NCBI GenBank assembly: GCA_945868845.1
Contig: CAMBMS010000004.1
Coordinates: 62,001 to 126,000 of the forward strand
Direction: 5' to 3'
Length of the DNA: 64,000 nucleotides
Origin: Asaia bogorensis
Lineage (GTDB): Bacteria > Pseudomonadota > Alphaproteobacteria > Acetobacterales > Acetobacteraceae
Positions 1 through 64,000 of the stretch are shown in pieces; the first letter of the stretch is position 1, and every line of letters starts with the position of its first letter. Position numbers and translations under genes: made by a program. Below the pieces are notes generated by a model. The model did no database searches and was not told the DNA's origin. It worked only from the letters and a program-made list of their open reading frames with translations.

Positions 1-1
1 A

Positions 2-1231
2 ACCACTGGATCCTGTAAGGGGATCGAGAATTATTCCCGCTACCTCACCGGCCGCAGTCCGGGCGAGCCGCCGCCCACTCTGTTTGAATATCTCCCGGAA
101 AACGCGCTGTTGTTCGTCGATGAAAGCCATGTGACCGTGCCGCAGATTGGCGGCATGTATAAAGGCGACTTCAATCGTAAATCCGTCCTCTCCGAATTCG
201 GCTTTCGCCTGCCCTCCTGCGTCGATAACCGACCTCTGAAGTTCGAGGAATGGGAAATTTATCGTCCGCAAACCACCTTCGTCTCCGCTACTCCCGGCCC
301 CTGGGAAATGGAACGCACTCATGGCGTCTTTGCCGAACAGGTGATCCGCCCCACTGGACTGATCGATCCCATCTGCGAAATCCGCCCTGTAGAGCATCAG
401 GTCGACGATCTTCTGGCAGAATGCCGCATTGTAGCGGCCCGAGGTATGCGTGTCCTCGTCACCACATTAACCAAACGTATGGCCGAGGACCTGACCGAAT
501 ATCTCGGCGAGCACGGCATAAAAGTCCGTTATTTGCACTCCGATATCGACACGCTGGAAAGAATTGAAATCATCCGCGATCTACGTCTTGGCGTGATCGA
601 TGTATTGGTCGGCATCAACCTGCTGCGCGAGGGGTTGGATATTCCCGAATGCTCGCTGGTGGCAATACTGGACGCGGACAAGGAAGGCTTCCTTCGCTCC
701 GCCACCTCGCTCATCCAGACTATCGGCCGCGCCGCGCGCAATGTGGAAGGCAAGGTCATCCTATATGCCGACACCATGACCAAAAGCCTGCGCCGTGCGC
801 TGGAGGAAACGGATCGTCGCCGCGCCAAGCAGACGACCTGGAACACCGATCACGCCATCACCCCGCAATCTATCAAGCGTCAGATCGGCACCGTGTTGGA
901 AAGTGTGTTTGAACAAGATTACGTCACCGTCGCGCCCATCAAGGATTCCACCACCACCGAATTCGTCGGCAGGGACTTGCGCGCAACCATCACCGAGATG
1001 GAAAAACGCATGCGCGCCGCCGCCGCCGATCTGGAGTTCGAGGAAGCGGCCCGCCTGCGCGATGAAATTAAACGCCTGGAAGCCCTCGATCTCGGCCTGG
1101 CACCCCCACCCGCTGCAAGCATCAATATTCGCCACCGCCGTGAGAAAACCCCCGAACCCATGGGCCCTGGCGGTGGAGGCTACGACCCCGACAAACGCCG
1201 CGGCAGCCGAGGTCGCCGGCGCGGGCCTTGA
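2..1231 (+). CDS. uvrB: UvrABC system protein B, 3' part (5' end outside window)
   Basis: DNA helicase-like damage-verification subunit of nucleotide excision repair; it is loaded by UvrA and recruits UvrC. The open frame runs from base 2 without a start codon, so the gene begins upstream; 409 residues are present, and against the usual length of about 670 roughly the first 280 residues are missing. Visible are the [12 protein letters not shown] segment, [15 protein letters not shown] (DEAD-type Walker B region), the C-terminal helicase half with [20 protein letters not shown] and QTIGRAARN, and a C-terminal UVR motif ([20 protein letters not shown]) that binds UvrC. It ends in a basic Gly/Arg tail. 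A TTG at 110 is not the true start, because conserved UvrB sequence continues upstream of it. Confidence 0.97.
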
Positions 1232-1260
1232 GGGCTGATGAAGGGGTTAAGTCAGCAAGA

Positions 1261-1279
1261 TTGGGGGCTTTACCCCCAA
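1261..1279. terminator. G5-CTTTA-C5 hairpin downstream of uvrB
   Basis: TTGGGGG and CCCCCAA pair around a CTTTA loop, 30 bases after the uvrB stop. No clear T tract follows on the plus strand. The same G5-CTTT(G/A)-C core returns after two other genes (30819-30833 and 54392-54406). It may end transcription or protect the 3' end. Confidence 0.4.
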
Positions 1280-1380
1280 ACCCTCACCAGGGGCGTTACG
1301 TTCTTAGCAGGGTTCGCGGCAGAGCCCCGACCTTACTTCTTGCAGGCCACGCCCTCTGGTACTTGGTATCAGTCAGCGGA

Positions 1381-2775
1381 TCACCCGATTGGGGCGCGCC
1401 GCTTATGCCAGTCGGTTGCCTGCTCATAAGCCTCGGCAACGCGGAGAACTTTTGCGTCATCGAAATACCGGCCGACAAACTGCACCGACAGTGGCAGGCC
1501 AGTGGAGGAAAAACCGGCGCACATGGCGAGCGCGGGATGGCCGGTTACATTGAACGGCGTGCGTGCCTGGCGCGGATAGGTGCGCGCTGTTTCTGCCGCG
1601 TCGTGGATGTTCGAGGCCGGGTCCATGGAACTCGCGCATATCAGGATGTCATGATCGCGCAGCGTGTCGTTGACGGCGGCGATCATACTTAGGCGGCGGC
1701 GTTGGGCGTTGATGTAATCGCCAGCCGGGATGAACGCGCCGGGCATCAGGCGTTGGCGGGATAGCTCGCCGTAATTCTGCGGCTGCTCGCGGAGCCATTT
1801 GGCGTGGATGGCCCAGGCCTCGCTGGTTAGGATCACTCGGTTCACAGCCGAAAATTCGCCCAGGCTTGGCAGTTGCACGGTGCGCACAATGGCACCTTCG
1901 GCCTCCAGCACGCGCTCGGCGATTTCCAGCGCAGCGGCAACCTCGGGGTGCGCGGGCATATCGGTTTCATGGAAGTGGCGGATGAAGCCAATGCGCAAGC
2001 CCCGCGCCCCGCGCCCGAGTTCACGGCCGAATTTTTGCGCCTTGCTAGCGGTACTGCCGGGGTCGGCGGGATCGTGCCCGGCGATAACGTCCAGCAGCGC
2101 GGCGTTATCGGCGACGGTGCGCGTCATCGGCCCGATATGATCCAGGGTGAAGGACAGCGGAAACACACCGCGCCGGGACACCAGGCCGTAAGTCGGTTTC
2201 AGCCCGACAATGCCGCAGGCGCTGGCGGGATTGCGCACCGATCCGCCGGTATCCGTGCCGAGCGCCAACGGAAATTGCCCGGACGCTAGGCCTGAGCCCG
2301 AACCGGAAGACGAACCGCCGGGATGATGATCAGGGTTCCAGGGATTGCGCGCGGCCGGCCAGGGTAGGTCGTGGCTCGGTCCGCCAATGGCGAATTCGTG
2401 CGTCGCGAGCTTGCCCAGGATGATCGCGCCGGCGCTGCGCAATTTTCCGGTCACCACTGCATCGGCGCTGGCGATATTGTTGATCAACACGCGCGAATGG
2501 GCCGTACTGGGTAGGTTGGCGACGTCGATGATGTCCTTTAGCCCCACCGGCACACCGTGTAATGGGCCGCGCATCCGCCCGGCCATGATCTCGGCCTCCG
2601 CCGCGCGCGCGGCGGCGAGCGCGCCCTCGGGATCGAGGCGGATAAAGGCGTGCAGTTTCGGTTGCAGTTTTTCGATACGCGCCAACAAGGCCTGGGTCAG
2701 TTCGACGGGCGAAAGTTTTCTCGCGCCATAGGCGGCGGCGATGTTGGCGGCGGAGAGCCAGTGCAGGTCGGTCAT
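1381..2775 (-). CDS. amidase signature family hydrolase (AtzE/GatA-like)
   Basis: Amidase-signature hydrolase that cleaves a C-N amide bond; the substrate cannot be told from sequence. The 464-residue protein has the Lys-Ser-Ser machinery: Lys80 in VGLKDIID, the Ser-rich loop PGGSSSGSGSG (152-162) and the nucleophile Ser179 in GTDTGGSVRNPA. The ATG at 2775 has a GGGAG ribosome site 8 bases upstream; an ATG two codons earlier (2781) is also possible. A longer open frame to 3003 is not used, because it would overlap the small gene just upstream. That gene resembles AtzG, the small partner of the AtzE amidase, so an AtzE-type biuret/allophanate-like amide hydrolase is one reading. A GatA role is unlikely, since no gatC or gatB lies nearby. 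Confidence 0.85.
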   Translation of the reverse strand: MTDLHWLSAANIAAAYGARKLSPVELTQALLARIEKLQPKLHAFIRLDPEGALAAARAAEAEIMAGRMRGPLHGVPVGLKDIIDVANLPSTAHSRVLINNIASADAVVTGKLRSAGAIILGKLATHEFAIGGPSHDLPWPAARNPWNPDHHPGGSSSGSGSGLASGQFPLALGTDTGGSVRNPASACGIVGLKPTYGLVSRRGVFPLSFTLDHIGPMTRTVADNAALLDVIAGHDPADPGSTASKAQKFGRELGRGARGLRIGFIRHFHETDMPAHPEVAAALEIAERVLEAEGAIVRTVQLPSLGEFSAVNRVILTSEAWAIHAKWLREQPQNYGELSRQRLMPGAFIPAGDYINAQRRRLSMIAAVNDTLRDHDILICASSMDPASNIHDAAETARTYPRQARTPFNVTGHPALAMCAGFSSTGLPLSVQFVGRYFDDAKVLRVAEAYEQATDWHKRRAPIG

Positions 2776-2789
2776 GTGCATTACTCCCG

Positions 2790-2972
2790 TTACAATTCCG
2801 GCCCGGCCTGCATCGGTGGCCAGGGCTCGGCGCGCGGGTCGGCGGGTTCGGGGATGGCGCCGGCGGTGCGCAGCGCCTGCTCTGCGGCGGCGCGCACATC
2901 GTCGGGGTAGGCGGCAAATGTTTTTTCCAGCCCGGCTGCGCGGATCAGGGCGCGGAACAATTCTTCGTCCAT
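2790..2972 (-). CDS. small AtzG-like (DUF4089-type) amidase partner
   Basis: A 60-residue acidic protein beginning MDEELFRALIRAAG and ending EPWPPMQAGPEL. Its start has a good GGGGAG ribosome site 9 bases upstream, and it ends 14 bases before the amidase start, so the two form a translationally close pair. Small helical DUF4089/AtzG proteins sit directly before AtzE-type amidases and form a GatCA-like complex that stabilises the enzyme; size, position and composition fit. The family call rests on context and a general resemblance, not on a diagnostic motif. Confidence 0.6.
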   Translation of the reverse strand: MDEELFRALIRAAGLEKTFAAYPDDVRAAAEQALRTAGAIPEPADPRAEPWPPMQAGPEL

Positions 2973-3274
2973 TTTGTCGTCTCCCCATACAAGCTTCTGG
3001 CAATGCTGCCCAAATGAAACCGCCGGGGGAAGAGGCAAATAAAAAAAAGGCGGCGGGCCGGTCGCCTGACGCGCCGCCCGGAGGTGCCGCGCGACCCCGG
3101 GGATATTGGGCGCGCTAGTACAAGGAGGAAACGGAAGGCGCCAGGGAAAGCCGCCATCCAAACGCGCACTATGCGGGTAGAAACATTACCCGGAGATTAC
3201 CAAACATGACGAAATCCGTTAGCTTAGGCGATTGGGAAAACTTTATTGAAGGATGCGCCGGCATCGATCATGCC

Positions 3275-3595
3275 TCACTGGCGGCGCCATTCATTCGTGA
3301 TTGCGCGCCATGCCATCGCGACGCCGAACAGCATGAACAAGGCCGGCGTCAGCGCGAAAGGCGAGGCGGCCACGCCCCAGATACCCCCGGCTAGAAACAC
3401 GATGCCGAACATCACCGCCATGCCGGAGATTTTTAGATCCCGCGCGCCGCGAATGATGACTTCGCCAAGAAAGATCACGCCGATGCCAAGCATGCTCCAG
3501 TGCCAGCTGAGATCAGATTACCAGACCACACCCAGCCAGACGAAGAACAAACCCCAGGCGGCGCTGTCCAGATTCCGGCCTAGCCGTTTCGCCGC
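3275..3595 (-). pseudogene. decayed small membrane protein gene
   Basis: On the minus strand a continuous frame reads RNLDSAAWGLFFVWLGVVW, then an in-frame TAA (3518-3520), then SDLSWHWSMLGIGVIFLGE and a hydrophobic stretch ending NEWRRQ. The halves join naturally into a protein with three or four membrane segments, but there is no start codon between the upstream TAG (3596-3598) and the internal TAA. Either the gene is dead, or only a 72-residue remnant from the ATG at 3493 is made. Function unknown. Confidence 0.55.
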
Positions 3596-3662
3596 CTAGG
3601 CGTCCACCAAGGGTTACAGCGGTTCATCAGGAGAAAGGGGAAGGGTCATGGATCGAAAATCT

Positions 3663-4586
3663 CTATACCGCACCGACCAGGGAGCGGGCGAAATCGCGGG
3701 CATCGAAGGGCCTTAAATCACCTGCCTGTTCGCCCACACCCACGGCATGCACGGGCAGGCCAAAAATCTCCGCCAGCGCCACCACGACGCCGGCGCGCGC
3801 AGACCCGTCGAGCTTGGTGACGATCAGGCCGCTGACATCCACCATCTCCTTAAAGACTTTAACTTGCTGGATAGCATTCTGCCCCGTGGTGGCATCCAAA
3901 ACCAGTAGCACCGAATGCGGAGCGGTCGGGTCTTGCTTTTTCAGCACACGCACGACCTTGCGTAATTCCTCCATAAGAGTTGCCTTGTTGTGCAACCGCC
4001 CGGCAGTGTCGATCAGCAGCACATCCGCACCCGCTGCCCGCCCGCGGGTCAGCGCGTCGAACGCCAGCCCACTGGCATCGGCGTTCTGTGGTGCTGCGAT
4101 AACTTCAGCCTGCGTGCGCTGGCCCCAGATTTGTAGTTGCTCGACAGCGGCGGCACGAAATGTATCGCCGGCTACCAGCATCGGGGTGAGGCCGGCTTCA
4201 CGATATTGCTGCGCCAACTTTCCAATAGTGGTGGTTTTTCCGGTGCCATTTACGCCGACCACTAGCACGACATGCGGTTTGTGCGCGCGGTCGATCAATA
4301 ATGGCCGCGCGACGGGTTCCAGGATGGTAGCGATCTCGCTGGCCAGAGTTTCGCGGATTTCCTCATCCGTGACTTCCTTACCGAAGCGCGTGCGGCGGAA
4401 ATTGCCGATGATACGCGTCGCCACCGCAGGTCCCAAATCAGCGCTGACCAGGATATCCTCCAGCTCCTCCAGCGCCGCGTCATCCAGCCGACGCTGCTTG
4501 AAGACGGCGGTGATGCTGTCGGTGATTTTCTGCGTCGATCGTGCCAGGCCGTTCTTCAGCCGCGAAAAAAACGCGCCCAATGCCAT
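3663..4586 (-). CDS. ftsY: signal recognition particle receptor FtsY
   Basis: SRP receptor GTPase that docks SRP-ribosome complexes at the inner membrane for co-translational insertion. The 307 residues comprise an N-terminal four-helix N domain and a G domain with G1 GVNGTGKTT (112-120), the DTFRAAAVEQL motif, G3 DTAGR and G4 TKLDG, then the DLRPFDARDFA C-terminal helix. It lacks the long acidic A domain of E. coli FtsY, as in many alphaproteobacteria. Its ATG overlaps the mtaB stop by one base (TGATG), so translation is coupled. It is the last gene of the mnmE-dapF-mtaB-ftsY string. Confidence 0.97.
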   Translation of the reverse strand: MALGAFFSRLKNGLARSTQKITDSITAVFKQRRLDDAALEELEDILVSADLGPAVATRIIGNFRRTRFGKEVTDEEIRETLASEIATILEPVARPLLIDRAHKPHVVLVVGVNGTGKTTTIGKLAQQYREAGLTPMLVAGDTFRAAAVEQLQIWGQRTQAEVIAAPQNADASGLAFDALTRGRAAGADVLLIDTAGRLHNKATLMEELRKVVRVLKKQDPTAPHSVLLVLDATTGQNAIQQVKVFKEMVDVSGLIVTKLDGSARAGVVVALAEIFGLPVHAVGVGEQAGDLRPFDARDFARSLVGAV

Positions 4587-5815
4587 CAGAGCGGCTCTGC
4601 CAGAACATATTTTTCATGCGCGCTGACCACCCGGGCGCGCACTAGGCGCGCTGCGTCCGTCGGCGCGGTCAGGCGCACCGCGACGAAATGCTCCGAGTGC
4701 CCCGCGCGATTGGTTTCCGTGAGCAAATCTATCATCCGGCCGGTTTGTTGCGCGTGAAATGCGGTGGCGTTCGCCTGTCCCGCCGCGCGCAACCGCTCCG
4801 CGCGTTGCTTGCGCAGAGGCACGGCCACCGCGGGCATGCGCGCGGCCGGCGTGCCGGGGCGTTCGCTGTACGGAAACACGTGCAGGAACGGGATTTTCTC
4901 CGCCCGAACGAAATCTAGAGTTTCGTCGAATAGTTCTTCGCTCTCGGTGGGAAAGCCGGCGATGAGATCGGCGCCAATGGCAATCCCCGGCCGCGCATCG
5001 CGCGCGCGTGCAATCACTGCACGTGCATCGGCAGTGAGATGGCGTCTCTTCATGCGCTTCAGAATCAGATCGGATCCGGCCTGCAAGGATAAATGCAGAT
5101 GAGGCATCAGGCGCGGTTCCTCCGCAATCAGGCGCCATAAATCTGCGTCGATGGCAGCAGGGTCGATGGAGGACAGCCGCAACCGAGGCAATTCCGGCAC
5201 CTGCGCCAACAGCCGGCGGCACATTTGTCCCAGTCCTGGGCGGCCCGGCAGGTCGGCACCATAACTGGCGATATCTACGCCGGTCAGCACCATTTCCTGA
5301 TATCCGGCGGTCATCAGCGCGCGCACCTGCGCGACGATCGCACCCATCGGGACGGACCGGTTCGGCCCGCGCCCGAACGGGATGACGCAGAACGTGCAGC
5401 GATGATCGCAGCCTTGCTGCACCTGCACGAAGGCACGTACGCGACCGGCAAAGCCGGTGACCAGATGCGGTGTTGTTTCCCGCGCGGCCATGATATCGGA
5501 CACGATGGAGCCAGCGTTCGGCACCCAGCTTTCCGCCTTTAACTTTTCCTCATTTCCCAGCACGCGCGTCACACCGGGCAATGCCCGCCAGCGCGCCGGG
5601 TCGATTTGTGCCGCGCAGCCGGTGACGACGATCCTAGTGTCAGGATGCTCGCGGTGCGCCTTGCGAATGGCCTGGCGCGCCTGGCGTTCCGCTTCAGCCG
5701 TCACCGCGCAGGTATTGACGATGATGGTTTGCGCTAGGCCAGACGTATGCGCCCGCATCACTTCGCTCTCATAGGCGTTCAACCGACAGCCGAAGGTTAA
5801 AATCTGCGCGCTCAT
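4586..5815 (-). CDS. mtaB: tRNA (t6A37)-C2 methylthiotransferase MtaB-type
   Basis: Radical-SAM methylthiotransferase that converts t6A to ms2t6A at tRNA position 37. The 409-residue protein has the three N-terminal cysteines for the auxiliary Fe-S cluster (Cys10 in FGCRLN, Cys36 in NTCAV, Cys67 in TGCAAQ) and the radical-SAM triad CDHRCTFC (Cys136, 140, 143), followed by a TRAM-like tail. The FGCRLN form and the length fit MtaB rather than MiaB. The ATG at 5815 overlaps the dapF stop (ATGA). A longer frame to 6031 exists but would run into dapF. Confidence 0.92.
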
Positions 5816-6642
5816 GATGGCGCATCCGATAATTCCAGTTGGCCGGAAAAGCTGGTCGCTACCGGCCCGGTCATCAGGACATGCCCGTCGGCGCGCAATT
5901 CCATCTCCATTACCCCGCCATCGGCGACGACTTCCACGCGCCGCCCCATCAGCCCGCGCCGGTGCGCGTTCACTGCGGTGGCGCAGGCGCCAGAGCCGCA
6001 TGCCAGGGTTAATCCGGCACCGCGTTCCCACACGCGCAACCTAATTTTTTCCGGCGACAAAATCTGCGCGAAGCCAATATTCGCTCGTTGCGGAAATAGC
6101 GGATTTTTTTCCAGTGCCGGGCCGAGGGTGGAAATATCTAAGGCCATCACATCGGGGACAAAAAACGTTGCGTGCGGATTACCCATGGAGCAAGCCGCCG
6201 GGTTGCTGACCGGCCCGTGAGCCAGCGGCAGGTGCAGCGTATCCATTGCGCGCGCCAGGGGGATGTCGCGCCAATCCAGCCCAGCCGCCCCCATATCCAC
6301 CCGCACACGGTCATCAGTCAGAATCTCGGCCGGCAGATCGCCTGAGATGGTGCGGATCACCCATTGCCGCGCGCCGCTTTCGCCCGCCAGCAGGCTGGCC
6401 ACGCAGCGCGTCGCATTGCCGCAGGCGCCGGCCTCGCTGCCATCGGGGTTGCGGATATGCATAAAGGCATCCGCCCCCGCCCCGGCCGGTGCGATGACAA
6501 TAACCTGGTCACAGCCCACGCCGAAATGGCGGTCGGCGATGGCGGCGGCGCGCGCTGGCGTCAAGCCGTACGTATCCCGCCGTTCGTCGAGGACGACGAA
6601 ATCATTGCCGCAGCCATGCATTTTTCGGAACGGGACGCGCAT
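5812..6642 (-). CDS. dapF: diaminopimelate epimerase
   Basis: Cofactor-independent racemase converting LL- to meso-diaminopimelate for lysine and peptidoglycan synthesis. The two catalytic cysteines are visible: Cys74 in GACGNATRC and Cys215 in LACGSGACA, with the N-terminal [12 protein letters not shown] and the [10 protein letters not shown] motif between them. The 276-residue length is standard. The ATG at 6642 follows GAGG with good spacing; an upstream ATG at 6660 would only add MRYRGW. It sits between mnmE and mtaB and overlaps mtaB by four bases. Confidence 0.96.
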
Positions 6643-6669
6643 CCATCCTCTATAGCGCATTTCCCACGA

Positions 6670-6693
6670 CCACCACTGCCCCGGCAGTGGTGG
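6670..6693. other. strong hairpin between mnmE and dapF
   Basis: CCACCACTGCC and GGCAGTGGTGG form an 11-base inverted repeat with a 2-base centre (effectively a 9-10 bp stem), lying between the mnmE stop and the dapF ribosome site. No T tract follows on the minus strand, so it is more likely an mRNA-stability or attenuation element than a full terminator. Confidence 0.5.
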
Positions 6694-6735
6694 GGTTTGC
6701 AGTCCGGCACCGGCCCGTATCCCCGGGACCAAGGA

Positions 6736-8025
6736 TTATTTGCCGATGCAGAACTGGCGGAAAATCGTGTCCAGGAGGTCCTCCACCCCCACCGTGCCGG
6801 TAATCCGACCGATGGCGCGCATGGCGAGGCGCAAATCCTCGGCGCGCAATTCCGGCCAGGGCGCGTCGTGCGCGGCATCGAGCCGCGCCACTGCCTCGAC
6901 CAGCGCGGCGCGGTGGCGGGCGCGGGTCAGGGGTGGCGGCCCCTGGGCCTGAGTTAGGGCTCGCGCCATCTCCCCCAGGCGATCGCGTAGTGCGTCCATG
7001 CCGGCACCGGTGCGGGCGCTGATGACGAGTGCGCCCGGCGGCATGGTGCCGCCAAGATCGGCCTTGTTGGCGATGAGCAGATCGGTGGCCGGATCGGGGG
7101 CATCGTCTGCGCCCGCCACCACCACGCGCAGGCGGGCATCGGCATCGGCGGCACGGGCCAGGGCGCGGCGAATCCCCTCGGCTTCGATCGCATCGGCGGC
7201 TTCCCGCAGCCCGGCGGTGTCCACTAGGGTGATCGGCACGCCGCCCAGCACGATGCGCGCCTCCAGCGCATCGCGCGTGGTGCCGGGCTGGTCGGAGACA
7301 ATGGCTACGTCGCGCTCCGCTAGGGCGTTCACTAGGCTGGATTTTCCTACGTTCGGCGCCCCGGTGATGGCGAAGACCAGCCCCTCTCGCAGCCGTTCGC
7401 CGCGCCGGTGATCGTCCAGATGCGCCGCCATCTCGTTATGCAGCGCCAGCATCTCCGCGCGCACTCCGGCATCGACATCCGCCGGCAGGTCTTCATCGGG
7501 AAAATCAATCAGCGCTTCCTGATGCGCGAGCAGATGGCGCAGCCGCGTTGCCCAGCTCCGATACAGGACGGAGAGCGAACCTTCCATCTGCCGCAGCGCC
7601 TGGCGCGCCTGCGCCAAAGTCTCCGCCGCGACCAGGTCGGCGATCGCCTCGGCTGCCAGCAAATCGAGTTTGCCGTTCAGGAAGGCGCGGCGGGAAAATT
7701 CACCAGGTTCCGCGGGACGCGCACCAAGGCTAACCAGGCGATCGGCCACCGCGCCAATCACCGCGCGGCTCGCATGGACGAACAGTTCCGCGCCATCCTC
7801 GCCGGTGAAACTGCCAGGGCCGGGCAGCCAGAGCACCATCGCCCGGTCGAGCGTTTCGCCTGCCCCGTCGCGCAGCCGGCGCAGGCTGGCGCGGCGCGGC
7901 TCCGGCAATTTTCCCACCAGCGCCGCCAGCAGTGCCCCTGCCTGTGCCCCGCTGATCCGCAGCACCGCGATGGCCGCCTGCCCGGCGCCGGTGGCGAGGG
8001 CGAAGATGGTGTCGGGAGTGCTCAT
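6736..8025 (-). CDS. mnmE: tRNA uridine-5-carboxymethylaminomethyl modification GTPase MnmE
   Basis: K+-activated GTPase that works with MnmG to modify the wobble uridine (cmnm5U) of several tRNAs. The 429 residues hold the N-terminal folate-binding TrmE domain (IFALATGAGQAAIAVLR start), a helical domain, an inserted G domain with GAPNVGKSS (222-230), DTAGLR and NKAD, and the hallmark C-terminus FCIGK with Cys426. The ATG at 8025 opens MSTPDTIFAL, matching family starts, and overlaps the stop of the small upstream ORF. mnmG is not in the window. Confidence 0.96.
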   Translation of the reverse strand: MSTPDTIFALATGAGQAAIAVLRISGAQAGALLAALVGKLPEPRRASLRRLRDGAGETLDRAMVLWLPGPGSFTGEDGAELFVHASRAVIGAVADRLVSLGARPAEPGEFSRRAFLNGKLDLLAAEAIADLVAAETLAQARQALRQMEGSLSVLYRSWATRLRHLLAHQEALIDFPDEDLPADVDAGVRAEMLALHNEMAAHLDDHRRGERLREGLVFAITGAPNVGKSSLVNALAERDVAIVSDQPGTTRDALEARIVLGGVPITLVDTAGLREAADAIEAEGIRRALARAADADARLRVVVAGADDAPDPATDLLIANKADLGGTMPPGALVISARTGAGMDALRDRLGEMARALTQAQGPPPLTRARHRAALVEAVARLDAAHDAPWPELRAEDLRLAMRAIGRITGTVGVEDLLDTIFRQFCIGK

Positions 8026-8195
8026 CGCGGCCGCCATTCCAGCTGCCAGTGCCGGGCAACCAAACGCGCGAACCACAGGCCGCTCGGCGGAGTCTTAACC
8101 AGTGCGAACAGCCGCGCGCCTAGCAGGCCGACCACCCACCAGGACAGCAGCTCATGCACCGTCCAGACCAGCAGATCGATGCGTCGCCGCGGCAC
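8022..8195 (-). CDS. 57-residue hypothetical protein overlapping mnmE start
   Basis: Between the VOC gene and mnmE the minus strand has an open frame from a GTG at 8195 to a TGA that overlaps the mnmE ATG (CGATGAGC). The product has a Trp-rich hydrophobic segment (LLVWTVHELLSWWVVGLLGA) and a basic C-terminus ending HWQLEWRPR. Tight packing on both sides, absence of stops and the coupled ATGA junction argue that it is translated. The start is uncertain because no good ribosome site is visible. No family recognised; one membrane helix is likely. Confidence 0.5.
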   Translation of the reverse strand: MPRRRIDLLVWTVHELLSWWVVGLLGARLFALVKTPPSGLWFARLVARHWQLEWRPR

Positions 8196-8208
8196 CGCAG
8201 AAGCCCGG

Positions 8209-9096
8209 TCAGGCCAGGAAGCGCAAGGCCGCGCCGCCAGCCGCCGCGGGCGGGATCAGCAAGCCGCCGGAGACGGGGTGCGTGGCAATGCTGTGTGCCG
8301 CCGCGATCCGCACGATTGCGGCGTTTTGGTCGAATGTACGCAACGAAACTCCGGCAACGTAGGGCAGCGCGGGCGCCACTACCCCTGGAAAGATCTTTTC
8401 TAGCACATTCTCCGCCACCAGCCGGACTCGCCCATGCGGCAAATCGAGAGAAAAACCGCCCATTGGGTCCGGCACCACCGGCTGGCCGGCGAGGCGGGAG
8501 AACCGCGCCGCCGCTTCCGCCGAGTCGGCCACGACGAGCACCACATCCTCCAGCGCCACGGCGCTATTGGGGTGTGAGAGAAAACGTTCCTGCCAGATGG
8601 CTTCCGGGGTTAGATGCTGGATCAGCTGGATGCGGCCCTCCGGTGCGTCGGGCAGCGGTAGGCGGGCGAATTTGGCGCGCGGGCCGGTGGGATCGGCGTC
8701 GTCCACTGGACGTTCCAGATAGGCGATGCCGGGAACGTCGAAGCCGGCGCGGCGCAGGCGGGCCAGATTGCTGTCCGCGTCCGCGACATTGAGGGCAATG
8801 ATATGAATACCGGCATAGCGCGCCAGGAACCGGTCCAAGGTGTTCGAAAACGCGCCGGGATCGACGATGGCGATCAGTTCTAAATAGCCCTGGCGCAGCA
8901 TGATGCAGCGATTGCCGGTGCCGAACGGCACCACCGGGCCATCCTGCGTGCGTTTGCCCGCATGGCGCGCCAAGGGGGTGAGCTGGAAGCCAAGTTTTTC
9001 ATAGGTCGCGGCGAGGGCGGACAAATCCGCCCCCGCGATGCCCACATGATCAAGCCCCAGGGCATGGTCAAGACCGGGCGAGTTGGACGCGCTCAT
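8209..9096 (-). CDS. VOC/glyoxalase-like domain protein
   Basis: A 295-residue protein of the vicinal-oxygen-chelate superfamily, Glyoxalase_3 type. The N-terminal half starts LDHALGLDHVGIAGADLSAL, a typical first beta-alpha-beta unit with a possible metal ligand His (LDHVGI), and the C-terminal half repeats the fold (ALEDVVLVVADSAEAAARF). Related proteins include dioxygenases and bleomycin-resistance-like proteins, but many members have no known activity. It starts at an ATG overlapping the GST stop by four bases, so the pair is co-transcribed. Confidence 0.75.
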   Translation of the reverse strand: MSASNSPGLDHALGLDHVGIAGADLSALAATYEKLGFQLTPLARHAGKRTQDGPVVPFGTGNRCIMLRQGYLELIAIVDPGAFSNTLDRFLARYAGIHIIALNVADADSNLARLRRAGFDVPGIAYLERPVDDADPTGPRAKFARLPLPDAPEGRIQLIQHLTPEAIWQERFLSHPNSAVALEDVVLVVADSAEAAARFSRLAGQPVVPDPMGGFSLDLPHGRVRLVAENVLEKIFPGVVAPALPYVAGVSLRTFDQNAAIVRIAAAHSIATHPVSGGLLIPPAAAGGAALRFLA

Positions 9097-9767
9097 GGCG
9101 TGGCCTCGTAGTCAGGAACCAGCCAGGAATCGGATTCGGCGGCCGCGGCGCGGTACCATTCATCGACCAGCTTATGCGCGCGTACCGCGTCGCAATAAGC
9201 TCGCGTTGCGGCCGAAATTTCCGGCTGCCAGGTGATGAAACGGGTGACGACGGGGGCGAACATGGCATCGGCAACGCCGAAATTGGTGCCGAACAGGAAA
9301 GGGCCGCCGGCGCCGAATTTCTCCCGCGTGCTGGCCCAGATTTTCTCGATGGCGGCGATGTCGGCCAGGGCTTCCGGTAGGCGGCCATGGCCGGAAAAAT
9401 CGCGCCCCAGATTCATCCACATATGCTGCCGTAGGCCACGGAAACCGGCATGCATTTCCGCGGCGATGGAGCGGGCATGCGCGCGGGCGATACGGTCGGT
9501 GGGCCACAAAGCATGCGCACATTCGGCGCAATATTCGCAAATCGCGAGTGATTCCCAGACGCATGCACCGCGATGTTCCAGGTAAGGCACGAGACCGTTC
9601 GGCGACAGCGTGGCGATGGCTGGCGTAGGACCGGGGCGGGTGAAGGGGATCAACTCCACCGCCACGTCCAGGCCGGCGAGGCGGACCGCTAGCCAGCCAC
9701 GGAGCGACCAGGAGGAATAGCGGCGATTGCCGATGATCATCCGCCCGTCGCCTGTTTTGGCTGCCAT
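9093..9767 (-). CDS. glutathione S-transferase family protein
   Basis: A 224-residue GST with a thioredoxin-like N-terminal domain (MIIGNRRYSSWSLRGWLAVR; the YSSWS run holds the likely glutathione-activating residue) and an all-helical C-terminal domain containing FGVADAMFAPVVTRF. The SxWSLR start resembles the maleylacetoacetate isomerase/zeta-like and DUF952-adjacent GST subgroups. The ATG at 9767 has GGGAG 7 bases upstream. First gene of a two-gene unit with the VOC gene. Physiological substrate unknown. Confidence 0.85.
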   Translation of the reverse strand: MAAKTGDGRMIIGNRRYSSWSLRGWLAVRLAGLDVAVELIPFTRPGPTPAIATLSPNGLVPYLEHRGACVWESLAICEYCAECAHALWPTDRIARAHARSIAAEMHAGFRGLRQHMWMNLGRDFSGHGRLPEALADIAAIEKIWASTREKFGAGGPFLFGTNFGVADAMFAPVVTRFITWQPEISAATRAYCDAVRAHKLVDEWYRAAAAESDSWLVPDYEATP

Positions 9768-10588
9768 GCGTCAGCTCCCTGTTGCACTCTGTGTTCAGAA
9801 TGCCACGTGCCGGTTCAAATATAAACGCCGCCGCATGGGCGGGCCGGTTTGTTTAAATTCTTAACGCTCCCGATGCCAGTATTTTATACCGGGGGGTGGC
9901 ACGTTTTGTATCTTGCGCCATGCCTGCATCGCGGTAAATAATACGCTATCATAACATAATTAATCTGATTTCTTGTCCGATCAGGCATAGTTTTTAACTT
10001 CGCCAGCAGGGAAGTGTATCAAACGAATGACTCCACGCGGGTGGTAACCCTGCTTGTGACTAGTGTGACATCGGGAGCGACGAAGAAAACCACGATACAA
10101 CGCGGATTTTAGCTCAGTGAGCGAAGCAAAAGCTTCGCAAAATAGCCTTCCGTTTAAACGCTGCCGGCATGCGGGGGCTTGAGTGTCTTGTATCTTTGGA
10201 TTTTACGTCGCAGACATTTTTTACGGAGGTGGGTCGTGATCCGTTCAAACGGTGCGACAAATTGGGAACGGATGGCGCCCCCCTTCCTTGACCACTTTCG
10301 CGTTAAGGCTTCACGCCGGGGTTTCACATCCGGGCGGCACGGTGCGCAAAACTATCACCTCCGTAATCCACCGCTAGATTAAAAATCCCATCCAAGCGGG
10401 CACCGCGGACAGCAGAGCGGCCAGGACTTGGTGCGGCTTGATTTCCATCAATATGGCGGAAAACCTAACGGCATCCGGCATAACGCTTGCCTCTACAAAA
10501 CGGCGTGGCCCGGCTTTCGTGACACACCCGCGCTGCGGCAGCATGCCGCGGCAAGGGTTGGAAAATCCTTAACCACTCCTGCTCTCGC
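9768..10588. other. 821-bp gene desert, AT-richer than its surroundings
   Basis: No convincing coding frame on either strand. The part around 9930-9975 (taaataatacgctatcat and following) is strikingly AT-rich for this genome. A hairpin GCGAAGC-AAAA-GCTTCGC lies at 10121-10138. An ORF at 10179-10382 has composition unlike the neighbours and no ribosome site. The region could hold the promoter of the GST-VOC pair (reading leftward) and otherwise looks like decayed or foreign DNA. Confidence 0.5.
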
Positions 10589-11698
10589 TCAGCACCCGTA
10601 GAGGCCGCGGGCATTCTCGCGGAACACTGCCCGGCGCTGCGCGTCCGTGAGACGGAAGGGCAGGGCGAAGGCGGGGTCGTCGAAATCCCAGTGCGGATAG
10701 TCGGTGGCGAAAATCAGCCGGTCCCAACCCATCCAGTCCAGCATTTCTCCCATGCGTTCGCGCGGCTCCGGCTCCTCGATTGGCTGGCTAGTCCACCAGA
10801 CCTGGGTGCGGAGATATTCTGACGGGGCTTTTTTCAGGAACGGAGTTTCAGCCTTCAGCTTTTTCCATTGCGCATCCAGCCGCCACATCAGCGCGGGCGC
10901 CCAGGCGACGCCGGCCTCGATGGAGACGACGCGCAGGCCGGGGAAGCGCTCGAACACGCCCTCGATCACCATCGAGGTCAGCCCGGCCTGGGCGCAGACA
11001 GCGTGGCCAACCATTTCCTCGATGTAATAGGACGGCCAGCCGGAGGAGGTCACGGGCGATCCGCTATAGCCAAAGGCATGGATGCCGATCGGCAGGCCGG
11101 CTTCCTGCGCGGCGGCATAGATCGGCCAGTAGCGCTTCGCGCCCAGCGGTTCATTGGCGCGGCTGAGGAGAAGAATTTGCACGAAGTTCTTGTCCCCAGC
11201 CCAACGCTGGATTTCCTTAACCGCCAGTTCTGCGTCTTCGTATGGGCTCACAATGGAGCCTTTTAGGCGAGGTTCCTTGGACGTCCATTCTGCGACCTGC
11301 CATTCGTTGACCGCACGCGCAAAGGCGGCGCCCATTTCCTGATTCTGAAAACCCTGCCCGCTCGGATTTAGCGGGTTCAGTACGCCCATTTCCACGTTAC
11401 AGGCGTCCAGCAGCTGGTGGCGCATGAAGGGCAGGTCGCTGCCCGGTGGCTTGCCCTCCGGCGTCCAGGCATCGCGGCGGGAGGCTAACGGCTGCATCTT
11501 CGGATAGGCCGGCCCTTTTTCCCAGGCCTGGCGGTGGCGTGGGCCGAACATTTCGAAATGATCCTGCCATTTTTTCGCCAGCCACGGATAGAGCACTTTG
11601 GCGGAGGTGATACGCGGGTGGATGTCGCCATCGGCGATCATCAGGCGTGCAGAGATCTTCGGGTCCGCACCAGAACGGTTGAGCACATCCACGTTCAT
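10589..11698 (-). CDS. amidohydrolase family protein (Amidohydro_2, ACMSD-like) A
   Basis: A 369-residue TIM-barrel metal-dependent hydrolase or decarboxylase. Near the N-terminus IADGDIHPRI stands at the HxH-type metal site, though the motif here is DGDIHP, as in many Amidohydro_2 members. Further on come GIHAFGYSG, the VVSIEAGVAWAP strand and the C-terminal FATDYPHWDFDDP, with the conserved Asp of the ATDYPH motif. This group includes decarboxylases and hydrolases of aromatic ring-cleavage pathways. An AGGAG site lies 8 bases before the ATG. The neighbouring gene encodes a paralogue. Confidence 0.85.
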   Translation of the reverse strand: MNVDVLNRSGADPKISARLMIADGDIHPRITSAKVLYPWLAKKWQDHFEMFGPRHRQAWEKGPAYPKMQPLASRRDAWTPEGKPPGSDLPFMRHQLLDACNVEMGVLNPLNPSGQGFQNQEMGAAFARAVNEWQVAEWTSKEPRLKGSIVSPYEDAELAVKEIQRWAGDKNFVQILLLSRANEPLGAKRYWPIYAAAQEAGLPIGIHAFGYSGSPVTSSGWPSYYIEEMVGHAVCAQAGLTSMVIEGVFERFPGLRVVSIEAGVAWAPALMWRLDAQWKKLKAETPFLKKAPSEYLRTQVWWTSQPIEEPEPRERMGEMLDWMGWDRLIFATDYPHWDFDDPAFALPFRLTDAQRRAVFRENARGLYGC

Positions 11699-11709
11699 CA
11701 GGTCTGCTC

Positions 11710-12777
11710 CTAAAGCCTGGCGTAGGTTGCCAGGGGGTTATCGACGGTGATTTTGCGCACCAGATCGGCGGACAATCCCCGTGGTAAGGCCTCCAGGCCG
11801 TCGAACTGCCAGTGCGGATAGTCGGTGGAGAATAGCAGAAGTTCGTCCGAGTCCATATGCTCGATCAAGCGATTGAGTTCGGCTGGCACGGGCGGGGCGT
11901 CCACCGGTTGCAGGCTGAAGCGGACATGGCGGCGGATGTAATCCATTGGCGGTTCCGTCACCCAGGGAATTTCCTGGCGCGTGCCTTTCCAGAATTTGGT
12001 CAGCCGCCAGATATAGCCGGGCAGCCAGGTGAATCCGGATTCCAGAAGCACCACCTTCAGATCGGGAATGCGCGCGAACACGCCTTCCGCAATCAGCGAC
12101 GAAAGCGCGGTCTGAAACGCCACCGACTGGTTAACATAGTCTTCCGTGTAATAGGTGGTCCAGCCGACCGGCGAGGGCGGGTTGCGGTAGTTTGAGCCGG
12201 CATGGATGCCGAGCGCGAGGCCGTGCCGGGCTGCGGCCTCATAGACCGGCCAATGATGGCGCCGGCCGGGCGGGGTTTCCTCCGAGACCAGCATGAGCAC
12301 TTGCACGAAGCGTTTATCGGCGGCACAGCGTTCGATTTCCGCGACGGCAAATTCGGTGTTCTGCATCGGCACCACGATGGAGGCGCGCAGGCGCTTATCG
12401 CAGTCCAGCCACTCGGCGCGGATCCAATCGTTCACGGCGCGGGCAAAGGCGCGGGCCATGTCTTCATTGAAAAACAACTGCACGCCGTAAAGACAATTCA
12501 GGATCGCCGTGCCGGTACCGAAAGGGTCGAGGCAGGCTTTCGCCAGTTGCTCGGCGCTGGTCGCCGCCTTGCCATCGGCGCCGCGCCAGTCGGCGCGCAC
12601 CGTGATCGGCGCGTTGGACGGGTAGGAGATGGAATGCAGCTCATCGAGGCCACGTCGTTCGACCATGTCCTGCCACATCGGTTCCAGATAGGGGATGATG
12701 GCCTTGAGCGACGGCACCGTCGGGTGCACGTCACAATCGATGGGCTGCATTTTGGTCTTCACCGTAGCGTTACTCAC
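11710..12777 (-). CDS. amidohydrolase family protein (Amidohydro_2, ACMSD-like) B
   Basis: A 355-residue paralogue of the next gene downstream with the same landmarks: PIDCDVHPTVPSL at the N-terminus, LGIHAGSNYRNP, VVLLESGFTWLP and the C-terminal FSTDYPHWQFDG. It starts with GTG at 12777, overlapping the Rieske gene stop (GTGA). The two amidohydrolases and the Rieske protein therefore form one transcription unit. Possible heteromer or sequential enzymes of the same pathway; the substrate cannot be read from sequence. Confidence 0.85.
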   Translation of the reverse strand: MSNATVKTKMQPIDCDVHPTVPSLKAIIPYLEPMWQDMVERRGLDELHSISYPSNAPITVRADWRGADGKAATSAEQLAKACLDPFGTGTAILNCLYGVQLFFNEDMARAFARAVNDWIRAEWLDCDKRLRASIVVPMQNTEFAVAEIERCAADKRFVQVLMLVSEETPPGRRHHWPVYEAAARHGLALGIHAGSNYRNPPSPVGWTTYYTEDYVNQSVAFQTALSSLIAEGVFARIPDLKVVLLESGFTWLPGYIWRLTKFWKGTRQEIPWVTEPPMDYIRRHVRFSLQPVDAPPVPAELNRLIEHMDSDELLLFSTDYPHWQFDGLEALPRGLSADLVRKITVDNPLATYARL

Positions 12778-13091
12778 CCCGGTAGTTTCACCATGACGGC
12801 GTCGCCTTCGATCTTCACCTCGAACATTTCCAGGCCGCGTTCAACCGGGGCACACATCGCCTTGCCGGTGCGCACGTCGAAGCGGCCGGCATGCAGCGGA
12901 CATTCGATGCTGCCACCCTCCAGCCAGCCATCCGACAGCAGCGCATATTCATGCGTGCAGACATTGTCGCTGGCGCGGAAATCACCGCCTGGCAGGTGAT
13001 AGACCGCCACGTCGCGTTCGCCCACGCGGACCCCCAGCACACTGCCTTCCGCAACATCTGCCGCCGCGGCCACGCGCACCCAATCGGCCAT
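12774..13091 (-). CDS. Rieske-type [2Fe-2S] ferredoxin
   Basis: A 105-residue soluble Rieske protein with cluster ligands Cys45-x-His47 (VCTHEYALL) and Cys64-x2-His67 (ECPLHAGRFD). Such proteins pass electrons from a FAD-dependent ferredoxin reductase to an oxygenase. It is divergently transcribed from exactly such a reductase across a 92-bp intergenic region. The ATG at 13091 opens MADWVRVAAAAD with AAGGAAA upstream; a longer frame to 13169 has no support. No Rieske oxygenase large subunit is in the window, so the electron acceptor must be encoded elsewhere. Confidence 0.92.
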   Translation of the reverse strand: MADWVRVAAAADVAEGSVLGVRVGERDVAVYHLPGGDFRASDNVCTHEYALLSDGWLEGGSIECPLHAGRFDVRTGKAMCAPVERGLEMFEVKIEGDAVMVKLPG

Positions 13092-13183
13092 TGTCGTGAT
13101 TTCCTTTCTTCTGGTTCGCCGCGCAGCATGCAACGGGACAAGCCCGATTGCCAGCCACCCCCTTTCCATTCTTTTATCCCCCC

Positions 13184-14392
13184 ATGAGGGAGCAAATTGT
13201 TATCATTGGCGCCGGTATGGCCGGTGGCTGGGCTGCCGTTACCCTGCGCCAATCGGGGTTCACGGGACGGATTCTGCTTCTCGGCGACGAAGCCGAGCGG
13301 CCCTATGACCGGCCGCCTTTGTCGAAAACCGTGCTGACGGCGGCCGAGGCGCCGGCGCCGGTCTATTTACATACCGCGGAGCGTTATGCGGAGCTGGGTA
13401 TCGACTTTCGGGGTGGGGCCCGGGTCGCGGCGATCGACCGCGCCGCCGGGCGGGTCCGCCTCGCTTCGGGCGAACGCGAGGCCTATGACAAGCTGCTCCT
13501 CACCACTGGCGCGCGGCCGCGTGCCCTGCCGATCCCGGGCGGGGAGCATGCCTTGCTGCTGCGCACGTTGGATGATGCGCACGCCATCCGCGCCGCGCTG
13601 GACGGCGCGCGGCAGGTGATCTGCATTGGCGCCGGAGTAATCGGGCTGGAGGTGGCGTCGTCGGCGCAACAACGCGGCGCTGGGGTGACTGTGCTGGAGG
13701 CGGCGCCTGGCGCCATGGGTCGCGCTTTGTCAGCGGCGGGTGCCCGCTACATGGAAGAACTGCACCGCGCGGCTGGGATTTTGCTCCGTTTTAACCAGGG
13801 GGTCACGGCCATCGAGCACCATAGCAGTGTATATCGGGTCAGCCTGGCGGACGGGACGACGGTGGAGGGCGATCTGGTCCTGGCCGGTATTGGCGTTGTG
13901 CGGAACACCGAACTGGCGGTCGAGGCTGGGCTGGCGGTGGAAAATGGCATTGTTGTCGATGAGCATTGTCAAACATCGGAGCCCGCGATCTTCGCCGCCG
14001 GCGATGTGACGGCGTTTCCGCATCCGCTGTTCGGCCGCGTGCTGCGGCTGGAGACATGGCGGCATGCGCAGAACCATGCCATTGCCGCCGCCAAGGCGAT
14101 GTGCGGTGACGCAACACCGTATGACGACATGCCTTGGTTCTGGACCGACCAGCTCGGCGTGAACCTACAGGTCGCCGGACTGCCGGCGGATGCGGCGCGA
14201 ACAATCATCCGGTCAGGCAAGGATTTTGCGGCAGTGCATTTGGACGCGGCGGGCGTGGTGATGGGCGTGACGGCAGCCAATAATCCGCGCGAGGTGCGCG
14301 CGGGCATGGCGCTGATCAAGGCGCGCGTTGCAGCCGACCCAGCAAAACTGGCGGACCCGACGATTGGGTTGCAGACGCTGATCGCGCGATAA
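13184..14392 (+). CDS. FAD-dependent ferredoxin reductase (NAD(P)H:rubredoxin/ferredoxin type)
   Basis: A 402-residue flavoprotein that moves electrons from NAD(P)H to a [2Fe-2S] ferredoxin. FAD-binding GAGMAGGWAA is near the N-terminus, PYDRPPLSK follows, the NAD-binding IGAGVIGLEVA lies around residues 150-160, and FAAGDVTAFPHP is the second FAD motif. The C-terminal reductase domain has the family WFWTDQLGVNLQVAG segment. It is the natural partner of the divergent Rieske ferredoxin. The ATG at 13184 has no visible Shine-Dalgarno sequence, so initiation may be leaderless or weak. Confidence 0.93.
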   Translation: MREQIVIIGAGMAGGWAAVTLRQSGFTGRILLLGDEAERPYDRPPLSKTVLTAAEAPAPVYLHTAERYAELGIDFRGGARVAAIDRAAGRVRLASGEREAYDKLLLTTGARPRALPIPGGEHALLLRTLDDAHAIRAALDGARQVICIGAGVIGLEVASSAQQRGAGVTVLEAAPGAMGRALSAAGARYMEELHRAAGILLRFNQGVTAIEHHSSVYRVSLADGTTVEGDLVLAGIGVVRNTELAVEAGLAVENGIVVDEHCQTSEPAIFAAGDVTAFPHPLFGRVLRLETWRHAQNHAIAAAKAMCGDATPYDDMPWFWTDQLGVNLQVAGLPADAARTIIRSGKDFAAVHLDAAGVVMGVTAANNPREVRAGMALIKARVAADPAKLADPTIGLQTLIAR

Positions 14393-14393
14393 C

Positions 14394-14418
14394 GACGCCC
14401 TTAGGGCGTTTTCATTTT
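14394..14418 (+). terminator. rho-independent terminator of the ferredoxin reductase
   Basis: ACGCCC and GGGCGT form a 6-bp stem with a TTA loop, immediately after the stop codon and followed by TTTTCATTTT. The right arm also forms the outer edge of a palindromic repeat (14404-14497). Confidence 0.6.
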
Positions 14419-14497
14419 GACTAAAGCGGCACCGGACCGCACCCCCACCCGACCACCCAACGAGCGTACTCTGCTGCGTCGGCCTGTGCGAAAACGC
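14404..14497. repeat. palindromic intergenic repeat, copy 1
   Basis: The region is bounded by GCGTTTTC (14405-14412) and its inverse GAAAACGC (14490-14497). The 42-bp core at 14431-14472 matches 37 of 42 bases of the minus strand of the hairpin at 48953-49038, including the shared GACCACCCAACGAGC. It lies between convergent genes. It looks like a dispersed non-coding repeat, MITE- or REP-like. Confidence 0.6.
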
Positions 14498-14498
14498 T

Positions 14499-15257
14499 CT
14501 ACGGCACGAAACCGACCTGTGCCTCGCCCAGCCCGTCGAAGCGCACCACGCACAGATCGCCCGGTTCCAGGAAGCGCAGCCCGGTATAGGTGCCGCACGT
14601 GCAGAACTGGCCTTCCTTGATTCCCACGCCGGTGCGTAGCAGGTTGGCCAGGGCCACGGCGACACCCAGCGGATCACCGGTCGGGTGGCCGCCGGTGTGG
14701 TCGTCCACCACCTTGCCGTTTACTTCCAGCACCACGCGTAGATTGCCGAGATCAAGCTTTTCCCAGTCAGCGATCGGCGCGGCATGCACGAACCCGCCAT
14801 TGAGATTGTTGTCGGCCAAGCGTTCGAACGTCGACTTCTTCGAATGATCGGCGAAACGCGTGGACACCACCTCGATCGCCGCGCAGGCTTCCACTGCGGC
14901 TGCGACCTCCGTGCGCGTATAATCGGTGCCGCGTGGCGGTAAATTCTGCTTGTAGCGGAACGCCACCTCGCCCTCGACCCCACAGGGCCGCACGGCGACG
15001 GCGGGGAAGCGCGAGGGGGTAGCTTTGATCATGCTGGCATAAAGCGGGCCGCGCGTCGGCGCGCCTTCCTTTGGCGCAATCGCCTTGTAGCCGCCGATCT
15101 GGGCTTTTAGCGCGACCGCGACCGCGTCCTGGATGGCATAGCCATCCTCCAGGCTGGTCGGGCGGCAGCTATCGGGAAATTCGCCAAGCGGCTTGCGGTC
15201 CTCGCGCGCCTTGACAAGCAGGGCAGCGGCTTCGGTGATTTGTGACGGGTTCAGCAT
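14499..15257 (-). CDS. 2-keto-4-pentenoate hydratase-like protein (MhpD family)
   Basis: A 252-residue protein of the hydratase/decarboxylase branch of the fumarylacetoacetase superfamily, enzymes that act on 2-oxo acids released after meta-cleavage of aromatic rings. The conserved pattern is seen in YAIQDAVAVALKAQIGGYK, the acidic metal-site region VEGEVAFRY, AAIEVVSTRFAD and the C-terminal LEPGDLCVVRFDGLG. AGGAGG stands 6 bases before the ATG. It is transcribed towards the ferredoxin reductase and divergently from the TauD-like gene. 2-Oxopent-4-enoate hydratase and 4-oxalocrotonate decarboxylase cannot be separated from sequence alone. Confidence 0.85.
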   Translation of the reverse strand: MLNPSQITEAAALLVKAREDRKPLGEFPDSCRPTSLEDGYAIQDAVAVALKAQIGGYKAIAPKEGAPTRGPLYASMIKATPSRFPAVAVRPCGVEGEVAFRYKQNLPPRGTDYTRTEVAAAVEACAAIEVVSTRFADHSKKSTFERLADNNLNGGFVHAAPIADWEKLDLGNLRVVLEVNGKVVDDHTGGHPTGDPLGVAVALANLLRTGVGIKEGQFCTCGTYTGLRFLEPGDLCVVRFDGLGEAQVGFVP

Positions 15258-15434
15258 CGTTCCCTCCTGTTTGTTTGCGGTATTTTGCGATAATCTGGGC
15301 GGACGTCAATTTGCGAATGGGACCGATATGTCCGCATTCTGTCGTCCCTTGGCCAACGGTATGTGATTGCCGTTGTGGAGCGCGGCCAAAATCGTCAAGC
15401 TTGACCACGATATCCACCTGAACACGAGGACATC

Positions 15435-16328
15435 ATGGACATGACCATCCGCCCGGTGCATCCGCATTTCGCGGCGGAAGTCTCCGGCATCGATATCAGT
15501 CAGCCCCTCAAGCGCGATCAAATCGATGCGATCGAGGCCGGGATGGACCAATACGCGGTTCTCGTCTTTCCCGGACAAAAGCTGACCGATGATCAGCAGT
15601 GCGTCTTCAGCGCGCAGTTTGGCGAACTGGAAGTCACCCTTGCCGGGCAGATGGCTAGGCCCGAGATGCGGCGTTTTCAGAAGCTGGAATTGGGCGACAT
15701 TTCCAACCTAGATGGAGAAAATAAACTTCGCGCCCGCGACGATGCGCGGCGGATGTATGCGCTTGCCAACCGGTTGTGGCATTCTGATGCATCCTTTCGC
15801 GCGCGTGGTGCCGGTTATACTTTGCTGCATGCTCGTATTGTGCCTGGCAGCGGTGGCAATACCGAATTTTCCGATATGCGCGCCGCCTATGATGCGTTGG
15901 ACGACGCGACGAAGACAGAGATTGCGGACATGATCGTGGAACATTCCATCGTCTTCTCCCGCGAACAGATCGGCTTTGCTGTGCAAAACGACGCAAACGC
16001 CGACAAACTCCACCCCGTCCGCCACCGGCTGGTAATCACCCATCCGGTCACTGGGCGTAAATCGCTTTACCTGTCATCGCATATTGGCGGCATCGTTGGC
16101 TGGCCCGTGCCTGAAGCGCGCGCCTTCATCCGCGACCTGACCGAACATGCTACGCAGTATCAGTTCGTGCATGCGCATCAATGGCGGGTGCACGATATGG
16201 TCATGTGGGATAATCGGACCGTCATGCATCGCGCGCGCCGGTTCAACGATTTACGGGAGATTCGCGACCTCCGCCGGACTTCCATCAAGGGCACCGGCCT
16301 CGCGATCGGTCAGATCGCGGCGGAGTAG
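15435..16328 (+). CDS. TauD/TfdA family Fe(II)/2-oxoglutarate dioxygenase A
   Basis: A 297-residue non-haem iron oxygenase coupling 2-oxoglutarate decarboxylation to substrate hydroxylation. Iron ligands are His116 and Asp118 (LWHSDAS) and the distal His265 (TVMHRARRF), with the 2-oxoglutarate-binding Arg just after it. The WDNRTVMHRA stretch resembles TfdA (2,4-D dioxygenase) more than taurine dioxygenase. GAGG precedes the ATG. It faces a second dioxygenase gene tail to tail, with only 34 bases between them. Confidence 0.9.
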   Translation: MDMTIRPVHPHFAAEVSGIDISQPLKRDQIDAIEAGMDQYAVLVFPGQKLTDDQQCVFSAQFGELEVTLAGQMARPEMRRFQKLELGDISNLDGENKLRARDDARRMYALANRLWHSDASFRARGAGYTLLHARIVPGSGGNTEFSDMRAAYDALDDATKTEIADMIVEHSIVFSREQIGFAVQNDANADKLHPVRHRLVITHPVTGRKSLYLSSHIGGIVGWPVPEARAFIRDLTEHATQYQFVHAHQWRVHDMVMWDNRTVMHRARRFNDLREIRDLRRTSIKGTGLAIGQIAAE

Positions 16329-16343
16329 GGGCGGGTTCGCCCC
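16328..16343. terminator. short hairpin between convergent dioxygenase genes
   Basis: GGGGCG-GGTT-CGCCCC starts in the stop codon of the plus-strand gene and lies 20 bases from the end of the minus-strand gene. It is symmetric and could serve both transcripts. No T run is evident. Confidence 0.4.
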
Positions 16344-16362
16344 AGACTTCTCAGGCGGCCCC

Positions 16363-17262
16363 TCAGGCCGCGTGGGACAGAATTTGCAAAAATTCGGGTT
16401 GGAAGACTTTTGTGGCCATTACCTGGCAGCGTTTCATCAGGCGGGCTTCATCGGGGCGGTAATCGGCGATGGCCTGGTGGATGCTGCCGAGATTGTCCCA
16501 AAGTAAAACGTCGTTTTTCGTCCAGCTATGCATGTAGCGGAATTCCGAGCGGAGCTGGAACGCGAACAAATAGTCCAGAATCGCGTCGCTCTCGGCTTTG
16601 TCCCAGCCATCGATTTTGGTGACATAGCCAGGATTGCAATAGAGCGTGCGCGTTCCGGTGATGGGATGGACCGGGGTAATCGGGTGATGCACGGGGGGGC
16701 GCTGCGTGCGTTGCGCGTCGGTGAGCGCCGGGCGGGTGCCGTGTGCCTTGCGCATATTTTCCCAGAATTTCTCGAAATCATGCGTTGCCGTGGCGCCATC
16801 CAGGCGTTGCTTCACATCGTCGGGCAGGGCGCGATAGACGGCATGCATGGAGGAAAACTCGGTGCCGCCCAGAATCTTCCCGTCGCGGCGGGGGATGGTG
16901 ATGCCATAGAGCACGTTCACGAAGCCGCGCAGGTCGCGGTACGACATGTCCGTGTGCCAGTCCTGCCCGGCATTGGGGATGCCGATATAGGTGCCATCCG
17001 CCTTCACATTGGAGAGGATACCCACCTCCGGACATTCGCGCCTGGGATCGGCTTCGCTGATCGTGCCCTGGATATCGCCAAAGCGTTGCGAGAAATCACG
17101 CAGGTTGAAGCTGTCGATATGTTGGTCGGGGAAGCGCAACACGGAAAATTTTCCGAGTGCGGCCAGCACCTGGGCGAATTCCCGGTCGGTGAGGGGCTGG
17201 CGCAGGTCCAGGCCGGTGATAGTGGCGCCCATGATGGCGGCGTTGGAGATGACGTGTAGCAT
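16363..17262 (-). CDS. TauD/TfdA family Fe(II)/2-oxoglutarate dioxygenase B
   Basis: A 299-residue enzyme of the same family as its convergent neighbour but clearly diverged from it. Iron ligands are His103 and Asp105 (QDWHTDMSY) and the distal His262 (WDNLGSIHQAIADY). GTEFSSMHAVYRALP is the family's helix after the first ligand pair. The start MLHVISNAAIMGATITGLDL matches the typical N-terminus. Substrate unknown; sulfonates, aryloxy acids and other organic acids are used by relatives. Confidence 0.9.
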   Translation of the reverse strand: MLHVISNAAIMGATITGLDLRQPLTDREFAQVLAALGKFSVLRFPDQHIDSFNLRDFSQRFGDIQGTISEADPRRECPEVGILSNVKADGTYIGIPNAGQDWHTDMSYRDLRGFVNVLYGITIPRRDGKILGGTEFSSMHAVYRALPDDVKQRLDGATATHDFEKFWENMRKAHGTRPALTDAQRTQRPPVHHPITPVHPITGTRTLYCNPGYVTKIDGWDKAESDAILDYLFAFQLRSEFRYMHSWTKNDVLLWDNLGSIHQAIADYRPDEARLMKRCQVMATKVFQPEFLQILSHAA

Positions 17263-17437
17263 CGCGGTTACTCCGGATAGGCGGGCAGGTCAGTCAGGAA
17301 GTATTGCGCGAGGCGAAGGGCAGGCCGATCCCGAACTGACACTGACCCACTACCAGGACGAAAGCGTCCTGGCGGGAAGCGCCGTGGAAGGTAAACGCTC
17401 TATGCCAAAAGCACGAGGCTGGCGGCGGAGTCGTGGG

Positions 17438-18391
17438 TCAGTGCGTACGCCGGTTGGGCCCGCGGCGCAGGGTCCGGCGCGAGGTGACGGGCGCTTCCGC
17501 CACTTGCTCATACGTGCCGCCCACGTACGAGACGGAGGCATAGCCGGAATTATCCTTGGTACTTTGCTGGCTGTCGCGCGGGCGCAGATCGCGCGGCGCA
17601 GCGTTTAGTTCCGGCATGAGTGTAAAGGTGGTGGGCGCAACGGCGATGGACACGAGCGCAGCGGTCCGGACGGAATAGAGGTCGATCGGGCCAGGAGCGC
17701 TGAGGCGCGCACCGTCCGGGTCGGCATGGGCGGGGGCGGCGGCCAGCATGGTGCCGCCATTAGCCGGGCGTTCATAGATGAAACCGTTGGTCGGGTAGAT
17801 GCTGCCGTAATTGTCGGTGCGGTCCAGTTTCACGCGCACCGCTGTCCAGTCATTGTTATTGGAGACATCGACAACGGAGACGCCGCGGCTGATCAGGCCT
17901 TTGCGCCCACCCGGGCCGGCCCAGTTGGCGTGATCAATTTCGATCTGCCGGCTGTCAATCACCCGGTTGACGACGGCGACATGGCCGAGCCGCATCGAAC
18001 GATTGGCACGGAAGGACAGCACGCTGCTGGCTTCTGGAACCTGACCGCGCGCGTATACCCCGGCAGCATTGCCCCACCAGAGATGCGCATTGCCTGAGAC
18101 GATGATACCCGACGCATTGCGCGCGAACGGCACGCATTGCGGGCCACCGCCGTGGCGTACCACGGCGTGGGGTTTCGCGCCCTTGGCTAGGGCCGGATTG
18201 TGCTTGACGGCAGCGTTCGCGGCCAGGGGCCGGTGGCTCGTGGGTTGGGTTGTTTGCGCCTGGTCGCGCTGTGGCTCCTGCGTTGCGGCATCGGCTTGGG
18301 GTACGGATAGAAACGGCGCGAGGGCCATCGCAAGACCCAACGCGCGAAACCGGCACACCATCTTTCTCGCTCGCGGTTGCGATTCCTGCAT
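17438..18391 (-). CDS. secreted CHAP-domain protein (putative peptidoglycan amidase/endopeptidase)
   Basis: A 317-residue exported protein: a charged n-region, a hydrophobic stretch (ALGLAMALAPFLSV) and a plausible signal peptidase site after ADA near residue 35, then a Pro/Thr/Gln-rich linker and a CHAP domain. The putative catalytic set is Cys86 (GPQCVPFAR), His137 (RLGHVAVVN) and a polar residue in IEIDHANW (His154/Asn156). CHAP enzymes cut peptidoglycan peptides or amides. The C-terminal 100 residues are low-complexity and basic. A start at the second Met (residue 11) is possible. Confidence 0.85.
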   Translation of the reverse strand: MQESQPRARKMVCRFRALGLAMALAPFLSVPQADAATQEPQRDQAQTTQPTSHRPLAANAAVKHNPALAKGAKPHAVVRHGGGPQCVPFARNASGIIVSGNAHLWWGNAAGVYARGQVPEASSVLSFRANRSMRLGHVAVVNRVIDSRQIEIDHANWAGPGGRKGLISRGVSVVDVSNNNDWTAVRVKLDRTDNYGSIYPTNGFIYERPANGGTMLAAAPAHADPDGARLSAPGPIDLYSVRTAALVSIAVAPTTFTLMPELNAAPRDLRPRDSQQSTKDNSGYASVSYVGGTYEQVAEAPVTSRRTLRRGPNRRTH

Positions 18392-18663
18392 GCGTACACC
18401 TGTTTCTATTGATCCCAGACGGGTGGTTCGGTATCAGCGGAATCCCAGGACTGACAACCGAATTTTCCCAGGCTGTGGCATAAATGCTGCAATTTGTCGG
18501 TTTTTGCCTGTGGATAAGAGGTCAAAGACCGGAAATATTCCTATTTCTCTGAATTTATATTTCTGACTGTGACGATAATATCGATTCGAAAGACGGCGTT
18601 ACCGGCTTTGCCAGGTGAGGGGGCGGACCGATGCCCGCCCCCGGCTGCTTGTCGAGCGGCGCT
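18392..18663. other. intergenic region with a perfect DnaA box
   Basis: 272 bp between divergently placed genes (CHAP reads leftward; the ridA 3' end lies to the right). TGTGGATAA at 18509-18517 is a perfect DnaA box; a near-match TGTGGCATAA lies at 18474-18483. The stretch at about 18530-18590 is AT-rich (ggaaatattcc palindrome, aatttatatttct). It probably contains the CHAP promoter. A single good box does not make an origin. Confidence 0.45.
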
Positions 18664-19014
18664 TTACTTGCAGGCTGTGACCATGATCTCCACCAATAGG
18701 CGGGGATCAGCCATATTGGATTCCACACAGGCGCGCACCGGCGCGCCGTTGGCCGGCAGCCAGGCGGACCAGACCTCGTTCAGCGCGTCGCGGTCGCGGA
18801 TGTCCTTCACCCACAGGATCGCCTGCAACAGGCGGGTCTTGTCCGTGCCATTGGTTTCCAGCAGCGCGTCGATCTGTGCCAGCACATCGGCGGTCTGGCC
18901 CTTGATGTCCTTGCTCGTGTCTTTGGCGGTGACGCCCTGGAGATAGACGAAACCGTGATACTCGACCGCCTTGGAAAGGATCTTGTTCGGTTCCGTGCGG
19001 ATGATCTTGCTCAT
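18664..19014 (-). CDS. RidA/YjgF-family protein
   Basis: A 116-residue Rid-family protein; members hydrolyse reactive enamine/imine intermediates or act in catabolic pathways. Family landmarks are GFVYLQGVTA near the N-terminus, QTADVLAQIDALLE, and the C-terminal VESNMADPRLLVEIMVTA with the Arg that binds the carboxylate in active RidA enzymes. GGGAGG precedes the ATG. It may belong to the catabolic operon to the right, separated from it by pseudogenes. RidA itself or one of the Rid1-7 subgroups cannot be decided here. Confidence 0.85.
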   Translation of the reverse strand: MSKIIRTEPNKILSKAVEYHGFVYLQGVTAKDTSKDIKGQTADVLAQIDALLETNGTDKTRLLQAILWVKDIRDRDALNEVWSAWLPANGAPVRACVESNMADPRLLVEIMVTACK

Positions 19015-19334
19015 GGGGAGCCTCCCTGTGCCATTGATGTCGGGCGATGCTTTTCCAACCTTGGCGCGGAAATGGCAAGCCGGGTGGGGAGGCGGGAAGG
19101 TGCCGGACTAACGGACCCACTGGCGATTTCGAGGAAGAGTGTGCGCAGGATTGCGTCGGCGAAGTTTTGATAGCTGGCGGCCGTGATTAGGAAGGTGCCG
19201 GGGCCACCGATGACGCGGTCGCGATAATGCTCTTTCAGCAACGGTTCGAGCCCGAGGATCGGCAGGCCGTTGATGATGATGCCGGCGACGATGGCGGCAT
19301 CGCCCGCGGTGGCGGTCGGATCGATACCGCGCAC
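19011..19334 (-). pseudogene. C-terminal remnant of a DUF1194 (VWA-like) protein
   Basis: The 107-residue frame reads DAAIVAGIIINGLPILG and then VIGGPGTFLITAASYQNFADAI, the hallmark C-terminal part of DUF1194 proteins, which normally have about 240 residues with an N-terminal MIDAS-type VWA start. Upstream sequence in this frame is not DUF1194-like, so the N-terminal half is lost. The tail runs on until its stop overlaps the ridA ATG, which suggests read-through past the original end. Confidence 0.6.
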
Positions 19335-19337
19335 GGC

Positions 19338-19702
19338 GGCTTCCCGGCAGAGATTTCTCTCCGCTGTGTCGTTGTGGCCAACAGCTCGAGCACGTTGTCC
19401 GGGGTTTGCGCCGGCAGGCGCATCCAGAAGGAGAAGATGGCAGGGGAGATCTTGTTGGTGTTGTTGAAGCTGTAAAAGATCAAACCCCGCGCGGGCAGGC
19501 AGAGCGCCACCTACAACGCGGCAATGGCATCCGCCTATTGCCCGGCGCGCAGCAGCCTGAGCCCGAGGCCGTACTGCGCGGGGAAGTAGTTTTCTACACG
19601 GCTGAGAATCTGGCGAAACAGGGCGGCCGCTTCCAGGTGCGGGTGCAGCTGTTCCAGGGCGTTGGCCTGGGTCCTCAGCGTGTCTGGATCGGCGGCGTGC
19701 AT
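19338..19702 (-). pseudogene. TPR/O-GlcNAc-transferase-like gene, internally deleted and stopped
   Basis: One frame from an ATG at 19702 reads a TPR unit (LEAAALFRQILSRVENYF, AQYGLGLRLLRAGQ), then TAG (19535-19537), ADAIAAL, a second TAG (19511-19513), then IFYSFNNTNKISPAIFSFWM and LPAQTPDNVLELLA. The last part matches the C-terminal catalytic region of GT41 (SPINDLY/OGT-type) glycosyltransferases. The TPR start is joined almost directly to the catalytic end, so several hundred residues are missing. Dead gene. Confidence 0.7.
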
Positions 19703-19723
19703 CGCGTGGGCACGGGGGAGTGT

Positions 19724-20785
19724 TCAGCTATTGACCAGGACGTTTTCCGGACGCGCCGGGATCTCGCCGCGTTCCACGCGCAGCACTTGACGCGTTAGCA
19801 TCTCATGCGTAGGCGCGGCGATGCCAGCACGGACACCTTCGCGGGTGATAAAGCCGTTCATGAATTCGATTTCCGTGCGCCTTCCCTTCGCCATATCCTG
19901 GCCCATGGACGGGCGCTGATATTCGCTGCGCGTGTCGTCCGCGGTGCTAGCGTTCAGCTGCGATTCGATCTTGTCCATCGCCGCCGCGTTACCTTCCATC
20001 GCTAGGGCCAGTTGCTCGGGGTCCAATACGCCGACCTTACCAAGCTTGTAGCCGAGTTTTTGGCCAACGCGGACGGATTCGCCACCCAGCTTAATGCAGA
20101 CGCGGCGCACGGCATCGTGGCCATCGCGCTCATTGCCGCCCATGCCGGTGGCCGCCGAAACGCCGTTGCGCATGCCGTTGACGCACAGCTTGGTCCAGCG
20201 TTCGCCCCAGAGATTATCCGTCGCAACTGCGGTATCGACGCAGCCCATGATCTCGGCGATTTCCTGCGTGCGTTTGGTAATGAGCCCACTCGGCTCGCCG
20301 ATATAGAAAGAGGTCACGTTGGGGCGCTTGGAATAGCCGCGGCGGATATGGCCGGGTTCATAGAGATCGACGCCCACGCCGCCCGTTACGATGCAACCAA
20401 GCGTGCGGCCCCAGCCAACGACACTGGCTACGGTTTCTTCGTTGATACAGTTCTGCATGGACACCACACAGCCGCCAGGGGCGAGATATTGCGCGATCAT
20501 CTGCGTCGCCCAGACTGTGTCGTAGGACTTCATGGAAATAAACGCGATATCGATCGGACGCTGCTTGGCGAGGCTCTGCACATCGGTCAGGTGCATGGCG
20601 TTCACCGGAATGGTACGGCGCTCTTCCGGCGTCATGCCGTAGAGATTCATGCCGTGTTCGCGCAGCGCATTGACGTGTTCCGCCCAGGGATCGATCAGGG
20701 TGACATCGTGGCCGGCGCCGGTCAGGTTGGCGCCGACATAGCCGCCCACGGCCCCGGCGCCGACAATGGCAATGCGCTTCAGCAT
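19724..20785 (-). CDS. ketopantoate reductase family protein (PanE/ApbA-like)
   Basis: A 353-residue NADP-dependent 2-oxo-acid reductase-like protein. The Rossmann motif IVGAGAVGGYVGANL opens the protein; SMKSYDT and SMQNCINEE follow the family pattern, and the C-terminal helical domain contains RTEIEFMNGFITREG. True PanE proteins have about 300 residues and vitamin context. Here the gene leads a catabolic-looking operon (GST, HpcH aldolase, RraA-like), so another 2-oxo acid is a likely substrate. AGAGGA lies upstream of the ATG. Confidence 0.85.
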   Translation of the reverse strand: MLKRIAIVGAGAVGGYVGANLTGAGHDVTLIDPWAEHVNALREHGMNLYGMTPEERRTIPVNAMHLTDVQSLAKQRPIDIAFISMKSYDTVWATQMIAQYLAPGGCVVSMQNCINEETVASVVGWGRTLGCIVTGGVGVDLYEPGHIRRGYSKRPNVTSFYIGEPSGLITKRTQEIAEIMGCVDTAVATDNLWGERWTKLCVNGMRNGVSAATGMGGNERDGHDAVRRVCIKLGGESVRVGQKLGYKLGKVGVLDPEQLALAMEGNAAAMDKIESQLNASTADDTRSEYQRPSMGQDMAKGRRTEIEFMNGFITREGVRAGIAAPTHEMLTRQVLRVERGEIPARPENVLVNS

Positions 20786-20848
20786 GGTACTGTGTCCTCT
20801 TGCGTGAGAAGCTCGGCGGCGCCGCCGCCCAGGATTGTTAAGTTTGAA

Positions 20849-21439
20849 TCAGCCCGGCGGTACGGTTTGCGCGATCGGCGGCATGGCGGAAACCTTCGCA
20901 TACCATGCGGTCAGCTTCGGCGCTGCTTGTCGCCAAGGTTCGTTAGCATAGCGGAAATCCAGATAGCCCAGCGCGCAGGCAATGGTGATTTCCCCGATCG
21001 TGGTCAGCGCGCCGAGCTTGTCGGCTTGGGCTTCCAGCACCACGATAGCACGATCGACCTTGCCGCGTTGGGTGGCGATATATTCGATGCGCCCTTCATC
21101 CTGCGGCAGCGCGATCTCACGACGCCGCGGTTGGCACGCATCCATGATGCCGTCGCCCAAGGCCATCTGGCACAGCGCGTTCCAACGCGCCGGGCCGGCG
21201 GCGGGAAACAGTTTTGGCGCACTGCCCAGGCTGTCAAGATATTCACAAATGACTGGGCTGTCATACAGCACCATGCCGTCATCGGTGATCAGGGTCGGCA
21301 CCTTGGAGAGCGGGTTGGACTTGGCCAGCTCGCCACTACCGGCGGCGGGAATCCATTTTTCGAGGGTCAGGCCACGCGAAATAACGCATGCCATTGCCTT
21401 ACGCACATAGGGGCTGTTGGGGGAGTAGGCGATTTTCAT
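20849..21439 (-). CDS. glutathione S-transferase family protein
   Basis: A 196-residue GST. The N-terminal thioredoxin fold starts MKIAYSPNSPYVRKAMACV, with the SPNSPYVRK glutathione-site loop, NPLSKVPTLITDDG (cis-Pro) and YDSPVICEYLDS. The C-terminal helical domain carries GEITIACALGYLDFRY. It is most like the GstA/YfcF-type bacterial GSTs. It sits in the operon between the HpcH aldolase and the reductase gene, suggesting a role in isomerising or conjugating a pathway intermediate. Confidence 0.88.
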   Translation of the reverse strand: MKIAYSPNSPYVRKAMACVISRGLTLEKWIPAAGSGELAKSNPLSKVPTLITDDGMVLYDSPVICEYLDSLGSAPKLFPAAGPARWNALCQMALGDGIMDACQPRRREIALPQDEGRIEYIATQRGKVDRAIVVLEAQADKLGALTTIGEITIACALGYLDFRYANEPWRQAAPKLTAWYAKVSAMPPIAQTVPPG

Positions 21440-21466
21440 GGAGCGTTTCCTGCTAAGTTAAGCCGT

Positions 21467-22252
21467 TTAGTCGGTGATGGCCTTGCGAACGCCGGACGTC
21501 CAGGCGGAGGCCGCGGCATTGATGAAGCCGATATCGGCCTGGGTGGTGAGGAAGCTCATGCCCCGCTTGACCCAGGCGGCCTGGCTGGCGATATCGCGCA
21601 AGCCGCCAAGGCCGGCGAATTTATTGTTTACCTTCGCCGCTGCTATGACGCGCAGCAACGCGGTTTCCAGTTCCGGGCCGACGAATTTTCCCGGCAGGCC
21701 CATATTGACCAGTAGATCATTGGTGCCGACATGCAGCACGTCGATACCGTCGACCTTGGCGATTTCCTCCACATTGGCAAGGCCTTCCGGCGTTTCGATC
21801 ATGCAGACTACGACGGTGGAGGCATTGAGCTGGCGCGTGGCATCGGCGATCGGCATCGAACGGTGATTGAATTGCGGGTAGCCGCCGCCGACGGAACGCC
21901 GTCCCACGGGTGGAAATTTTGTGATTGCGACGGCCTTGCGGGCCTGCTCCACCGTGTTGACATCGGGGAAAATAATCCCAGTGATGCCGTTATCGAGCAA
22001 TTGCGGAGTCGAAAGATCATCGGTGCCGAGCACGCGCGCCATCGGTGCTACACCCACGCCCAAAGCGGCCTGGGCGATGTGCGAAATGGTTTCGGGATCG
22101 AAGATGGCGTGCTGGCCGTCGATGAAAATAAAATCATGGCCGGTAGTCGCTGCGATGCGAGCGATGTCACCGGAGCGGGCGATGCGGACATTCATGCCCA
22201 TCGCCACATCCCCGGCGCGCATGCGCGTAAGAACGGGGTTTTGCAGGTCCAT
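21467..22252 (-). CDS. HpcH/HpaI aldolase/citrate lyase family protein
   Basis: A 261-residue class II (metal-dependent) pyruvate aldolase-type protein. Family landmarks are FIFIDGQHAIFD (the usual WxDxEH equivalent; His is present), MARVLGTDDLSTPQLLDNG, GIIFPDVNTVEQAR, VVCMIETPEGLANVEEI with the metal-binding Glu, and HVGTNDLLVNMGL with the Asp. Relatives cleave 4-hydroxy-2-oxo acids to pyruvate and an aldehyde. It is followed upstream in the operon by an RraA-like gene, whose family also includes pyruvate aldolases. Confidence 0.88.
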   Translation of the reverse strand: MDLQNPVLTRMRAGDVAMGMNVRIARSGDIARIAATTGHDFIFIDGQHAIFDPETISHIAQAALGVGVAPMARVLGTDDLSTPQLLDNGITGIIFPDVNTVEQARKAVAITKFPPVGRRSVGGGYPQFNHRSMPIADATRQLNASTVVVCMIETPEGLANVEEIAKVDGIDVLHVGTNDLLVNMGLPGKFVGPELETALLRVIAAAKVNNKFAGLGGLRDIASQAAWVKRGMSFLTTQADIGFINAAASAWTSGVRKAITD

Positions 22253-22269
22253 TTAATTTTTTCTCCGGG

Positions 22270-22977
22270 TTACTTCTGCATTTTCGTCCAGGCTTCGTAG
22301 CGAGCCTTGGTTTCCGCGTTCATCGGATAGAGGCCGGGGAGCGGAATCCCTTTATTGACCTCGCCCATGATCCAGCCTTCGTGGCGTTCCTGCTCCATCG
22401 CTTCTTCCGTGACGGAAGCGACCATGGTTTGTGGGATGAGCACCGCGCCATCGTCATCTACCACGATCACATCGCCAGGGAGCACGGCGACGCCGCCGCA
22501 GCCGATCGGTTCCTGCCAGGCGACGAAAGTAAGACCAGCGACGGACGGTGGCGCGGCAGCGCCGGAACACCAGACCGGCAGGCCGGTGCCGAGCACGCCG
22601 GCGACATCACGCACCACGCCGTCGGTGACGAGGCCGGCGACGCCGCGCTTGGCCATGCGCGCGCATAGAATGTCGCCGAAGATGCCGGCATCCTGGCAGC
22701 CCATGGCATCGACGACGGCGACGCAGCCTTCCTCCATCGCCTCGATCGCGGCACGGGTTGAGATTGGGGAAGCCCAGGAGGCAGGAGTGGCAAGGTCTTC
22801 ACGAGCGGGGACGAAGCGGAGCGTGAAGGCCTCTCCCACCAGCCGCTTCTGGCCGGCGCGCAGTGGCCGCGCGCCGCGCATCCAGACATTACGCAGGCCT
22901 TTTTTGAGCAGCACCGTGGTCAGGGTGGCGGTGGTGATGGTGGAAAGCTGGTCTTTCAGGCGCGCGTCGAGGCTCAT
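22270..22977 (-). CDS. RraA-like / 4-hydroxy-4-methyl-2-oxoglutarate aldolase family protein
   Basis: A 235-residue protein of the RraA/HMG-aldolase family. The core GVAGLVTDGVVRDVAGVLGTGLPVWCSG gives the metal/substrate loop with the G-x-R-D arrangement of aldolases of this family, followed by VLPGDVIVVDDDGAVLIP. True RraA regulators of RNase E are shorter (about 160 residues). The length and the aldolase neighbours favour a catabolic role. The ATG at 22977 follows GGGA; an ATG four codons earlier is possible. Confidence 0.82.
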   Translation of the reverse strand: MSLDARLKDQLSTITTATLTTVLLKKGLRNVWMRGARPLRAGQKRLVGEAFTLRFVPAREDLATPASWASPISTRAAIEAMEEGCVAVVDAMGCQDAGIFGDILCARMAKRGVAGLVTDGVVRDVAGVLGTGLPVWCSGAAAPPSVAGLTFVAWQEPIGCGGVAVLPGDVIVVDDDGAVLIPQTMVASVTEEAMEQERHEGWIMGEVNKGIPLPGLYPMNAETKARYEAWTKMQK

Positions 22978-23050
22978 GGCGTATCCCATCGGTGGCCGAT
23001 GGAGCCGAGGCTATACGAGTTTCGCCGGGAGTAAACCTAGCGAACCGAAA

Positions 23051-23473
23051 TCAGCCAGTGATGTCGGTGGCGGCAAAAAAGAAAGCGATTTCCACCGCGG
23101 CATTCTCGGCGCTGTCGGAGCCATGCACGGAATTAGCCTCGATGCTTTCGGCGAACTGGGCGCGGATGGTGCCGGGGGCAGCCTTCGCCGGGTCGGTGGC
23201 GCCCATCGCCTCGCGATTGCGCGAGACAGCGTCCGGGCCTTCCAGCACCTGCGCGACCACCGGGCCAGAGATCATGAAATTCACCAGATCGTGGTAGAAC
23301 GGGCGCGCAGCGTGTACGGCGTAGAATGCCTGGGCCTGGGCCTGCGTCAGTTGTAGGCGCTTTTGCGCGACAATGCGCAGGCCGGCCGCTTCCAGACAGG
23401 CATTGACCTTGCCGGTGAGGTTCCGCCGCGTGGCGTCGGGCTTGATGATGGAAAGGGTACGCTCGGTCGCCAT
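23051..23473 (-). CDS. ndk: nucleoside diphosphate kinase
   Basis: Transfers the gamma-phosphate of ATP to nucleoside diphosphates through a phospho-histidine. The 140 residues start [21 protein letters not shown]. His117 in ANSVHGSDS is the phosphorylated residue, and the GTIRAQFA segment precedes it as usual. The frame extends far upstream, but the ATG at 23473 gives the canonical start with CGGAG upstream. Divergent from the ABC-F gene across 127 bp. Confidence 0.97.
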
Positions 23474-23600
23474 GGGGACTGCTCCGGTATCGTCTCTGGG
23501 TTGGGGCGCGGCTTTATCGCGGGTGGGGAATGGGGGCAAGTCCCAAGGGAGGTTTGGGTGTGGGCTTGGCGCGGCGGGTTGGGGCGCGTAAATCGCGGGC

Positions 23601-25466
23601 ATGAGCCTGCTAGTTATCAACGGCCTGACCCTAAGGATGGGCGGGCGAACCCTGCTGGACCGTGCCGACCTGTCGGTCGAGCCGGGGCGGCGTGTCGGGC
23701 TCGTGGGGCGCAACGGAGCTGGCAAATCCACTCTGCTGCGCTCTATCGCCGGCGAAATCACGCCCGATGGCGGCGAAATCCGCCTGGCTCAGCGCGCACG
23801 CCTGGCGCAGGTGCGCCAAGAAGCGCCGGAAGGCGAGGGCAGTCTTTTAGATGTCGTCCTACAGGGCGATCCCGAGCGGCTGGCTTTACTGGCGGAGGCC
23901 GAAACCGCGGCCCCAGAGAAATTGGCCGAGCTGCATGAACGGCTGTACGCCATCGGCGCCGACAGCGCCCCGGCGCGCGCCGGCGTGATTCTAGCCGGCC
24001 TCGGTTTCGATGCGGCGGCACAGGCGCGGCCGGTGGCGTCGTTCTCCGGCGGTTGGCGCATGCGCGTGGCGTTGGCCGCAGCGCTGTTCGCCAACCCTGA
24101 TATTCTTTTACTTGACGAGCCGACGAACCATCTGGATCTCGAAGCGACTTTGTGGCTGGAAAATTGGTTGTCGCACTTTCCCGGCGCGGCACTGATCGTC
24201 AGCCATGACCGCGCCCTGCTCGACAAGGTCGTGCACGCCATTGCCCATCTGGATCGTGGCAAAATTGCGCTAACCCCAGGCGGCTTCGATGAGTTCGTGC
24301 GTATCAAGACCGAACGTGCTTTGCAGCAAACCCGCACGGCGGAGACGGTGGCGCGGGAACGCGCGCATATCCAGTCCTTCGTCAATCGCTTTCGCGCGCA
24401 GGCGACGAAGGCGCGCCAGGCCCAATCGCGTCTGAAGGCGCTGGCGCGTTTACCGCAGATCGAGGCGGTGATCGAGGATGCGCCGACACGGTTTAACTTT
24501 CCCGAGCCCGCACGCCTATCTCCGCCGATCCTGGCGCTGGATCGCGTTACAGTTGGATATGACGGCATAGAAATTTTACGTGGCCTGTCGCTAACGATCG
24601 ATATGGATGACCGCATCGCGCTTCTAGGCGCGAATGGCAATGGCAAATCCACGCTTGCAAAATTACTGTCCGGGCGGCTGGAGCCGATGTCCGGGGAAAT
24701 TCGGCGTGGTCCGAAACTGCGCGTAGGATATTTTGCGCAGCACCAGACGGATGAATTAGTGATGGGCGACAATCCAATCCACCACATGGCGCGCACCATG
24801 CCACGTGCAACGCCGCCGCATGTGCGCGCCCAGTTGGCACGGTTTGGCCTGGATGCGGATCGCGCCGAAACACCCGTCGCAAATCTATCGGGCGGGGAGA
24901 AGGCACGACTTTTACTTGCCATCGCTACGCGTGACGCGCCGCAATTATTGATCCTAGACGAGCCGACGAACCATCTCGATATCGATGCGCGCGAGGCCTT
25001 GGTGAAAGCGCTGGCTGATTTCGCTGGCGCGGTGTTGCTGATCACGCATGATCCGCATCTGGTGGAGCTGGTTGCCGACCGACTGTGGCTGGTCGGTAAT
25101 GGTAGCGTGAAGCCGTTCGATGGCGATCTGGATGATTACCGAGAGTTGCTCGCAGAAAAATCACGTGCCGCCGCGCGCGGGGAGGCGGCCCAGCCACGCA
25201 AGGACGATCGCCGTGAACGCGCCGAGGCCCGCGCCGCGCTTGCCCCCTTGCGCAAACGCGCCAGGGATGCGGAGGCGCGTATTGCCAACTTGTCGGCCGA
25301 AAAGGTCCGGATCGAGCAGACACTAACAGACCCAGCGCTCTACGCCCCTGGCCGGACCGGCGAAGTCACCGCGGCCCACACCCGCCTCGCCGCCATCACG
25401 CGCGAAGTCGTGGCCGCCGAAAACGACTGGCTAGCGGCGGAGGAAGCGCTGGCGGGGTCAAATTGA
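23601..25466 (+). CDS. ABC-F family ATPase (Uup/YheS-like)
   Basis: A 621-residue soluble protein with two ABC domains and no membrane part. Domain 1 has Walker [10 protein letters not shown], signature SFSGGWRMR and [14 protein letters not shown] charged linker of about 80 residues follows (the P-site tRNA interaction motif region, [17 protein letters not shown]). Domain 2 has [18 protein letters not shown] and [13 protein letters not shown]. The C-terminus is a coiled coil ([18 protein letters not shown]). ABC-F proteins act on ribosomes or, in Uup's case, on DNA/ribosome precursors. The coiled-coil tail fits Uup or YheS; the exact subfamily is not decided. Confidence 0.93.
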
Positions 25467-25490
25467 TCAGAGTTAGGCCCACAAACACCA

Positions 25491-25506
25491 TATTTCACGT
25501 GAAACA
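25491..25506. other. parS-like ParB-binding palindrome
   Basis: TATTTCACGTGAAACA differs at one position from the widely conserved parS sequence TGTTTCACGTGAAACA, and its 12-bp core TTTCACGTGAAA is a perfect palindrome. It lies just after the ABC-F stop codon. parS sites cluster near chromosome origins and nucleate ParB spreading. A second site is at 57673-57688. Confidence 0.7.
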
Positions 25507-25549
25507 ATCCACAGCCCCAGCGGCTCTGCCCGCTGCCCAGGAGGATCCT

Positions 25550-25894
25550 ATGGCCTCTCACTATATTAACGTTACTACCATTGGACCGGCCGTACGCGTC
25601 GATCATGCTCGCCTCGCGCAACTCCGCATCGGCATGATAGACCACGTTGTCCTGCACGCCGATCTGGAGGAGGCCACCCTAATGCTCGCCAATGGTATCG
25701 TCGAGGCCACGCCGTTCGTGCTGAAATTAACGAAACGCTCGCTTAATTTCCCCGTGGGCATGAGCGGTCTTCGTGACGCGCTCACCGCGCATTTCGATAC
25801 GTATCAGCTTTCCCATGTCTTGGATGCGCTTCAGCAGCAGCGCGCCCAGGCCTGCTTAGAAGGCGCCACCGCACCCGTCCAGGCGGGCGGATGA
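25550..25894 (+). CDS. short protein resembling the C-terminal part of an enoyl-CoA hydratase (crotonase)
   Basis: 114 residues from an ATG with a near-perfect AGGAGG 5 bases upstream. Residues 28-90 read LAQLRIGMIDHVVLHADLEE, then TPFVLKLTKRSLN and HFDTYQLSHVLDAL, a pattern like crotonase C-termini (the region after the active site, with the HFDT.QLSH end seen in enoyl-CoA hydratases). The first 20 residues do not look like crotonase. The catalytic glutamates and oxyanion loop are absent, so it cannot be an active hydratase. It overlaps the pfkB-family start by four bases (ATGA). It may be a domesticated fragment; the homology call is by eye. Confidence 0.55.
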   Translation: MASHYINVTTIGPAVRVDHARLAQLRIGMIDHVVLHADLEEATLMLANGIVEATPFVLKLTKRSLNFPVGMSGLRDALTAHFDTYQLSHVLDALQQQRAQACLEGATAPVQAGG

Positions 25895-26886
25895 CACCCA
25901 CACCCACATATGCCCTTCTCGGCATCGGCAACGCCATCGTTGATGTGGTGGCGCGTGCTGACGAGAGTTTTCTCTCGCGCCACGATATGCATAAAGGAGC
26001 GATGGCCCTGATAGACGCGGAGGCGGCGGAACGACTATACGCCGCCATGCCCCCCGGCATTGAAAGCAGCGGGGGCTCGGTTGCCAACAGCTGCGCCGTC
26101 GCCGCCAATCTTGGTGCTCGCGTCGCTTACCTGGGAAAGGTCGCAAAAGACCAACTAGGAGAAGTGTTTCGCCATGACATCACCGCGGCAGGTGTGCATT
26201 TCCCCACCGCGCCCGCCACCACCGGCGCCCCTACAGCGCGCTGCCTGATTTTCGTCACGCCAGATGGCCAGCGCACGATGAACACGTTTCTAGGTGCCTC
26301 CGTCGAATTCGGACCCAATGACATTGATACGAACTTAATAGCCAGTGCCGCCGTCACCTATCTGGAAGGCTATCTGTTTGATCCGCCCACCGCGCAAGCT
26401 GCCTTCCGCACTGCCGCCGCTGCCGCGCATGCGGCCGGTCGGCAGGTCGCGCTCTCGCTTTCCGATGCGTTCTGTGTCAACCGCCACCGCGCCGCGTTCC
26501 GTGCCCTGGTAAAGCAGGACATCGACATTCTGTTAGCCAACGAAGCGGAAATTTGTTCCCTTTATCAAGAAAACGACTTTGCCGCCGCTACCGAAGCCGC
26601 GCGCCACGATGTGGCGTTGGCGGCGCTGACCCGCGGCGAAGCCGGCAGCGTTATCTTGCGTGGGGCGGAAACTCTCGAAATCGCCGCTTATTCCACGCAG
26701 GTCGTGGACACTACCGGTGCCGGCGATGCCTATGCTGCTGGCTTCCTCACTGCATTAACTCAAGGCCTGGATCTTGCGACCGCCGGCGCGCTCGCCAGCC
26801 TGGCGGCGGCGGAGGCGATTGCCCATATCGGTGGTCGTCCGCAAACTAATTTGCGCCACCGCGCCGCAGCCTTGTTACAAACTTAG
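25891..26886 (+). CDS. PfkB-family carbohydrate/adenosine kinase-like protein
   Basis: A 331-residue ribokinase-superfamily kinase. LLGIGNAIVDVVA starts the protein, GGSVANSCAVAANLGARVAYLGK is PfkB signature 1, and VVDTTGAGDAYAAGFLTAL is signature 2 with the catalytic Asp and the anion hole. The order and the SSGGSVANS motif resemble the alphaproteobacterial adenosine-kinase-like group. Phosphate acceptor not certain. Its start overlaps the crotonase-like ORF and its stop overlaps the IS1182 remnant on the other strand. Confidence 0.88.
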   Translation: MTPTPTYALLGIGNAIVDVVARADESFLSRHDMHKGAMALIDAEAAERLYAAMPPGIESSGGSVANSCAVAANLGARVAYLGKVAKDQLGEVFRHDITAAGVHFPTAPATTGAPTARCLIFVTPDGQRTMNTFLGASVEFGPNDIDTNLIASAAVTYLEGYLFDPPTAQAAFRTAAAAAHAAGRQVALSLSDAFCVNRHRAAFRALVKQDIDILLANEAEICSLYQENDFAAATEAARHDVALAALTRGEAGSVILRGAETLEIAAYSTQVVDTTGAGDAYAAGFLTALTQGLDLATAGALASLAAAEAIAHIGGRPQTNLRHRAAALLQT

Positions 26887-27113
26887 CGCCCGAACAGGCG
26901 CGCGAAAAACCCTTTGCCTTGCGTCTTGCCATGCGCCGCATGCGGCATATGGGCGGGCGGGGACGGGGGCAGCGCGCTACGCATCACGGTCAGATCCAGA
27001 TCGTCGATTGCCTCCACCACGAAGCGGGCCAGGAGCCTTTATGGAAGCCACTCATCGAACGAGGGTGGCATCAGGAAGCCTAGCAGGCGATCGGTGGGAC
27101 GGAAATTACTCAC
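26883..27113 (-). pseudogene. IS1182-family transposase N-terminal remnant joined to an unrelated tail
   Basis: From a GTG at 27113 the minus strand reads NFRPTDRLLGFLMPPSFDEW, LP, an in-frame TAA (27039-27041), then LLARFVVEAIDDLDLTVM. This is the characteristic beginning of IS1182-type transposases. The same frame then continues into MRSALPPSPPAHMP and ends GKGFFARLFGR, which is not transposase and looks like the end of another basic protein. The rest of the element is gone. Confidence 0.65.
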
Positions 27114-27190
27114 CAGCGGGGCCCCGGGAGAAAGCAAATCGACGTTACGATTACAACATAAATACTGGTGGCTGTAAGTCCAACAGGCTG

Positions 27191-28465
27191 CTAGGCATTC
27201 GCAATTGCCGCCGCCACGAATTGCGCCCAGGCGAGGGTCTGCCGGTCCTCACCGCGCCGCCCGACGATCTGCACGCCCAACGGCAGCCCGTTCGGCCCCA
27301 TCCCAGCCGGCACCGTCACGCAGGGCACGTGCAGGTCGGTCCAGATAAAATTGAACACTGGATCGCCGGTCCAACCGAGACCCTCTGGTGCTTCTCCCGG
27401 CGCGGAAGGCGTAATCAGGATGTCTAGCCCATCAGTCACTCCGGCAAATCGTGCTTGGCAATCGCGGAACACGCCATAGGCCGCGTCACGCGTGGCCGCA
27501 TCGCAGCTGCGCCCGAATTCCACGCGCTCCCGCATCGGGTCCGAAAGTTTTTCCGGCGCATTGGCATATTCCCAACCCAGCGAGGCCGCACTTTCGCTAT
27601 TCGCCACGACGTTATGCGCCTCCGTCAGCGCGGCAAATGGTTTCGGCAAATCCCGTTCCTCGACCCGGGCGCCCCGACGCACCAACGCTTTTACCACGCG
27701 CGCTAATAAATCCTGAGTTTCCTTGCTGGCCTTGTCCCAATGCGGCGTGCGGCACAGCCCGACGCCGGGGCCGCGCTCGGGTATCGCATCAGGATTACCC
27801 AGGTCGCGGCCGGAAACGGCCCCCGCAAAAAAAGCGCAATCGGCCACGCTGCGCGCCATCACCCCTACCGTATCCAGGCTGTCGGACATGATCTTCATGC
27901 CCATCCGACTGATCGTCCCGAAACTCGGCTTATAGCCGACCACGCCGCAGAACGCCGCCGGGCGGATCACACTGCCCGCCGTCTGCGTCCCGAATGCCAG
28001 TGGCACCTGAAAATCCGCCACCGCCGCCGCCGAACCCGATGACGACCCGCCCGGCGTATGCGCCGGATTGTGCGGATTGGCGGTCGGGCCGGGATGGCGA
28101 TGGGCAAATTCCGTCGTTACCGTCTTGCCCATGATCACCCCGCCGGCGGCCCGCGCTGCCGCCACCGCGGCGCTATCCGATCGTGGCCGCCAGCCGGCCC
28201 AGATCGGCGAGCCATATTGCGAAGGGATGTCGGCGGTATCCAACACATCCTTCACTCCCACCGGGATGCCATGCAGCCTCCCTGCCCCCGCTCCGGCCGC
28301 CCCGGAGCGCGCCTGGGCGGGATCGAGGTGAATGAACGCATGCACAGCGCCATCCCGCTCCTTCACGCGGTCCAGGCAGGCCTCCATCAGCGTCATTGGC
28401 GAGAGCGTACCGATCGCGATTTTCCGTGCGGCGTCAGTCGCAGTCAGGCGGGCGGGATCGGACAT
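27191..28465 (-). CDS. amidase signature family hydrolase
   Basis: A 424-residue amidase. The triad region is visible as Lys72 (GVKDVLDTAD), the Ser-rich loop PGGSSSGSAAAVA (138-150) and the nucleophile Ser165 (GTQTAGSVIRPA). Compared with the 1381-2775 amidase it is shorter and only distantly related, and it has no small partner gene. AGAGGAGA lies 8 bases before the ATG. It is divergent from a hypothetical gene. Substrate unknown. Confidence 0.87.
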   Translation of the reverse strand: MSDPARLTATDAARKIAIGTLSPMTLMEACLDRVKERDGAVHAFIHLDPAQARSGAAGAGAGRLHGIPVGVKDVLDTADIPSQYGSPIWAGWRPRSDSAAVAAARAAGGVIMGKTVTTEFAHRHPGPTANPHNPAHTPGGSSSGSAAAVADFQVPLAFGTQTAGSVIRPAAFCGVVGYKPSFGTISRMGMKIMSDSLDTVGVMARSVADCAFFAGAVSGRDLGNPDAIPERGPGVGLCRTPHWDKASKETQDLLARVVKALVRRGARVEERDLPKPFAALTEAHNVVANSESAASLGWEYANAPEKLSDPMRERVEFGRSCDAATRDAAYGVFRDCQARFAGVTDGLDILITPSAPGEAPEGLGWTGDPVFNFIWTDLHVPCVTVPAGMGPNGLPLGVQIVGRRGEDRQTLAWAQFVAAAIANA

Positions 28466-28535
28466 GACAAAAATCTCCTCTCGGGGTCGTGCACAGACTG
28501 GCGTGTGCTACGGGGCACGTCCATCCTGGCCGACG

Positions 28536-29084
28536 ATGAGCAGCCAGGAACACCCAGCAGTGCCGGTCGCGCCCATTCGCGTCGTTCGCGACGCGAATGG
28601 TGGCCTGACCTATCTGGTGGACGTGCTGCCGGAAGAATTGCCGGCCGTGCGCAAGCGCGATTTGGAACTGGCCTGGGATTCGGCCCACCGTGCCGCGCAA
28701 GGCGGGTGCTGGGGCGTGCTGCGTGGGTTCCGTTTCCAACGCATCGGGTCCGATGCGCCGCCACGTGACCTATTGCTCGCCGATATCCATGCCGCAAGCT
28801 GGGCGGAAGCGGTGGATTCGATGGTCGGGTTGCGCAGCCTCTACGGCCTGTCGCTCTGCCTGCGCCTGCTGGCCCTGGTCGATCTGCTCGCCCATGCGCG
28901 CTGGGCCGATAGTCTGTGCCGGATGCATCGGGGCGAGGCGGAGATGGATGTACGCCTGCTGCGCCTCGCCGCCACCGCCCGGCTCACCGCGCAGGCCGGT
29001 TTCGACGCGGCCGGCTTTCGTGCCATCTTGTGTCCCCCCGCCTTACCCCCCACTACGCTGGCCCCCGAGCCTCCGCTCGCCTGA
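28536..29084 (+). CDS. hypothetical protein, 182 residues
   Basis: An open frame from MSSQEHPAVPVAP with coding composition like its neighbours and no competing frame. The protein is rich in Leu, Ala and Arg (LYGLSLCLRLLALVDLLA), predicted mostly helical, without signal peptide or obvious membrane segments. It ends in a Pro-rich tail 13 bases before the lipoprotein gene, suggesting one unit with it and the MFS gene. No good ribosome site precedes the ATG. Not recognised. Confidence 0.65.
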   Translation: MSSQEHPAVPVAPIRVVRDANGGLTYLVDVLPEELPAVRKRDLELAWDSAHRAAQGGCWGVLRGFRFQRIGSDAPPRDLLLADIHAASWAEAVDSMVGLRSLYGLSLCLRLLALVDLLAHARWADSLCRMHRGEAEMDVRLLRLAATARLTAQAGFDAAGFRAILCPPALPPTTLAPEPPLA

Positions 29085-29097
29085 CAGGAGTATCAGC

Positions 29098-29550
29098 ATG
29101 CGCCTCCGCCTAATAACCTCTCTCGCTTTGCTGGCCGTGCCGGTGCTGGGGCTTCTGGCCGCCTGCCAGGCGCCCATGCCGCGCCCCACGACCGGCCTTG
29201 CCGCTCGCCGCGCCCATCCCGCCGCCGCCGCCTATTGCCGGCAACGAGCGGAGGAGATGTATGCGGCGCAAAATCGCGGCGCACGACTGCAATCTGATCT
29301 CCGCGACACCCCGTTCTCCGGTGCCTATATCCCGAACGCTACCAATCGGGGCCTGTCCGATCTGCATGCAATGGACACGATGATCGCTAATTGCATCCGT
29401 TCCAACGCCGACCGGGATGCTGGTCTCGAGCTGAGTAATCCGGACCCGGCCCAGCCGGCGACCCGGCCGGCCGCGCGCCCCACCAGCCCGGCCGATCCGC
29501 GCACCGCCGCCGCGCCGCTCGACCGCGCGCCGCCACCGCCGCGTCCCTGA
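29098..29550 (+). CDS. putative lipoprotein, 150 residues
   Basis: Starts MRLRLITSLALLAVPVLGLLAACQ: a basic n-region, a hydrophobic core and a lipobox LLAAC, so it is probably lipidated at Cys23 and membrane anchored. The middle (RAEEMYAAQNRGARLQSDLR, then FSGAYIPN) is a compact soluble domain with two further cysteines (YCRQRA, IANCIRS) that could form a disulfide. The C-terminus is a Pro/Ala-rich tail. AGGAG lies 7 bases upstream. Family unknown. Confidence 0.75.
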   Translation: MRLRLITSLALLAVPVLGLLAACQAPMPRPTTGLAARRAHPAAAAYCRQRAEEMYAAQNRGARLQSDLRDTPFSGAYIPNATNRGLSDLHAMDTMIANCIRSNADRDAGLELSNPDPAQPATRPAARPTSPADPRTAAAPLDRAPPPPRP

Positions 29551-29571
29551 TCGGCAGGGTACCCCACGCGG

Positions 29572-30807
29572 ATGGCCGGTTTTTCCGCCATCGGGCGGGT
29601 GCTGTCGTACCGCAACGCGCGCATTTATTTCGGAGCCAGCGTGCTGTGCTGGACCGGGCTTTGGGTACAACGCATCGCCGTGGATTGGCTAGCCTGGGAA
29701 CTGACGCATTCCCCGGCCTGGGTCGGTGCTCTGGTCTTCTGCGGCCTGTTTCCCTCTGTCATCGTCTCTCCCATTGCCGGCGCCATCGCGGACCGGGTGG
29801 ACAGGGTGCGCATGGCTACGATCGTGCAAACCGCCCTGCTGATCCACACCCTGCTCCTGCTCACCCTGATCGCTACTGGGCTGATGCGCGTGGAAATCCT
29901 GGCTGTGCTGGAAATCTTCTCCGGCCTGATGCAAGCCGGGCAACAGCCAGCGCGGCAGGCGATGGTGCCCGGCCTAGTGCCGCGCTCGGAACTCACCGGA
30001 TCGGTGGCGCTGAATTCGCTGACCTATAATCTTGCCCGTTTCATCGGCCCGGCGATCTCCGGCCCGGTGGTGGCGACCTGGGGCGTCAGTCCAGCGATCC
30101 TGATCAACTTGCTGGCCGGCCTGGGAACCGTGTTGTCGATGTTCTGGCTGCGCATCCCGGCCGAATTCCGCCATGGCCGCGCCTCGGGAAAATCGGTGCT
30201 CATGGAGACCCTGGCCGGTTTTACCTATATCGCACGCCATCCCGGTATGGGGCCGTTATTTTTCTTCAACGCCATGATGTGCTTGTGCCTGCGCTCGGTG
30301 CCGGAAATGCTGGCACCCTTTGTCGCGCGGCTGTTTGAACGCGGCGCCGACGGCCTTGCGATCCTCGCCTCTACCATGGGGCTGGCGGCGCTGATCGGCG
30401 GCATCCTCGTGGCCATGCGCGGCCGTGTGGAAGGGATGGCGCGCGTCTCCGTCGCGTCGGGCATGCTGCTCGCCCTGGGCACCGCCGGCTTCGTGGTGAC
30501 GCATTCCTTCGAAATCGGCGTGCTTTGCATCGGCCTGATGGGGGCGGCGGCGACGATGCAAGGCATCGCCTCGCAAACCTTGCTGCAAAGTGCGTGCGGC
30601 CCCGGCATGCTAGGTCGTGTGATGTCGCTTTGGGGCATGATTGTGCGCGCCATGCCCGCCACCGGCGCACTGATCTTCGGCGTCGCCTCCGAATGGTTCG
30701 GCCTGCGCATCCCCGTGCTAGCTTCCGTGCTAATTGCAGTGGGTATCTGTGCCTGGATGTGGTATCGCCTCCCTCGCGTCGCCGCAGCGCTGGAGGGGGC
30801 GCCGTGA
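29572..30807 (+). CDS. MFS transporter (enterobactin exporter EntS-like, MFS_3)
   Basis: A 411-residue membrane protein with about 12 hydrophobic segments. The opening YFGASVLCWTGLWVQRIAVDWLAW and the loop-2 motif GAIADRVDRVRM are typical of the MFS_3 drug/siderophore exporter group. GLMQAGQQPARQAMVPGLV, between helices 4 and 5, is a family signature. It follows the lipoprotein gene by 21 bases. A hairpin follows its stop. Substrate unknown. Confidence 0.85.
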   Translation: MAGFSAIGRVLSYRNARIYFGASVLCWTGLWVQRIAVDWLAWELTHSPAWVGALVFCGLFPSVIVSPIAGAIADRVDRVRMATIVQTALLIHTLLLLTLIATGLMRVEILAVLEIFSGLMQAGQQPARQAMVPGLVPRSELTGSVALNSLTYNLARFIGPAISGPVVATWGVSPAILINLLAGLGTVLSMFWLRIPAEFRHGRASGKSVLMETLAGFTYIARHPGMGPLFFFNAMMCLCLRSVPEMLAPFVARLFERGADGLAILASTMGLAALIGGILVAMRGRVEGMARVSVASGMLLALGTAGFVVTHSFEIGVLCIGLMGAAATMQGIASQTLLQSACGPGMLGRVMSLWGMIVRAMPATGALIFGVASEWFGLRIPVLASVLIAVGICAWMWYRLPRVAAALEGAP

Positions 30808-30811
30808 AAAA

Positions 30812-30853
30812 AATATACGGGGGCTTTGCCCCCTGTATCCCCACTAAAGTGGG
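30812..30853 (+). terminator. tandem hairpins after the MFS gene
   Basis: ATACGGGGG-CTTTG-CCCCCtGTAT forms one stem and CCCAC-TAAA-GTGGG (30840-30853) a second, followed by ATGATTTTA. The first shares the G5-CTTT-C5 core with 1263-1277 and 54392-54406. A terminator role is likely. Confidence 0.5.
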
Positions 30854-30931
30854 ATGATTTTAGGATGGATCGATTTGGAGTTCCTTAATCGGTTTGCTTT
30901 TGATTCAACGTACTGGTTGGACAGAAGGCTT

Positions 30932-31632
30932 GTATGAAGGGGCAAGCCCTTCTTTATTGATCTTTGCGAGCGGTTGGTTGCGGTGGCCTATTCTACCACC
31001 GTTCCGCGGCGCAATTTGACGTGGGCGTCAGCACAGCGATCAATTGGTTGCCCCGGTTGCATGATACCGGAAGCGTCGCTCCGGGACAGATAGGCGGGCA
31101 TAAGCCGAAGTCGATTTCGGGCGCGCACTGCGCTCGGCTGCTGGAGCGGAAGCAAACGTAGGACTTCGCCTTGCCCCGGCTTGTGGACGAACTGGCCGAG
31201 CGGGGCCTGAAGGTCGATTACCGCTCGGTCTGGAACTTCGTCCATGCTGAGAATCTGATCTCCAAAAGAAACCATAGTGGCTAGCGAACGCGACTGTCCT
31301 GACGTGGCACGACGGCGGGCACAATGGGTCAAATATTGGGGCCGGATTGATCCGTCCTGCCTAATTTTCATCGATGAGACCCGGACCAAGACCAAGATGG
31401 CGTCGCTGTGCGGTTGGGGATCGCGCGGCACGCGGCTCCTCGGCAAGGTTCTGCATGGTTATTGGAAGATCACGGCCTTCCTCGCCGCGCTGCGCCACGG
31501 CCGACTCGTTGCCCCATGTTTGCTCGACGGCCCCACCAACGGCGAAAGCTTCGAACTCTATGTCGAGTAACGCCTCGTTCCGATGCTGCATCCTGGCGAT
31601 ATCATGATCATGGACAATCTCGGCAGTTTCTA
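30932..31632 (+). pseudogene. decayed IS630-family insertion sequence transposase
   Basis: Reading across frames gives the IS630 order: KPFFIDLCERLV (N-terminal HTH start), then in another frame FDVGVSTAINWLPRL and GQIGGHKPKSISG, a TAG at 31159-31161, LVDELAERGLKVDYRSVWNF, a stop and frame change near 31280, then FIDETRTKTKMASLCGWG (first catalytic Asp region), ALRHGRLVAPCLLDGPTNGE, TAA at 31569-31571 and MIMDNLGSF (second Asp). The C-terminal Glu part is missing; the copy ends at the stop of the GNAT gene. At least three stops and two frame changes: clearly dead. Confidence 0.85.
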
Positions 31633-32214
31633 AACCTTCAACCGCTCGGGAATTTTCAGCCCCAGCGCGACCGGCACATCCCACACCTCCGCTACCGCGC
31701 GCTTGATATGAAACCCGGCGCGCAGATAGTTCGGCAAGGCGCGCGGATGATCGGCGGTGCAGGTATTCACGGTCAGCGTGCGCGTACGCATGGCCCATGC
31801 TATAGCCACCGCATGGCGCAGGAACGTCCCGCCGATCCTCATTCCCACCGCGTGTGGCAGCAGGCCGAAATAACTTAAGTTCACATCCGGTGCCGCGCGC
31901 GCATCGAGTTCAAAGAAACCCGCCGGCGCGCCGTCCACATACAGCACATGCACGGAAATTCCCGGATGGCGCAGCAGCGCCGCCAGCTCCGTATCCGCCA
32001 TGGTCCTCCGCAGCCACCACACATACTCGGCGCCTACGGTGTTATAGAGGTACCGGTAAAACGCTACCGCCGGTACCTCCACGCGCTCGATCCGCGCGCC
32101 GTCCACCATTGCGGGCGGCGGCACCGCCGGCACCTGCTCCATGCTCAGAAACGTCACCGTCACGCCGACACGGGTCACGGCGCAGGAACGAACCCCCGTG
32201 CCCAGCATCGGCAT
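31630..32214 (-). CDS. GNAT-family N-acetyltransferase
   Basis: A 194-residue protein with acetyltransferase features: ISVHVLYVDGAPAGFFELDAR (beta4-beta5), SYFGLLPHAVGMRIGGTFLR (the acetyl-CoA pyrophosphate loop equivalent, GMRIGG) and a C-terminal NYLRAGFHIKRAV, where the conserved Tyr/Phe region ends the fold. Its ATG is one base after the rpoD stop, so it is translated from the rpoD transcript. Its last codons abut the IS630 remnant, but the C-terminus looks intact. Substrate unknown. Confidence 0.82.
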   Translation of the reverse strand: MPMLGTGVRSCAVTRVGVTVTFLSMEQVPAVPPPAMVDGARIERVEVPAVAFYRYLYNTVGAEYVWWLRRTMADTELAALLRHPGISVHVLYVDGAPAGFFELDARAAPDVNLSYFGLLPHAVGMRIGGTFLRHAVAIAWAMRTRTLTVNTCTADHPRALPNYLRAGFHIKRAVAEVWDVPVALGLKIPERLKV

Positions 32215-32215
32215 C

Positions 32216-34144
32216 CTAGTTATCGTCGAGGAAGCTGCGTAGCTTGCGGCTTCGGCTCGGGTGCTTCAGCTTGCGCAACGCCTTCGCCTCGATCTGGCGA
32301 ATACGTTCGCGCGTCACGTTGAACTGCTGCCCAACTTCCTCCAGCGTGTGATCGGTGTTCATCCCGATGCCGAAGCGCATGCGCAGCACGCGTTCCTCGC
32401 GCGGCGTGAGTGATGAGAGCACGCGCGTCGTCGCCTCCCGCAAGTTTGCCTGGATCGCCGCATCCAACGGAATGATCGCGGTCTTATCCTCAATGAAATC
32501 GCCTAAATGAGAATCTTCTTCATCCCCGATCGGTGTTTCCAAGCTGATCGGCTCCTTGGCGATCTTTAAGACCTTGCGCACTTTCTCGAGCGGCATGCCG
32601 AGCTTTTCCGCCAGTTCCTCCGACGCCGGCTCGCGCCCGATCTCATGCAGCATCTGTCGCGAGGTGCGCACCAGCTTGTTGATCGTCTCGATCATATGCA
32701 CCGGAATACGGATGGTACGCGCCTGATCGGCGATCGAACGCGTGATCGCTTGGCGGATCCACCAGGTGGCGTAGGTGGAAAATTTGTATCCGCGGCGATA
32801 TTCAAATTTATCCACCGCCTTCATCAGGCCGATATTGCCTTCCTGAATGAGGTCAAGAAATTGCAGACCACGATTGGTGTATTTTTTGGCGATCGAAATC
32901 ACGAGGCGCAGATTGGCTTCGATCATTTCCTTCTTCGCCCGCGCCGAATCCCGTTCGCCGCGGCTAACCGTAATATAGACGCGGCGAAATTCATCTGTCG
33001 GCAGCCCGGCATCCGTCGCCACCGTAGCGATCTGGCCACGGATACGGATGATATCCTCCACATGGCGGCTGACGAACAGCTTCCACCCCTTGCTTGGCAG
33101 CCGCGCCATGCGATCCAGCCAGTTCGGGTCCAGCTCATAGCCGCGATACTGCTTCAGAAACTCATCGCGTGGCACTTTGCAGCCCTCGGCCAGACGCATC
33201 AGCTGGCCTTCCATCTGCGTCAGCCTCTGGCTCAGCTGCTTCAGCTGCGTCACCAGCTCCTCGATCCGGTCATTATGCAACCTCACCTGCTGCACTTTGC
33301 CGACTAGTTCCTCTGTCTGTTTTCCGTAGGTTTTTTCTGACCGGTTGGTTACCTCGGTGCCGTTGGTAAAGTTCTCGAGCCGCTTCTGCTGTACCTTATG
33401 TAGCTTCTTGTACAGCGCCTCGATTTCCTCGAATGTTTCCAGCACTTCCGGCTTTAATTTTTCTTCCAAAGCCGACAGCGACAGCCCGGCGCTTTCGCCC
33501 TCATCGGTTTCATCATCGGTCTCGGCGACCTCAAAATTATCCGCCACCGTCGGCTCGCCGGCCGGGCCCCCGCCTTGCGTGGCTTCCAGGTGGATGATGT
33601 CGCGCAGTAGCATCCGCCCCGCCTTCAATTGATCATGCCAGTTGACGATGGCGCGGAATGTCAGCGGGCTTTCGCACAATCCGCCGATCATCATGTCGCG
33701 CCCGGCCTCGATCCGCTTGGCGATGGCGATCTCGCCCTCGCGCGAGAGCAATTCCACGCTGCCCATCTCGCGCAGATACATCCGTACCGGGTCGTCGGTC
33801 CGCCCCAGGCTGGCCTCATCGACATTGCCGGTCCGGCCTTCCTCCTCCGCGTCCTCCGCTTTTTCCGCGGCTACGACGACGGGTGCCTCGCCATCTTCGG
33901 CCTCCTCGCCCTCCACGCACTGGATGCCCATTTCGGACAGCATCGCCATCACGTCCTCGATCTGCTCGGACGACATCTGGTCCTGCGGCAGCACGGCGTT
34001 CAGTTCGTCGAAAGTGATGTAGCCGCGCTCCTTGCCCTTCACGACCAGCCGCTTTACGGCGGCGGATTGCACATCCAGCAGGTTGGAATCGGCATCCTGT
34101 TCGGCGGTGGCGGTTTCACCGCCGGTGAGAGGTTTGGTTGCCAT
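32216..34144 (-). CDS. rpoD: RNA polymerase sigma-70 factor RpoD
   Basis: Primary sigma factor, 642 residues: region 1.1 near the start ([20 protein letters not shown]), region 1.2 ([22 protein letters not shown]), the large non-conserved acidic insert, region 2 ([20 protein letters not shown], then [20 protein letters not shown]), region 3 ([14 protein letters not shown]) and region 4 with the helix-turn-helix ([20 protein letters not shown]). It follows dnaG in the classic macromolecular-synthesis operon. Confidence 0.98.
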
Positions 34145-34179
34145 TGTTCACATCACTCCGAAGAATATTTTCGCGTGAC

Positions 34180-34200
34180 GGGAACAGCGACGCTGTTCCC
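34180..34200 (-). other. hairpin between dnaG and rpoD
   Basis: GGGAACAGC and GCTGTTCCC form a perfect 9-bp stem with a 3-base loop in the 73-bp dnaG-rpoD spacer. No T tract. In E. coli the equivalent spacer is an mRNA processing site that sets different dnaG and rpoD levels, so a similar role is plausible. Confidence 0.5.
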
Positions 34201-34217
34201 GCATGAATTAATCTCGC

Positions 34218-36011
34218 TCATCCGATGTCCGCCTCGCCCTGCTCGCGATTGAGGGTCTCGCGCGCTCGCGTCAAGGCTATCAAACGCTGTTCTGCCGCCC
34301 GGTCGTCGCCATGCTCCGCGAAATAGCGACCTGCCGCGGACACTTCCTCCTGCAAACGCGCGCGATTCAGCAGTCCGAAAAAATGCCACCAGCCTGCCTC
34401 CGCCTCCCCCGGCATCGCGTCCGGTGCGGCGCAGGTTGGCAACGGCACCGGCGTGGCGGACAGGATATCGGCCAGTTCCACCGTCAAGCCGGTTTCAGTC
34501 AGGTGGGACATCAAGCCAGCAGAGTCAAGCACATCCGCGGCCTCCGCCCACCTGAGCAGCGCATGGAGTACCCGCGCCAGACCTTCCGGCAATGCGAGTT
34601 CCTCCAACGCATGCTCCACATCGCGCAGCAGAGCCGGATGGCGCAGCAGGATCGCCAGCAAGATCCGTCCCCGCTCCGCCCCGGTAAGCGCATCTGACGG
34701 CACGCCGCGCGGCGCCATGGGCCGCGTTGGCACTCGTCCCCCTGGCGCCAAACCTCGCCGCCGCGCGGCAAAGAACCGGTCCAGCAGAACCGTCCGATAT
34801 TCCGACGCCAGCGCTCGGTCCGGAATTCGCTTCGCCACCTCCTCCAGCCGCACCCGAAACGCTGCCCGTTGCTCCGGGCTCTCCGTTCCCGAAGCGGGCC
34901 GCAGCAAATCGAACAACACATCTGATAGCGGCCGCGCTGCATTCAGCACTGCCTGGAACGCCGCCGCACCCTGCCCACGCACCAGACTGTCGGGATCCTC
35001 CCCCGCCGGTAGCGTGGCTAGGCGCAGGCTATGCGCCGGAGTCAGCAAAGGTAAAACCAATTCCGCCGTCCGCGCCGCCGCCCGTCCGCCCGCCGCATCG
35101 CCATCGAAACAGAGCACCGGCGCCGGCGAGATTCGCCAGATTTCTGCCAGCTGCTCCTCCGTTAGTGCCGTGCCCAGCGGCGCTACGGCACCGGTGAACC
35201 CGGCCTGGTGTAGGGCGATCACGTCCATGTAGCCTTCCACCACCGTCACCACCGCGCCTTCGCGCGAAGCCGTCCGGGCGAAATCCAGCGCATAGAGGTT
35301 GCGTCGCTTGGAAAACAACGACGTCTCCGGCCCGTTTACATATTTCGGCTGCCCATCCCCCAGTATCCGTCCACCAAAACTGATCGCCGTCCCGCGCCGG
35401 TCGCGGATCGGAAACATCACCCGATTGAAAAACAATTCCTTCAGCTCGCCGCTTTCGGTCTCCCGCAGCAGTCCGGCCTCCAGCAATTGCGCCGGGATGA
35501 TCCCGTCGCGCCCCAGCTCAGCGACTAGCGCGCCGCGCCCCTCGCCGGACCAGCCCAGGCCAAACCGCGCAATCGTCAGCTCGCTCAGTCCCCGCTTGCG
35601 CAGATAGTCCAGCCCCGCCTTGCCCTCTGGCAAATAGAGCTGCGTGCGGAAAAATTCCGCCGCCCGCGCCAGCACATCCGTAAGTCCCAGCCGTCGCCGC
35701 TCCACCTCCGCGGCCTCGGGGCTGGCTTTCGGCACCTCCAGCCCAGCCTCGCCGGCCAGTTGCTGCACGGCCTCCATGAATCCCAACCCCTGGCTCTGCA
35801 TGACGAAGCTCACCGCGTCGCCATGCGCTCCGCAGCCAAAGCAGTGATAGCCATCGTCATAGACATAGAAAGATGGAGTCTTTTCGTTATGGAACGGGCA
35901 ATTACCCTTCATGTTCCGCCCGGACCGGGCAAGCTTCACCTTCCGCCCGATCACCACGCTGATCGGGGTGCGTGCGCGCAGCTCGTCCAGGAATGCGGGG
36001 GACAGCGCCAT
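34218..36011 (-). CDS. dnaG: DNA primase
   Basis: Synthesises RNA primers at the replication fork. The 597 residues comprise the N-terminal zinc-binding domain (Cys38, His41, Cys57 and Cys60 in CPFHNEKTPSF and YHCFGCGAHG), the RNA polymerase core (FNRVMFPIRDRRG) with TOPRIM motifs VVEGYMDVIALHQAG and CFDGDAAGGRAA, and a C-terminal helicase-binding region. Its ATG overlaps the yqeY stop by one base, and rpoD follows. Confidence 0.97.
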   Translation of the reverse strand: MALSPAFLDELRARTPISVVIGRKVKLARSGRNMKGNCPFHNEKTPSFYVYDDGYHCFGCGAHGDAVSFVMQSQGLGFMEAVQQLAGEAGLEVPKASPEAAEVERRRLGLTDVLARAAEFFRTQLYLPEGKAGLDYLRKRGLSELTIARFGLGWSGEGRGALVAELGRDGIIPAQLLEAGLLRETESGELKELFFNRVMFPIRDRRGTAISFGGRILGDGQPKYVNGPETSLFSKRRNLYALDFARTASREGAVVTVVEGYMDVIALHQAGFTGAVAPLGTALTEEQLAEIWRISPAPVLCFDGDAAGGRAAARTAELVLPLLTPAHSLRLATLPAGEDPDSLVRGQGAAAFQAVLNAARPLSDVLFDLLRPASGTESPEQRAAFRVRLEEVAKRIPDRALASEYRTVLLDRFFAARRRGLAPGGRVPTRPMAPRGVPSDALTGAERGRILLAILLRHPALLRDVEHALEELALPEGLARVLHALLRWAEAADVLDSAGLMSHLTETGLTVELADILSATPVPLPTCAAPDAMPGEAEAGWWHFFGLLNRARLQEEVSAAGRYFAEHGDDRAAEQRLIALTRARETLNREQGEADIG

Positions 36012-36469
36012 CAGGCGGACAACTTTGTTCGGACCAGCGGTCCCGCTGCCCCCATATCCAGCGCCGCGCCATGCGCCGCCTTCAGCGCCGCCATCACCGT
36101 CCCCATATCCTTGATGCTGGCGGCCCCCGCTGCGGCGATTGCGGCGTTCACCGCTGCTTCCAGTCCGGCGCCATCCATTTGTGCCGGCAGAAATCCCTCG
36201 ATGACGGCGATCTCCGCCTCCTCCTTCGCCGCTAGTTCCGGCCGGTTGCCCCGGACGTAAAGCACCACGGATTCCCGTCGCGACTTCACCATCCCGCGCA
36301 GCATGCCCAGGATCGCCTCGTCCGGAATGGCGGAAATGCCGTTCGGCCGCGCCGCGATGTCGAGATCCTTCAATTTCGCCAGCACCATCCGCAAGGTGGA
36401 TGTGCGCGGAGCATCCCCCGCCCGCATCGATGCCTTCAACTGCCCCGCAAAATCATCGCGCAACGCCAT
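36011..36469 (-). CDS. GatB/YqeY domain protein
   Basis: A 152-residue YqeY-type protein, related to the tRNA-binding tail of GatB. Start MALRDDFAGQLKASMRAGDA; the middle RESVVLYVRGNRPELAAKEEAE and C-terminal KDMGTVMAALKAAHGAALD follow the family pattern. In many alphaproteobacteria this gene replaces rpsU in front of dnaG, as here. The ATG at 36469 has GAGGG 8 bases upstream; an upstream start at 36484 is weaker. Precise function is not known in any organism to my knowledge. Confidence 0.88.
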   Translation of the reverse strand: MALRDDFAGQLKASMRAGDAPRTSTLRMVLAKLKDLDIAARPNGISAIPDEAILGMLRGMVKSRRESVVLYVRGNRPELAAKEEAEIAVIEGFLPAQMDGAGLEAAVNAAIAAAGAASIKDMGTVMAALKAAHGAALDMGAAGPLVRTKLSA

Positions 36470-36553
36470 TCTGCCATCCCTCACGAAAAGACATCCTACT
36501 ACATAGAGGTAGTTTCTTCACGGCGCCGCCCGGACAAAACTTCCCAACTTCTG

Positions 36554-36577
36554 AATTTCCCGTTGATCTGGGAAATT
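36554..36577. promoter_or_regulatory. palindrome, candidate operator in the carA promoter
   Basis: AATTTCCC (36554-36561) and GGGAAATT (36570-36577) are perfect inverted 8-mers separated by 8 bases, about one helical turn between half-sites. The proposed -35 box TTGATC lies in the spacer. Another TTCCCA stands on each side (36541-36546, 36580-36585). Position and symmetry suit a dimeric HTH regulator; the HTH at the CarA N-terminus is the obvious candidate. Confidence 0.5.
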
Positions 36578-36598
36578 TCTTCCCATAAAATCGCCGCA
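36563..36598 (+). promoter_or_regulatory. likely carA promoter giving a leaderless mRNA
   Basis: TTGATC (36563-36568), a 17-base spacer and TAAAAT (36586-36591) form a good sigma-70 promoter. The expected start of transcription, about 7 bases downstream of the -10 box, falls on the A of the carA ATG (36598). No Shine-Dalgarno sequence precedes the ATG, so a leaderless transcript is the simplest reading. Confidence 0.5.
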
Positions 36599-37980
36599 TG
36601 ACCGTGGACCAGATCATCACGCGCCTCGGCGGCGCCGAGCCCCTCGCTCAGCTCACCCGGGTTGGCACCGAGGCCGTCCGCAAATGGCGCCAGACCCAGT
36701 CCATTCCCTCCCGCCATTGGCCCGCCATCATTACCGCCACCGGTTTTTCGCTCGCTGACATGCCTGGAGCAGGAATATCGGACGCTTCCACCTTAATCCC
36801 GAGCCCCTTCGTGCAAGACCAAGACGCAGTCCCGCCAGGCGCCACCGCCGCCCTGGTCCTGCAAGATGGCACAACCCTCTGGGGCCGCGGCTTCGGCGCC
36901 CACACGAACGACATCGTCCCGGTTGGCGAGATCTGCTTCAACACCGCCATGACCGGCTATCAGGAGACTCTCACGGACCCCTCCTACGCCGGCCAGATTA
37001 TTACCTTTACCTTCCCCCATATCGGCAACGTGGGAACTAACAGCGAAGACTTGGAGGCCGCCTCCATCGCCGCCCGCGGCCTAATCGTCAGTCAGGACAT
37101 CACCGAGCCCGCCAACTGGCGCGCCACCCAGCATCTGGAAATTTGGCTGCGCGCCCAGGGTGTGACCGGCATCGCCGGGCTGGATACTCGCGCCCTGACC
37201 ATTCGCATCCGCGATGGTGGGCCGCAGACCGGCGTGCTGCTCTACCCGGCCGACTGTAATTTCGACCTCGTCTTTGCCCGCTCCCGCGCCGCCGACTGGC
37301 CAGGTTTGGAGGGCATGGACCTGGCCAAGACTGTCTCCTGCACCCAGTCCTATGCCTGGGATGAGACCGAATGGGTTTTCCCCACCGGCGTCAGCAAACA
37401 AACGCACCCGCGCCATCACGTCGTCGCCGTCGATTACGGCGCCAAGCGCAACATTCTCCGTTGCCTTGCCTCCGCCGGCTTCCGTGTCACCGTTGTGCCC
37501 GCCACCGCGACCACCGAAGACATTCTCCAGCACCATCCGGACGGCGTGTTTCTCTCCAATGGCCCCGGCGACCCCGCCGCGACGGCCACCTATGCCGTGC
37601 CCACCATTAAGGGCGTGATGGCAGCGGGCGTGCCGATCTTCGGCATCTGCCTCGGCCACCAGCTGCTCGCCCGCGCGCTCGGCGCCAAGACCTTCAAAAT
37701 GACCCGCGGCCATCGCGGTGCCAACCAGCCGGTGAAGGACCTCGACACCGGAAAAGTCGAAATCACCAGCCAGAATCACGGTTTTGCGGTGGACGTGACC
37801 ACGCTGCCAAAGATCGCCCGCGTCACCCATGTTTCTCTCTTTGACGGCTCCAACGAAGGCCTCGCCTGCATCGACCGTCCCGCCTTCTCCGTGCAGTACC
37901 ACCCCGAAGCGAGCCCCGGCCCCACCGACAGCCATTATCTGTTTCACCGGTTTGCCGAGATGGTTGCGCGTCGCTCCTGA
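36598..37980 (+). CDS. carA: carbamoyl-phosphate synthase small subunit with N-terminal HTH domain
   Basis: Glutaminase subunit supplying ammonia to CarB for arginine and pyrimidine synthesis. At 460 residues it is about 75 longer than usual. Residues 1-55 (IITRLGGAEPLAQLTRVGTE, then AVRKWRQTQSIPSRHWPAII) form a Cro/YdaS-like helix-turn-helix; a linker (56-82) follows, then the normal CarA start (LVLQDGTTLWGRGFGAH). The class I glutaminase has Cys351 (GICLGHQLL), His435 and Glu437 (QYHPEASPGP), so catalysis should be intact. The frame is continuous and the first ATG sits right after a promoter, so the fusion appears real. It heads carA-small ORF-carB. Confidence 0.95.
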   Translation: MTVDQIITRLGGAEPLAQLTRVGTEAVRKWRQTQSIPSRHWPAIITATGFSLADMPGAGISDASTLIPSPFVQDQDAVPPGATAALVLQDGTTLWGRGFGAHTNDIVPVGEICFNTAMTGYQETLTDPSYAGQIITFTFPHIGNVGTNSEDLEAASIAARGLIVSQDITEPANWRATQHLEIWLRAQGVTGIAGLDTRALTIRIRDGGPQTGVLLYPADCNFDLVFARSRAADWPGLEGMDLAKTVSCTQSYAWDETEWVFPTGVSKQTHPRHHVVAVDYGAKRNILRCLASAGFRVTVVPATATTEDILQHHPDGVFLSNGPGDPAATATYAVPTIKGVMAAGVPIFGICLGHQLLARALGAKTFKMTRGHRGANQPVKDLDTGKVEITSQNHGFAVDVTTLPKIARVTHVSLFDGSNEGLACIDRPAFSVQYHPEASPGPTDSHYLFHRFAEMVARRS

Positions 37981-38040
37981 CCCTTCCACCGTCCTGCCCG
38001 CCCAGGCGGGCATCCGTGTTTTTACTTTCTCTGGAACCGC

Positions 38041-38250
38041 ATGAACCCGTCCGCCACAATTCTCCGCGCGATCACCGGTTGTACGTTGGCCGACCCGGCG
38101 CTGGCCGGCGCGGTGGCGGAGTGTCTCGTCCAGAACTTAATCCGCGAATCCATCCACCTGCCTGAAGGCGCGTTGCATTGCTACTGGACCTTGGAACTCA
38201 CCGAAGCCGGCCGCACCACCGCGCGCGCCGGTTTAACAACTGAACATTGA
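38041..38250 (+). CDS. 69-residue hypothetical protein between carA and carB
   Basis: An ORF from MNPSATILRAITGC to RAGLTTEH with neighbour-like codon use, lying 60 bases after carA and 17 before carB. The ATG has TGGAA about 5 bases upstream. The product is small and soluble with two cysteines (GCTLAD, AECLVQN) and a Trp. carA and carB are often adjacent; an inserted small gene may be a lineage-specific accessory. No family recognised. Confidence 0.5.
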   Translation: MNPSATILRAITGCTLADPALAGAVAECLVQNLIRESIHLPEGALHCYWTLELTEAGRTTARAGLTTEH

Positions 38251-38267
38251 CAACTGAAAACTGAACC

Positions 38268-41200
38268 ATGCCCAAACGCACCGACATCAAATCTATCCTT
38301 ATTATCGGCGCTGGCCCCATCGTCATTGGCCAAGCCTGCGAGTTTGACTATTCCGGCGCCCAGGCCTGCAAAGCCCTACGGGCCGAGGGTTACCGCGTCA
38401 TCCTGGTGAACTCTAATCCCGCTACCATCATGACCGACCCAGGCCTTGCGGACGCCACCTATATCGAACCCATTACCCCCGAAATCGTCGAAAAAATAAT
38501 TATCCGCGAACGCCCGGATGCGCTGCTTCCCACTATGGGCGGGCAGACCGCGCTCAATATCGCTATGTCGCTCGCCAAATCCGGTATTCTGGAAAAACAC
38601 GGCGTCGAACTGATCGGCGCTAAAGCCGATGTGATCGACCGCGCGGAGGACCGGTTGAAATTCCGTGACGCCATGGCTGAAATCGGCATCGAATCCCCGC
38701 TCAGTGAAATCGCTCGCACGATGGACGAAGCCCGAGCCGCGCTGACGAAAATCGGCCTCCCTGCCGTCATCCGCCCGTCCTTTACCCTGGGCGGTACTGG
38801 TGGCGGCATCGCCTATAACCGCGAGGAATTCGAACACATCGTCAGCGGTGGCCTCGAAGCCTCCCCCACCACCGAAGTTCTGATCGAGGAGTCCGTCCTC
38901 GGCTGGAAAGAGTTCGAGATGGAAGTCGTCCGCGACCGCGCGGATAATTGCATTATTATCTGTTCCATCGAAAACGTCGATCCGATGGGTATCCACACCG
39001 GTGACAGCGTCACCGTCGCCCCGGCCCTCACCCTCACCGATAAAGAATATCAGCGCATGCGCGGTGCCTCCATTGCCTGCCTGCGCAAGATCGGCGTCGA
39101 TACTGGCGGCTCCAACGTCCAGTTCGCCATCAATCCGGCCGATGGCCGCATGGTGGTGATCGAGATGAACCCCCGCGTCTCCCGCTCCTCCGCGTTGGCC
39201 TCGAAAGCCACCGGCTTCCCCATCGCCAAAATCGCGGCGAAGCTGGCGATCGGCTACACGCTTGACGAACTTGACAACGACATCACGAAAGTCACACCGG
39301 CCAGCTTCGAGCCCACCATCGACTACGTGGTGGTGAAGATCCCGCGCTTCACCTTCGAAAAATTCCCCGGCACGCCCGCGCTCCTCTCCACCTCTATGAA
39401 ATCCGTGGGCGAGGCGATGGCAATAGGAAGAAGTTTCGCCGAAGCCCTGCAAAAGGGCCTGCGCAGCATGGAAACAGGTTTTACTGGCCTTGATGAAGTA
39501 GAAGCCCCTGGCGATGGCAGCCACGATGCTTTCCGCGCCGCCCTCTCCGAACCGCGCCCCGATCGCTTGGTGATGGCCGCGCAGGCCCTGCGCGCCGGCC
39601 TCTCGATTGACGACATCCACGACGCGGCGAAATTCGATCCCTGGTTCCTGCGCGAGCTCGCCCGCATCATCGACGCCGAACGCGCCGTCACCGCCAGCGG
39701 CCTGCCCACCGAACCAGGCGCCCTGCGCCGGTTGAAAGCCCTCGGCTTCTCCGACCACCGTCTCGCGCAACTCAGCAATAAGTCCGAACCCGACATCGCC
39801 AGCGCAAGGATTAAGGCCGGAGTGGTTCCCGTCTATCGCCGTATCGACACTTGCGCGGGGGAGTTTTCGTCTGCCACATCCTACATGTATTCAACTTACG
39901 AAGGCGGCTATGGCGTACCCGTCTGCGAATCTAATCCGACAGGCAAGAAAAAAATAATCATCCTCGGCGGCGGCCCCAACCGTATCGGCCAGGGCATCGA
40001 ATTTGATTATTGCTGCGTTCACGCCGCCTATGCGCTCCGCGAGGCTGGGTTTGAGACCATCATGGTCAACTGCAACCCTGAAACCGTCTCCACCGATTAC
40101 GACACCTCCGACCGACTTTACTTCGAGCCCCTTACCGCCGAGGACGTGATCTCCCTCATTCGCCGCGAGCAAACCAACGGCACGCTCCTCGGCTGCATCG
40201 TGCAGTATGGCGGCCAAACGCCATTAAAACTTTCTCAGGCCCTGTCACGAGCAGAAATTCCCATCCTCGGCACTAGCGCCGAAGCCATCGACATTGCCGA
40301 GGATCGGGAATTATTCCAGCAACTACTGCACCGACTTGGTCTGCGCCAGCCGGAGAACGGCATCGCCCGCTCGGTGGAAGAGGCGGAAAAAATCGCCGAC
40401 CGCGTCACCTATCCGGTGGTCATCCGCCCCAGCTACGTGCTCGGCGGCCGCGCGATGGAAATCGTGCATGACCGCGCCGGCCTGCATCGCTACATGCGCG
40501 AAGCCGTACGGGTTTCAGGCGACAATCCGGTGCTGATCGACCGCTATCTTAACGACGCCATCGAAGTGGATGTGGACTGCATCTGTGATGGCGAAACCGT
40601 CTATGTCGCAGGCGTCATGGAACATATCGAAGAGGCTGGAATCCATTCCGGTGATTCTGCCTGCTCCTTGCCGCCCTACACCCTCGCCCCTGCCACGGTC
40701 ACCGAACTGAAGGCCGAAACGGAGGCGATGGCCAAGGCGCTTAACATCGTCGGCCTGATGAATGTGCAATACGCCATCAAGGACGATGTTATTTACGTTC
40801 TCGAAGTAAATCCCCGCGCCTCGCGCACCGTCCCCTTCGTGGCGAAAGCGACGGGTGTCCCGGTGGCAAAAATCGGCGCCCGTGTCATGGCCGGGGCAAA
40901 ACTGACCGAATTCCGCCTAGACGATCAGGCCATCTCTCCGCATGTCGCGGTAAAGGAGGCGGTGTTCCCCTTCGCCCGCTTCCCTAACGTGGACACCATT
41001 CTCGGCCCCGAGATGAAATCCACCGGCGAGGTGATGGGCCTCGATTCCAGTTTCGAGCGCTCCTTCGCCAAATCCCAGCTCGGCGCCGGGGTGCACCTAC
41101 CTGCCACCGGCACGATTTTTCTCTCCGTTAAGGACAGCGACAAGAAGGGCTTGCCAGCCCTCGCTCGTCGCCTCACCGAAATGGGCTTCGCCATCCGCGC

Positions 41201-41510
41201 TACGCGCGGCACCGCGGCGCATATCCGCGAAGCCGGGCTGGAGGTCGGCGTGCTGAACAAGGTGCTGGAAGGCCGCCCGCATTGCGTGGATGCCATTCGT
41301 TCCGGCGAGATCCAGCTCGTCATCAATACGGCATCTGGCCCGCAAACCATCGCGGACAGCTTCGCGATCCGCCGTTCGGCGCTGACGCATGGGGTGCCGC
41401 ACTACACAACAATGGCCGGCGCCCGCGCCGCCGTGCATGCGATCGCCGCCCTGAAAGCGGGACCGCTTGAAGTTGCGCCCCTGCAGTCCTACTTTCGGGG
41501 CTCGTTCTGA
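38268..41510 (+). CDS. carB: carbamoyl-phosphate synthase large subunit
   Basis: Makes carbamoyl phosphate from bicarbonate, ATP and ammonia. The 1080 residues hold two homologous ATP-grasp halves: [20 protein letters not shown] at the start and [20 protein letters not shown] in the second half. [11 protein letters not shown] and [13 protein letters not shown] mark the nucleotide loops, and [18 protein letters not shown] and [18 protein letters not shown] the metal sites. The C-terminal MGS-like allosteric domain follows ([19 protein letters not shown]). Length and motifs are complete. Confidence 0.98.
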
Positions 41511-41560
41511 ACCCAACCGTCGCGGCCAGGCCGATCCGGCAGGGCCGCGACGGTTGGGTT
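41510..41560 (+). terminator. 18-bp hairpin after carB
   Basis: AACCCAACCGTCGCGGCC (41510-41527) and its exact inverse (41543-41560) flank a 15-base loop that itself contains GGCC/GGCA pairing potential. It begins at the carB stop codon. Only short T runs follow (TTTCGGCC). A very stable structure, either a terminator or a barrier against 3' decay between carB and greA. Confidence 0.6.
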
Positions 41561-41618
41561 TCGGCCCTGCCTTTCCCCGTTGCCATCTCTGTGCCCCTGA
41601 CGCCCAAAGGACCGTGCC

Positions 41619-42092
41619 TTGCAGAAATTTCCCATGACCGCCCCAGGCCTGCAGCGGCTGGAAGAAGAGCTCCGCCACCTAAAATCCCATGAACGCCACG
41701 CGGTGATCGTGGCGATCGCGGAAGCGCGCAGCCATGGTGATCTCTCGGAAAACGCCGAGTATCACGCTGCGCGCGAACGCCAATCCTTCATCGAAGGCCG
41801 CATCCAGGAATTGGAGGAAGTCGTCTCCGCCGCCGAAATCATCGACCCCTCGACGCTGACTGGCGAACACGTGAAATTTGGCGCCCATGTCAAGCTGGTC
41901 GATGAGGAGACGGAAAAAGAAGCTACCTACCAGATCGTCGGCGGGCATGAGGCCGATATCAAGCAAGGCCGGCTGTCGGTCTCCTCGCCACTGGCAAAGG
42001 CTTTGATAGGAAAGACCATTGGCGATTCCGTCTCCGTTCCTGCCCCCGGCGGTGACCGCATTTATGAAATCCTGGGCGTCAAGTTCCTCTAA
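41619..42092 (+). CDS. greA: transcription elongation factor GreA
   Basis: Rescues backtracked RNA polymerase by stimulating cleavage of the nascent RNA. The 157 residues comprise an N-terminal coiled coil with the catalytic acidic tip ([18 protein letters not shown]) and the C-terminal FKBP-like domain ([29 protein letters not shown]). A TTG start at 41619 is chosen: it restores the conserved family N-terminus MQKFPMT and has AGGA 7 bases upstream, whereas the first ATG would cut off five residues. Confidence 0.95.
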
Positions 42093-42100
42093 GTGGAGAT

Positions 42101-42278
42101 TCACATCTCGGCCAACAGCGGGCCGAAGCGGTTCCACCGTAACCGCACGGTCTCATGGCAGATCTCGATCCCGCGCTCAGCCATTCAGCCCTCCATGTTA
42201 CGCAGCAACAGCGGGTAACGGACATACAGCAACACCGCCAGGCCGATCACCTCGGAGGAGCTGTAAAAGTATTTGAAC
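42101..42278 (-). pseudogene. IS6-family transposase N-terminal remnant
   Basis: On the minus strand one frame reads FKYFYSSSEVIGLAVLLYVR, YPLLLRNMEG, an in-frame TGA, then MAERGIEICHETVRLRWNRF and GPLLAEM with a stop. This is the first 60 or so residues of an IS6-type transposase (HTH region); the catalytic DDE domain is missing. It lies directly after greA. Confidence 0.75.
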
Positions 42279-42378
42279 AAGCCGCGCATCGCGGACGACT
42301 ACAGCCCACCAGTGGTCGATGCCTGGTCGCCCAGAAAGTGCCCTTGCCTACACTTAGGCGCTCCGCCATTGTCGCGTC

Positions 42379-42930
42379 ATGGCGGAGGAATGGCTTCCAA
42401 TCCGCGCTCTGGCCGATCGCCGGGGCGTGACACCGGATGCGGTGCAAAAGCAGCTTAAGCGCGGGCGGCTTGATATTCCGTGGCGACGCACCAACACCGG
42501 GCGGCTGGAAGTGCTGGTCGATTTGGACGCTCTACCACCCATGCCAGAACCCGATGTCTCCCCCGTGGTCGCGGCGCTGGAGGAGCGGATCCAGGAGTTG
42601 CGTTCCACCATCCAGCGCCTGACCCTGGAACGCGACGCCGAACGTGCCTGGCTGGAACATGAACGTGCCGGACGCATCGCTGACGAGGCACAGCATGCCG
42701 AACAACTCGCCAGCCAGGCCGAACGGGATGCGAACCGGGCCGCCGCGCTCTCGACCGAGATGTCTGCTAAGCTGAGCGAGGAAGCCAACAAGACAGGACA
42801 GGCGCAACAGGCCGCCAAGCAGGCCCAGCAGGCAGCGGAAACCGCGCAGCGCAGCGCCGAAAATCTGAAAAACGAACTGACCACCCTACGCCACCGCGGC
42901 TGGCTGGATCGGCTACGGAACCTGGGATGA
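42379..42930 (+). CDS. HTH / coiled-coil hypothetical protein
   Basis: 183 residues in two parts. Residues 1-50 (EEWLPIRALADRRGVTPDAV, QKQLKRGRLDIPW) form a MerR- or excisionase-like helix-turn-helix that may bind DNA. Residues 60-170 are a long Glu/Gln/Ala-rich coiled coil (AALEERIQELRSTIQRL, AAKQAQQAAETAQRSAENLK), ending HRGWLDRLRNLG. The architecture recalls plasmid/phage KfrA-like or segregation accessory proteins but is not diagnostic. It is flanked by IS6 debris and a broken frame, consistent with mobile origin. No strong ribosome site. Confidence 0.65.
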   Translation: MAEEWLPIRALADRRGVTPDAVQKQLKRGRLDIPWRRTNTGRLEVLVDLDALPPMPEPDVSPVVAALEERIQELRSTIQRLTLERDAERAWLEHERAGRIADEAQHAEQLASQAERDANRAAALSTEMSAKLSEEANKTGQAQQAAKQAQQAAETAQRSAENLKNELTTLRHRGWLDRLRNLG

Positions 42931-43148
42931 AGGGTCTGCAGATCGTTGGCTTCGCCGTCCCACCGCGCTGAGCTGCCAGCCTGGCCGGGACCGTTGGGCT
43001 GCTGGCGATGACCGCGCTCAATCTGGCGGCGCCCGGCTGGGTTTACGCGGTGACCCTCTGGAGTTTTGGGGTTGGACCGGGGGCCTTTCCCTTTGTCGAT
43101 ATCAACTACTACCTAGCGGCCCATGACTTGCCGAAAGGAAGGCCATGC
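42927..43148 (+). pseudogene. broken small frame after the HTH/coiled-coil gene
   Basis: An ATG overlapping the previous stop (ATGA) opens MKGLQIVGFAVPPR, then an in-frame TGA (42969-42971), then AASLAGTVGLLAMTALNLAA and GWVYAVTLWSFGVGPGAF. The second part is hydrophobic like a membrane protein. It may be a dead membrane-protein gene. Weak evidence; the stretch to 43182 is otherwise empty. Confidence 0.25.
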
Positions 43149-43182
43149 GCATCGCGGCCTTGTTATAAGTCGGCACCGGGCT

Positions 43183-44433
43183 CTATCGGTCTGTGGCCTG
43201 GCGGCGCGGTTTGTCGAGGTTGGGGAGTAGGATGGTGACCAGCCCGAGAAAGGGCAGGTAGGAATTCAGGTGGTAGACGAATTCTAGGCTGGTACGGTCT
43301 GCGATCGCGCCCATGGCGGCGGCGCCCAGGCCGCCGAGGCCGAAGGAGAAGCCGAAGAACATCCCCGCGATCATGCCCACCCGGCCGGGCACCAGTTCCT
43401 GGGCGTAGACCAGGATGGCGGGAAAGGCGGAGGCCATCAGCATGCCGATGAAGATGCTCAGGACGCTGGTCCAGAATGGGTCGGCATAGGGCAGCAGCAA
43501 TGTGAACGGCAGGGCGCCGACGATGGAGAGCCAGATCATCGGTAGCCGGCCGAGCTTGTCGCCGATCGGCCCGCCGATCAGCGTGCCGACGGCGGTGGCG
43601 GCCATGAAGAGGAACAATTGCAGCTGCGCGTCATGCACGGAGAGGTGGAACCGCTCGATCAGATAGAGGGCGTAATAGGAGCTAAGGCTGGAGGAATAGA
43701 CGTTCTTGGAGAACATTAGGGTCATCAGCACGAAGATCAGAAATACCACGCGGGCGCGCGTAAAGCGGGCGGCGGCGGAAGCCGCGCGGGAGGCGGCGCG
43801 CGAGGGCCGAGGGCAGGCCGCGTACCACATGCCGACGCGGGCGAGGACGAACATGGCCACCAGCGCCATCAGGGAAAACCAGGCGATGGCGCCCTGGCCG
43901 AGCGGCAGCACGATTAGCGCTGCGAGCAGCGGCCCGATCGCCCCGCCGGTATTGCCGCCAACCTGGAACAGCGATTGCGCCAGCCCATAGCGCCCACCGG
44001 CGGCCAGGCGGGCAATGCGGGAGGCTTCCGGGTGGAACACCGCCGAGCCGATGCCGACTAGGGCGGCGGCGAACAGCACCATCGGATAGCTGCCGGCCTG
44101 GGATAGGAGCAGCAACCCGACCAGGGTCGCGCCCATACCGATGGCGAGGGAATAAGGTTGCGGATATTTGTCGGTGACGGTTCCCACCGTGGGTTGCAAC
44201 AGCGAGGCGGTGAGCTGGAACGCCAGGGTGATGAGGCCGATCTGGGTGTAGCTCAGCTGAAAATCCTGTTGCAACATCGGATACAGCGCCGGGATCAGCG
44301 ACTGCATTAGATCGTTCAGCAGATGGCAAAAGCTGAGGGCGATCAGGATCGGGAAGACCGCGCCCGCCTGCGGGACCACGGCTATGGCGGGCGGGCTAGG
44401 GATTTCGGCTTCGGCGACAACACTGCGCGGCAT
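43183..44433 (-). CDS. MFS transporter, fosmidomycin-resistance (Fsr) type
   Basis: A 416-residue membrane protein with about 12 helices. FCHLLNDLMQSLIPALYPMLQ near the N-terminus and LQPTVGTVTDKYPQPYSLAIG (the loop 2-3 motif) are typical of Fsr transporters, and GSAVFHPEASRIARLAAGGRYG is a strong subgroup signature. Exports toxic compounds in relatives; natural substrate unknown. The ATG at 44433 (MPRSVVAEAE) is preferred to the longer frame. Divergent from the peptide-type binding protein gene across 169 bp. Confidence 0.88.
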   Translation of the reverse strand: MPRSVVAEAEIPSPPAIAVVPQAGAVFPILIALSFCHLLNDLMQSLIPALYPMLQQDFQLSYTQIGLITLAFQLTASLLQPTVGTVTDKYPQPYSLAIGMGATLVGLLLLSQAGSYPMVLFAAALVGIGSAVFHPEASRIARLAAGGRYGLAQSLFQVGGNTGGAIGPLLAALIVLPLGQGAIAWFSLMALVAMFVLARVGMWYAACPRPSRAASRAASAAARFTRARVVFLIFVLMTLMFSKNVYSSSLSSYYALYLIERFHLSVHDAQLQLFLFMAATAVGTLIGGPIGDKLGRLPMIWLSIVGALPFTLLLPYADPFWTSVLSIFIGMLMASAFPAILVYAQELVPGRVGMIAGMFFGFSFGLGGLGAAAMGAIADRTSLEFVYHLNSYLPFLGLVTILLPNLDKPRRQATDR

Positions 44434-44602
44434 GACGGTTTCCGGGTGTGGCAAGGGAAAAAAGGAATAGTGACTCTTCTTACCAGTGCTGGACGGTGCG
44501 CGGCCAGCCGCCAATTCCCCGTCGCGCGCCGGGATGGCATGCGGCGCCGAGCTGACGCATGATCGGTCCCGCATTGCGACCCGACACGTGTGGGAGAAGA
44601 AA

Positions 44603-46201
44603 ATGAGAGACGATTACATGAAAACCGCCATCCGCACATTCGTGGGCGGCCTCGCCTTATTGGCCACGCAGGCGATGACGCCTGCCTCAGCGCAGGATGT
44701 CGCGGTGGGTGTTTCCGCCGCGCCCACCAGCGTCGATCCGCATTATCATAATCTGACACCCAACAATGCGCTGGCCACGCATATCTTCGGGACCCTGGTA
44801 AGCCGCGACGCCCAGAGCCGCCCAGTGCCGGGGCTCGCCACATCCTGGAAGCTGATCGACGACAATACCTGGGAATTCAAGCTGCGCCCGGGTGTCACTT
44901 TTCATAACGGCGCTCCCTTCACCGCCGAGGACGTGGCCTATTCGCTCGCCCGCCCGCCTTTGGTATTGAATTCCCCCGGCAGCTTCGCCGTGTATTCCCG
45001 CTCCGTGAAGGAGGTGCAGGTGGTGGATGCGATCACCGTGCGGCTGAAGACGGACGGGCTTTACCCGCTGCTACCGGTCGATCTGACAAATGTCCGTATG
45101 GTCTGGCACGGCATTGGCCCGGGTGCCACGACGGAGGATTTCAATTCCGGCAAACACGCCATCGGCACCGGGCCGTTCAAGCTGGCGGCCTATCGCTCCG
45201 GCGATCGTGTGGAGCTGACGCGTAATGAAAGCTACTGGGGTACGAAGCCTCATTGGAAGAATGTTTCTTACCGCTTCCTGCCCAATAATGGTGCACGCGT
45301 CGCGGCGTTGCTGGCCGGCGATGTGTCACTCATTGAGGCGGTGCCGACGACGGAGGTCGCGCAACTGAGCACGAATCCGAAGCTGGTGATTACGGAGGTG
45401 AATTCTACCCGCATCGTGTTTCTGTGGTTCGACCGTTCGCGTACCGGCCCGACTCCCTTTGTGAAAGGTCCGAACGGGGAAACGCTGGACAAGAATCCAC
45501 TGAACGATCTGCGCGTCCGCCAGGCACTGTCGATTGCTATTAACCGCCCAGCGATCGTGGAGCGGGTGATGGAAAACGCTGCCATTGCGTCCGGCCAGCT
45601 GCTGCCGCCGGGGTCGTATTCGCATGTTCCCGGTCTCAACCCGCCGACCTTCGATCCGCAGAAGGCAAAGGCGTTGTTGGCGGAGGCGGGCTATCAGAAT
45701 GGCCTTAGCCTGACCCTGCATGGTCCGAACGACCGCTATGTGAACGATGCTAAGATCATTCAGGCTGTCGGGCAGATGTGGACCCGCATCGGCGTGAAGA
45801 CGCAGGTGGAGGGGATCACTTGGCCCAGCTTTATCGGCCGCGCCAGCAAGCAGGAATTTTCGACATTCCTGCTCGCCTGGGGCACCACCTCGGGCGAGGC
45901 ATCCAATCCGTTGCGGGCATTGATCGCGACGCCGACGCCGGCGAAGGGCTGGGGCACCGCCAATCGCGGCAAATACTCCAACCCGACGGTGGATAATTTG
46001 CTGGAGCGCGCTCTGGCCACCGCCGGTGACGCGGCGCGGGAAAAACTGCTGATCGAGGCGACGAGTATCGCCATGACCGACTTGCCGTTTATTCCGCTGC
46101 ACACGCAGAAGAATATCTGGGCCATGCGTGCCGGCCTGACCTACGTGCCGCGTGTGGATGAGGAAACCAACGTCGCCGAGTTGCGGCCGGCCAGGCAGTA
46201 G
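44603..46201 (+). CDS. ABC transporter substrate-binding protein, family 5 (peptide/nickel type)
   Basis: A 532-residue periplasmic binding protein of the DppA/OppA class. Signal peptide: MRDDYMKTAIRTFVGGLALL, cleavage after ASA (TPASAQDV). Family motifs are GLATSWKLIDDNTWEFKLRP, GVTFHNGAPFTAEDVAYS, GTGPFKLAAYRSGD and NPLNDLRVRQALSIAINRPA. No permease or ATPase gene of this class is near, so it must work with components encoded elsewhere or as an orphan. GGGAG precedes the ATG. It is followed 13 bases later by a CoA-transferase gene. Confidence 0.9.
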   Translation: MRDDYMKTAIRTFVGGLALLATQAMTPASAQDVAVGVSAAPTSVDPHYHNLTPNNALATHIFGTLVSRDAQSRPVPGLATSWKLIDDNTWEFKLRPGVTFHNGAPFTAEDVAYSLARPPLVLNSPGSFAVYSRSVKEVQVVDAITVRLKTDGLYPLLPVDLTNVRMVWHGIGPGATTEDFNSGKHAIGTGPFKLAAYRSGDRVELTRNESYWGTKPHWKNVSYRFLPNNGARVAALLAGDVSLIEAVPTTEVAQLSTNPKLVITEVNSTRIVFLWFDRSRTGPTPFVKGPNGETLDKNPLNDLRVRQALSIAINRPAIVERVMENAAIASGQLLPPGSYSHVPGLNPPTFDPQKAKALLAEAGYQNGLSLTLHGPNDRYVNDAKIIQAVGQMWTRIGVKTQVEGITWPSFIGRASKQEFSTFLLAWGTTSGEASNPLRALIATPTPAKGWGTANRGKYSNPTVDNLLERALATAGDAAREKLLIEATSIAMTDLPFIPLHTQKNIWAMRAGLTYVPRVDEETNVAELRPARQ

Positions 46202-46213
46202 GGAGCGTGCGCA

Positions 46214-47347
46214 ATGAGCGGACCATTGGCGGGGATCAAGGTGATCGAGGTCGGCCAGGCTTTGGCTGGCCCGCTCGCCGGGGTGATCATGGCGGATATG
46301 GGCGCCGACGTGATCAAGGTGGAAAAACCCGATGGCGGCGACGATGCCCGGCTTTGGGGCCCGCCCTTTGTCAATGGCGATTCAGTGATGTTTCACACTA
46401 CCAATCGCAATAAGCGTTCCGTCACGTTGGATATTCAAACGCCGGACGGGGTGGAGAAGTTAAAGGCGCTGGTGCGGAATGCCGATATTCTGATCCAAAA
46501 TCTGCGCCCAGGACTGATGGAAAAATTCGGCATCGGGCCGGACCATCTGCGCGCGGTCAATCCGCGTTTGATCTATTGCAACATCTGGGCGTTTGGCGCT
46601 AACGGACCGATGAAGCTGGCGCCCGGGTTTGATCCGCTGCTACAATCCTTTGGCGCGGTGGTGACATTGACAGGGCGGCCGGAAGATCCGCCGACCTTTT
46701 GCGCCCCGGCGATCAATGACAAGGCAACCGGTATGTGGTGCGTCATCGGCGCGCTCGGTGCCTTGCAGCAGCGCGCACGAACTGGGATCGGCTGCACGAT
46801 CGATACCTCGCTGTTTGAAAGTGCCTGCGCCTGGGTCGAAGGACCGCTGAATAATTTTCAGGTGACCGGCAAGGTACCGGAGCGCCACGGCACCGGAAGC
46901 AACATCATCGTGCCGTACCAGATTTTTACCACCGCCGACCGGCCTTTGTGCATCGCGGCCGGCAATGACCGGCTGTTCGTGAAGATGGCGGACGCGATGG
47001 GGCACTCGGAATGGTATGCTGATCCGCGTTTTTCCGACGGCCGCAAGCGCAACCAACATGGCCCGGCGTTGATCGCTCTGATGAAACCGGTGGTGGCGGC
47101 GAAAACCCGCACCGACTGGTTGGAAATTCTTGGCCGTGTCGGCGTGCCGTGCGCGGCGGTGAACGATATTTCCGAACTTTCCGCGTCCGAACAATTGGCG
47201 GCCGTGGATATGATGCGCGTTTTGCCGGGCAGTGGGCTGCGGGTGGTGGGGTTGCCGATCAGCTTCGATGGGGAACGGCCGCATCCGCAGGGGGATTCAC
47301 CCAATCTGGGGGAGCATGACGGGGAAATATTCGGCACTGGTGATTGA
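46214..47347 (+). CDS. CaiB/BaiF family (type III) CoA transferase
   Basis: A 377-residue enzyme that moves CoA between organic acids. GIKVIEVGQALAGPLAGVIMADMGADVIKVEKPDGGDDAR is the classic N-terminus (positions 7-46), followed by NRNKRSVTLDIQTPDG, then the catalytic Asp region GIGCTIDTSLFESACAWVEG and the C-terminal GVPCAAVNDISEL. GGGAG lies 8 bases before the ATG. It is likely co-transcribed with the binding protein, suggesting uptake and CoA activation of the same carboxylic acid. Confidence 0.92.
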   Translation: MSGPLAGIKVIEVGQALAGPLAGVIMADMGADVIKVEKPDGGDDARLWGPPFVNGDSVMFHTTNRNKRSVTLDIQTPDGVEKLKALVRNADILIQNLRPGLMEKFGIGPDHLRAVNPRLIYCNIWAFGANGPMKLAPGFDPLLQSFGAVVTLTGRPEDPPTFCAPAINDKATGMWCVIGALGALQQRARTGIGCTIDTSLFESACAWVEGPLNNFQVTGKVPERHGTGSNIIVPYQIFTTADRPLCIAAGNDRLFVKMADAMGHSEWYADPRFSDGRKRNQHGPALIALMKPVVAAKTRTDWLEILGRVGVPCAAVNDISELSASEQLAAVDMMRVLPGSGLRVVGLPISFDGERPHPQGDSPNLGEHDGEIFGTGD

Positions 47348-47565
47348 CGCTTTCGTCCTGTGGGCGCTTAAATTTCGGCATGCGACAGACCGTCATTCCC
47401 GTGATGCTGTTTTGGTGCTGCTGGTATTTACCGGAGGCCTAAGTCTTACGCGCATATCGTGATCCCCAAAGTCGCCGCCCTAGGTGGCTTTCGTGTTTCT
47501 GATCCCTGAGAAAAATCCGATTTTTGTCTGTGGCGCAGCTTCTCAACCAGAAGGAAGCCCATGCC
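47348..47565. other. 218-bp intergenic region with a probable terminator
   Basis: AAAGTCGCC (47468-47476) pairs with GGTGGCTTT (47483-47491), with two wobble pairs, followed by CGTGTTTCT: a plausible terminator for the CoA-transferase gene. No other coding signal is convincing in this stretch. Confidence 0.4.
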
Positions 47566-47721
47566 ATGACCACCCAGAACAAATCTGCCGGCATAGATGT
47601 CTGCTCCGGCCCCTCGCTGCCGCGCGCGGAACACCTAGCGCTGGATGCCGCCCGTTTCGTCCCCGCCAAGTCGCTCACCAGCATCGATCAGGTGGCCTCT
47701 CGCCCAGCGGCCGCAGAATAG
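47566..47721 (+). CDS. 51-residue hypothetical protein
   Basis: ORF from MTTQNKSAGIDVCSG to QVASRPAAAE with AAGGAAG about 8 bases upstream of the ATG. Composition is coding-like but low in information. Not recognised; it may be the leftover end of a larger gene. Confidence 0.3.
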   Translation: MTTQNKSAGIDVCSGPSLPRAEHLALDAARFVPAKSLTSIDQVASRPAAAE

Positions 47722-47762
47722 CGTATGCTGTCCTTCAACCCACATCATCGGGAGGAAGAACG

Positions 47763-48143
47763 ATGGCGGACGATTTGAAGGCGATCGAAGAGGTGCTGCA
47801 AACCTATTTCGATGGACTTTACGAAGGCAGCACGGAAAAATTGGCCGCTGCTTTTCACGACAGCGCCGATTTGCGCAGCGTGAACGCCGACGGTTCGCTC
47901 GCCGTGTTGCCAAAGGCGGCGTGGCTCGAGGGGGTGCGGAACCGTCCCTCCGCCGCCAGCCGAAACTTGCTGCGCCGTGATTTTGTCATCAGTCTCGATC
48001 GGTCCAGCTCGACTACGGCGTTCGCGAAGGTAAATTGCCAGATTCCGCCGCGCTATTTTACGGATTACTTAGTGCTGGCGAAATTGCAAGGGGGTTGGAA
48101 GATCGTGTCAAAAACTTTCCACACTGACACGCGCGAGGGTTGA
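47763..48143 (+). CDS. NTF2-like (SnoaL/lumazine-binding-like) protein
   Basis: A 126-residue protein with the NTF2-like fold pattern: an N-terminal helix ADDLKAIEEVLQTYFDGLYE, the strand AAAFHDSADLRSVNADG, and C-terminal strands FTDYLVLAKLQGGWKIVSKT. The general form is that of the Lumazine_bd_2 family, found beside dehydrogenases. GGGAGGAAG is directly upstream of the ATG. It is co-transcribed with the SDR 13 bases downstream. May bind or isomerise a small molecule. Confidence 0.75.
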   Translation: MADDLKAIEEVLQTYFDGLYEGSTEKLAAAFHDSADLRSVNADGSLAVLPKAAWLEGVRNRPSAASRNLLRRDFVISLDRSSSTTAFAKVNCQIPPRYFTDYLVLAKLQGGWKIVSKTFHTDTREG

Positions 48144-48156
48144 GGAGAGAACGCAC

Positions 48157-48936
48157 ATGCGTATGGAAAACAAGATTGGGATTGTTACCGCGGCCGGTTC
48201 CGGCATGGGCCGCGCCGGGGCCACTCGTTTTGCACGCGAGGGCGCGGCGATGGGGGTGGTGGACCTCGACCCGGACGCCGCCGCCGCCGTTGTGAGAACC
48301 ATCACCGCTGCCGGCGGGCGCGCTATCGCGCTGTCCGGCGATCTGCGCGACGAAGCATTCGCGCGCGGGATCGTGCGGCAGACCGCGAATGCTTTTGGTG
48401 GGCTGGATTTTGTTTGGAACCATGTCGGCCATCCCGGTCCCGCCTCTTTCGAGGGGCTGGATATGCGCGACTACGACCAGGCAATGGATCTGAACGTACG
48501 ATCCGCGGTGATCACCACCGAGGCAGCGATCCCAGAATTGCGCGCGCGCGGCGGTGGCGCGGTTTTGTTCACGGCGTCCACCTCGGGTCTCGTCGGCTCG
48601 CCCTTCAGCCCGGTTTATTCGGCGGCAAAATTTGCTGTTGTCGGCATGACGCGCTCGTTGGCAAAACGTTACGGGAGGCAAAAAATCCGCTTCAACGCGA
48701 TTTGTCCCGGATCCATCGACACGCCCATGCTGCGCGTCTTTGTCGCACGGCCCGATCAGCAGCAGACGCATGGCGCCGACAAGGAACAGCTGGTGGTGCA
48801 GCGCGGCGCGCAGAACGCAATGGGCCGCATCGCGCAGCCTGATGAGATCGCCAACGCAGCCCTATTCCTCCTTTCCGACGAAGCTTCTTTCGTTACCGGG
48901 TCGATCCTCGCGGTGGATGGCGGTAGTACAGCCTGA
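48157..48936 (+). CDS. short-chain dehydrogenase/reductase
   Basis: A 259-residue classical SDR. Rossmann motif TAAGSGMGRAGA (a TGxxxGxG variant with Ala for the first Gly), VDLD for the cofactor acidic residue (suggesting NAD+ preference), catalytic Ser in TASTSG, Tyr-x3-Lys in VYSAAK and the C-terminal VDGGSTA. NAG is replaced by NHVG (DFVWNHVGHPG). Substrate unknown. Together with the NTF2-like protein it forms a two-gene unit. Confidence 0.9.
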   Translation: MRMENKIGIVTAAGSGMGRAGATRFAREGAAMGVVDLDPDAAAAVVRTITAAGGRAIALSGDLRDEAFARGIVRQTANAFGGLDFVWNHVGHPGPASFEGLDMRDYDQAMDLNVRSAVITTEAAIPELRARGGGAVLFTASTSGLVGSPFSPVYSAAKFAVVGMTRSLAKRYGRQKIRFNAICPGSIDTPMLRVFVARPDQQQTHGADKEQLVVQRGAQNAMGRIAQPDEIANAALFLLSDEASFVTGSILAVDGGSTA

Positions 48937-48952
48937 GCGGTCGCTTGAAACA

Positions 48953-49038
48953 TTCTGCACTGGCCCGCTCCCTACCCGGCCACCCACAGAAGTGTAAGCT
49001 CGTTGGGTGGTCAGGTGGGGGAGCGGGCCGGTGCAGAA
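48953..49038. repeat. palindromic intergenic repeat, copy 2
   Basis: TTCTGCACTGGCCCGCTCCC (48953-48972) and GGGAGCGGGCCGGTGCAGAA (49019-49038) pair over 20 bases with one G-T. The inner parts (CACCCA at 48981-48986, TGGGTG at 49004-49009) extend the stem. The minus-strand core matches copy 1 at 14431-14472 in 37 of 42 bases. About 86 bp in all, between the SDR gene and the liv operon. Confidence 0.7.
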
Positions 49039-49199
49039 CGCTTCGAGACGCGCTCTTAGTCGCGTTTTAAAACAGACGCTCACGGCACATAGGAGGTGTG
49101 CGTGGGCGATTGACTGATCCGAATAGACTAACCTACTGTACGCTCGAAGAATCAAAAATGGGCGCTCGATGCGGGCGTCTGATTAAATTAGGAGCCGGC

Positions 49200-50456
49200 A
49201 TGATAAAGCGTTCACTACTTAGCCTAGGAGTGGCCTTCCTAGCGGCTGGTCTGCTGTTTGGTGCTGGTGCTGCGATGGCGCAGAACACCATCAAGATTGC
49301 CCTGATTGCGCCGTTTTCCGGCCCTGTCGCCGCCCAAGGCGATGCCTGGCTGAAGATGCTGAGCTATGCGATGAGCAACACCAACGCCCGAGGCGGCGCG
49401 CTCGGTAAGAAATTGGAGCTGGTGACCTTCGACGACAAATTCCAGCCGGCCGAGGCCCTCATCGCGCTGAAGGCGGCGACCGATCAGAATATTTCCATCA
49501 TTATCGGCGGGGTAGGCTCCAACGTCGCCGCGGCGATGATCGACGGCATAGCCAAGCATAATGCACGCAACCCGAAGAATCAGGCCGTCTATCTGAACGT
49601 GTCCGCGCTGACCACGGAATTCACCGAGGAGAAATGCGACTTCTGGCATTTTCGCTTCTCTGCCAATGTCACCATGCGCGTTGCCACCATGATCCGGGGT
49701 ATGCCGCAGGACGTCAAAAGTGTCTTCCTGATGAACCAGGACTATGCCTATGGTCAGGGCGTCGTCGCGGACACCAAGAAGTTCCTCGCGCAGTACCGTC
49801 CAGACATCAAGGTCGTGGGTGAGGAAATGATCCCGCTGATGAAGATCAAGGATTTTTCCTCCTACGCCACCAAGCTTCAGGCCTCCGGCGCGCAGGCGCT
49901 GCTGACCTCCAACTGGGGCCAGGACTTCAACCTGCTGATGAAAGCAAGCAACGAGGCGGGGCTGGATCTTAAATTTTACACATTCAGTGCGCATCTGAAC
50001 GGCGCGCCGACGGCGATGGGCGAAGGCGGCGCCAATCGTGCGATAGCGGTGCTGGAAGGCCATGACAACATGGGCGCCGAGATGAACAACGCGGCGGCGG
50101 AAGAGTGGGTGAAGAACTGGCGCGCCACTGGTGCCACCTTTGACTTTCCGTGGGTCAACTTTCAGACCACGTTCGAGATGCTGGCTGGCGCGATCAATAA
50201 GGCTGGTTCCACCGAAGCCCTGAAGGTGGCCCTGGCGCTGGAAGGCATCCAGATGAAGGACGTCTATGGCAAAGTGAACATCATGCGGAAGGAGGATCAT
50301 CAGATCCTGCAACCTTACTACACGGCGTTGTTCACTAAGCCGGTGAAGTATGATTCCGAAAAAACCGGCCTGGGTTGGAAAACCTTGACCGCCGCGACCA
50401 CAGAACAACTGACCTTCCCGACCTCCTGCAAGATGAAGCGGCCAAGCGGCGCCTGA
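49200..50456 (+). CDS. ABC transporter substrate-binding protein (branched-chain amino acid type)
   Basis: A 418-residue periplasmic protein of the Peripla_BP_6 (LivJ) class. Signal peptide MIKRSLLSLGVAFLAAGLLF, cleavage after AMA. Mature start QNTIKIALIAPFSGPVAAQG; RGGALGKKLELVTFDDKFQP is the typical second segment. AGGAG is 6 bases before the ATG; the longer open frame upstream is not used. It heads the transporter operon. Liv-type systems of this class often carry aromatic or other acids, so the substrate is uncertain. Confidence 0.92.
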   Translation: MIKRSLLSLGVAFLAAGLLFGAGAAMAQNTIKIALIAPFSGPVAAQGDAWLKMLSYAMSNTNARGGALGKKLELVTFDDKFQPAEALIALKAATDQNISIIIGGVGSNVAAAMIDGIAKHNARNPKNQAVYLNVSALTTEFTEEKCDFWHFRFSANVTMRVATMIRGMPQDVKSVFLMNQDYAYGQGVVADTKKFLAQYRPDIKVVGEEMIPLMKIKDFSSYATKLQASGAQALLTSNWGQDFNLLMKASNEAGLDLKFYTFSAHLNGAPTAMGEGGANRAIAVLEGHDNMGAEMNNAAAEEWVKNWRATGATFDFPWVNFQTTFEMLAGAINKAGSTEALKVALALEGIQMKDVYGKVNIMRKEDHQILQPYYTALFTKPVKYDSEKTGLGWKTLTAATTEQLTFPTSCKMKRPSGA

Positions 50457-50482
50457 TGATCGGCCGTCTGACATGACGAAAC

Positions 50483-50513
50483 GACGGCATGCGCCTGGTG
50501 GGTGCATGCCGTC
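50483..50513 (+). other. hairpin between binding-protein gene and livH
   Basis: GACGGCATGC and GCATGCCGTC form a perfect 10-bp stem with an 11-base loop, 27 bases after the binding-protein stop. Such structures commonly stabilise the upstream mRNA so that the binding protein is made in excess over the membrane parts. Confidence 0.55.
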
Positions 50514-50631
50514 CCATCGGGACACTTCCTTGGAGCCATGCCCCTAGGACCGTTTCTCTGGTGACCGCTCTTCAACACCCTATTCTATTAGTTAGTTGGA
50601 ATTTCCCCACCATGATGATGGATCACACGCG

Positions 50632-51579
50632 ATGGAGGTAATTCTTATCTCCCTGTTGAACGGCTTCGTCTATGGCATGTTGCTGTTCATGCTAGCGAGC
50701 GGTCTGACTCTGATTTTTTCCATGATGGGCGTGTTGAATTTCGCCCATGCCGGCATCTACATGATCGGTGCCTATGTGGCGTTTGAAAGTAGCCGTCTGA
50801 TTGGCTTTTGGGCAGCGCTGCTTATCGCGCCCCTGGTCTGCGCTGTGATCGGCGCGGCGATCGAGATCTACGGCCTGCGGCGGACGCACCGTAACGGCCA
50901 TATCGCCGAGCTGCTGTTCACCTTCGGGCTGTTCTTCATCATCGAGCGTGGCGTCCAAATGATTTGGGGCATGCTGCCGGTACCGTATCGCGTGCCGATG
51001 GCCTTGGATTTCCCACTGTTCAGTCTTTACGGCATCAATTTTCCAGCTTATCGGGCCTTCATGCTGTTGATCGCTGGCGGCATGTTGCTGGCGATCTGGC
51101 TGCTGCTGACGCGCACGCGCATCGGGCTGATCATCCAGGCGGCGCTGACGCATCCCAATATGGTCAGCTCGCTCGGCCATAACGTGCCGCGCGTGTTCAC
51201 CATCGTGTTTGCCGGCGGCTGCTATCTCGCCGGCCTCGCCGGGGTGATCGGCGGCAACTATCAGATGACGGAGCCTTCGATGGCCGCCGCGCTGGGGCCG
51301 ATCGTGTTCGTGGTGGTGGTCCTTGGCGGGTTGGGATCGCTGGGCGGCTGTTTCGTCGCCTCCATCATCGTCGGTATGCTGCAGACCTTCGCGGTGGTAG
51401 TCGATGCGTCCGCCGCCAGCGTGCTGGGTGGTCTGGTATCCTGGATCGGCACGTCGAATCTGCTGGGTGAAATCCTCTCCGTGCCCGTCTCGCGCGTCGG
51501 GCCGTTGCTGCCCTACGCGATGATGGTGCTGATGCTGTTGTTCCGCCCTCGCGGCCTGATGGGGACACGTGACACATGA
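50632..51579 (+). CDS. livH: branched-chain amino acid ABC transporter permease LivH-type
   Basis: A 315-residue integral membrane protein with about 8 helices. SGLTLIFSMMGVLNFAHAGIYMIGAY (start near residue 24) is the classic LivH signature, with GLRRTHRNGHIAELLFTFGL and a C-terminal LLPYAMMVLMLLFRPRGLMG. The ATG at 50632 (MEVILISLL) is chosen over a start 12 codons earlier, which would add a charged, non-family segment. Overlaps livM by four bases. Confidence 0.93.
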   Translation: MEVILISLLNGFVYGMLLFMLASGLTLIFSMMGVLNFAHAGIYMIGAYVAFESSRLIGFWAALLIAPLVCAVIGAAIEIYGLRRTHRNGHIAELLFTFGLFFIIERGVQMIWGMLPVPYRVPMALDFPLFSLYGINFPAYRAFMLLIAGGMLLAIWLLLTRTRIGLIIQAALTHPNMVSSLGHNVPRVFTIVFAGGCYLAGLAGVIGGNYQMTEPSMAAALGPIVFVVVVLGGLGSLGGCFVASIIVGMLQTFAVVVDASAASVLGGLVSWIGTSNLLGEILSVPVSRVGPLLPYAMMVLMLLFRPRGLMGTRDT

Positions 51580-52901
51580 TGGGCGCCGCCGTGACCCGAA
51601 TCGAAACCACACCGACCGCGCAACCGGCCTATGCCGGGCGCCAAATGGTGCTATGGATCGTGCTGCTGGTGGCGGCCATCGTGCTGCCTTGGTTGTTCTA
51701 CGATTGGACTACCGACCGGCATTCGGGCTTTCTGCTCACCATGCTCAGCCAGATGGGCATGATGATCATCTTCGCCCTGTCGTACAATATGCTGATGGGC
51801 CAGGCGGGGCTGCTGTCCTTTGGCCATGCAGTGTTCTTCGGCCTGGGCGGCTATTGTACCATCCATCTGCTGAACGCAGCGGAGAAAGGCGGCTTCCCCA
51901 TACCGATGGAGATCATGCCGCTGTTCGCCGGTGCCACGGGCTTAGTGTTCGGCATCGTCTTCGGCTACATGGCCACCAAGCAGCGCGCCATCGCCTTTGC
52001 CATGATCACCATGGGCATCGGCGAACTGATCGTCGCCGCGGCGATTATGTTCCATCATTTCTTCGGCGGCGAGAGCGGCGTCAGCGCCAATCGGATGATC
52101 GAGAACAGCCTGTTTGGCCTTTCCTATGCCTCATCCGAGGAGGTGTATTATCTGATCCTGGGCTGGATGGTGCTTGCAAGCCTGGGTATGCTGTTCCTCA
52201 CTCGGACGCCGCTGGGCGCCATGGCGAACGCGGCGAGGGATAATTTCGAGCGAGCGCAATTCATGGGCTACGACCCGCGCCGCATTCGATTCCTACAATT
52301 TTCCCTGTCTGGCTTCTTTGCCGGGATCGGCGGCGGGCTCTATGCCATCACCTATGAAATCGTCACTTTCGATGCCGTTTCGGGGGCATTGTCGGCGAAC
52401 GTGGTGCTGATGACCTATATCGGTGGAGCTACCATCTTCTATGGCCCGATCCTGGGCGCCACCCTGATCACCCTGATGCAGAGCGGCCTCAGCCTACTGT
52501 CCAACTCCTGGCATATCTATGTCGGCGTGTTGTTCGTTGGCATGGTCACCTTCGCCCCCAGCGGCCTCGCAGGCATGATCGATGCGCACGGCCCAGTGGC
52601 ACGCGCCGGACGGATGCGGCAACTGATCGTGCCCTATATTCGCCTACTGATCCCAGGCCTGGCCGTGCTGGCCGGCTTTGTCGCGCTGGTGGAGCTGATG
52701 GCTTTCCTCACTATCGGCGCCGCACAGGGCAAGAAAATGCCGGGCTTTCTAGCCGTACTCGCCGATGGCGGGGTCATGGTGCCATGGCTGACCGCCGCGG
52801 TGCTGCTGGTGGCCGGCGGTATCTGGCTGCACTTTGAGATCCGGGGATTTGCTCGCCTGTGGGACGACCTCACCGCCGATCTGAAGGAGAGGAGCGTGTG
52901 A
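51576..52901 (+). CDS. livM: branched-chain amino acid ABC transporter permease LivM-type
   Basis: A 441-residue membrane protein. The core has the family sequence NMLMGQAGLLSFGHAVFFGLGGY, TKQRAIAFAMITMGIGELI and FLTRTPLGAMANAARDNFER. The last 110 residues, with two or three extra hydrophobic stretches (LIPGLAVLAGFVALVELMAF), go beyond the usual LivM end. Starts ATG-ATG overlapping livH and ends overlapping livG by one base. Confidence 0.92.
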   Translation: MMGAAVTRIETTPTAQPAYAGRQMVLWIVLLVAAIVLPWLFYDWTTDRHSGFLLTMLSQMGMMIIFALSYNMLMGQAGLLSFGHAVFFGLGGYCTIHLLNAAEKGGFPIPMEIMPLFAGATGLVFGIVFGYMATKQRAIAFAMITMGIGELIVAAAIMFHHFFGGESGVSANRMIENSLFGLSYASSEEVYYLILGWMVLASLGMLFLTRTPLGAMANAARDNFERAQFMGYDPRRIRFLQFSLSGFFAGIGGGLYAITYEIVTFDAVSGALSANVVLMTYIGGATIFYGPILGATLITLMQSGLSLLSNSWHIYVGVLFVGMVTFAPSGLAGMIDAHGPVARAGRMRQLIVPYIRLLIPGLAVLAGFVALVELMAFLTIGAAQGKKMPGFLAVLADGGVMVPWLTAAVLLVAGGIWLHFEIRGFARLWDDLTADLKERSV

Positions 52902-53653
52902 TGGCCATTGCCGCCCTCAGCCTCAGTAATGTCTGCAAGAGTTTCGGCCCGACGGAGATCATCCGGGGGGTTGATCTGGACATTGCCAGCGGCGAACGAC
53001 ACGCCATCATCGGCCCGAACGGCGCGGGCAAGACAACATTGTTCAATCTGATCAGCGGGCGCTTTCCCGTTTCCTCGGGCAGTATTTCGCTGAACGGCAC
53101 CCGCATCGACGAGATGGCGCCACAGGAAATCAATCGCCTGGGACTTTCGCGCAGCTTTCAGATCACCTCGATCTTCCATCGCATGACGGTGTTCGAGAAT
53201 ATCCGCTGCGCGCTGCTCTGGTCCCAAGGCTATCGCTATTCGTTCTGGTCGCCGCTATGGGCGCAGAAGGTGCTGAACGAACGCGCTGACCAATTGCTCG
53301 ATGAACTGAACCTGCTGTCGCGGCGCGATTTGCAGGCTGGGCTGCTGTCCTATGCCGAGCAGCGGGCGCTAGAAATCGGCATCACCATCGCTGGCGGCGC
53401 CACCGTGATCCTGCTCGATGAGCCCACCGCCGGCATGAGCCATAGCGAGACGGAGTATGCGGTGGCGATGATCCAGCGAGTGACGGAAGGAAAAACTCTA
53501 GTCATGGTGGAGCACGACATGCGCGTGGTGTTCGGACTCGCCAATACCATCACCGTGGTGGTCTATGGACAGGTGATTGCGTCCGGAAAGCCGGAAGACA
53601 TCCGCGCCAACCGCGCGGTGCAGGAAGCCTATCTAGGAGCTTTGAGCGAGTGA
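52901..53653 (+). CDS. livG: branched-chain amino acid ABC transporter ATP-binding protein LivG-type
   Basis: A 250-residue ATPase. Walker A GPNGAGKTT, Q-loop region SRSFQITSIF, signature-equivalent LLSYAEQRALEIGI (the usual LSYG form shortened to LSYAEQ), Walker B VILLDEPTAGMSHSETE and H-loop MVEHDMRVVF. Start ATG at 52901 with GGAGAGGAG upstream, directly on the livM stop. Partner of LivF in the heterodimeric ATPase. Confidence 0.94.
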   Translation: MAIAALSLSNVCKSFGPTEIIRGVDLDIASGERHAIIGPNGAGKTTLFNLISGRFPVSSGSISLNGTRIDEMAPQEINRLGLSRSFQITSIFHRMTVFENIRCALLWSQGYRYSFWSPLWAQKVLNERADQLLDELNLLSRRDLQAGLLSYAEQRALEIGITIAGGATVILLDEPTAGMSHSETEYAVAMIQRVTEGKTLVMVEHDMRVVFGLANTITVVVYGQVIASGKPEDIRANRAVQEAYLGALSE

Positions 53654-54369
53654 TGGCAAGCGATGTGGCAAACATGCTGGAAGTGCGGGACCTGCATGCC
53701 TATTACGGCAAGAGCCATATCCTGCATGGCGTGAACATTGATGTTCGTGAAGGCGAGATCGTGAGCCTGCTGGGGCGCAATGGCGTCGGCCGTTCCACCA
53801 CCTGCAAGGCGATCATGGGGCTGGTGGAGCCGCAAGGTCACGTGCGCTTTCGCGGTACGGAACTGGCCGGGCTGCGCACCGATCTCGTCTCCCGCGCGGG
53901 CATTGGCTATGTGCCGGAGGACCGGCAGATTTTCCCGACCCTCACGGTGCGGCAGAATCTGGAACTAGGCCTACGCAAGTCCGGCGTGTTTGGGCGCTGG
54001 AGTTTCGATGACATCTACAAGCTGTTTCCCAACCTGGGGGACCGGCAGAACAATACCGCCGGGGTGCTCTCGGGCGGCGAGCAGCAAATGCTCACCATGT
54101 GCCGTACATTAATGGGCGACCCCGACCTCATCCTGATCGACGAGCCAACCGAGGGCCTGGCGCCACGACTGGTGGAACAGGTGGGCGTGCTGTTGGAGGA
54201 AATCGCCAAGCGCGGCATCTCCATCTTGCTGGTCGAACAAAAACTTACCATCGCGCTGAAAATCTCCAAACGCCTCTATGTCATGGGCCACGGCCAGATC
54301 GTGTTCGACGGCACCCCCGCCGAACTGGACGCCAACACCGCCATCCGCCAGGAGTGGTTGGAGGTTTGA
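53653..54369 (+). CDS. livF: branched-chain amino acid ABC transporter ATP-binding protein LivF-type, Walker A Lys to Arg
   Basis: A 238-residue ATPase. Q-loop VPEDRQIFPTLTV, signature LSGGEQQML, Walker B LILIDEPTEGLAP and H-loop LVEQKLTIALK (Gln for His) are present. The P-loop reads GRNGVGRSTT, with Arg47 (codon CGT) where Lys is expected. A GTG at 53650 in the same frame is also possible, but the ATG touching the livG stop is preferred. Last gene of the transporter operon, followed by a terminator hairpin. Confidence 0.92.
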   Translation: MASDVANMLEVRDLHAYYGKSHILHGVNIDVREGEIVSLLGRNGVGRSTTCKAIMGLVEPQGHVRFRGTELAGLRTDLVSRAGIGYVPEDRQIFPTLTVRQNLELGLRKSGVFGRWSFDDIYKLFPNLGDRQNNTAGVLSGGEQQMLTMCRTLMGDPDLILIDEPTEGLAPRLVEQVGVLLEEIAKRGISILLVEQKLTIALKISKRLYVMGHGQIVFDGTPAELDANTAIRQEWLEV

Positions 54370-54391
54370 GGCTGGGGTTAACGAAGACCAA

Positions 54392-54418
54392 GGGGGCTTT
54401 GCCCTCTGGCCTTTTTAA
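54392..54418 (+). terminator. terminator of the liv operon
   Basis: GGGGGC-TTT-GCCCTC (one G-T pair), followed by TGGCCTTTTTAA: a small stem with a T tract shortly after livF. Shares the GGGGGCTTT core with 1263-1277 and 30819-30833. Confidence 0.6.
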
Positions 54419-54426
54419 CCTCAAGT

Positions 54427-55311
54427 TCACCCCCTCCGCTTCCGGAGGATGAGGGTTGCCCAGTTGGCTTCAAGCAGAATTGTCTGCAGGGCTAGGCCGT
54501 GTGGGCGGTGGGCGGCGAGGACCATGCGGATCTGGCTGATGAGTAGGCCGGAGAGGATGGTGGTGCCGCCGCTGGCGAGGTGGCTGGCGAGATGTTTCGC
54601 CATGAGGCAGAGCGGGCGGGCCAGGATATTGCCGAAGACGAGATCGTAGGGCGCGTGGGCCCGCAGTTTGGGATTGTGCCAGCCATTGGCCAGTTGCGGG
54701 CGGATGTTTGCCGCAACGCCGTTTAGTCGGGCGTTTTCGCCGGTGACGCGGATGGACCAGGGATCTATGTCACTAGCGATAACAGGACGGCGCAGCAGCT
54801 TTGCGGCGGCGATAGCCAGAATGCCGGAGCCGGTGCCGAGATCGAGAATGCGCCGTGGTTTGCGATGCGCGATTTTTTCGAGCGCGCGCAAGCAGCCGCG
54901 GGTGGAGCCGTGCTCGCCGGAGCCGAACGCCACGCCGGCATCGATAATCAGGCCAATGCGGCCGGCGGGGGGCTTGCCGGGTAGATGGGTGCCGCGCACG
55001 ATGAAGCCATTGCCGACGCGTTGCTCGGGAAAGCTCGCCTGGGTGCGGGCAAGCCAGCCGTCGGCGGCGACGGAGTCCCGCTGCAATGGCGTGTCGGTGC
55101 CGGTCAGCGCGCCGGCGATCAGCAGCGCGGTGGCGAGTTCATGGTCGCGCTGGCCGACCGGCTTCACCCCCTCGATGCGCCAGATTCGGGTAGCTTCGTC
55201 GAGGAAGAAACCGACAGTCTTGCAGGCGGTGGCGAGAGCGGCTTCATAGGCTTCTACGGCATGTTCGGGAACATCGACGAAGACGGTTTCGAGCGCGGGC
55301 GGCGCGGCCAT
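54427..55311 (-). CDS. prmA: ribosomal protein L11 methyltransferase
   Basis: SAM-dependent trimethylation of ribosomal protein L11. The 294 residues have a divergent N-terminal L11-binding domain and a class I methyltransferase domain: PPAGRIGLIIDAGVAFGSGEHGSTRG, motif I ILDLGTGSGILAIAAAKLL, SDIDPWS, and LVFGNILARPL (motif IV, NILA is typical of PrmA). It ends 12 bases before uvrD on the same strand upstream, so the two are co-transcribed. Confidence 0.93.
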   Translation of the reverse strand: MAAPPALETVFVDVPEHAVEAYEAALATACKTVGFFLDEATRIWRIEGVKPVGQRDHELATALLIAGALTGTDTPLQRDSVAADGWLARTQASFPEQRVGNGFIVRGTHLPGKPPAGRIGLIIDAGVAFGSGEHGSTRGCLRALEKIAHRKPRRILDLGTGSGILAIAAAKLLRRPVIASDIDPWSIRVTGENARLNGVAANIRPQLANGWHNPKLRAHAPYDLVFGNILARPLCLMAKHLASHLASGGTTILSGLLISQIRMVLAAHRPHGLALQTILLEANWATLILRKRRG

Positions 55312-55323
55312 GCGGTTTAACTT

Positions 55324-57498
55324 TCAGGCTTTTTCGACGAAGCGATCGAGGATGTGTTTGGTTCCAGCCTTGTCGAAGGCGATTTCCAATTTGTCATCTT
55401 CTGCGTTGATGACGATGCCGTAACCGAATTTCTGGTGAAAAATACGTGTACCAATAGGGATGGTGGAGGCGCGCGTCGGTTGGACCGGAACGTCGATCAG
55501 GCGTGGGCGGCTGGCGATGATGGGAAAGGCGGAGGTAAAGGCTGGAGCGCCGGGTCCTGTATCGCGGGCCAGGGCGGCGGACCCGGAGCGAATGATTTCG
55601 CTTTCCGGCAATTCGTCGATGAAGCGCGACGGCACGGAAACTTGCCAGTTGGCATAGATGCGGCGATTGGCAGCATGGCTAATAAGGGCGCGTTTGCGCG
55701 CGCGCGTCAGTCCGACGTAGGCGAGGCGGCGTTCTTCCTCCAACCCTTTCACGCCGGATTCGTCGAGCGACCGTTGATTGGGAAATATACCTTCCTCCCA
55801 GCCGGGCAAGAAGACGGTATCGAATTCCAGTCCTTTGGCACCGTGCAAGGTCATGACGGAGACTTTCGCATCCGTCGCGTTGTCCTCGTTTTCCATGACC
55901 AGGGCAACGTGATCAAGAAAGCCCGCCATGGTTTCGAAATCAGCCAAAGCGCGCACCAGTTCCTTTAGGTTTTCGAGGCGCCCGGGGGCTTCGGGAGATT
56001 TATCCTTCCTCCACATGTCCGTGTAGCCGGATTCGTCCAGCATGATGGCGAGGGTGGCGACATGGCCATCGGTTTGCAGCAGCGTGCGCCAGCGATCGTA
56101 CTCGTGCAAAAGCTTTCCCAGATCGTCTTTTGCTTTTCCGCGCAGGCCACCTTCGGCGATTAGCGCGGCAGCGGCCGCCGTGAGAGGGATGGAGCGAGTG
56201 CGTGCGGCTTCATGCATCGCACGCAGGGCCACCTCGCCGACGCCACGGCGGGGCGTGTTGACGATACGTTCAAACGCCAGGTCGTCGGCTGGTTGGACCA
56301 GGATGCGAGCATAGGCGACGGCGTCGCGAATTTCCGCGCGCTCGTAAAAACGCAGGCCGCCGACGATACGATAGGGAATGCCGATAGTAACGAAACGTTC
56401 CTCGAACGCACGGGTCTGGAAACCGGCGCGGACCAGAACAGCAATTTCTGCCAGCGAATCGCCGTCGCGGCGCATGGTTTCGATGCGGTTGGCGAGCATG
56501 CGGGCTTCTTCGTCGGAATCCCACAGGCTGATGATTTCGACTGGTACGCCGTCCGCATCACGGTCGCCAGGATGAAGAGTTTTGCCAATGCGGCCTTCAT
56601 TATGCGCGATCAGCGCCGAGGCGGCAGCGAGGATGGGTGCAGTGGAGCGATAATTGGCTTCCAGCCGGACGATGCGCGCACCGGCAAAATCTTTCTCAAA
56701 CCGCAAGATATTTTCGACCTCCGCGCCGCGCCAGGAATAGATAGATTGGTCGTCATCGCCGACGCAGCAGATGTTTTTATGTTGCTGAGCGAGTAGGCGG
56801 AGCCAGAGATATTGCACCAGGTTGGTGTCCTGATATTCATCTACCAAAATGTAGCGGAACATACGGTGATATTGGGTGAGGATACCTGTATGCTCGCGCA
56901 GAATCTCTGTGATGTGCAGGAGAAGATCACCGAAATCCGCGGCGTTCAGCGCGCGCAGCCGGTCCTGATAGGCGGCGTAAAGTTCGCGGGCGCGTCCATT
57001 GGCGAAGTCGGTGCCCTCCGCCGGGGTGATGCGGGCCGGCGGGAGGCCGCGATCCTTCCAGCGCTGGATGATCGCCATCAGGGCGGGCGAGGGGAAGCGC
57101 TTGGTATCGATGCGCGCGACCTCCATGATCTGCTTCAGCAGGCGGAGCTGGTCGTCCTGATCGAGAATGGTGAAATTCGACGACAGGCCCACCAGTTCCG
57201 CGTGCCGGCGCAGCATGCGCGCACAGAGCGCGTGGAAGGTACCGAGCCAGAGGCTTTCCACCGGGCGCCCGAGGATGGCAGAGACGCGCTCGCGCATTTC
57301 CCGCGCCGCCTTGTTGGTGAAGGTGACAGCGAGCATTTGGCCGGGGCTAGCGCGGCCGCTGAGCAAAATATGGGCAAAGCGGGTGGTGAGCACGCGGGTT
57401 TTTCCGGTGCCCGCCCCGGCGAGCACGAGCAGCGGGCCGTCGATGATTTCCACCGCGGCACGTTGGGCCTCGTTCAGGCGCGACAGGTATTCGGTCAT
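55324..57498 (-). CDS. uvrD: ATP-dependent DNA helicase UvrD/PcrA-type
   Basis: 3'-5' SF1A helicase of excision and mismatch repair, 724 residues. The motifs in order are the Q motif LNEAQRAAVE, Walker A LAGAGTGKTRVLTTR, Ia TFTNKAAREMRERV, II LVDEYQDTN, III GDDDQSIYSWRGA, IV VRLEANYRS, V VMTLHGAKGLEFDTVFLPGW and VI RRLAYVGLTRARKRA. A C-terminal Tudor-like segment (RIFHQKFGYGIVINAEDDKL) interacts with RNA polymerase in PcrA/UvrD. Slightly shorter than usual but complete. Confidence 0.95.
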   Translation of the reverse strand: MTEYLSRLNEAQRAAVEIIDGPLLVLAGAGTGKTRVLTTRFAHILLSGRASPGQMLAVTFTNKAAREMRERVSAILGRPVESLWLGTFHALCARMLRRHAELVGLSSNFTILDQDDQLRLLKQIMEVARIDTKRFPSPALMAIIQRWKDRGLPPARITPAEGTDFANGRARELYAAYQDRLRALNAADFGDLLLHITEILREHTGILTQYHRMFRYILVDEYQDTNLVQYLWLRLLAQQHKNICCVGDDDQSIYSWRGAEVENILRFEKDFAGARIVRLEANYRSTAPILAAASALIAHNEGRIGKTLHPGDRDADGVPVEIISLWDSDEEARMLANRIETMRRDGDSLAEIAVLVRAGFQTRAFEERFVTIGIPYRIVGGLRFYERAEIRDAVAYARILVQPADDLAFERIVNTPRRGVGEVALRAMHEAARTRSIPLTAAAAALIAEGGLRGKAKDDLGKLLHEYDRWRTLLQTDGHVATLAIMLDESGYTDMWRKDKSPEAPGRLENLKELVRALADFETMAGFLDHVALVMENEDNATDAKVSVMTLHGAKGLEFDTVFLPGWEEGIFPNQRSLDESGVKGLEEERRLAYVGLTRARKRALISHAANRRIYANWQVSVPSRFIDELPESEIIRSGSAALARDTGPGAPAFTSAFPIIASRPRLIDVPVQPTRASTIPIGTRIFHQKFGYGIVINAEDDKLEIAFDKAGTKHILDRFVEKA

Positions 57499-57719
57499 GG
57501 CAGCCGGTATAGTAGATTCATCCGATATTGACAGCCGGGCCGTTGCCGCCGCTTTCCTTATGCCCTCGGGGGATAGGCGATGACGGCGTGTCCGTAATTA
57601 TTGCTCTTGATCCATCATTGTAACTACCGCGGGGCAATTCGCCATCTAAAATGACATCCATAGCTTGTGGGATGTTTCACATGAAACATCCCACCACTTG
57701 GGAGGTCAATAAGGCAGCC
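57499..57719. other. 221-bp intergenic region upstream of uvrD holding a parS-like site
   Basis: Lies between the uvrD start and the ftsK stop, both minus strand, so it should contain the uvrD promoter. Apart from the palindrome at 57669-57692, no coding frame or other structure was seen. Confidence 0.6.
57673..57688. other. parS-like ParB-binding palindrome
   Basis: TGTTTCACATGAAACA differs at one central base from the parS consensus TGTTTCACGTGAAACA. The symmetry extends outward: GGGATGTTTCA (57669-57679) and TGAAACATCCC (57682-57692) are perfect 11-bp arms. Second such site in the window. It lies between ftsK and uvrD. Confidence 0.7.
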
Positions 57720-60128
57720 TCAATCCCCCCGGCCCAGCACTTCTCGCCTTCCGACGTGGTCCGCCGTGCCAACCACGCCTTCTTTTTCCATTTGCTCGAT
57801 CAACTTGGCAGCACGGTTATAGCCGATGTTGAGGTGGCGTTGCAGGAAGCTGGTGCTGGCTTTCCCTTCCCGCGTTACTAACGCGACGGCTTGCGGGTAG
57901 AGACCTTTCTCACCGGCGCCTTCGCTGAAGCTGGGAAGTGGAGACATACCGTCTTCATCTTCGGCCTCGGTTACATCCTCTACGTAGGCAGGCTCTCCCT
58001 GGGCGCGAAGAAAATTAACGACTTCCTCCACTTCCTGGTCCGAGACGAACGGGCCGTGCACGCGGCGTACCCGTCCACCGCCGGACATGAACAGCATGTC
58101 GCCCTGACCCAAAAGCTGCTCCGCGCCCTGCTCGCCCAGGATCGTGCGGCTGTCGAACTTGCTGATCACCTGGAAGCTGATGCGGGTGGGAAAATTGGCC
58201 TTAATCACGCCGGTGATTACATCCACTGATGGCCGCTGTGTCGCCATGATCACATGGATGCCGGCAGCGCGCGCCATCTGTGCCAGACGTTGAATCGCCG
58301 CCTCGATTTCCTTTCCCGCCACCATCATTAAATCGGCCATCTCATCCACGACCACGACGATTAGCGGCAATGGCTCCAAGGCGAGCGGCTGTTCCTCATG
58401 CATCGGCTTGCCGGTATCCGGATCGAATCCGGTCTGCACGCGGCGCGATAGCACTTCGCCTTTCGTGCGTGCTTCCTCGATGCGCGTGTTATAGCCGGCG
58501 ATGTTGCGCACGCCGAGATGCGTCATGGCGCGATAGCGGCGCTCCATCTCCCGCACCGTCCATTTCAGTGCCGTCACCGCCTTCGCCGGTTCGGTGACAA
58601 CGGGCGCCATCAGATGCGGAATGCCTTCATAGACCGAAAGTTCTAGCATCTTGGGATCGATCATGATCAGTCGGCACTGGTCTGGCGAAAGGCGGTATAG
58701 CAAACTTAAAATCATCGCATTCACGCCGACGGATTTTCCGGAACCCGTGGTGCCCGCGATCATCAGATGCGGCATGGTAGCGAGGTCGGCGATGACAGGC
58801 CTGCCCTCGATATCTTTCCCCAATGCCAACGCCAAACGACCCTGGTTTTTCTGCACCGGTTCACTAGCTAGCAATTCGCTAAGAAACACGGTTTCGCGTT
58901 TCGCGTTCGGCACCTCGATGCCGATCACGTTGCGGCCAGAGACAGTGGCAATCCGTACCGACGCCACCGATAATGATCGGGCGATATCATCGGCCAGGCC
59001 GATCACGCGCGAGGAGCGAATCCCCGGCGCTGGTTCCAGTTCGTATAAAGTAACCACCGGACCGGCCTTCTGATCGACGATGCGCCCTTCGACGCCGTAA
59101 TCAGACAGCACGGTCTCTAGCAGTCGCGAGTTATTATCCAGCATCTCGCGCGATGGCCCGCTGGCGTCGCGCCCCGATGGCGGGCGCAGCAGCGACAAAG
59201 GCGGAAACTGCCAACCATCGAGCGCGAGACTTTCTTGTTGCGGCGCGATACGGCGCGCGGGGATGGCCCGGGACCGCGATGGCGCACGTGCCGTCTCCGC
59301 GTCCAGGGCCGGTGTATCCCATTGCGTCGGCTGAGCGGCCAGCAGCGGGCTGGTAGGTAGATTTTCCATCATCGGTTCCTGACGCGATCGCACATCGGTG
59401 TGGCGCCAAAAAGTAAATGGCCGCGCCAGCACGTAGCCGCATATCGCCAACCCGCGCCCCGCGCGCGCGAACCATCCCATCGCGTGCCTTCCGCCTTGTG
59501 CCGTGCCGCGGCCCACCGCGCGCCATTCCCCGGCTCGTAAGCCCATCGCCAGCCAGAACAACAGCAGGCTCAGCGCCGCGGCGGCGAACAGACTCGCCAT
59601 TTGGCCATAGACGCCTAGTACCCCACCGCTGATGCGCCCCACGCTCCCGGCCAGCACCTGCCCGATCGCGCCGCCCGGTCCTGCCACGGTCGGCCAGCCG
59701 ATCCGCCCGGCCAGCGGCAGGCCCGCCAGCAGCGCCGCCATTACCGGCATGGCGAGCAATAACGACAGGATGCGTACCCCCACCACCCCAATTCCGCGAT
59801 GCGAGGCCAGCCGCCACGCCCAGGCCAGCAAAGCCAGACTAGGCAGCAACCCCACCAGTCCAAAACCCTGCAACAGGATGTCCGTCAGCCCCGCGCCTAT
59901 CGGCCCCGCCAGGTTGCTCACCGGGCGGGCCGTGGCGGTGTTGAAGGATGGATCGCGCGGATCGTAGGACAGCAGCGCCACCAGCAGCGCCAGCGCGATC
60001 ACGGCAAGGATGAAGCCGGCGACTTCCCCCGCCCGCTGGCGCAGCATTTCGCCCAGCATAGGGGAGATGAAGCGGCCGGATTTCAGCCGCGCAGTTTCGA
60101 AACCGGAACTCCGGCCGGGGCCGACCAT
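57720..60128 (-). CDS. ftsK: DNA translocase FtsK
   Basis: Septal DNA pump that clears chromosome ends through the division site and activates XerCD at dif. The 802 residues start with four or so membrane helices (FILAVIALALLVALLSYDPR and on), followed by a short linker, the motor domain with Walker A IAGTTGSGKSVGVNA (about residue 465) and Walker B VVVVDEMADLMM, ATQRPSVDVITG, and the C-terminal gamma winged helix (STSFLQRHLNIGYNRAAKLI) that reads KOPS. The ATG at 60128 has GGAGG 8 bases upstream; a TTG at 60143 lies inside that ribosome site and is rejected. Confidence 0.97.
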   Translation of the reverse strand: MVGPGRSSGFETARLKSGRFISPMLGEMLRQRAGEVAGFILAVIALALLVALLSYDPRDPSFNTATARPVSNLAGPIGAGLTDILLQGFGLVGLLPSLALLAWAWRLASHRGIGVVGVRILSLLLAMPVMAALLAGLPLAGRIGWPTVAGPGGAIGQVLAGSVGRISGGVLGVYGQMASLFAAAALSLLLFWLAMGLRAGEWRAVGRGTAQGGRHAMGWFARAGRGLAICGYVLARPFTFWRHTDVRSRQEPMMENLPTSPLLAAQPTQWDTPALDAETARAPSRSRAIPARRIAPQQESLALDGWQFPPLSLLRPPSGRDASGPSREMLDNNSRLLETVLSDYGVEGRIVDQKAGPVVTLYELEPAPGIRSSRVIGLADDIARSLSVASVRIATVSGRNVIGIEVPNAKRETVFLSELLASEPVQKNQGRLALALGKDIEGRPVIADLATMPHLMIAGTTGSGKSVGVNAMILSLLYRLSPDQCRLIMIDPKMLELSVYEGIPHLMAPVVTEPAKAVTALKWTVREMERRYRAMTHLGVRNIAGYNTRIEEARTKGEVLSRRVQTGFDPDTGKPMHEEQPLALEPLPLIVVVVDEMADLMMVAGKEIEAAIQRLAQMARAAGIHVIMATQRPSVDVITGVIKANFPTRISFQVISKFDSRTILGEQGAEQLLGQGDMLFMSGGGRVRRVHGPFVSDQEVEEVVNFLRAQGEPAYVEDVTEAEDEDGMSPLPSFSEGAGEKGLYPQAVALVTREGKASTSFLQRHLNIGYNRAAKLIEQMEKEGVVGTADHVGRREVLGRGD

Positions 60129-60268
60129 GCGTTGATCCTCCAATTATAACCACCCAAAGCTGGGTGGGAGGCTTAACGATACCTCAGAACCATTTGATCA
60201 ATAAACCAAAAACCAACATGGCTTGCTGTTTTTGCCCCGTCGCGCCAATTTTCCGGCCAGGAGCGCTG

Positions 60269-61510
60269 ATGACCGAGACCATTCTGGCTGAAATTTGCGT
60301 CGTGGGCGCCGGCCCGGTGGGGGCCACCCTTGCCTGCCGCCTTGCCGCCGCGGGCATGTCGATCGTCGTGATCGATCGAGCCCCCCTGCCGCCGATGGAG
60401 CGCCCGGCTTTCGATGGCCGCGCCTATGCCATCGCCCATGCCTCGCGCGACATCATTGCCGCCGCCGGCATCTGGGATCGCCTGCCCAAACCAGCCTGCC
60501 CAATCGAAGAAATTCGGGTCAGCGATGGCCGCTTGGGTCGCCCCGCCTCACGTCTGTTCCTGCATTTCGATCACCGGCAGGCCACCCAACCCGGTGAAAC
60601 CACCGGCAACCCTCTGGGCCCGTTCGGCTGGATGGTGGAGGCGCGGGATCTGCGTGTCGCCCTTAATACCACCCTGCATAGCCAGCCCAATCTACGCCTG
60701 CTCGCTCCAGCCGCCGCCCAGGTCGAACGCCACGCCGACGGCGCCACGGTGCGCATCGCGGGCGGCCCCACCATCCACGCGCGCCTCGTCATCGCCGCCG
60801 AGGGTAAAAACTCCCCCCTCCGCGAACAGGCAAAAATCCCTGTCACGCGCCTGCCCTACCACCAAACCGGCATCGTCTGCGCCATCGCCCATGACCGCCC
60901 GCATCACAACACCGCGCTTGAGCATTTTCTGCCCTCCGGCCCCTTCGCCCGCCTGCCGATGTGTTCCACGGCGGATGCTCCCAACGTCTCCGCGATTGTC
61001 TGGACGGAGCGCGATGCGATCGCCCGGCGCGTGCTGGCGCTCAATGACGACGCCTTTGCCCACCAGATCGCCCGCCGGATGGGCGATCATCTCGGCATCG
61101 TGCGTTTGCTCGGCGGGCGCTGGCATTTTCCCCTCGCCGCCCAGCACGCCCATCGCTATTTCGATACCCGTCTGGCGCTGATCGGCGACGCCGCACACAC
61201 GATCCACCCGATCGCCGGCCAGGGTCTTAACCTTGGCTTCCGCGATGTCGGGGCGCTGGCCGCACTGCTGATCGCAGCACATGAAATGGGCGCCGATCCG
61301 GGTGCCCCGGGCCTGCTGGCCCGCTATCAGCGCGCGCGCCGCCCCGACAATCTGCTGATGCTGGCCGCCACCGATACGCTGGACCGGCTGTTCAGCACCG
61401 GCTTCCCGCCCATCCGGCTGATCCGCGATCTCGGCCTCGGCGCCGTGCAGCGCCTGCCCGGCCTGAAACGGCTGTTCATGCGCCACGCCATGGGCCTCGG
61501 TGGACGCTGA
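60269..61510 (+). CDS. FAD-dependent monooxygenase, UbiH/UbiF/COQ6 family
   Basis: A 413-residue flavoprotein that probably hydroxylates a ring of ubiquinone. FAD GxGxxG is ICVVGAGPVGATLACRLAAAG, the middle DG-type motif is RLVIAAEGKNSPLR, and the C-terminal FAD motif LIGDAAHTIHPIAGQGLNLG is diagnostic for the Ubi hydroxylase family. Position specificity (C5, C6 or C1) cannot be read from sequence. AGGAG lies 6 bases before the ATG. Divergent from ftsK across 140 bp. Confidence 0.9.
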   Translation: MTETILAEICVVGAGPVGATLACRLAAAGMSIVVIDRAPLPPMERPAFDGRAYAIAHASRDIIAAAGIWDRLPKPACPIEEIRVSDGRLGRPASRLFLHFDHRQATQPGETTGNPLGPFGWMVEARDLRVALNTTLHSQPNLRLLAPAAAQVERHADGATVRIAGGPTIHARLVIAAEGKNSPLREQAKIPVTRLPYHQTGIVCAIAHDRPHHNTALEHFLPSGPFARLPMCSTADAPNVSAIVWTERDAIARRVLALNDDAFAHQIARRMGDHLGIVRLLGGRWHFPLAAQHAHRYFDTRLALIGDAAHTIHPIAGQGLNLGFRDVGALAALLIAAHEMGADPGAPGLLARYQRARRPDNLLMLAATDTLDRLFSTGFPPIRLIRDLGLGAVQRLPGLKRLFMRHAMGLGGR

Positions 61511-61581
61511 ATTTCCCGTCGCGCCATAACGCGGCCCGAGTCATCGGGGCGGTCCACCTCCCGTCCCAAAGTCAGCTGGGA

Positions 61582-62007
61582 TTAGGCCCTTTCCCAACCC
61601 CCCATCCGGCACAGAATCTTCCAATACACAGGATCGACCGGCATGACGGACAGCCGCGACATCCGCACCAGCGCGATCTCCGCCAGCGCCGGTTCCGCCT
61701 TGATCGCCGCCAGGGTCACGGGCTTTGGCAGCCGCCCCACCGCTTCCATATCCGTGCACACCCAATCGCCCTTCTCCCCTGGTACAACGGAGGGATCAGG
61801 ATAGGCTTCGCGTGCCACCCGCACGATGCCGACGATCTCCTTGCCTGTGTTGGAATGATAAAAAAACGCCAGATCACCCTTCTTCATAGCCTTCAAATTG
61901 TTCTTCGCCATGTGGTTGCGCACCCCGGTCCAGGGCTCCACCCGGTTCGCCTCCTGCTGGTCCCAGGAAAACGTGTCCGGTTCCGATTTCACCAGCCAGT
62001 AGTTCAT
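61582..62007 (-). CDS. EVE domain protein
   Basis: A 141-residue single-domain protein with the EVE (PUA/YTH-like) fold: MNYWLVKSEPDTFSWDQQEA at the start, then GVRNHMAKNNLKAMKKGDLA and FYHSNTGKEIVGIVRVAREA. EVE domains bind modified bases in DNA or RNA; the function of solo proteins is poorly known. The ATG at 62007 has GGGGAG 5 bases upstream; the longer frame is rejected. Convergent with the ubi gene and divergent from ccmC. Confidence 0.92.
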   Translation of the reverse strand: MNYWLVKSEPDTFSWDQQEANRVEPWTGVRNHMAKNNLKAMKKGDLAFFYHSNTGKEIVGIVRVAREAYPDPSVVPGEKGDWVCTDMEAVGRLPKPVTLAAIKAEPALAEIALVRMSRLSVMPVDPVYWKILCRMGGWERA

Positions 62008-62090
62008 CTCGCTCCCCACAAATATCCGCAACAGATTACTTGATGTGCCCACACCTTCAAACCGGCACCGGCATGCACTAGGTTCCGCGC

Positions 62091-62864
62091 GTGAACGCTC
62101 ACCCCAGTCTCGCAGCGCCTCCTTCCCCTGGGCGCGGCCTGCATCGCTTCGCCAATCCCGGTCGCTTCCTGCGCCTGTCAGGGGCCGTGCTGCCATGGCT
62201 GGCCGGGGCCGGCATCCTACTCACCGCGCTCGGCCTCGGCTGGGGACTGTTTGGCGCGCCGGCCGATTATCAGCAGGGCGACACGGTGCGCATCATCTAT
62301 GTCCATGTCCCGGCGGCGCAGATGGCGCTGGGCGGCTATCTTGCCCTCGCACTGGCCTCGCTGACCGCGATCATCTGGCGGCATCCGTTGGCCGACTTGG
62401 CGGCCGCCGAGATCGGCCCGGTGGGCGCCGCCTTCACCGCACTTTGCCTCGCCACCGGCTCTCTCTGGGGTAAGCCAATGTGGGGTACCTGGTGGATCTG
62501 GGACGCCCGGCTCACCTCCATGCTGATTCTTTTCTTTCTTTATCTCGGTCATGTCGCCCTGGTGCGTGCCTTCGACGATCCCACGCGCGGCCATCGCGCC
62601 GGCGCTATCCTAGCGCTGATCGGTGCGGTCAATCTGCCTGTGATCAAGTTTTCGGTCGACTGGTGGAACACGTTGCACCAGCCGGCGACGATCAGCCTGA
62701 CCGGTGCGCCGTCGATGCATCTTTCAATGCTCTGGCCGCTGCTGGCGGCAAGCATTGGCTATGCCTGCCTGTTCGGCGCCATCGTCATCGCGCGCATCCG
62801 CGCTGCCGTCTTGGAGCGCCGCCTACGCGCACTGCTTCTCGTTCGCGCCGAGGCGGCAAGATGA
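62091..62864 (+). CDS. ccmC: haem exporter CcmC
   Basis: Inner-membrane protein presenting haem to CcmE in c-type cytochrome maturation. The 257 residues have about six helices, with conserved His (YVHVPAAQMALGGY) and the WWD motif in GSLWGKPMWGTWWIWDARL. KFSVDWWNTLHQPATIS contains the second ligand His. It starts with GTG at 62091, AGG upstream. First of the ccmC-D-E-F string with overlapping ends. ccmA and ccmB are not seen here. Confidence 0.96.
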   Translation: MNAHPSLAAPPSPGRGLHRFANPGRFLRLSGAVLPWLAGAGILLTALGLGWGLFGAPADYQQGDTVRIIYVHVPAAQMALGGYLALALASLTAIIWRHPLADLAAAEIGPVGAAFTALCLATGSLWGKPMWGTWWIWDARLTSMLILFFLYLGHVALVRAFDDPTRGHRAGAILALIGAVNLPVIKFSVDWWNTLHQPATISLTGAPSMHLSMLWPLLAASIGYACLFGAIVIARIRAAVLERRLRALLLVRAEAAR

Positions 62865-62998
62865 CGCATTTTTTCTATATTTTTTCCAGCTACGCGCTGG
62901 GCATTTTTGTGCCGTTCGGTTTTTCGATCACGGCTTTTATTCGCATGCGCGCAGTGGCGCGCAAACTCGCCGCCATCGATCCGCGCACCAACCCATGA
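62861..62998 (+). CDS. ccmD: haem exporter protein CcmD
   Basis: A 45-residue protein with one membrane helix (SSYALGIFVPFGFSITAFI) and a basic C-terminus (RMRAVARKLAAIDPRTNP). Length, helix and position between ccmC and ccmE identify it. It overlaps ccmC (ATGA) and ccmE (ATGA). CcmD helps release holo-CcmE from CcmC. Confidence 0.88.
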   Translation: MTHFFYIFSSYALGIFVPFGFSITAFIRMRAVARKLAAIDPRTNP

Positions 62999-63495
62999 CC
63001 CGCAAGCGCCGTAGAATCTATATCGTCCTAGCCTGCGCCATCGGCCTCGGCTCCGCCAGCGCTCTGACCCTGATGGCTTTCAGCGACAATCTGGTGTTCT
63101 TTCTCTCGCCCTCGCAACTGGCGGCAAAAGCGCCGCAGAACGGACGCGCCTTCCGCCTCGGCGGGCTGGTCGAGCCCGGCAGCGTAAACAAGCAAACCAT
63201 CGACGGCCAGCCACGGACAAAATTCCGCGTCAGCGATGGCGCCGCTTCGGTGGAGGTCGATTATGGCGGCATCCTGCCCGATCTGTTCCGCGAGGGTCAG
63301 GGCGTGGTCGCCCTCGGCGCCCTCCGCCCGGACGGTAGCTTTAACGCGAGTGAGGTGCTGGCCAAACACGACGAAAGCTACATGCCGCGCGATGTCGCCG
63401 ACGCGCTGAACAAAGCCGGCCACTGGAATCCGAATGCCGGCCCGCCACCACCCGCCGCCACTTGGAACACCCTTACCACGAAGCCCGGCGGATGA
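62995..63495 (+). CDS. ccmE: cytochrome c maturation protein CcmE
   Basis: Periplasmic haem chaperone, 166 residues. N-terminal anchor helix after RKRRRIYIVLACAIGLGSA, then a beta barrel (FRLGGLVEPGSVNK, DGAASVEVDYGGILPDLFRE) and the haem-binding motif LAKHDESYMP, with the His that covalently holds haem and the following Tyr. The Pro-rich tail (GPPPPAAT) is usual for alphaproteobacteria. Overlaps ccmD by four bases. Confidence 0.96.
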   Translation: MTRKRRRIYIVLACAIGLGSASALTLMAFSDNLVFFLSPSQLAAKAPQNGRAFRLGGLVEPGSVNKQTIDGQPRTKFRVSDGAASVEVDYGGILPDLFREGQGVVALGALRPDGSFNASEVLAKHDESYMPRDVADALNKAGHWNPNAGPPPPAATWNTLTTKPGG

Positions 63496-63505
63496 CGCCA
63501 AAACC

Positions 63506-64000
63506 ATGATCCCGGAACTCGGCCATTTTGCCCTTGCTCTCGCCATCGCCCTTGCCTTGGCGCAGGCGCTATGCACACTCGTTGGCGCGGCGCGCGAGGA
63601 TGCGTGCTGGATGCAAAGCGGCGCCGCCCTCGCCCTCGGCCATGCCATCGCCGTCGCCACTGCTTTCGCCGCGCTGATCTGGAGCGCGGTAGTCGATGAT
63701 TTTTCGGTGCAGAACGTGGTGGAAAACAGCCACTCTCTGACACCTCTGCTCTATAAAATCACTGGCGTCTGGGGAAATCACGAAGGCTCCATCGTGCTTT
63801 GGTGTCTGATGCTAGCTTTGTGCGGCGCCGCCGTTGCAGGGTTCGGCCGTTCTCTGCCGAGTATCCTACGCGCTCGTGTCATCGGTATTCTCGGCCTCAC
63901 CGCCGTCGGATTTTTACTTTTCACTTTGTTAACTTCCAATCCTTTACTCCGGATCTGGCCACCGTCGGACGATGGGCGTGATATAAATCCGTTGCTACAA
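63506..64000 (+). CDS. ccmF: cytochrome c haem lyase subunit CcmF, 5' part
   Basis: Open to the window end; 165 codons visible of about 650. Begins MIPELGHFALALAIALALAQ. LTPLLYKITGVWGNHEGSIV contains the WGNHEGS signature, with the conserved His, and FTLLTSNPLLRIWPP near the end is typical of CcmF. The ATG at 63506 follows the ccmE stop by 10 bases with only a weak ribosome site. CcmF transfers haem to apocytochrome c with CcmH. Confidence 0.95.
   Translation, partial: MIPELGHFALALAIALALAQALCTLVGAAREDACWMQSGAALALGHAIAVATAFAALIWSAVVDDFSVQNVVENSHSLTPLLYKITGVWGNHEGSIVLWCLMLALCGAAVAGFGRSLPSILRARVIGILGLTAVGFLLFTLLTSNPLLRIWPPSDDGRDINPLLQ

Follow-up and report, generated by a model that had tools for sequence, protein, structure and literature searches.

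The ATP sites of ABC transporters are composite: one subunit supplies the Walker A, Walker B, Q-loop and H-loop, and its partner supplies the signature (PMC7756269 and PMC6703430). In the human sterol pump ABCG5/G8, according to PMC7756502 and PMC8403869, the Walker A of ABCG8 reads GSSGCGRAS and the signature of ABCG5 reads ISTGE, and ABCG8, which lacks the P-loop Ser, binds ATP poorly at its site; together with PMC7756269, these sources describe the Walker A Arg plus the ABCG5 signature change as leaving one site inactive and the other sufficient. Pdr5, TAP, MRP1 and CFTR also have one canonical and one altered site (PMC7756269 and PMC8403869), the Walker A Lys of Pdr5 being replaced by Cys and the Walker B Glu being changed in many of these exporters. 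For B. subtilis RbsA, a degenerate site has already been noted in PMC11466899. Its E. coli namesake, a CUT2 protein, carries Arg in the Walker A of NBD2 (GLMGAGRTEL), along with a Q-loop Glu and no H-loop His, and has an off-consensus signature in NBD1 (LSIGDQQ). A Lys-to-Arg change combined with a change of the partner signature is already known from ABCG5/G8, and Arg in NBD2 from E. coli RbsA. ABCG5/G8 is an exporter having transmembrane domains unrelated to those of the LIV importers, while the RbsC permease belongs to BPD_transp_2, as do the LIV permeases.

We here analysed a window of 64,000 nucleotides of Asaia bogorensis DNA (the whole stretch of contig CAMBMS010000004.1 under study), containing a complete five-gene operon in the order binding protein, LivH, LivM, LivG and LivF, which is the gene set and order of E. 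coli LivFGHM-LivJ/K (LIV-I/HAAT). Its gene content, with two BPD_transp_2 permeases and a Peripla_BP_6 protein in one operon and a PF00005 domain in each of LivG and LivF, marks it as coding for an importer of the branched-chain-amino-acid (LIV/HAAT) type. LivF and LivG are family-level names only, because both ATPases score below the NCBIfam cut-offs set for LivF/LivG of E. coli and for UrtE/UrtD; LivF scored 173.4 bits against the E. coli LivF equivalog NF008626 (curated cut-off 441) and 223.8 bits against the urea transporter UrtE TIGR03410 (curated cut-off 285.8). The binding protein likewise scored under the cut-offs of all three of its NCBIfam matches. The two ATPases are separate genes, as opposed to the fusion of two NBDs in one polypeptide of the CUT2 type, and livF is an intact ORF of 238 aa with a one-base overlap with the livG stop. 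The coordinates of all features are compiled in Table 1.

Table 1. Genes of the importer operon and ATP-site motifs of its two ATPases (positions in the window).
Feature	Position	Strand	Basis
Peripla_BP_6 periplasmic substrate-binding protein, same operon	49200..50456	+	Pfam E 2.3e-59; ORF opens 49098, likely ATG 49200 from start context
livH-type permease (BPD_transp_2)	50632..51579	+	Pfam E 2.2e-29
livM-type permease	51576..52901	+	Pfam E 1.1e-32, residues 53-323 of 441; C-terminal stretch past 323 unmatched
livG ATPase, deviant signature LSYAE	52901..53653	+	Pfam ABC_tran (PF00005, 1.4e-26) and BCA_ABC_TP_C (PF12399); motifs read
LivG Walker A GPNGAGKTT, canonical site	53012..53038	+	motif reading
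LivG signature LSYAE, Ala codon GCC (53354-53356) in place of second Gly, expected to face LivF Walker A	53345..53359	+	motif reading and partner survey
LivG Walker B TVILLDEP	53402..53425	+	motif reading
LivG H-loop His	53513..53515	+	motif reading
livF ATPase with Arg in Walker A (ATG 53653, stop ends 54369)	53653..54369	+	ORF and PF00005, 6.5e-29
LivF Walker A GRNGVGRSTT, Arg codon CGT 53791-53793	53773..53802	+	motif reading
LivF Q-loop Glu, commonest family state	53917..53919	+	motif reading and LivF survey
LivF signature LSGGE of canonical form, predicted partner motif of the LivG site	54067..54081	+	motif reading
LivF Walker B DLILIDEP, retaining the catalytic Glu	54124..54147	+	motif reading
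LivF H-loop Gln (CAA), family norm	54238..54240	+	motif reading and LivF survey

Some further features of the surroundings can be mentioned. The last 118 residues of the 441-aa LivM, following the Pfam match, look hydrophobic by eye and are perhaps extra membrane helices, and phmmer, queried with this LivM, recovered no PDB chain at an E value of 0.1. Upstream, at 44486-48936, reading of the ORFs suggested a putative peptide-type binding protein, a CaiB/BaiF-like CoA-transferase, a small SnoaL-like protein and an SDR reductase. Conserved neighbours gave no clue to the substrate, since in a comparison of the window with 58 loci longer than 9 kb no ORF cluster outside the operon region and its antisense ORFs was shared by more than 9 loci. 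No CUT2 ATPase was found in three stretches of the genome of the window, and an ATPase at 23601-25466, RbsA-like by its hit positions, was discarded as a candidate as both of its Walker A motifs have Lys; we take it to be an ABC-F protein.

The preliminary description of this locus had noted a LivF P-loop with a CGT codon at the position of the catalytic Lys, next to a normal LivG P-loop in the same operon, and both readings hold (Table 1). It had overlooked the signature of LivG, which has lost its second Gly and is expected to lie opposite the LivF Walker A within one composite site. LivG and LivF are usually viewed as forming a heterodimer, and if they do, the Walker A Arg and the signature Ala fall in one composite site. 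The other site is canonical, with LivG otherwise having standard motifs (Walker A, Q-loop Gln, Walker B DE and H-loop His) and LivF contributing LSGGE, such that the catalytic motifs are altered in a single composite site. This resembles ABCG5/G8 in combining a Walker A Lys-to-Arg change and an altered partner signature in one site, although ABCG5 ISTGE alters the first Gly whereas the LivG studied here alters the second, and the P-loop Ser that follows the Arg is retained. The likeness to E. coli RbsA extends to the Q-loop of its NBD2, where an identical Glu-Asp-Arg run occurs, but there the NBDs are fused in one chain and the NBD1 signature keeps its second Gly; in a FastTree tree of 48 rows, RbsA NBD2 fell outside both LivF Arg clades described below, its own position being weakly supported.

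The H-loop Gln of LivF had also been put forward as a sign of degeneracy. The residue is indeed present, but that argument fails, with Gln being the norm in LivF: among 209 Lys-type LivFs the H-loop position held Gln in 183, Lys in 25 and His in 1, while Gln was found in 112 of 112 Arg LivFs and, in addition, in the Arg LivF L323. The H-loop Lys of those 25 proteins (e.g. VDKHP; L005 and L158 among them) is odder than Gln. The Q-loop Glu is similarly common (176 of the 209 Lys-type proteins), and E. coli LivF has both this Glu and the H-loop Gln (VEQN), together with an off-consensus LivG signature, LAYGD. Because E. coli LivF and most Lys-type LivFs share these residues, and given LAYGD in E. 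coli LivG, the LivF ATP site is, by its motifs, already off consensus in much of the family even without the Arg. What separates the operon in the window from E. coli LIV-I is the Walker A Lys of LivF and the signature Gly of LivG, both kept in E. coli and both changed here.

We determined how common the Arg form is using several samples. A similarity scan of genome contigs with the LivF of the window gave at least 555 confirmed candidates, of which 80 were kept (68-94% identical). Chosen by LivF similarity alone, all 80 of these relatives among the matches listed had Arg, and in all 77 with a linked LivG, again among the matches listed, the second signature Gly was replaced by Ala or Ser, thus showing the ABCG5/G8-type combination in every linked pair. 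The kept records include metagenome-assembled genomes titled Deltaproteobacteria and Rokuibacteriota, so that the clade of the window, if the binning is right, may reach other phyla. In 249 evenly drawn Pseudomonadota genomes, a DNA pattern for the Arg motif matched 33 sites in 26 genomes. Since the same pattern read backwards, as a control, gave 20 matches in 20 genomes and the pattern is thus unspecific alone, every match was read individually, whereupon 27 sites proved to be LivF (20 of the 249 genomes) and six did not. Four of these six belonged to ORFs 587-699 aa long that encode an ABC-like Walker A and two had no such ORF; the four (L133-L136) come from one family of genomes and have the non-LivF Walker A GRNGAGRST, again with Arg for Lys. 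The counterpart pattern for Lys matched in 223 of the 249 genomes, non-LivF ATPases included.

For the Alphaproteobacteria, a LivF-signature pattern found sites in 31 of 58 genomes, and Arg was present in 7 of 126 distinct LivFs, two of the seven being from the genome of the window itself; this census also counts LivFs of that genome that the search pattern did not capture, and leaves aside a small number of Lys copies counted under earlier loci. Some later-added loci omit Arg copies already sampled, and no proportion was drawn from them. The Arg to Lys totals of the whole collection are moreover not frequencies, because most Arg rows came via similarity to the window. The earlier suggestion that Arg variants exist in other proteobacteria was thus borne out, and judging from the sequences the importer group with matching changes in both halves of one site is widespread in bacteria.

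For the pairing of LivF with LivG we called LivF at 200 bits or more and LivG at 180 bits or more, each with a 60-bit lead, and counted as one any LivFs that were identical across most of the domain. This gave 322 distinct LivFs, of which 282 had a linked LivG and 40, without one, were left outside the pair counts. With Arg in LivF, the fourth signature residue of LivG was Ala in 94 pairs, Ser in 3 and Gly in 13; with Lys, it was Gly in 162 of 172 pairs, Ala in 7, and Lys, Pro or Ile in one each. In the 97 Arg pairs chosen by Ala or Ser in the LivG signature, the other site was intact, with the LivG Walker A Lys in 95 of 95 readable sequences, and Walker B DE, the H-loop His and SGGE of LivF in 97 of 97. 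These 97 LivFs had an invariant P-loop Ser/Thr (Ser in 94 and Thr in 3, directly after the Arg), one invariant A-loop Tyr and an invariant Walker B Glu (Asp-Glu), and also kept the P-loop glycines, Asn and Thr.

The genome of the window offers the same contrast in miniature, with its two Arg LivFs paired with LSYAE and LAYSE, and its Lys LivFs L003, L004, L006, L008 and L010 paired with Gly signatures. Its Lys LivF L007, however, is paired with LTNKQ, and loss of the Gly therefore does not require Arg. LivG signatures far from LSGGQ next to an unchanged LivF Walker A Lys were seen in L018 (LTNKQ), L197 (LTVAG), L253 (LTLAG) and L281 (LPVAG). The second Arg-LivF operon of this genome (L002, L014; C27:30503-31959) reads GRNGSGRSTT with the partner signature LAYSE, and its LivF was the first branch within the clade of the window in three trees. 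Using this L002 LivF to look for intermediates in 150 genomes of the order, we obtained 18 genomes with matches at E 1e-70, and the 19 loci read held no intermediates near the base of the clade, comprising 8 Arg LivFs with Ala (one being that of the window) and 11 Lys LivFs with Gly.

Phylogenetic analyses pointed to two origins of the Arg. From rows of <80% identity we built a FastTree tree of 163 rows (36 of 112 Arg and 127 of 131 Lys LivFs) and an IQ-TREE tree of 71 rows (the same 36 Arg rows with 35 hand-picked near Lys rows), excluding the Arg column in both. In the latter tree, class I (the clade of the window, 28 rows) and class II (8 rows) each formed one clade (100/99), standing apart among Lys LivFs, and in none of the 200 bootstrap trees did a single branch set all Arg rows apart; the larger tree likewise needed two changes. 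The one-clade status of the 97 Ala/Ser pairs was seen on the 28 representatives and that of the Gly pairs on the 8. Class II (L122, L126, L128-L132, L138, L140, L290-L292 and L323) mostly has CPEERG at the Q-loop, and its sampled LivFs all come from genomes outside the class of the window. The partner LivGs of its 13 pairs have signatures such as LPYGR, LAYGR or MPYGR, in all cases keeping the Gly while Ser has become Pro or Ala, and because Lys relatives of class II carry such signatures too, this change is not tied to Arg. According to these trees, Arg in LivF arose twice and holds across whole lineages, which answers the question on homologues raised at the outset.

The single origin of the clade of the window means that the joint change in class I counts as one evolutionary event, and it is on that event that the link between Arg and the signature rests when judged from the sequences, the second Arg clade not showing it. 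An independent-pairs test on the FastTree tree found two pairs, with the LivG change accompanying Arg in a mean of 0.8, the opposite never, and no difference in 1.2; with only two independent pairs, no significance is possible for co-evolution.

Taking these results together, we consider it probable that this LIV/HAAT importer has two unlike ATP sites. The site in which LivF LSGGE meets the Walker A, Walker B and His of LivG would do the hydrolysis, whereas that formed by the LivF Walker A Arg, Q-loop Glu and H-loop Gln with LivG LSYAE would be degenerate, with hydrolysis slow or absent; it would probably hold ATP and thereby help dimer closure, at a cost of about one ATP per cycle. We infer the LivG-LivF heterodimer, the retention of ATP, the loss of hydrolysis and the stoichiometry from sequence. 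Because both subunits building one site carry matching changes, the pump is probably powered by just one functional ATP site. The asymmetric transporter with one degenerate site proposed in the preliminary description has thereby become better supported, since the LivG half of the LivF site is altered too, although the H-loop part of the original reasoning is lost. Several points speak against this explanation: all 110 paired Arg LivFs retain the Walker B Glu, unlike many degenerate sites; the Arg may change little, the H-loop Gln and Q-loop Glu being present already in most Lys-type LivFs; the joint change is one event and is not seen in class II; and seven Lys LivFs pair with Ala and three with other non-Gly residues at the signature position.

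We find it unlikely that the LivF site binds no ATP at all and is purely structural, as proposed for ABCG8 with its displaced P loop, because ABCG8 has also lost the Ser/Thr following the Arg, which the 97 LivFs of the type in the window retain together with the P-loop glycines, Asn and Thr; retention of ATP is preferred for the LivF in the window on account of the Ser it keeps. Somewhat less probable still is that Arg can replace Lys in the LivF family as a tolerated neutral swap, with both sites still hydrolysing ATP. Such a reading would fit a conservative Lys-to-Arg exchange, the invariant Walker B Glu and the Lys-type LivFs, which mostly lack an H-loop His and presumably work. However, no Arg-to-Lys reversion was seen within the clade of the window in the sampled trees, though Lys surrounds it, and the partner signature is without its Gly.

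The degenerate site is, on the sequence comparisons, a maintained state and not decay, because the motif residues are conserved, the Arg codons vary synonymously and the dN/dS of livF is low. In 100 Arg LivFs (the 97 with Ala/Ser LivG and 3 without a linked LivG), Arg was encoded by CGC in 47, CGG in 28, CGT in 20 and CGA in 5. The dN/dS values were 0.05-0.14 for livF against five relatives and 0.05-0.20 for livF and livG together, with one of the six pairs (L079) saturated, and the AlphaFold2 model of LivF had a mean pLDDT of 91.3 with 1ji0 as its best structure match (Z 34.3, rmsd 2.0 over 235 residues). Pseudogenisation of the transporter genes, of which loss of a catalytic residue is a usual first sign, is therefore largely refuted and very improbable, considering also that the five-gene operon is complete. 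A sequencing or assembly error at the Arg codon, raised by the earlier note only and without supporting evidence found, is excluded because all 80 other genome records among the matches listed have Arg and because four synonymous Arg codons are in use.

In a wider perspective we tentatively propose, at somewhat less than even confidence, that LIV/HAAT importers are ancestrally asymmetric and that at least two lineages became obligate single-site importers, that of the window changing both halves of the site; this would amount to an independently evolved counterpart of ABCG5/G8 among bacterial importers, with the dimer held by a fixed ATP that is not hydrolysed. Among the matches listed in open-licence literature we recognised no paper on a Walker A Arg in LivF, which is weak evidence of absence as subscription papers mostly lie outside that collection. 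For annotators, a Walker A Arg in LivF should be regarded as normal in some lineages and an H-loop Gln in LivF as the rule. The ATP spent per importer cycle and the purpose of dead sites have been studied mostly in exporters, and with separate, swappable ATPase genes, both halves of one site naturally altered and relatives of the Lys/Gly type available within one genome, the importers described here would make a convenient test system for degenerate sites.
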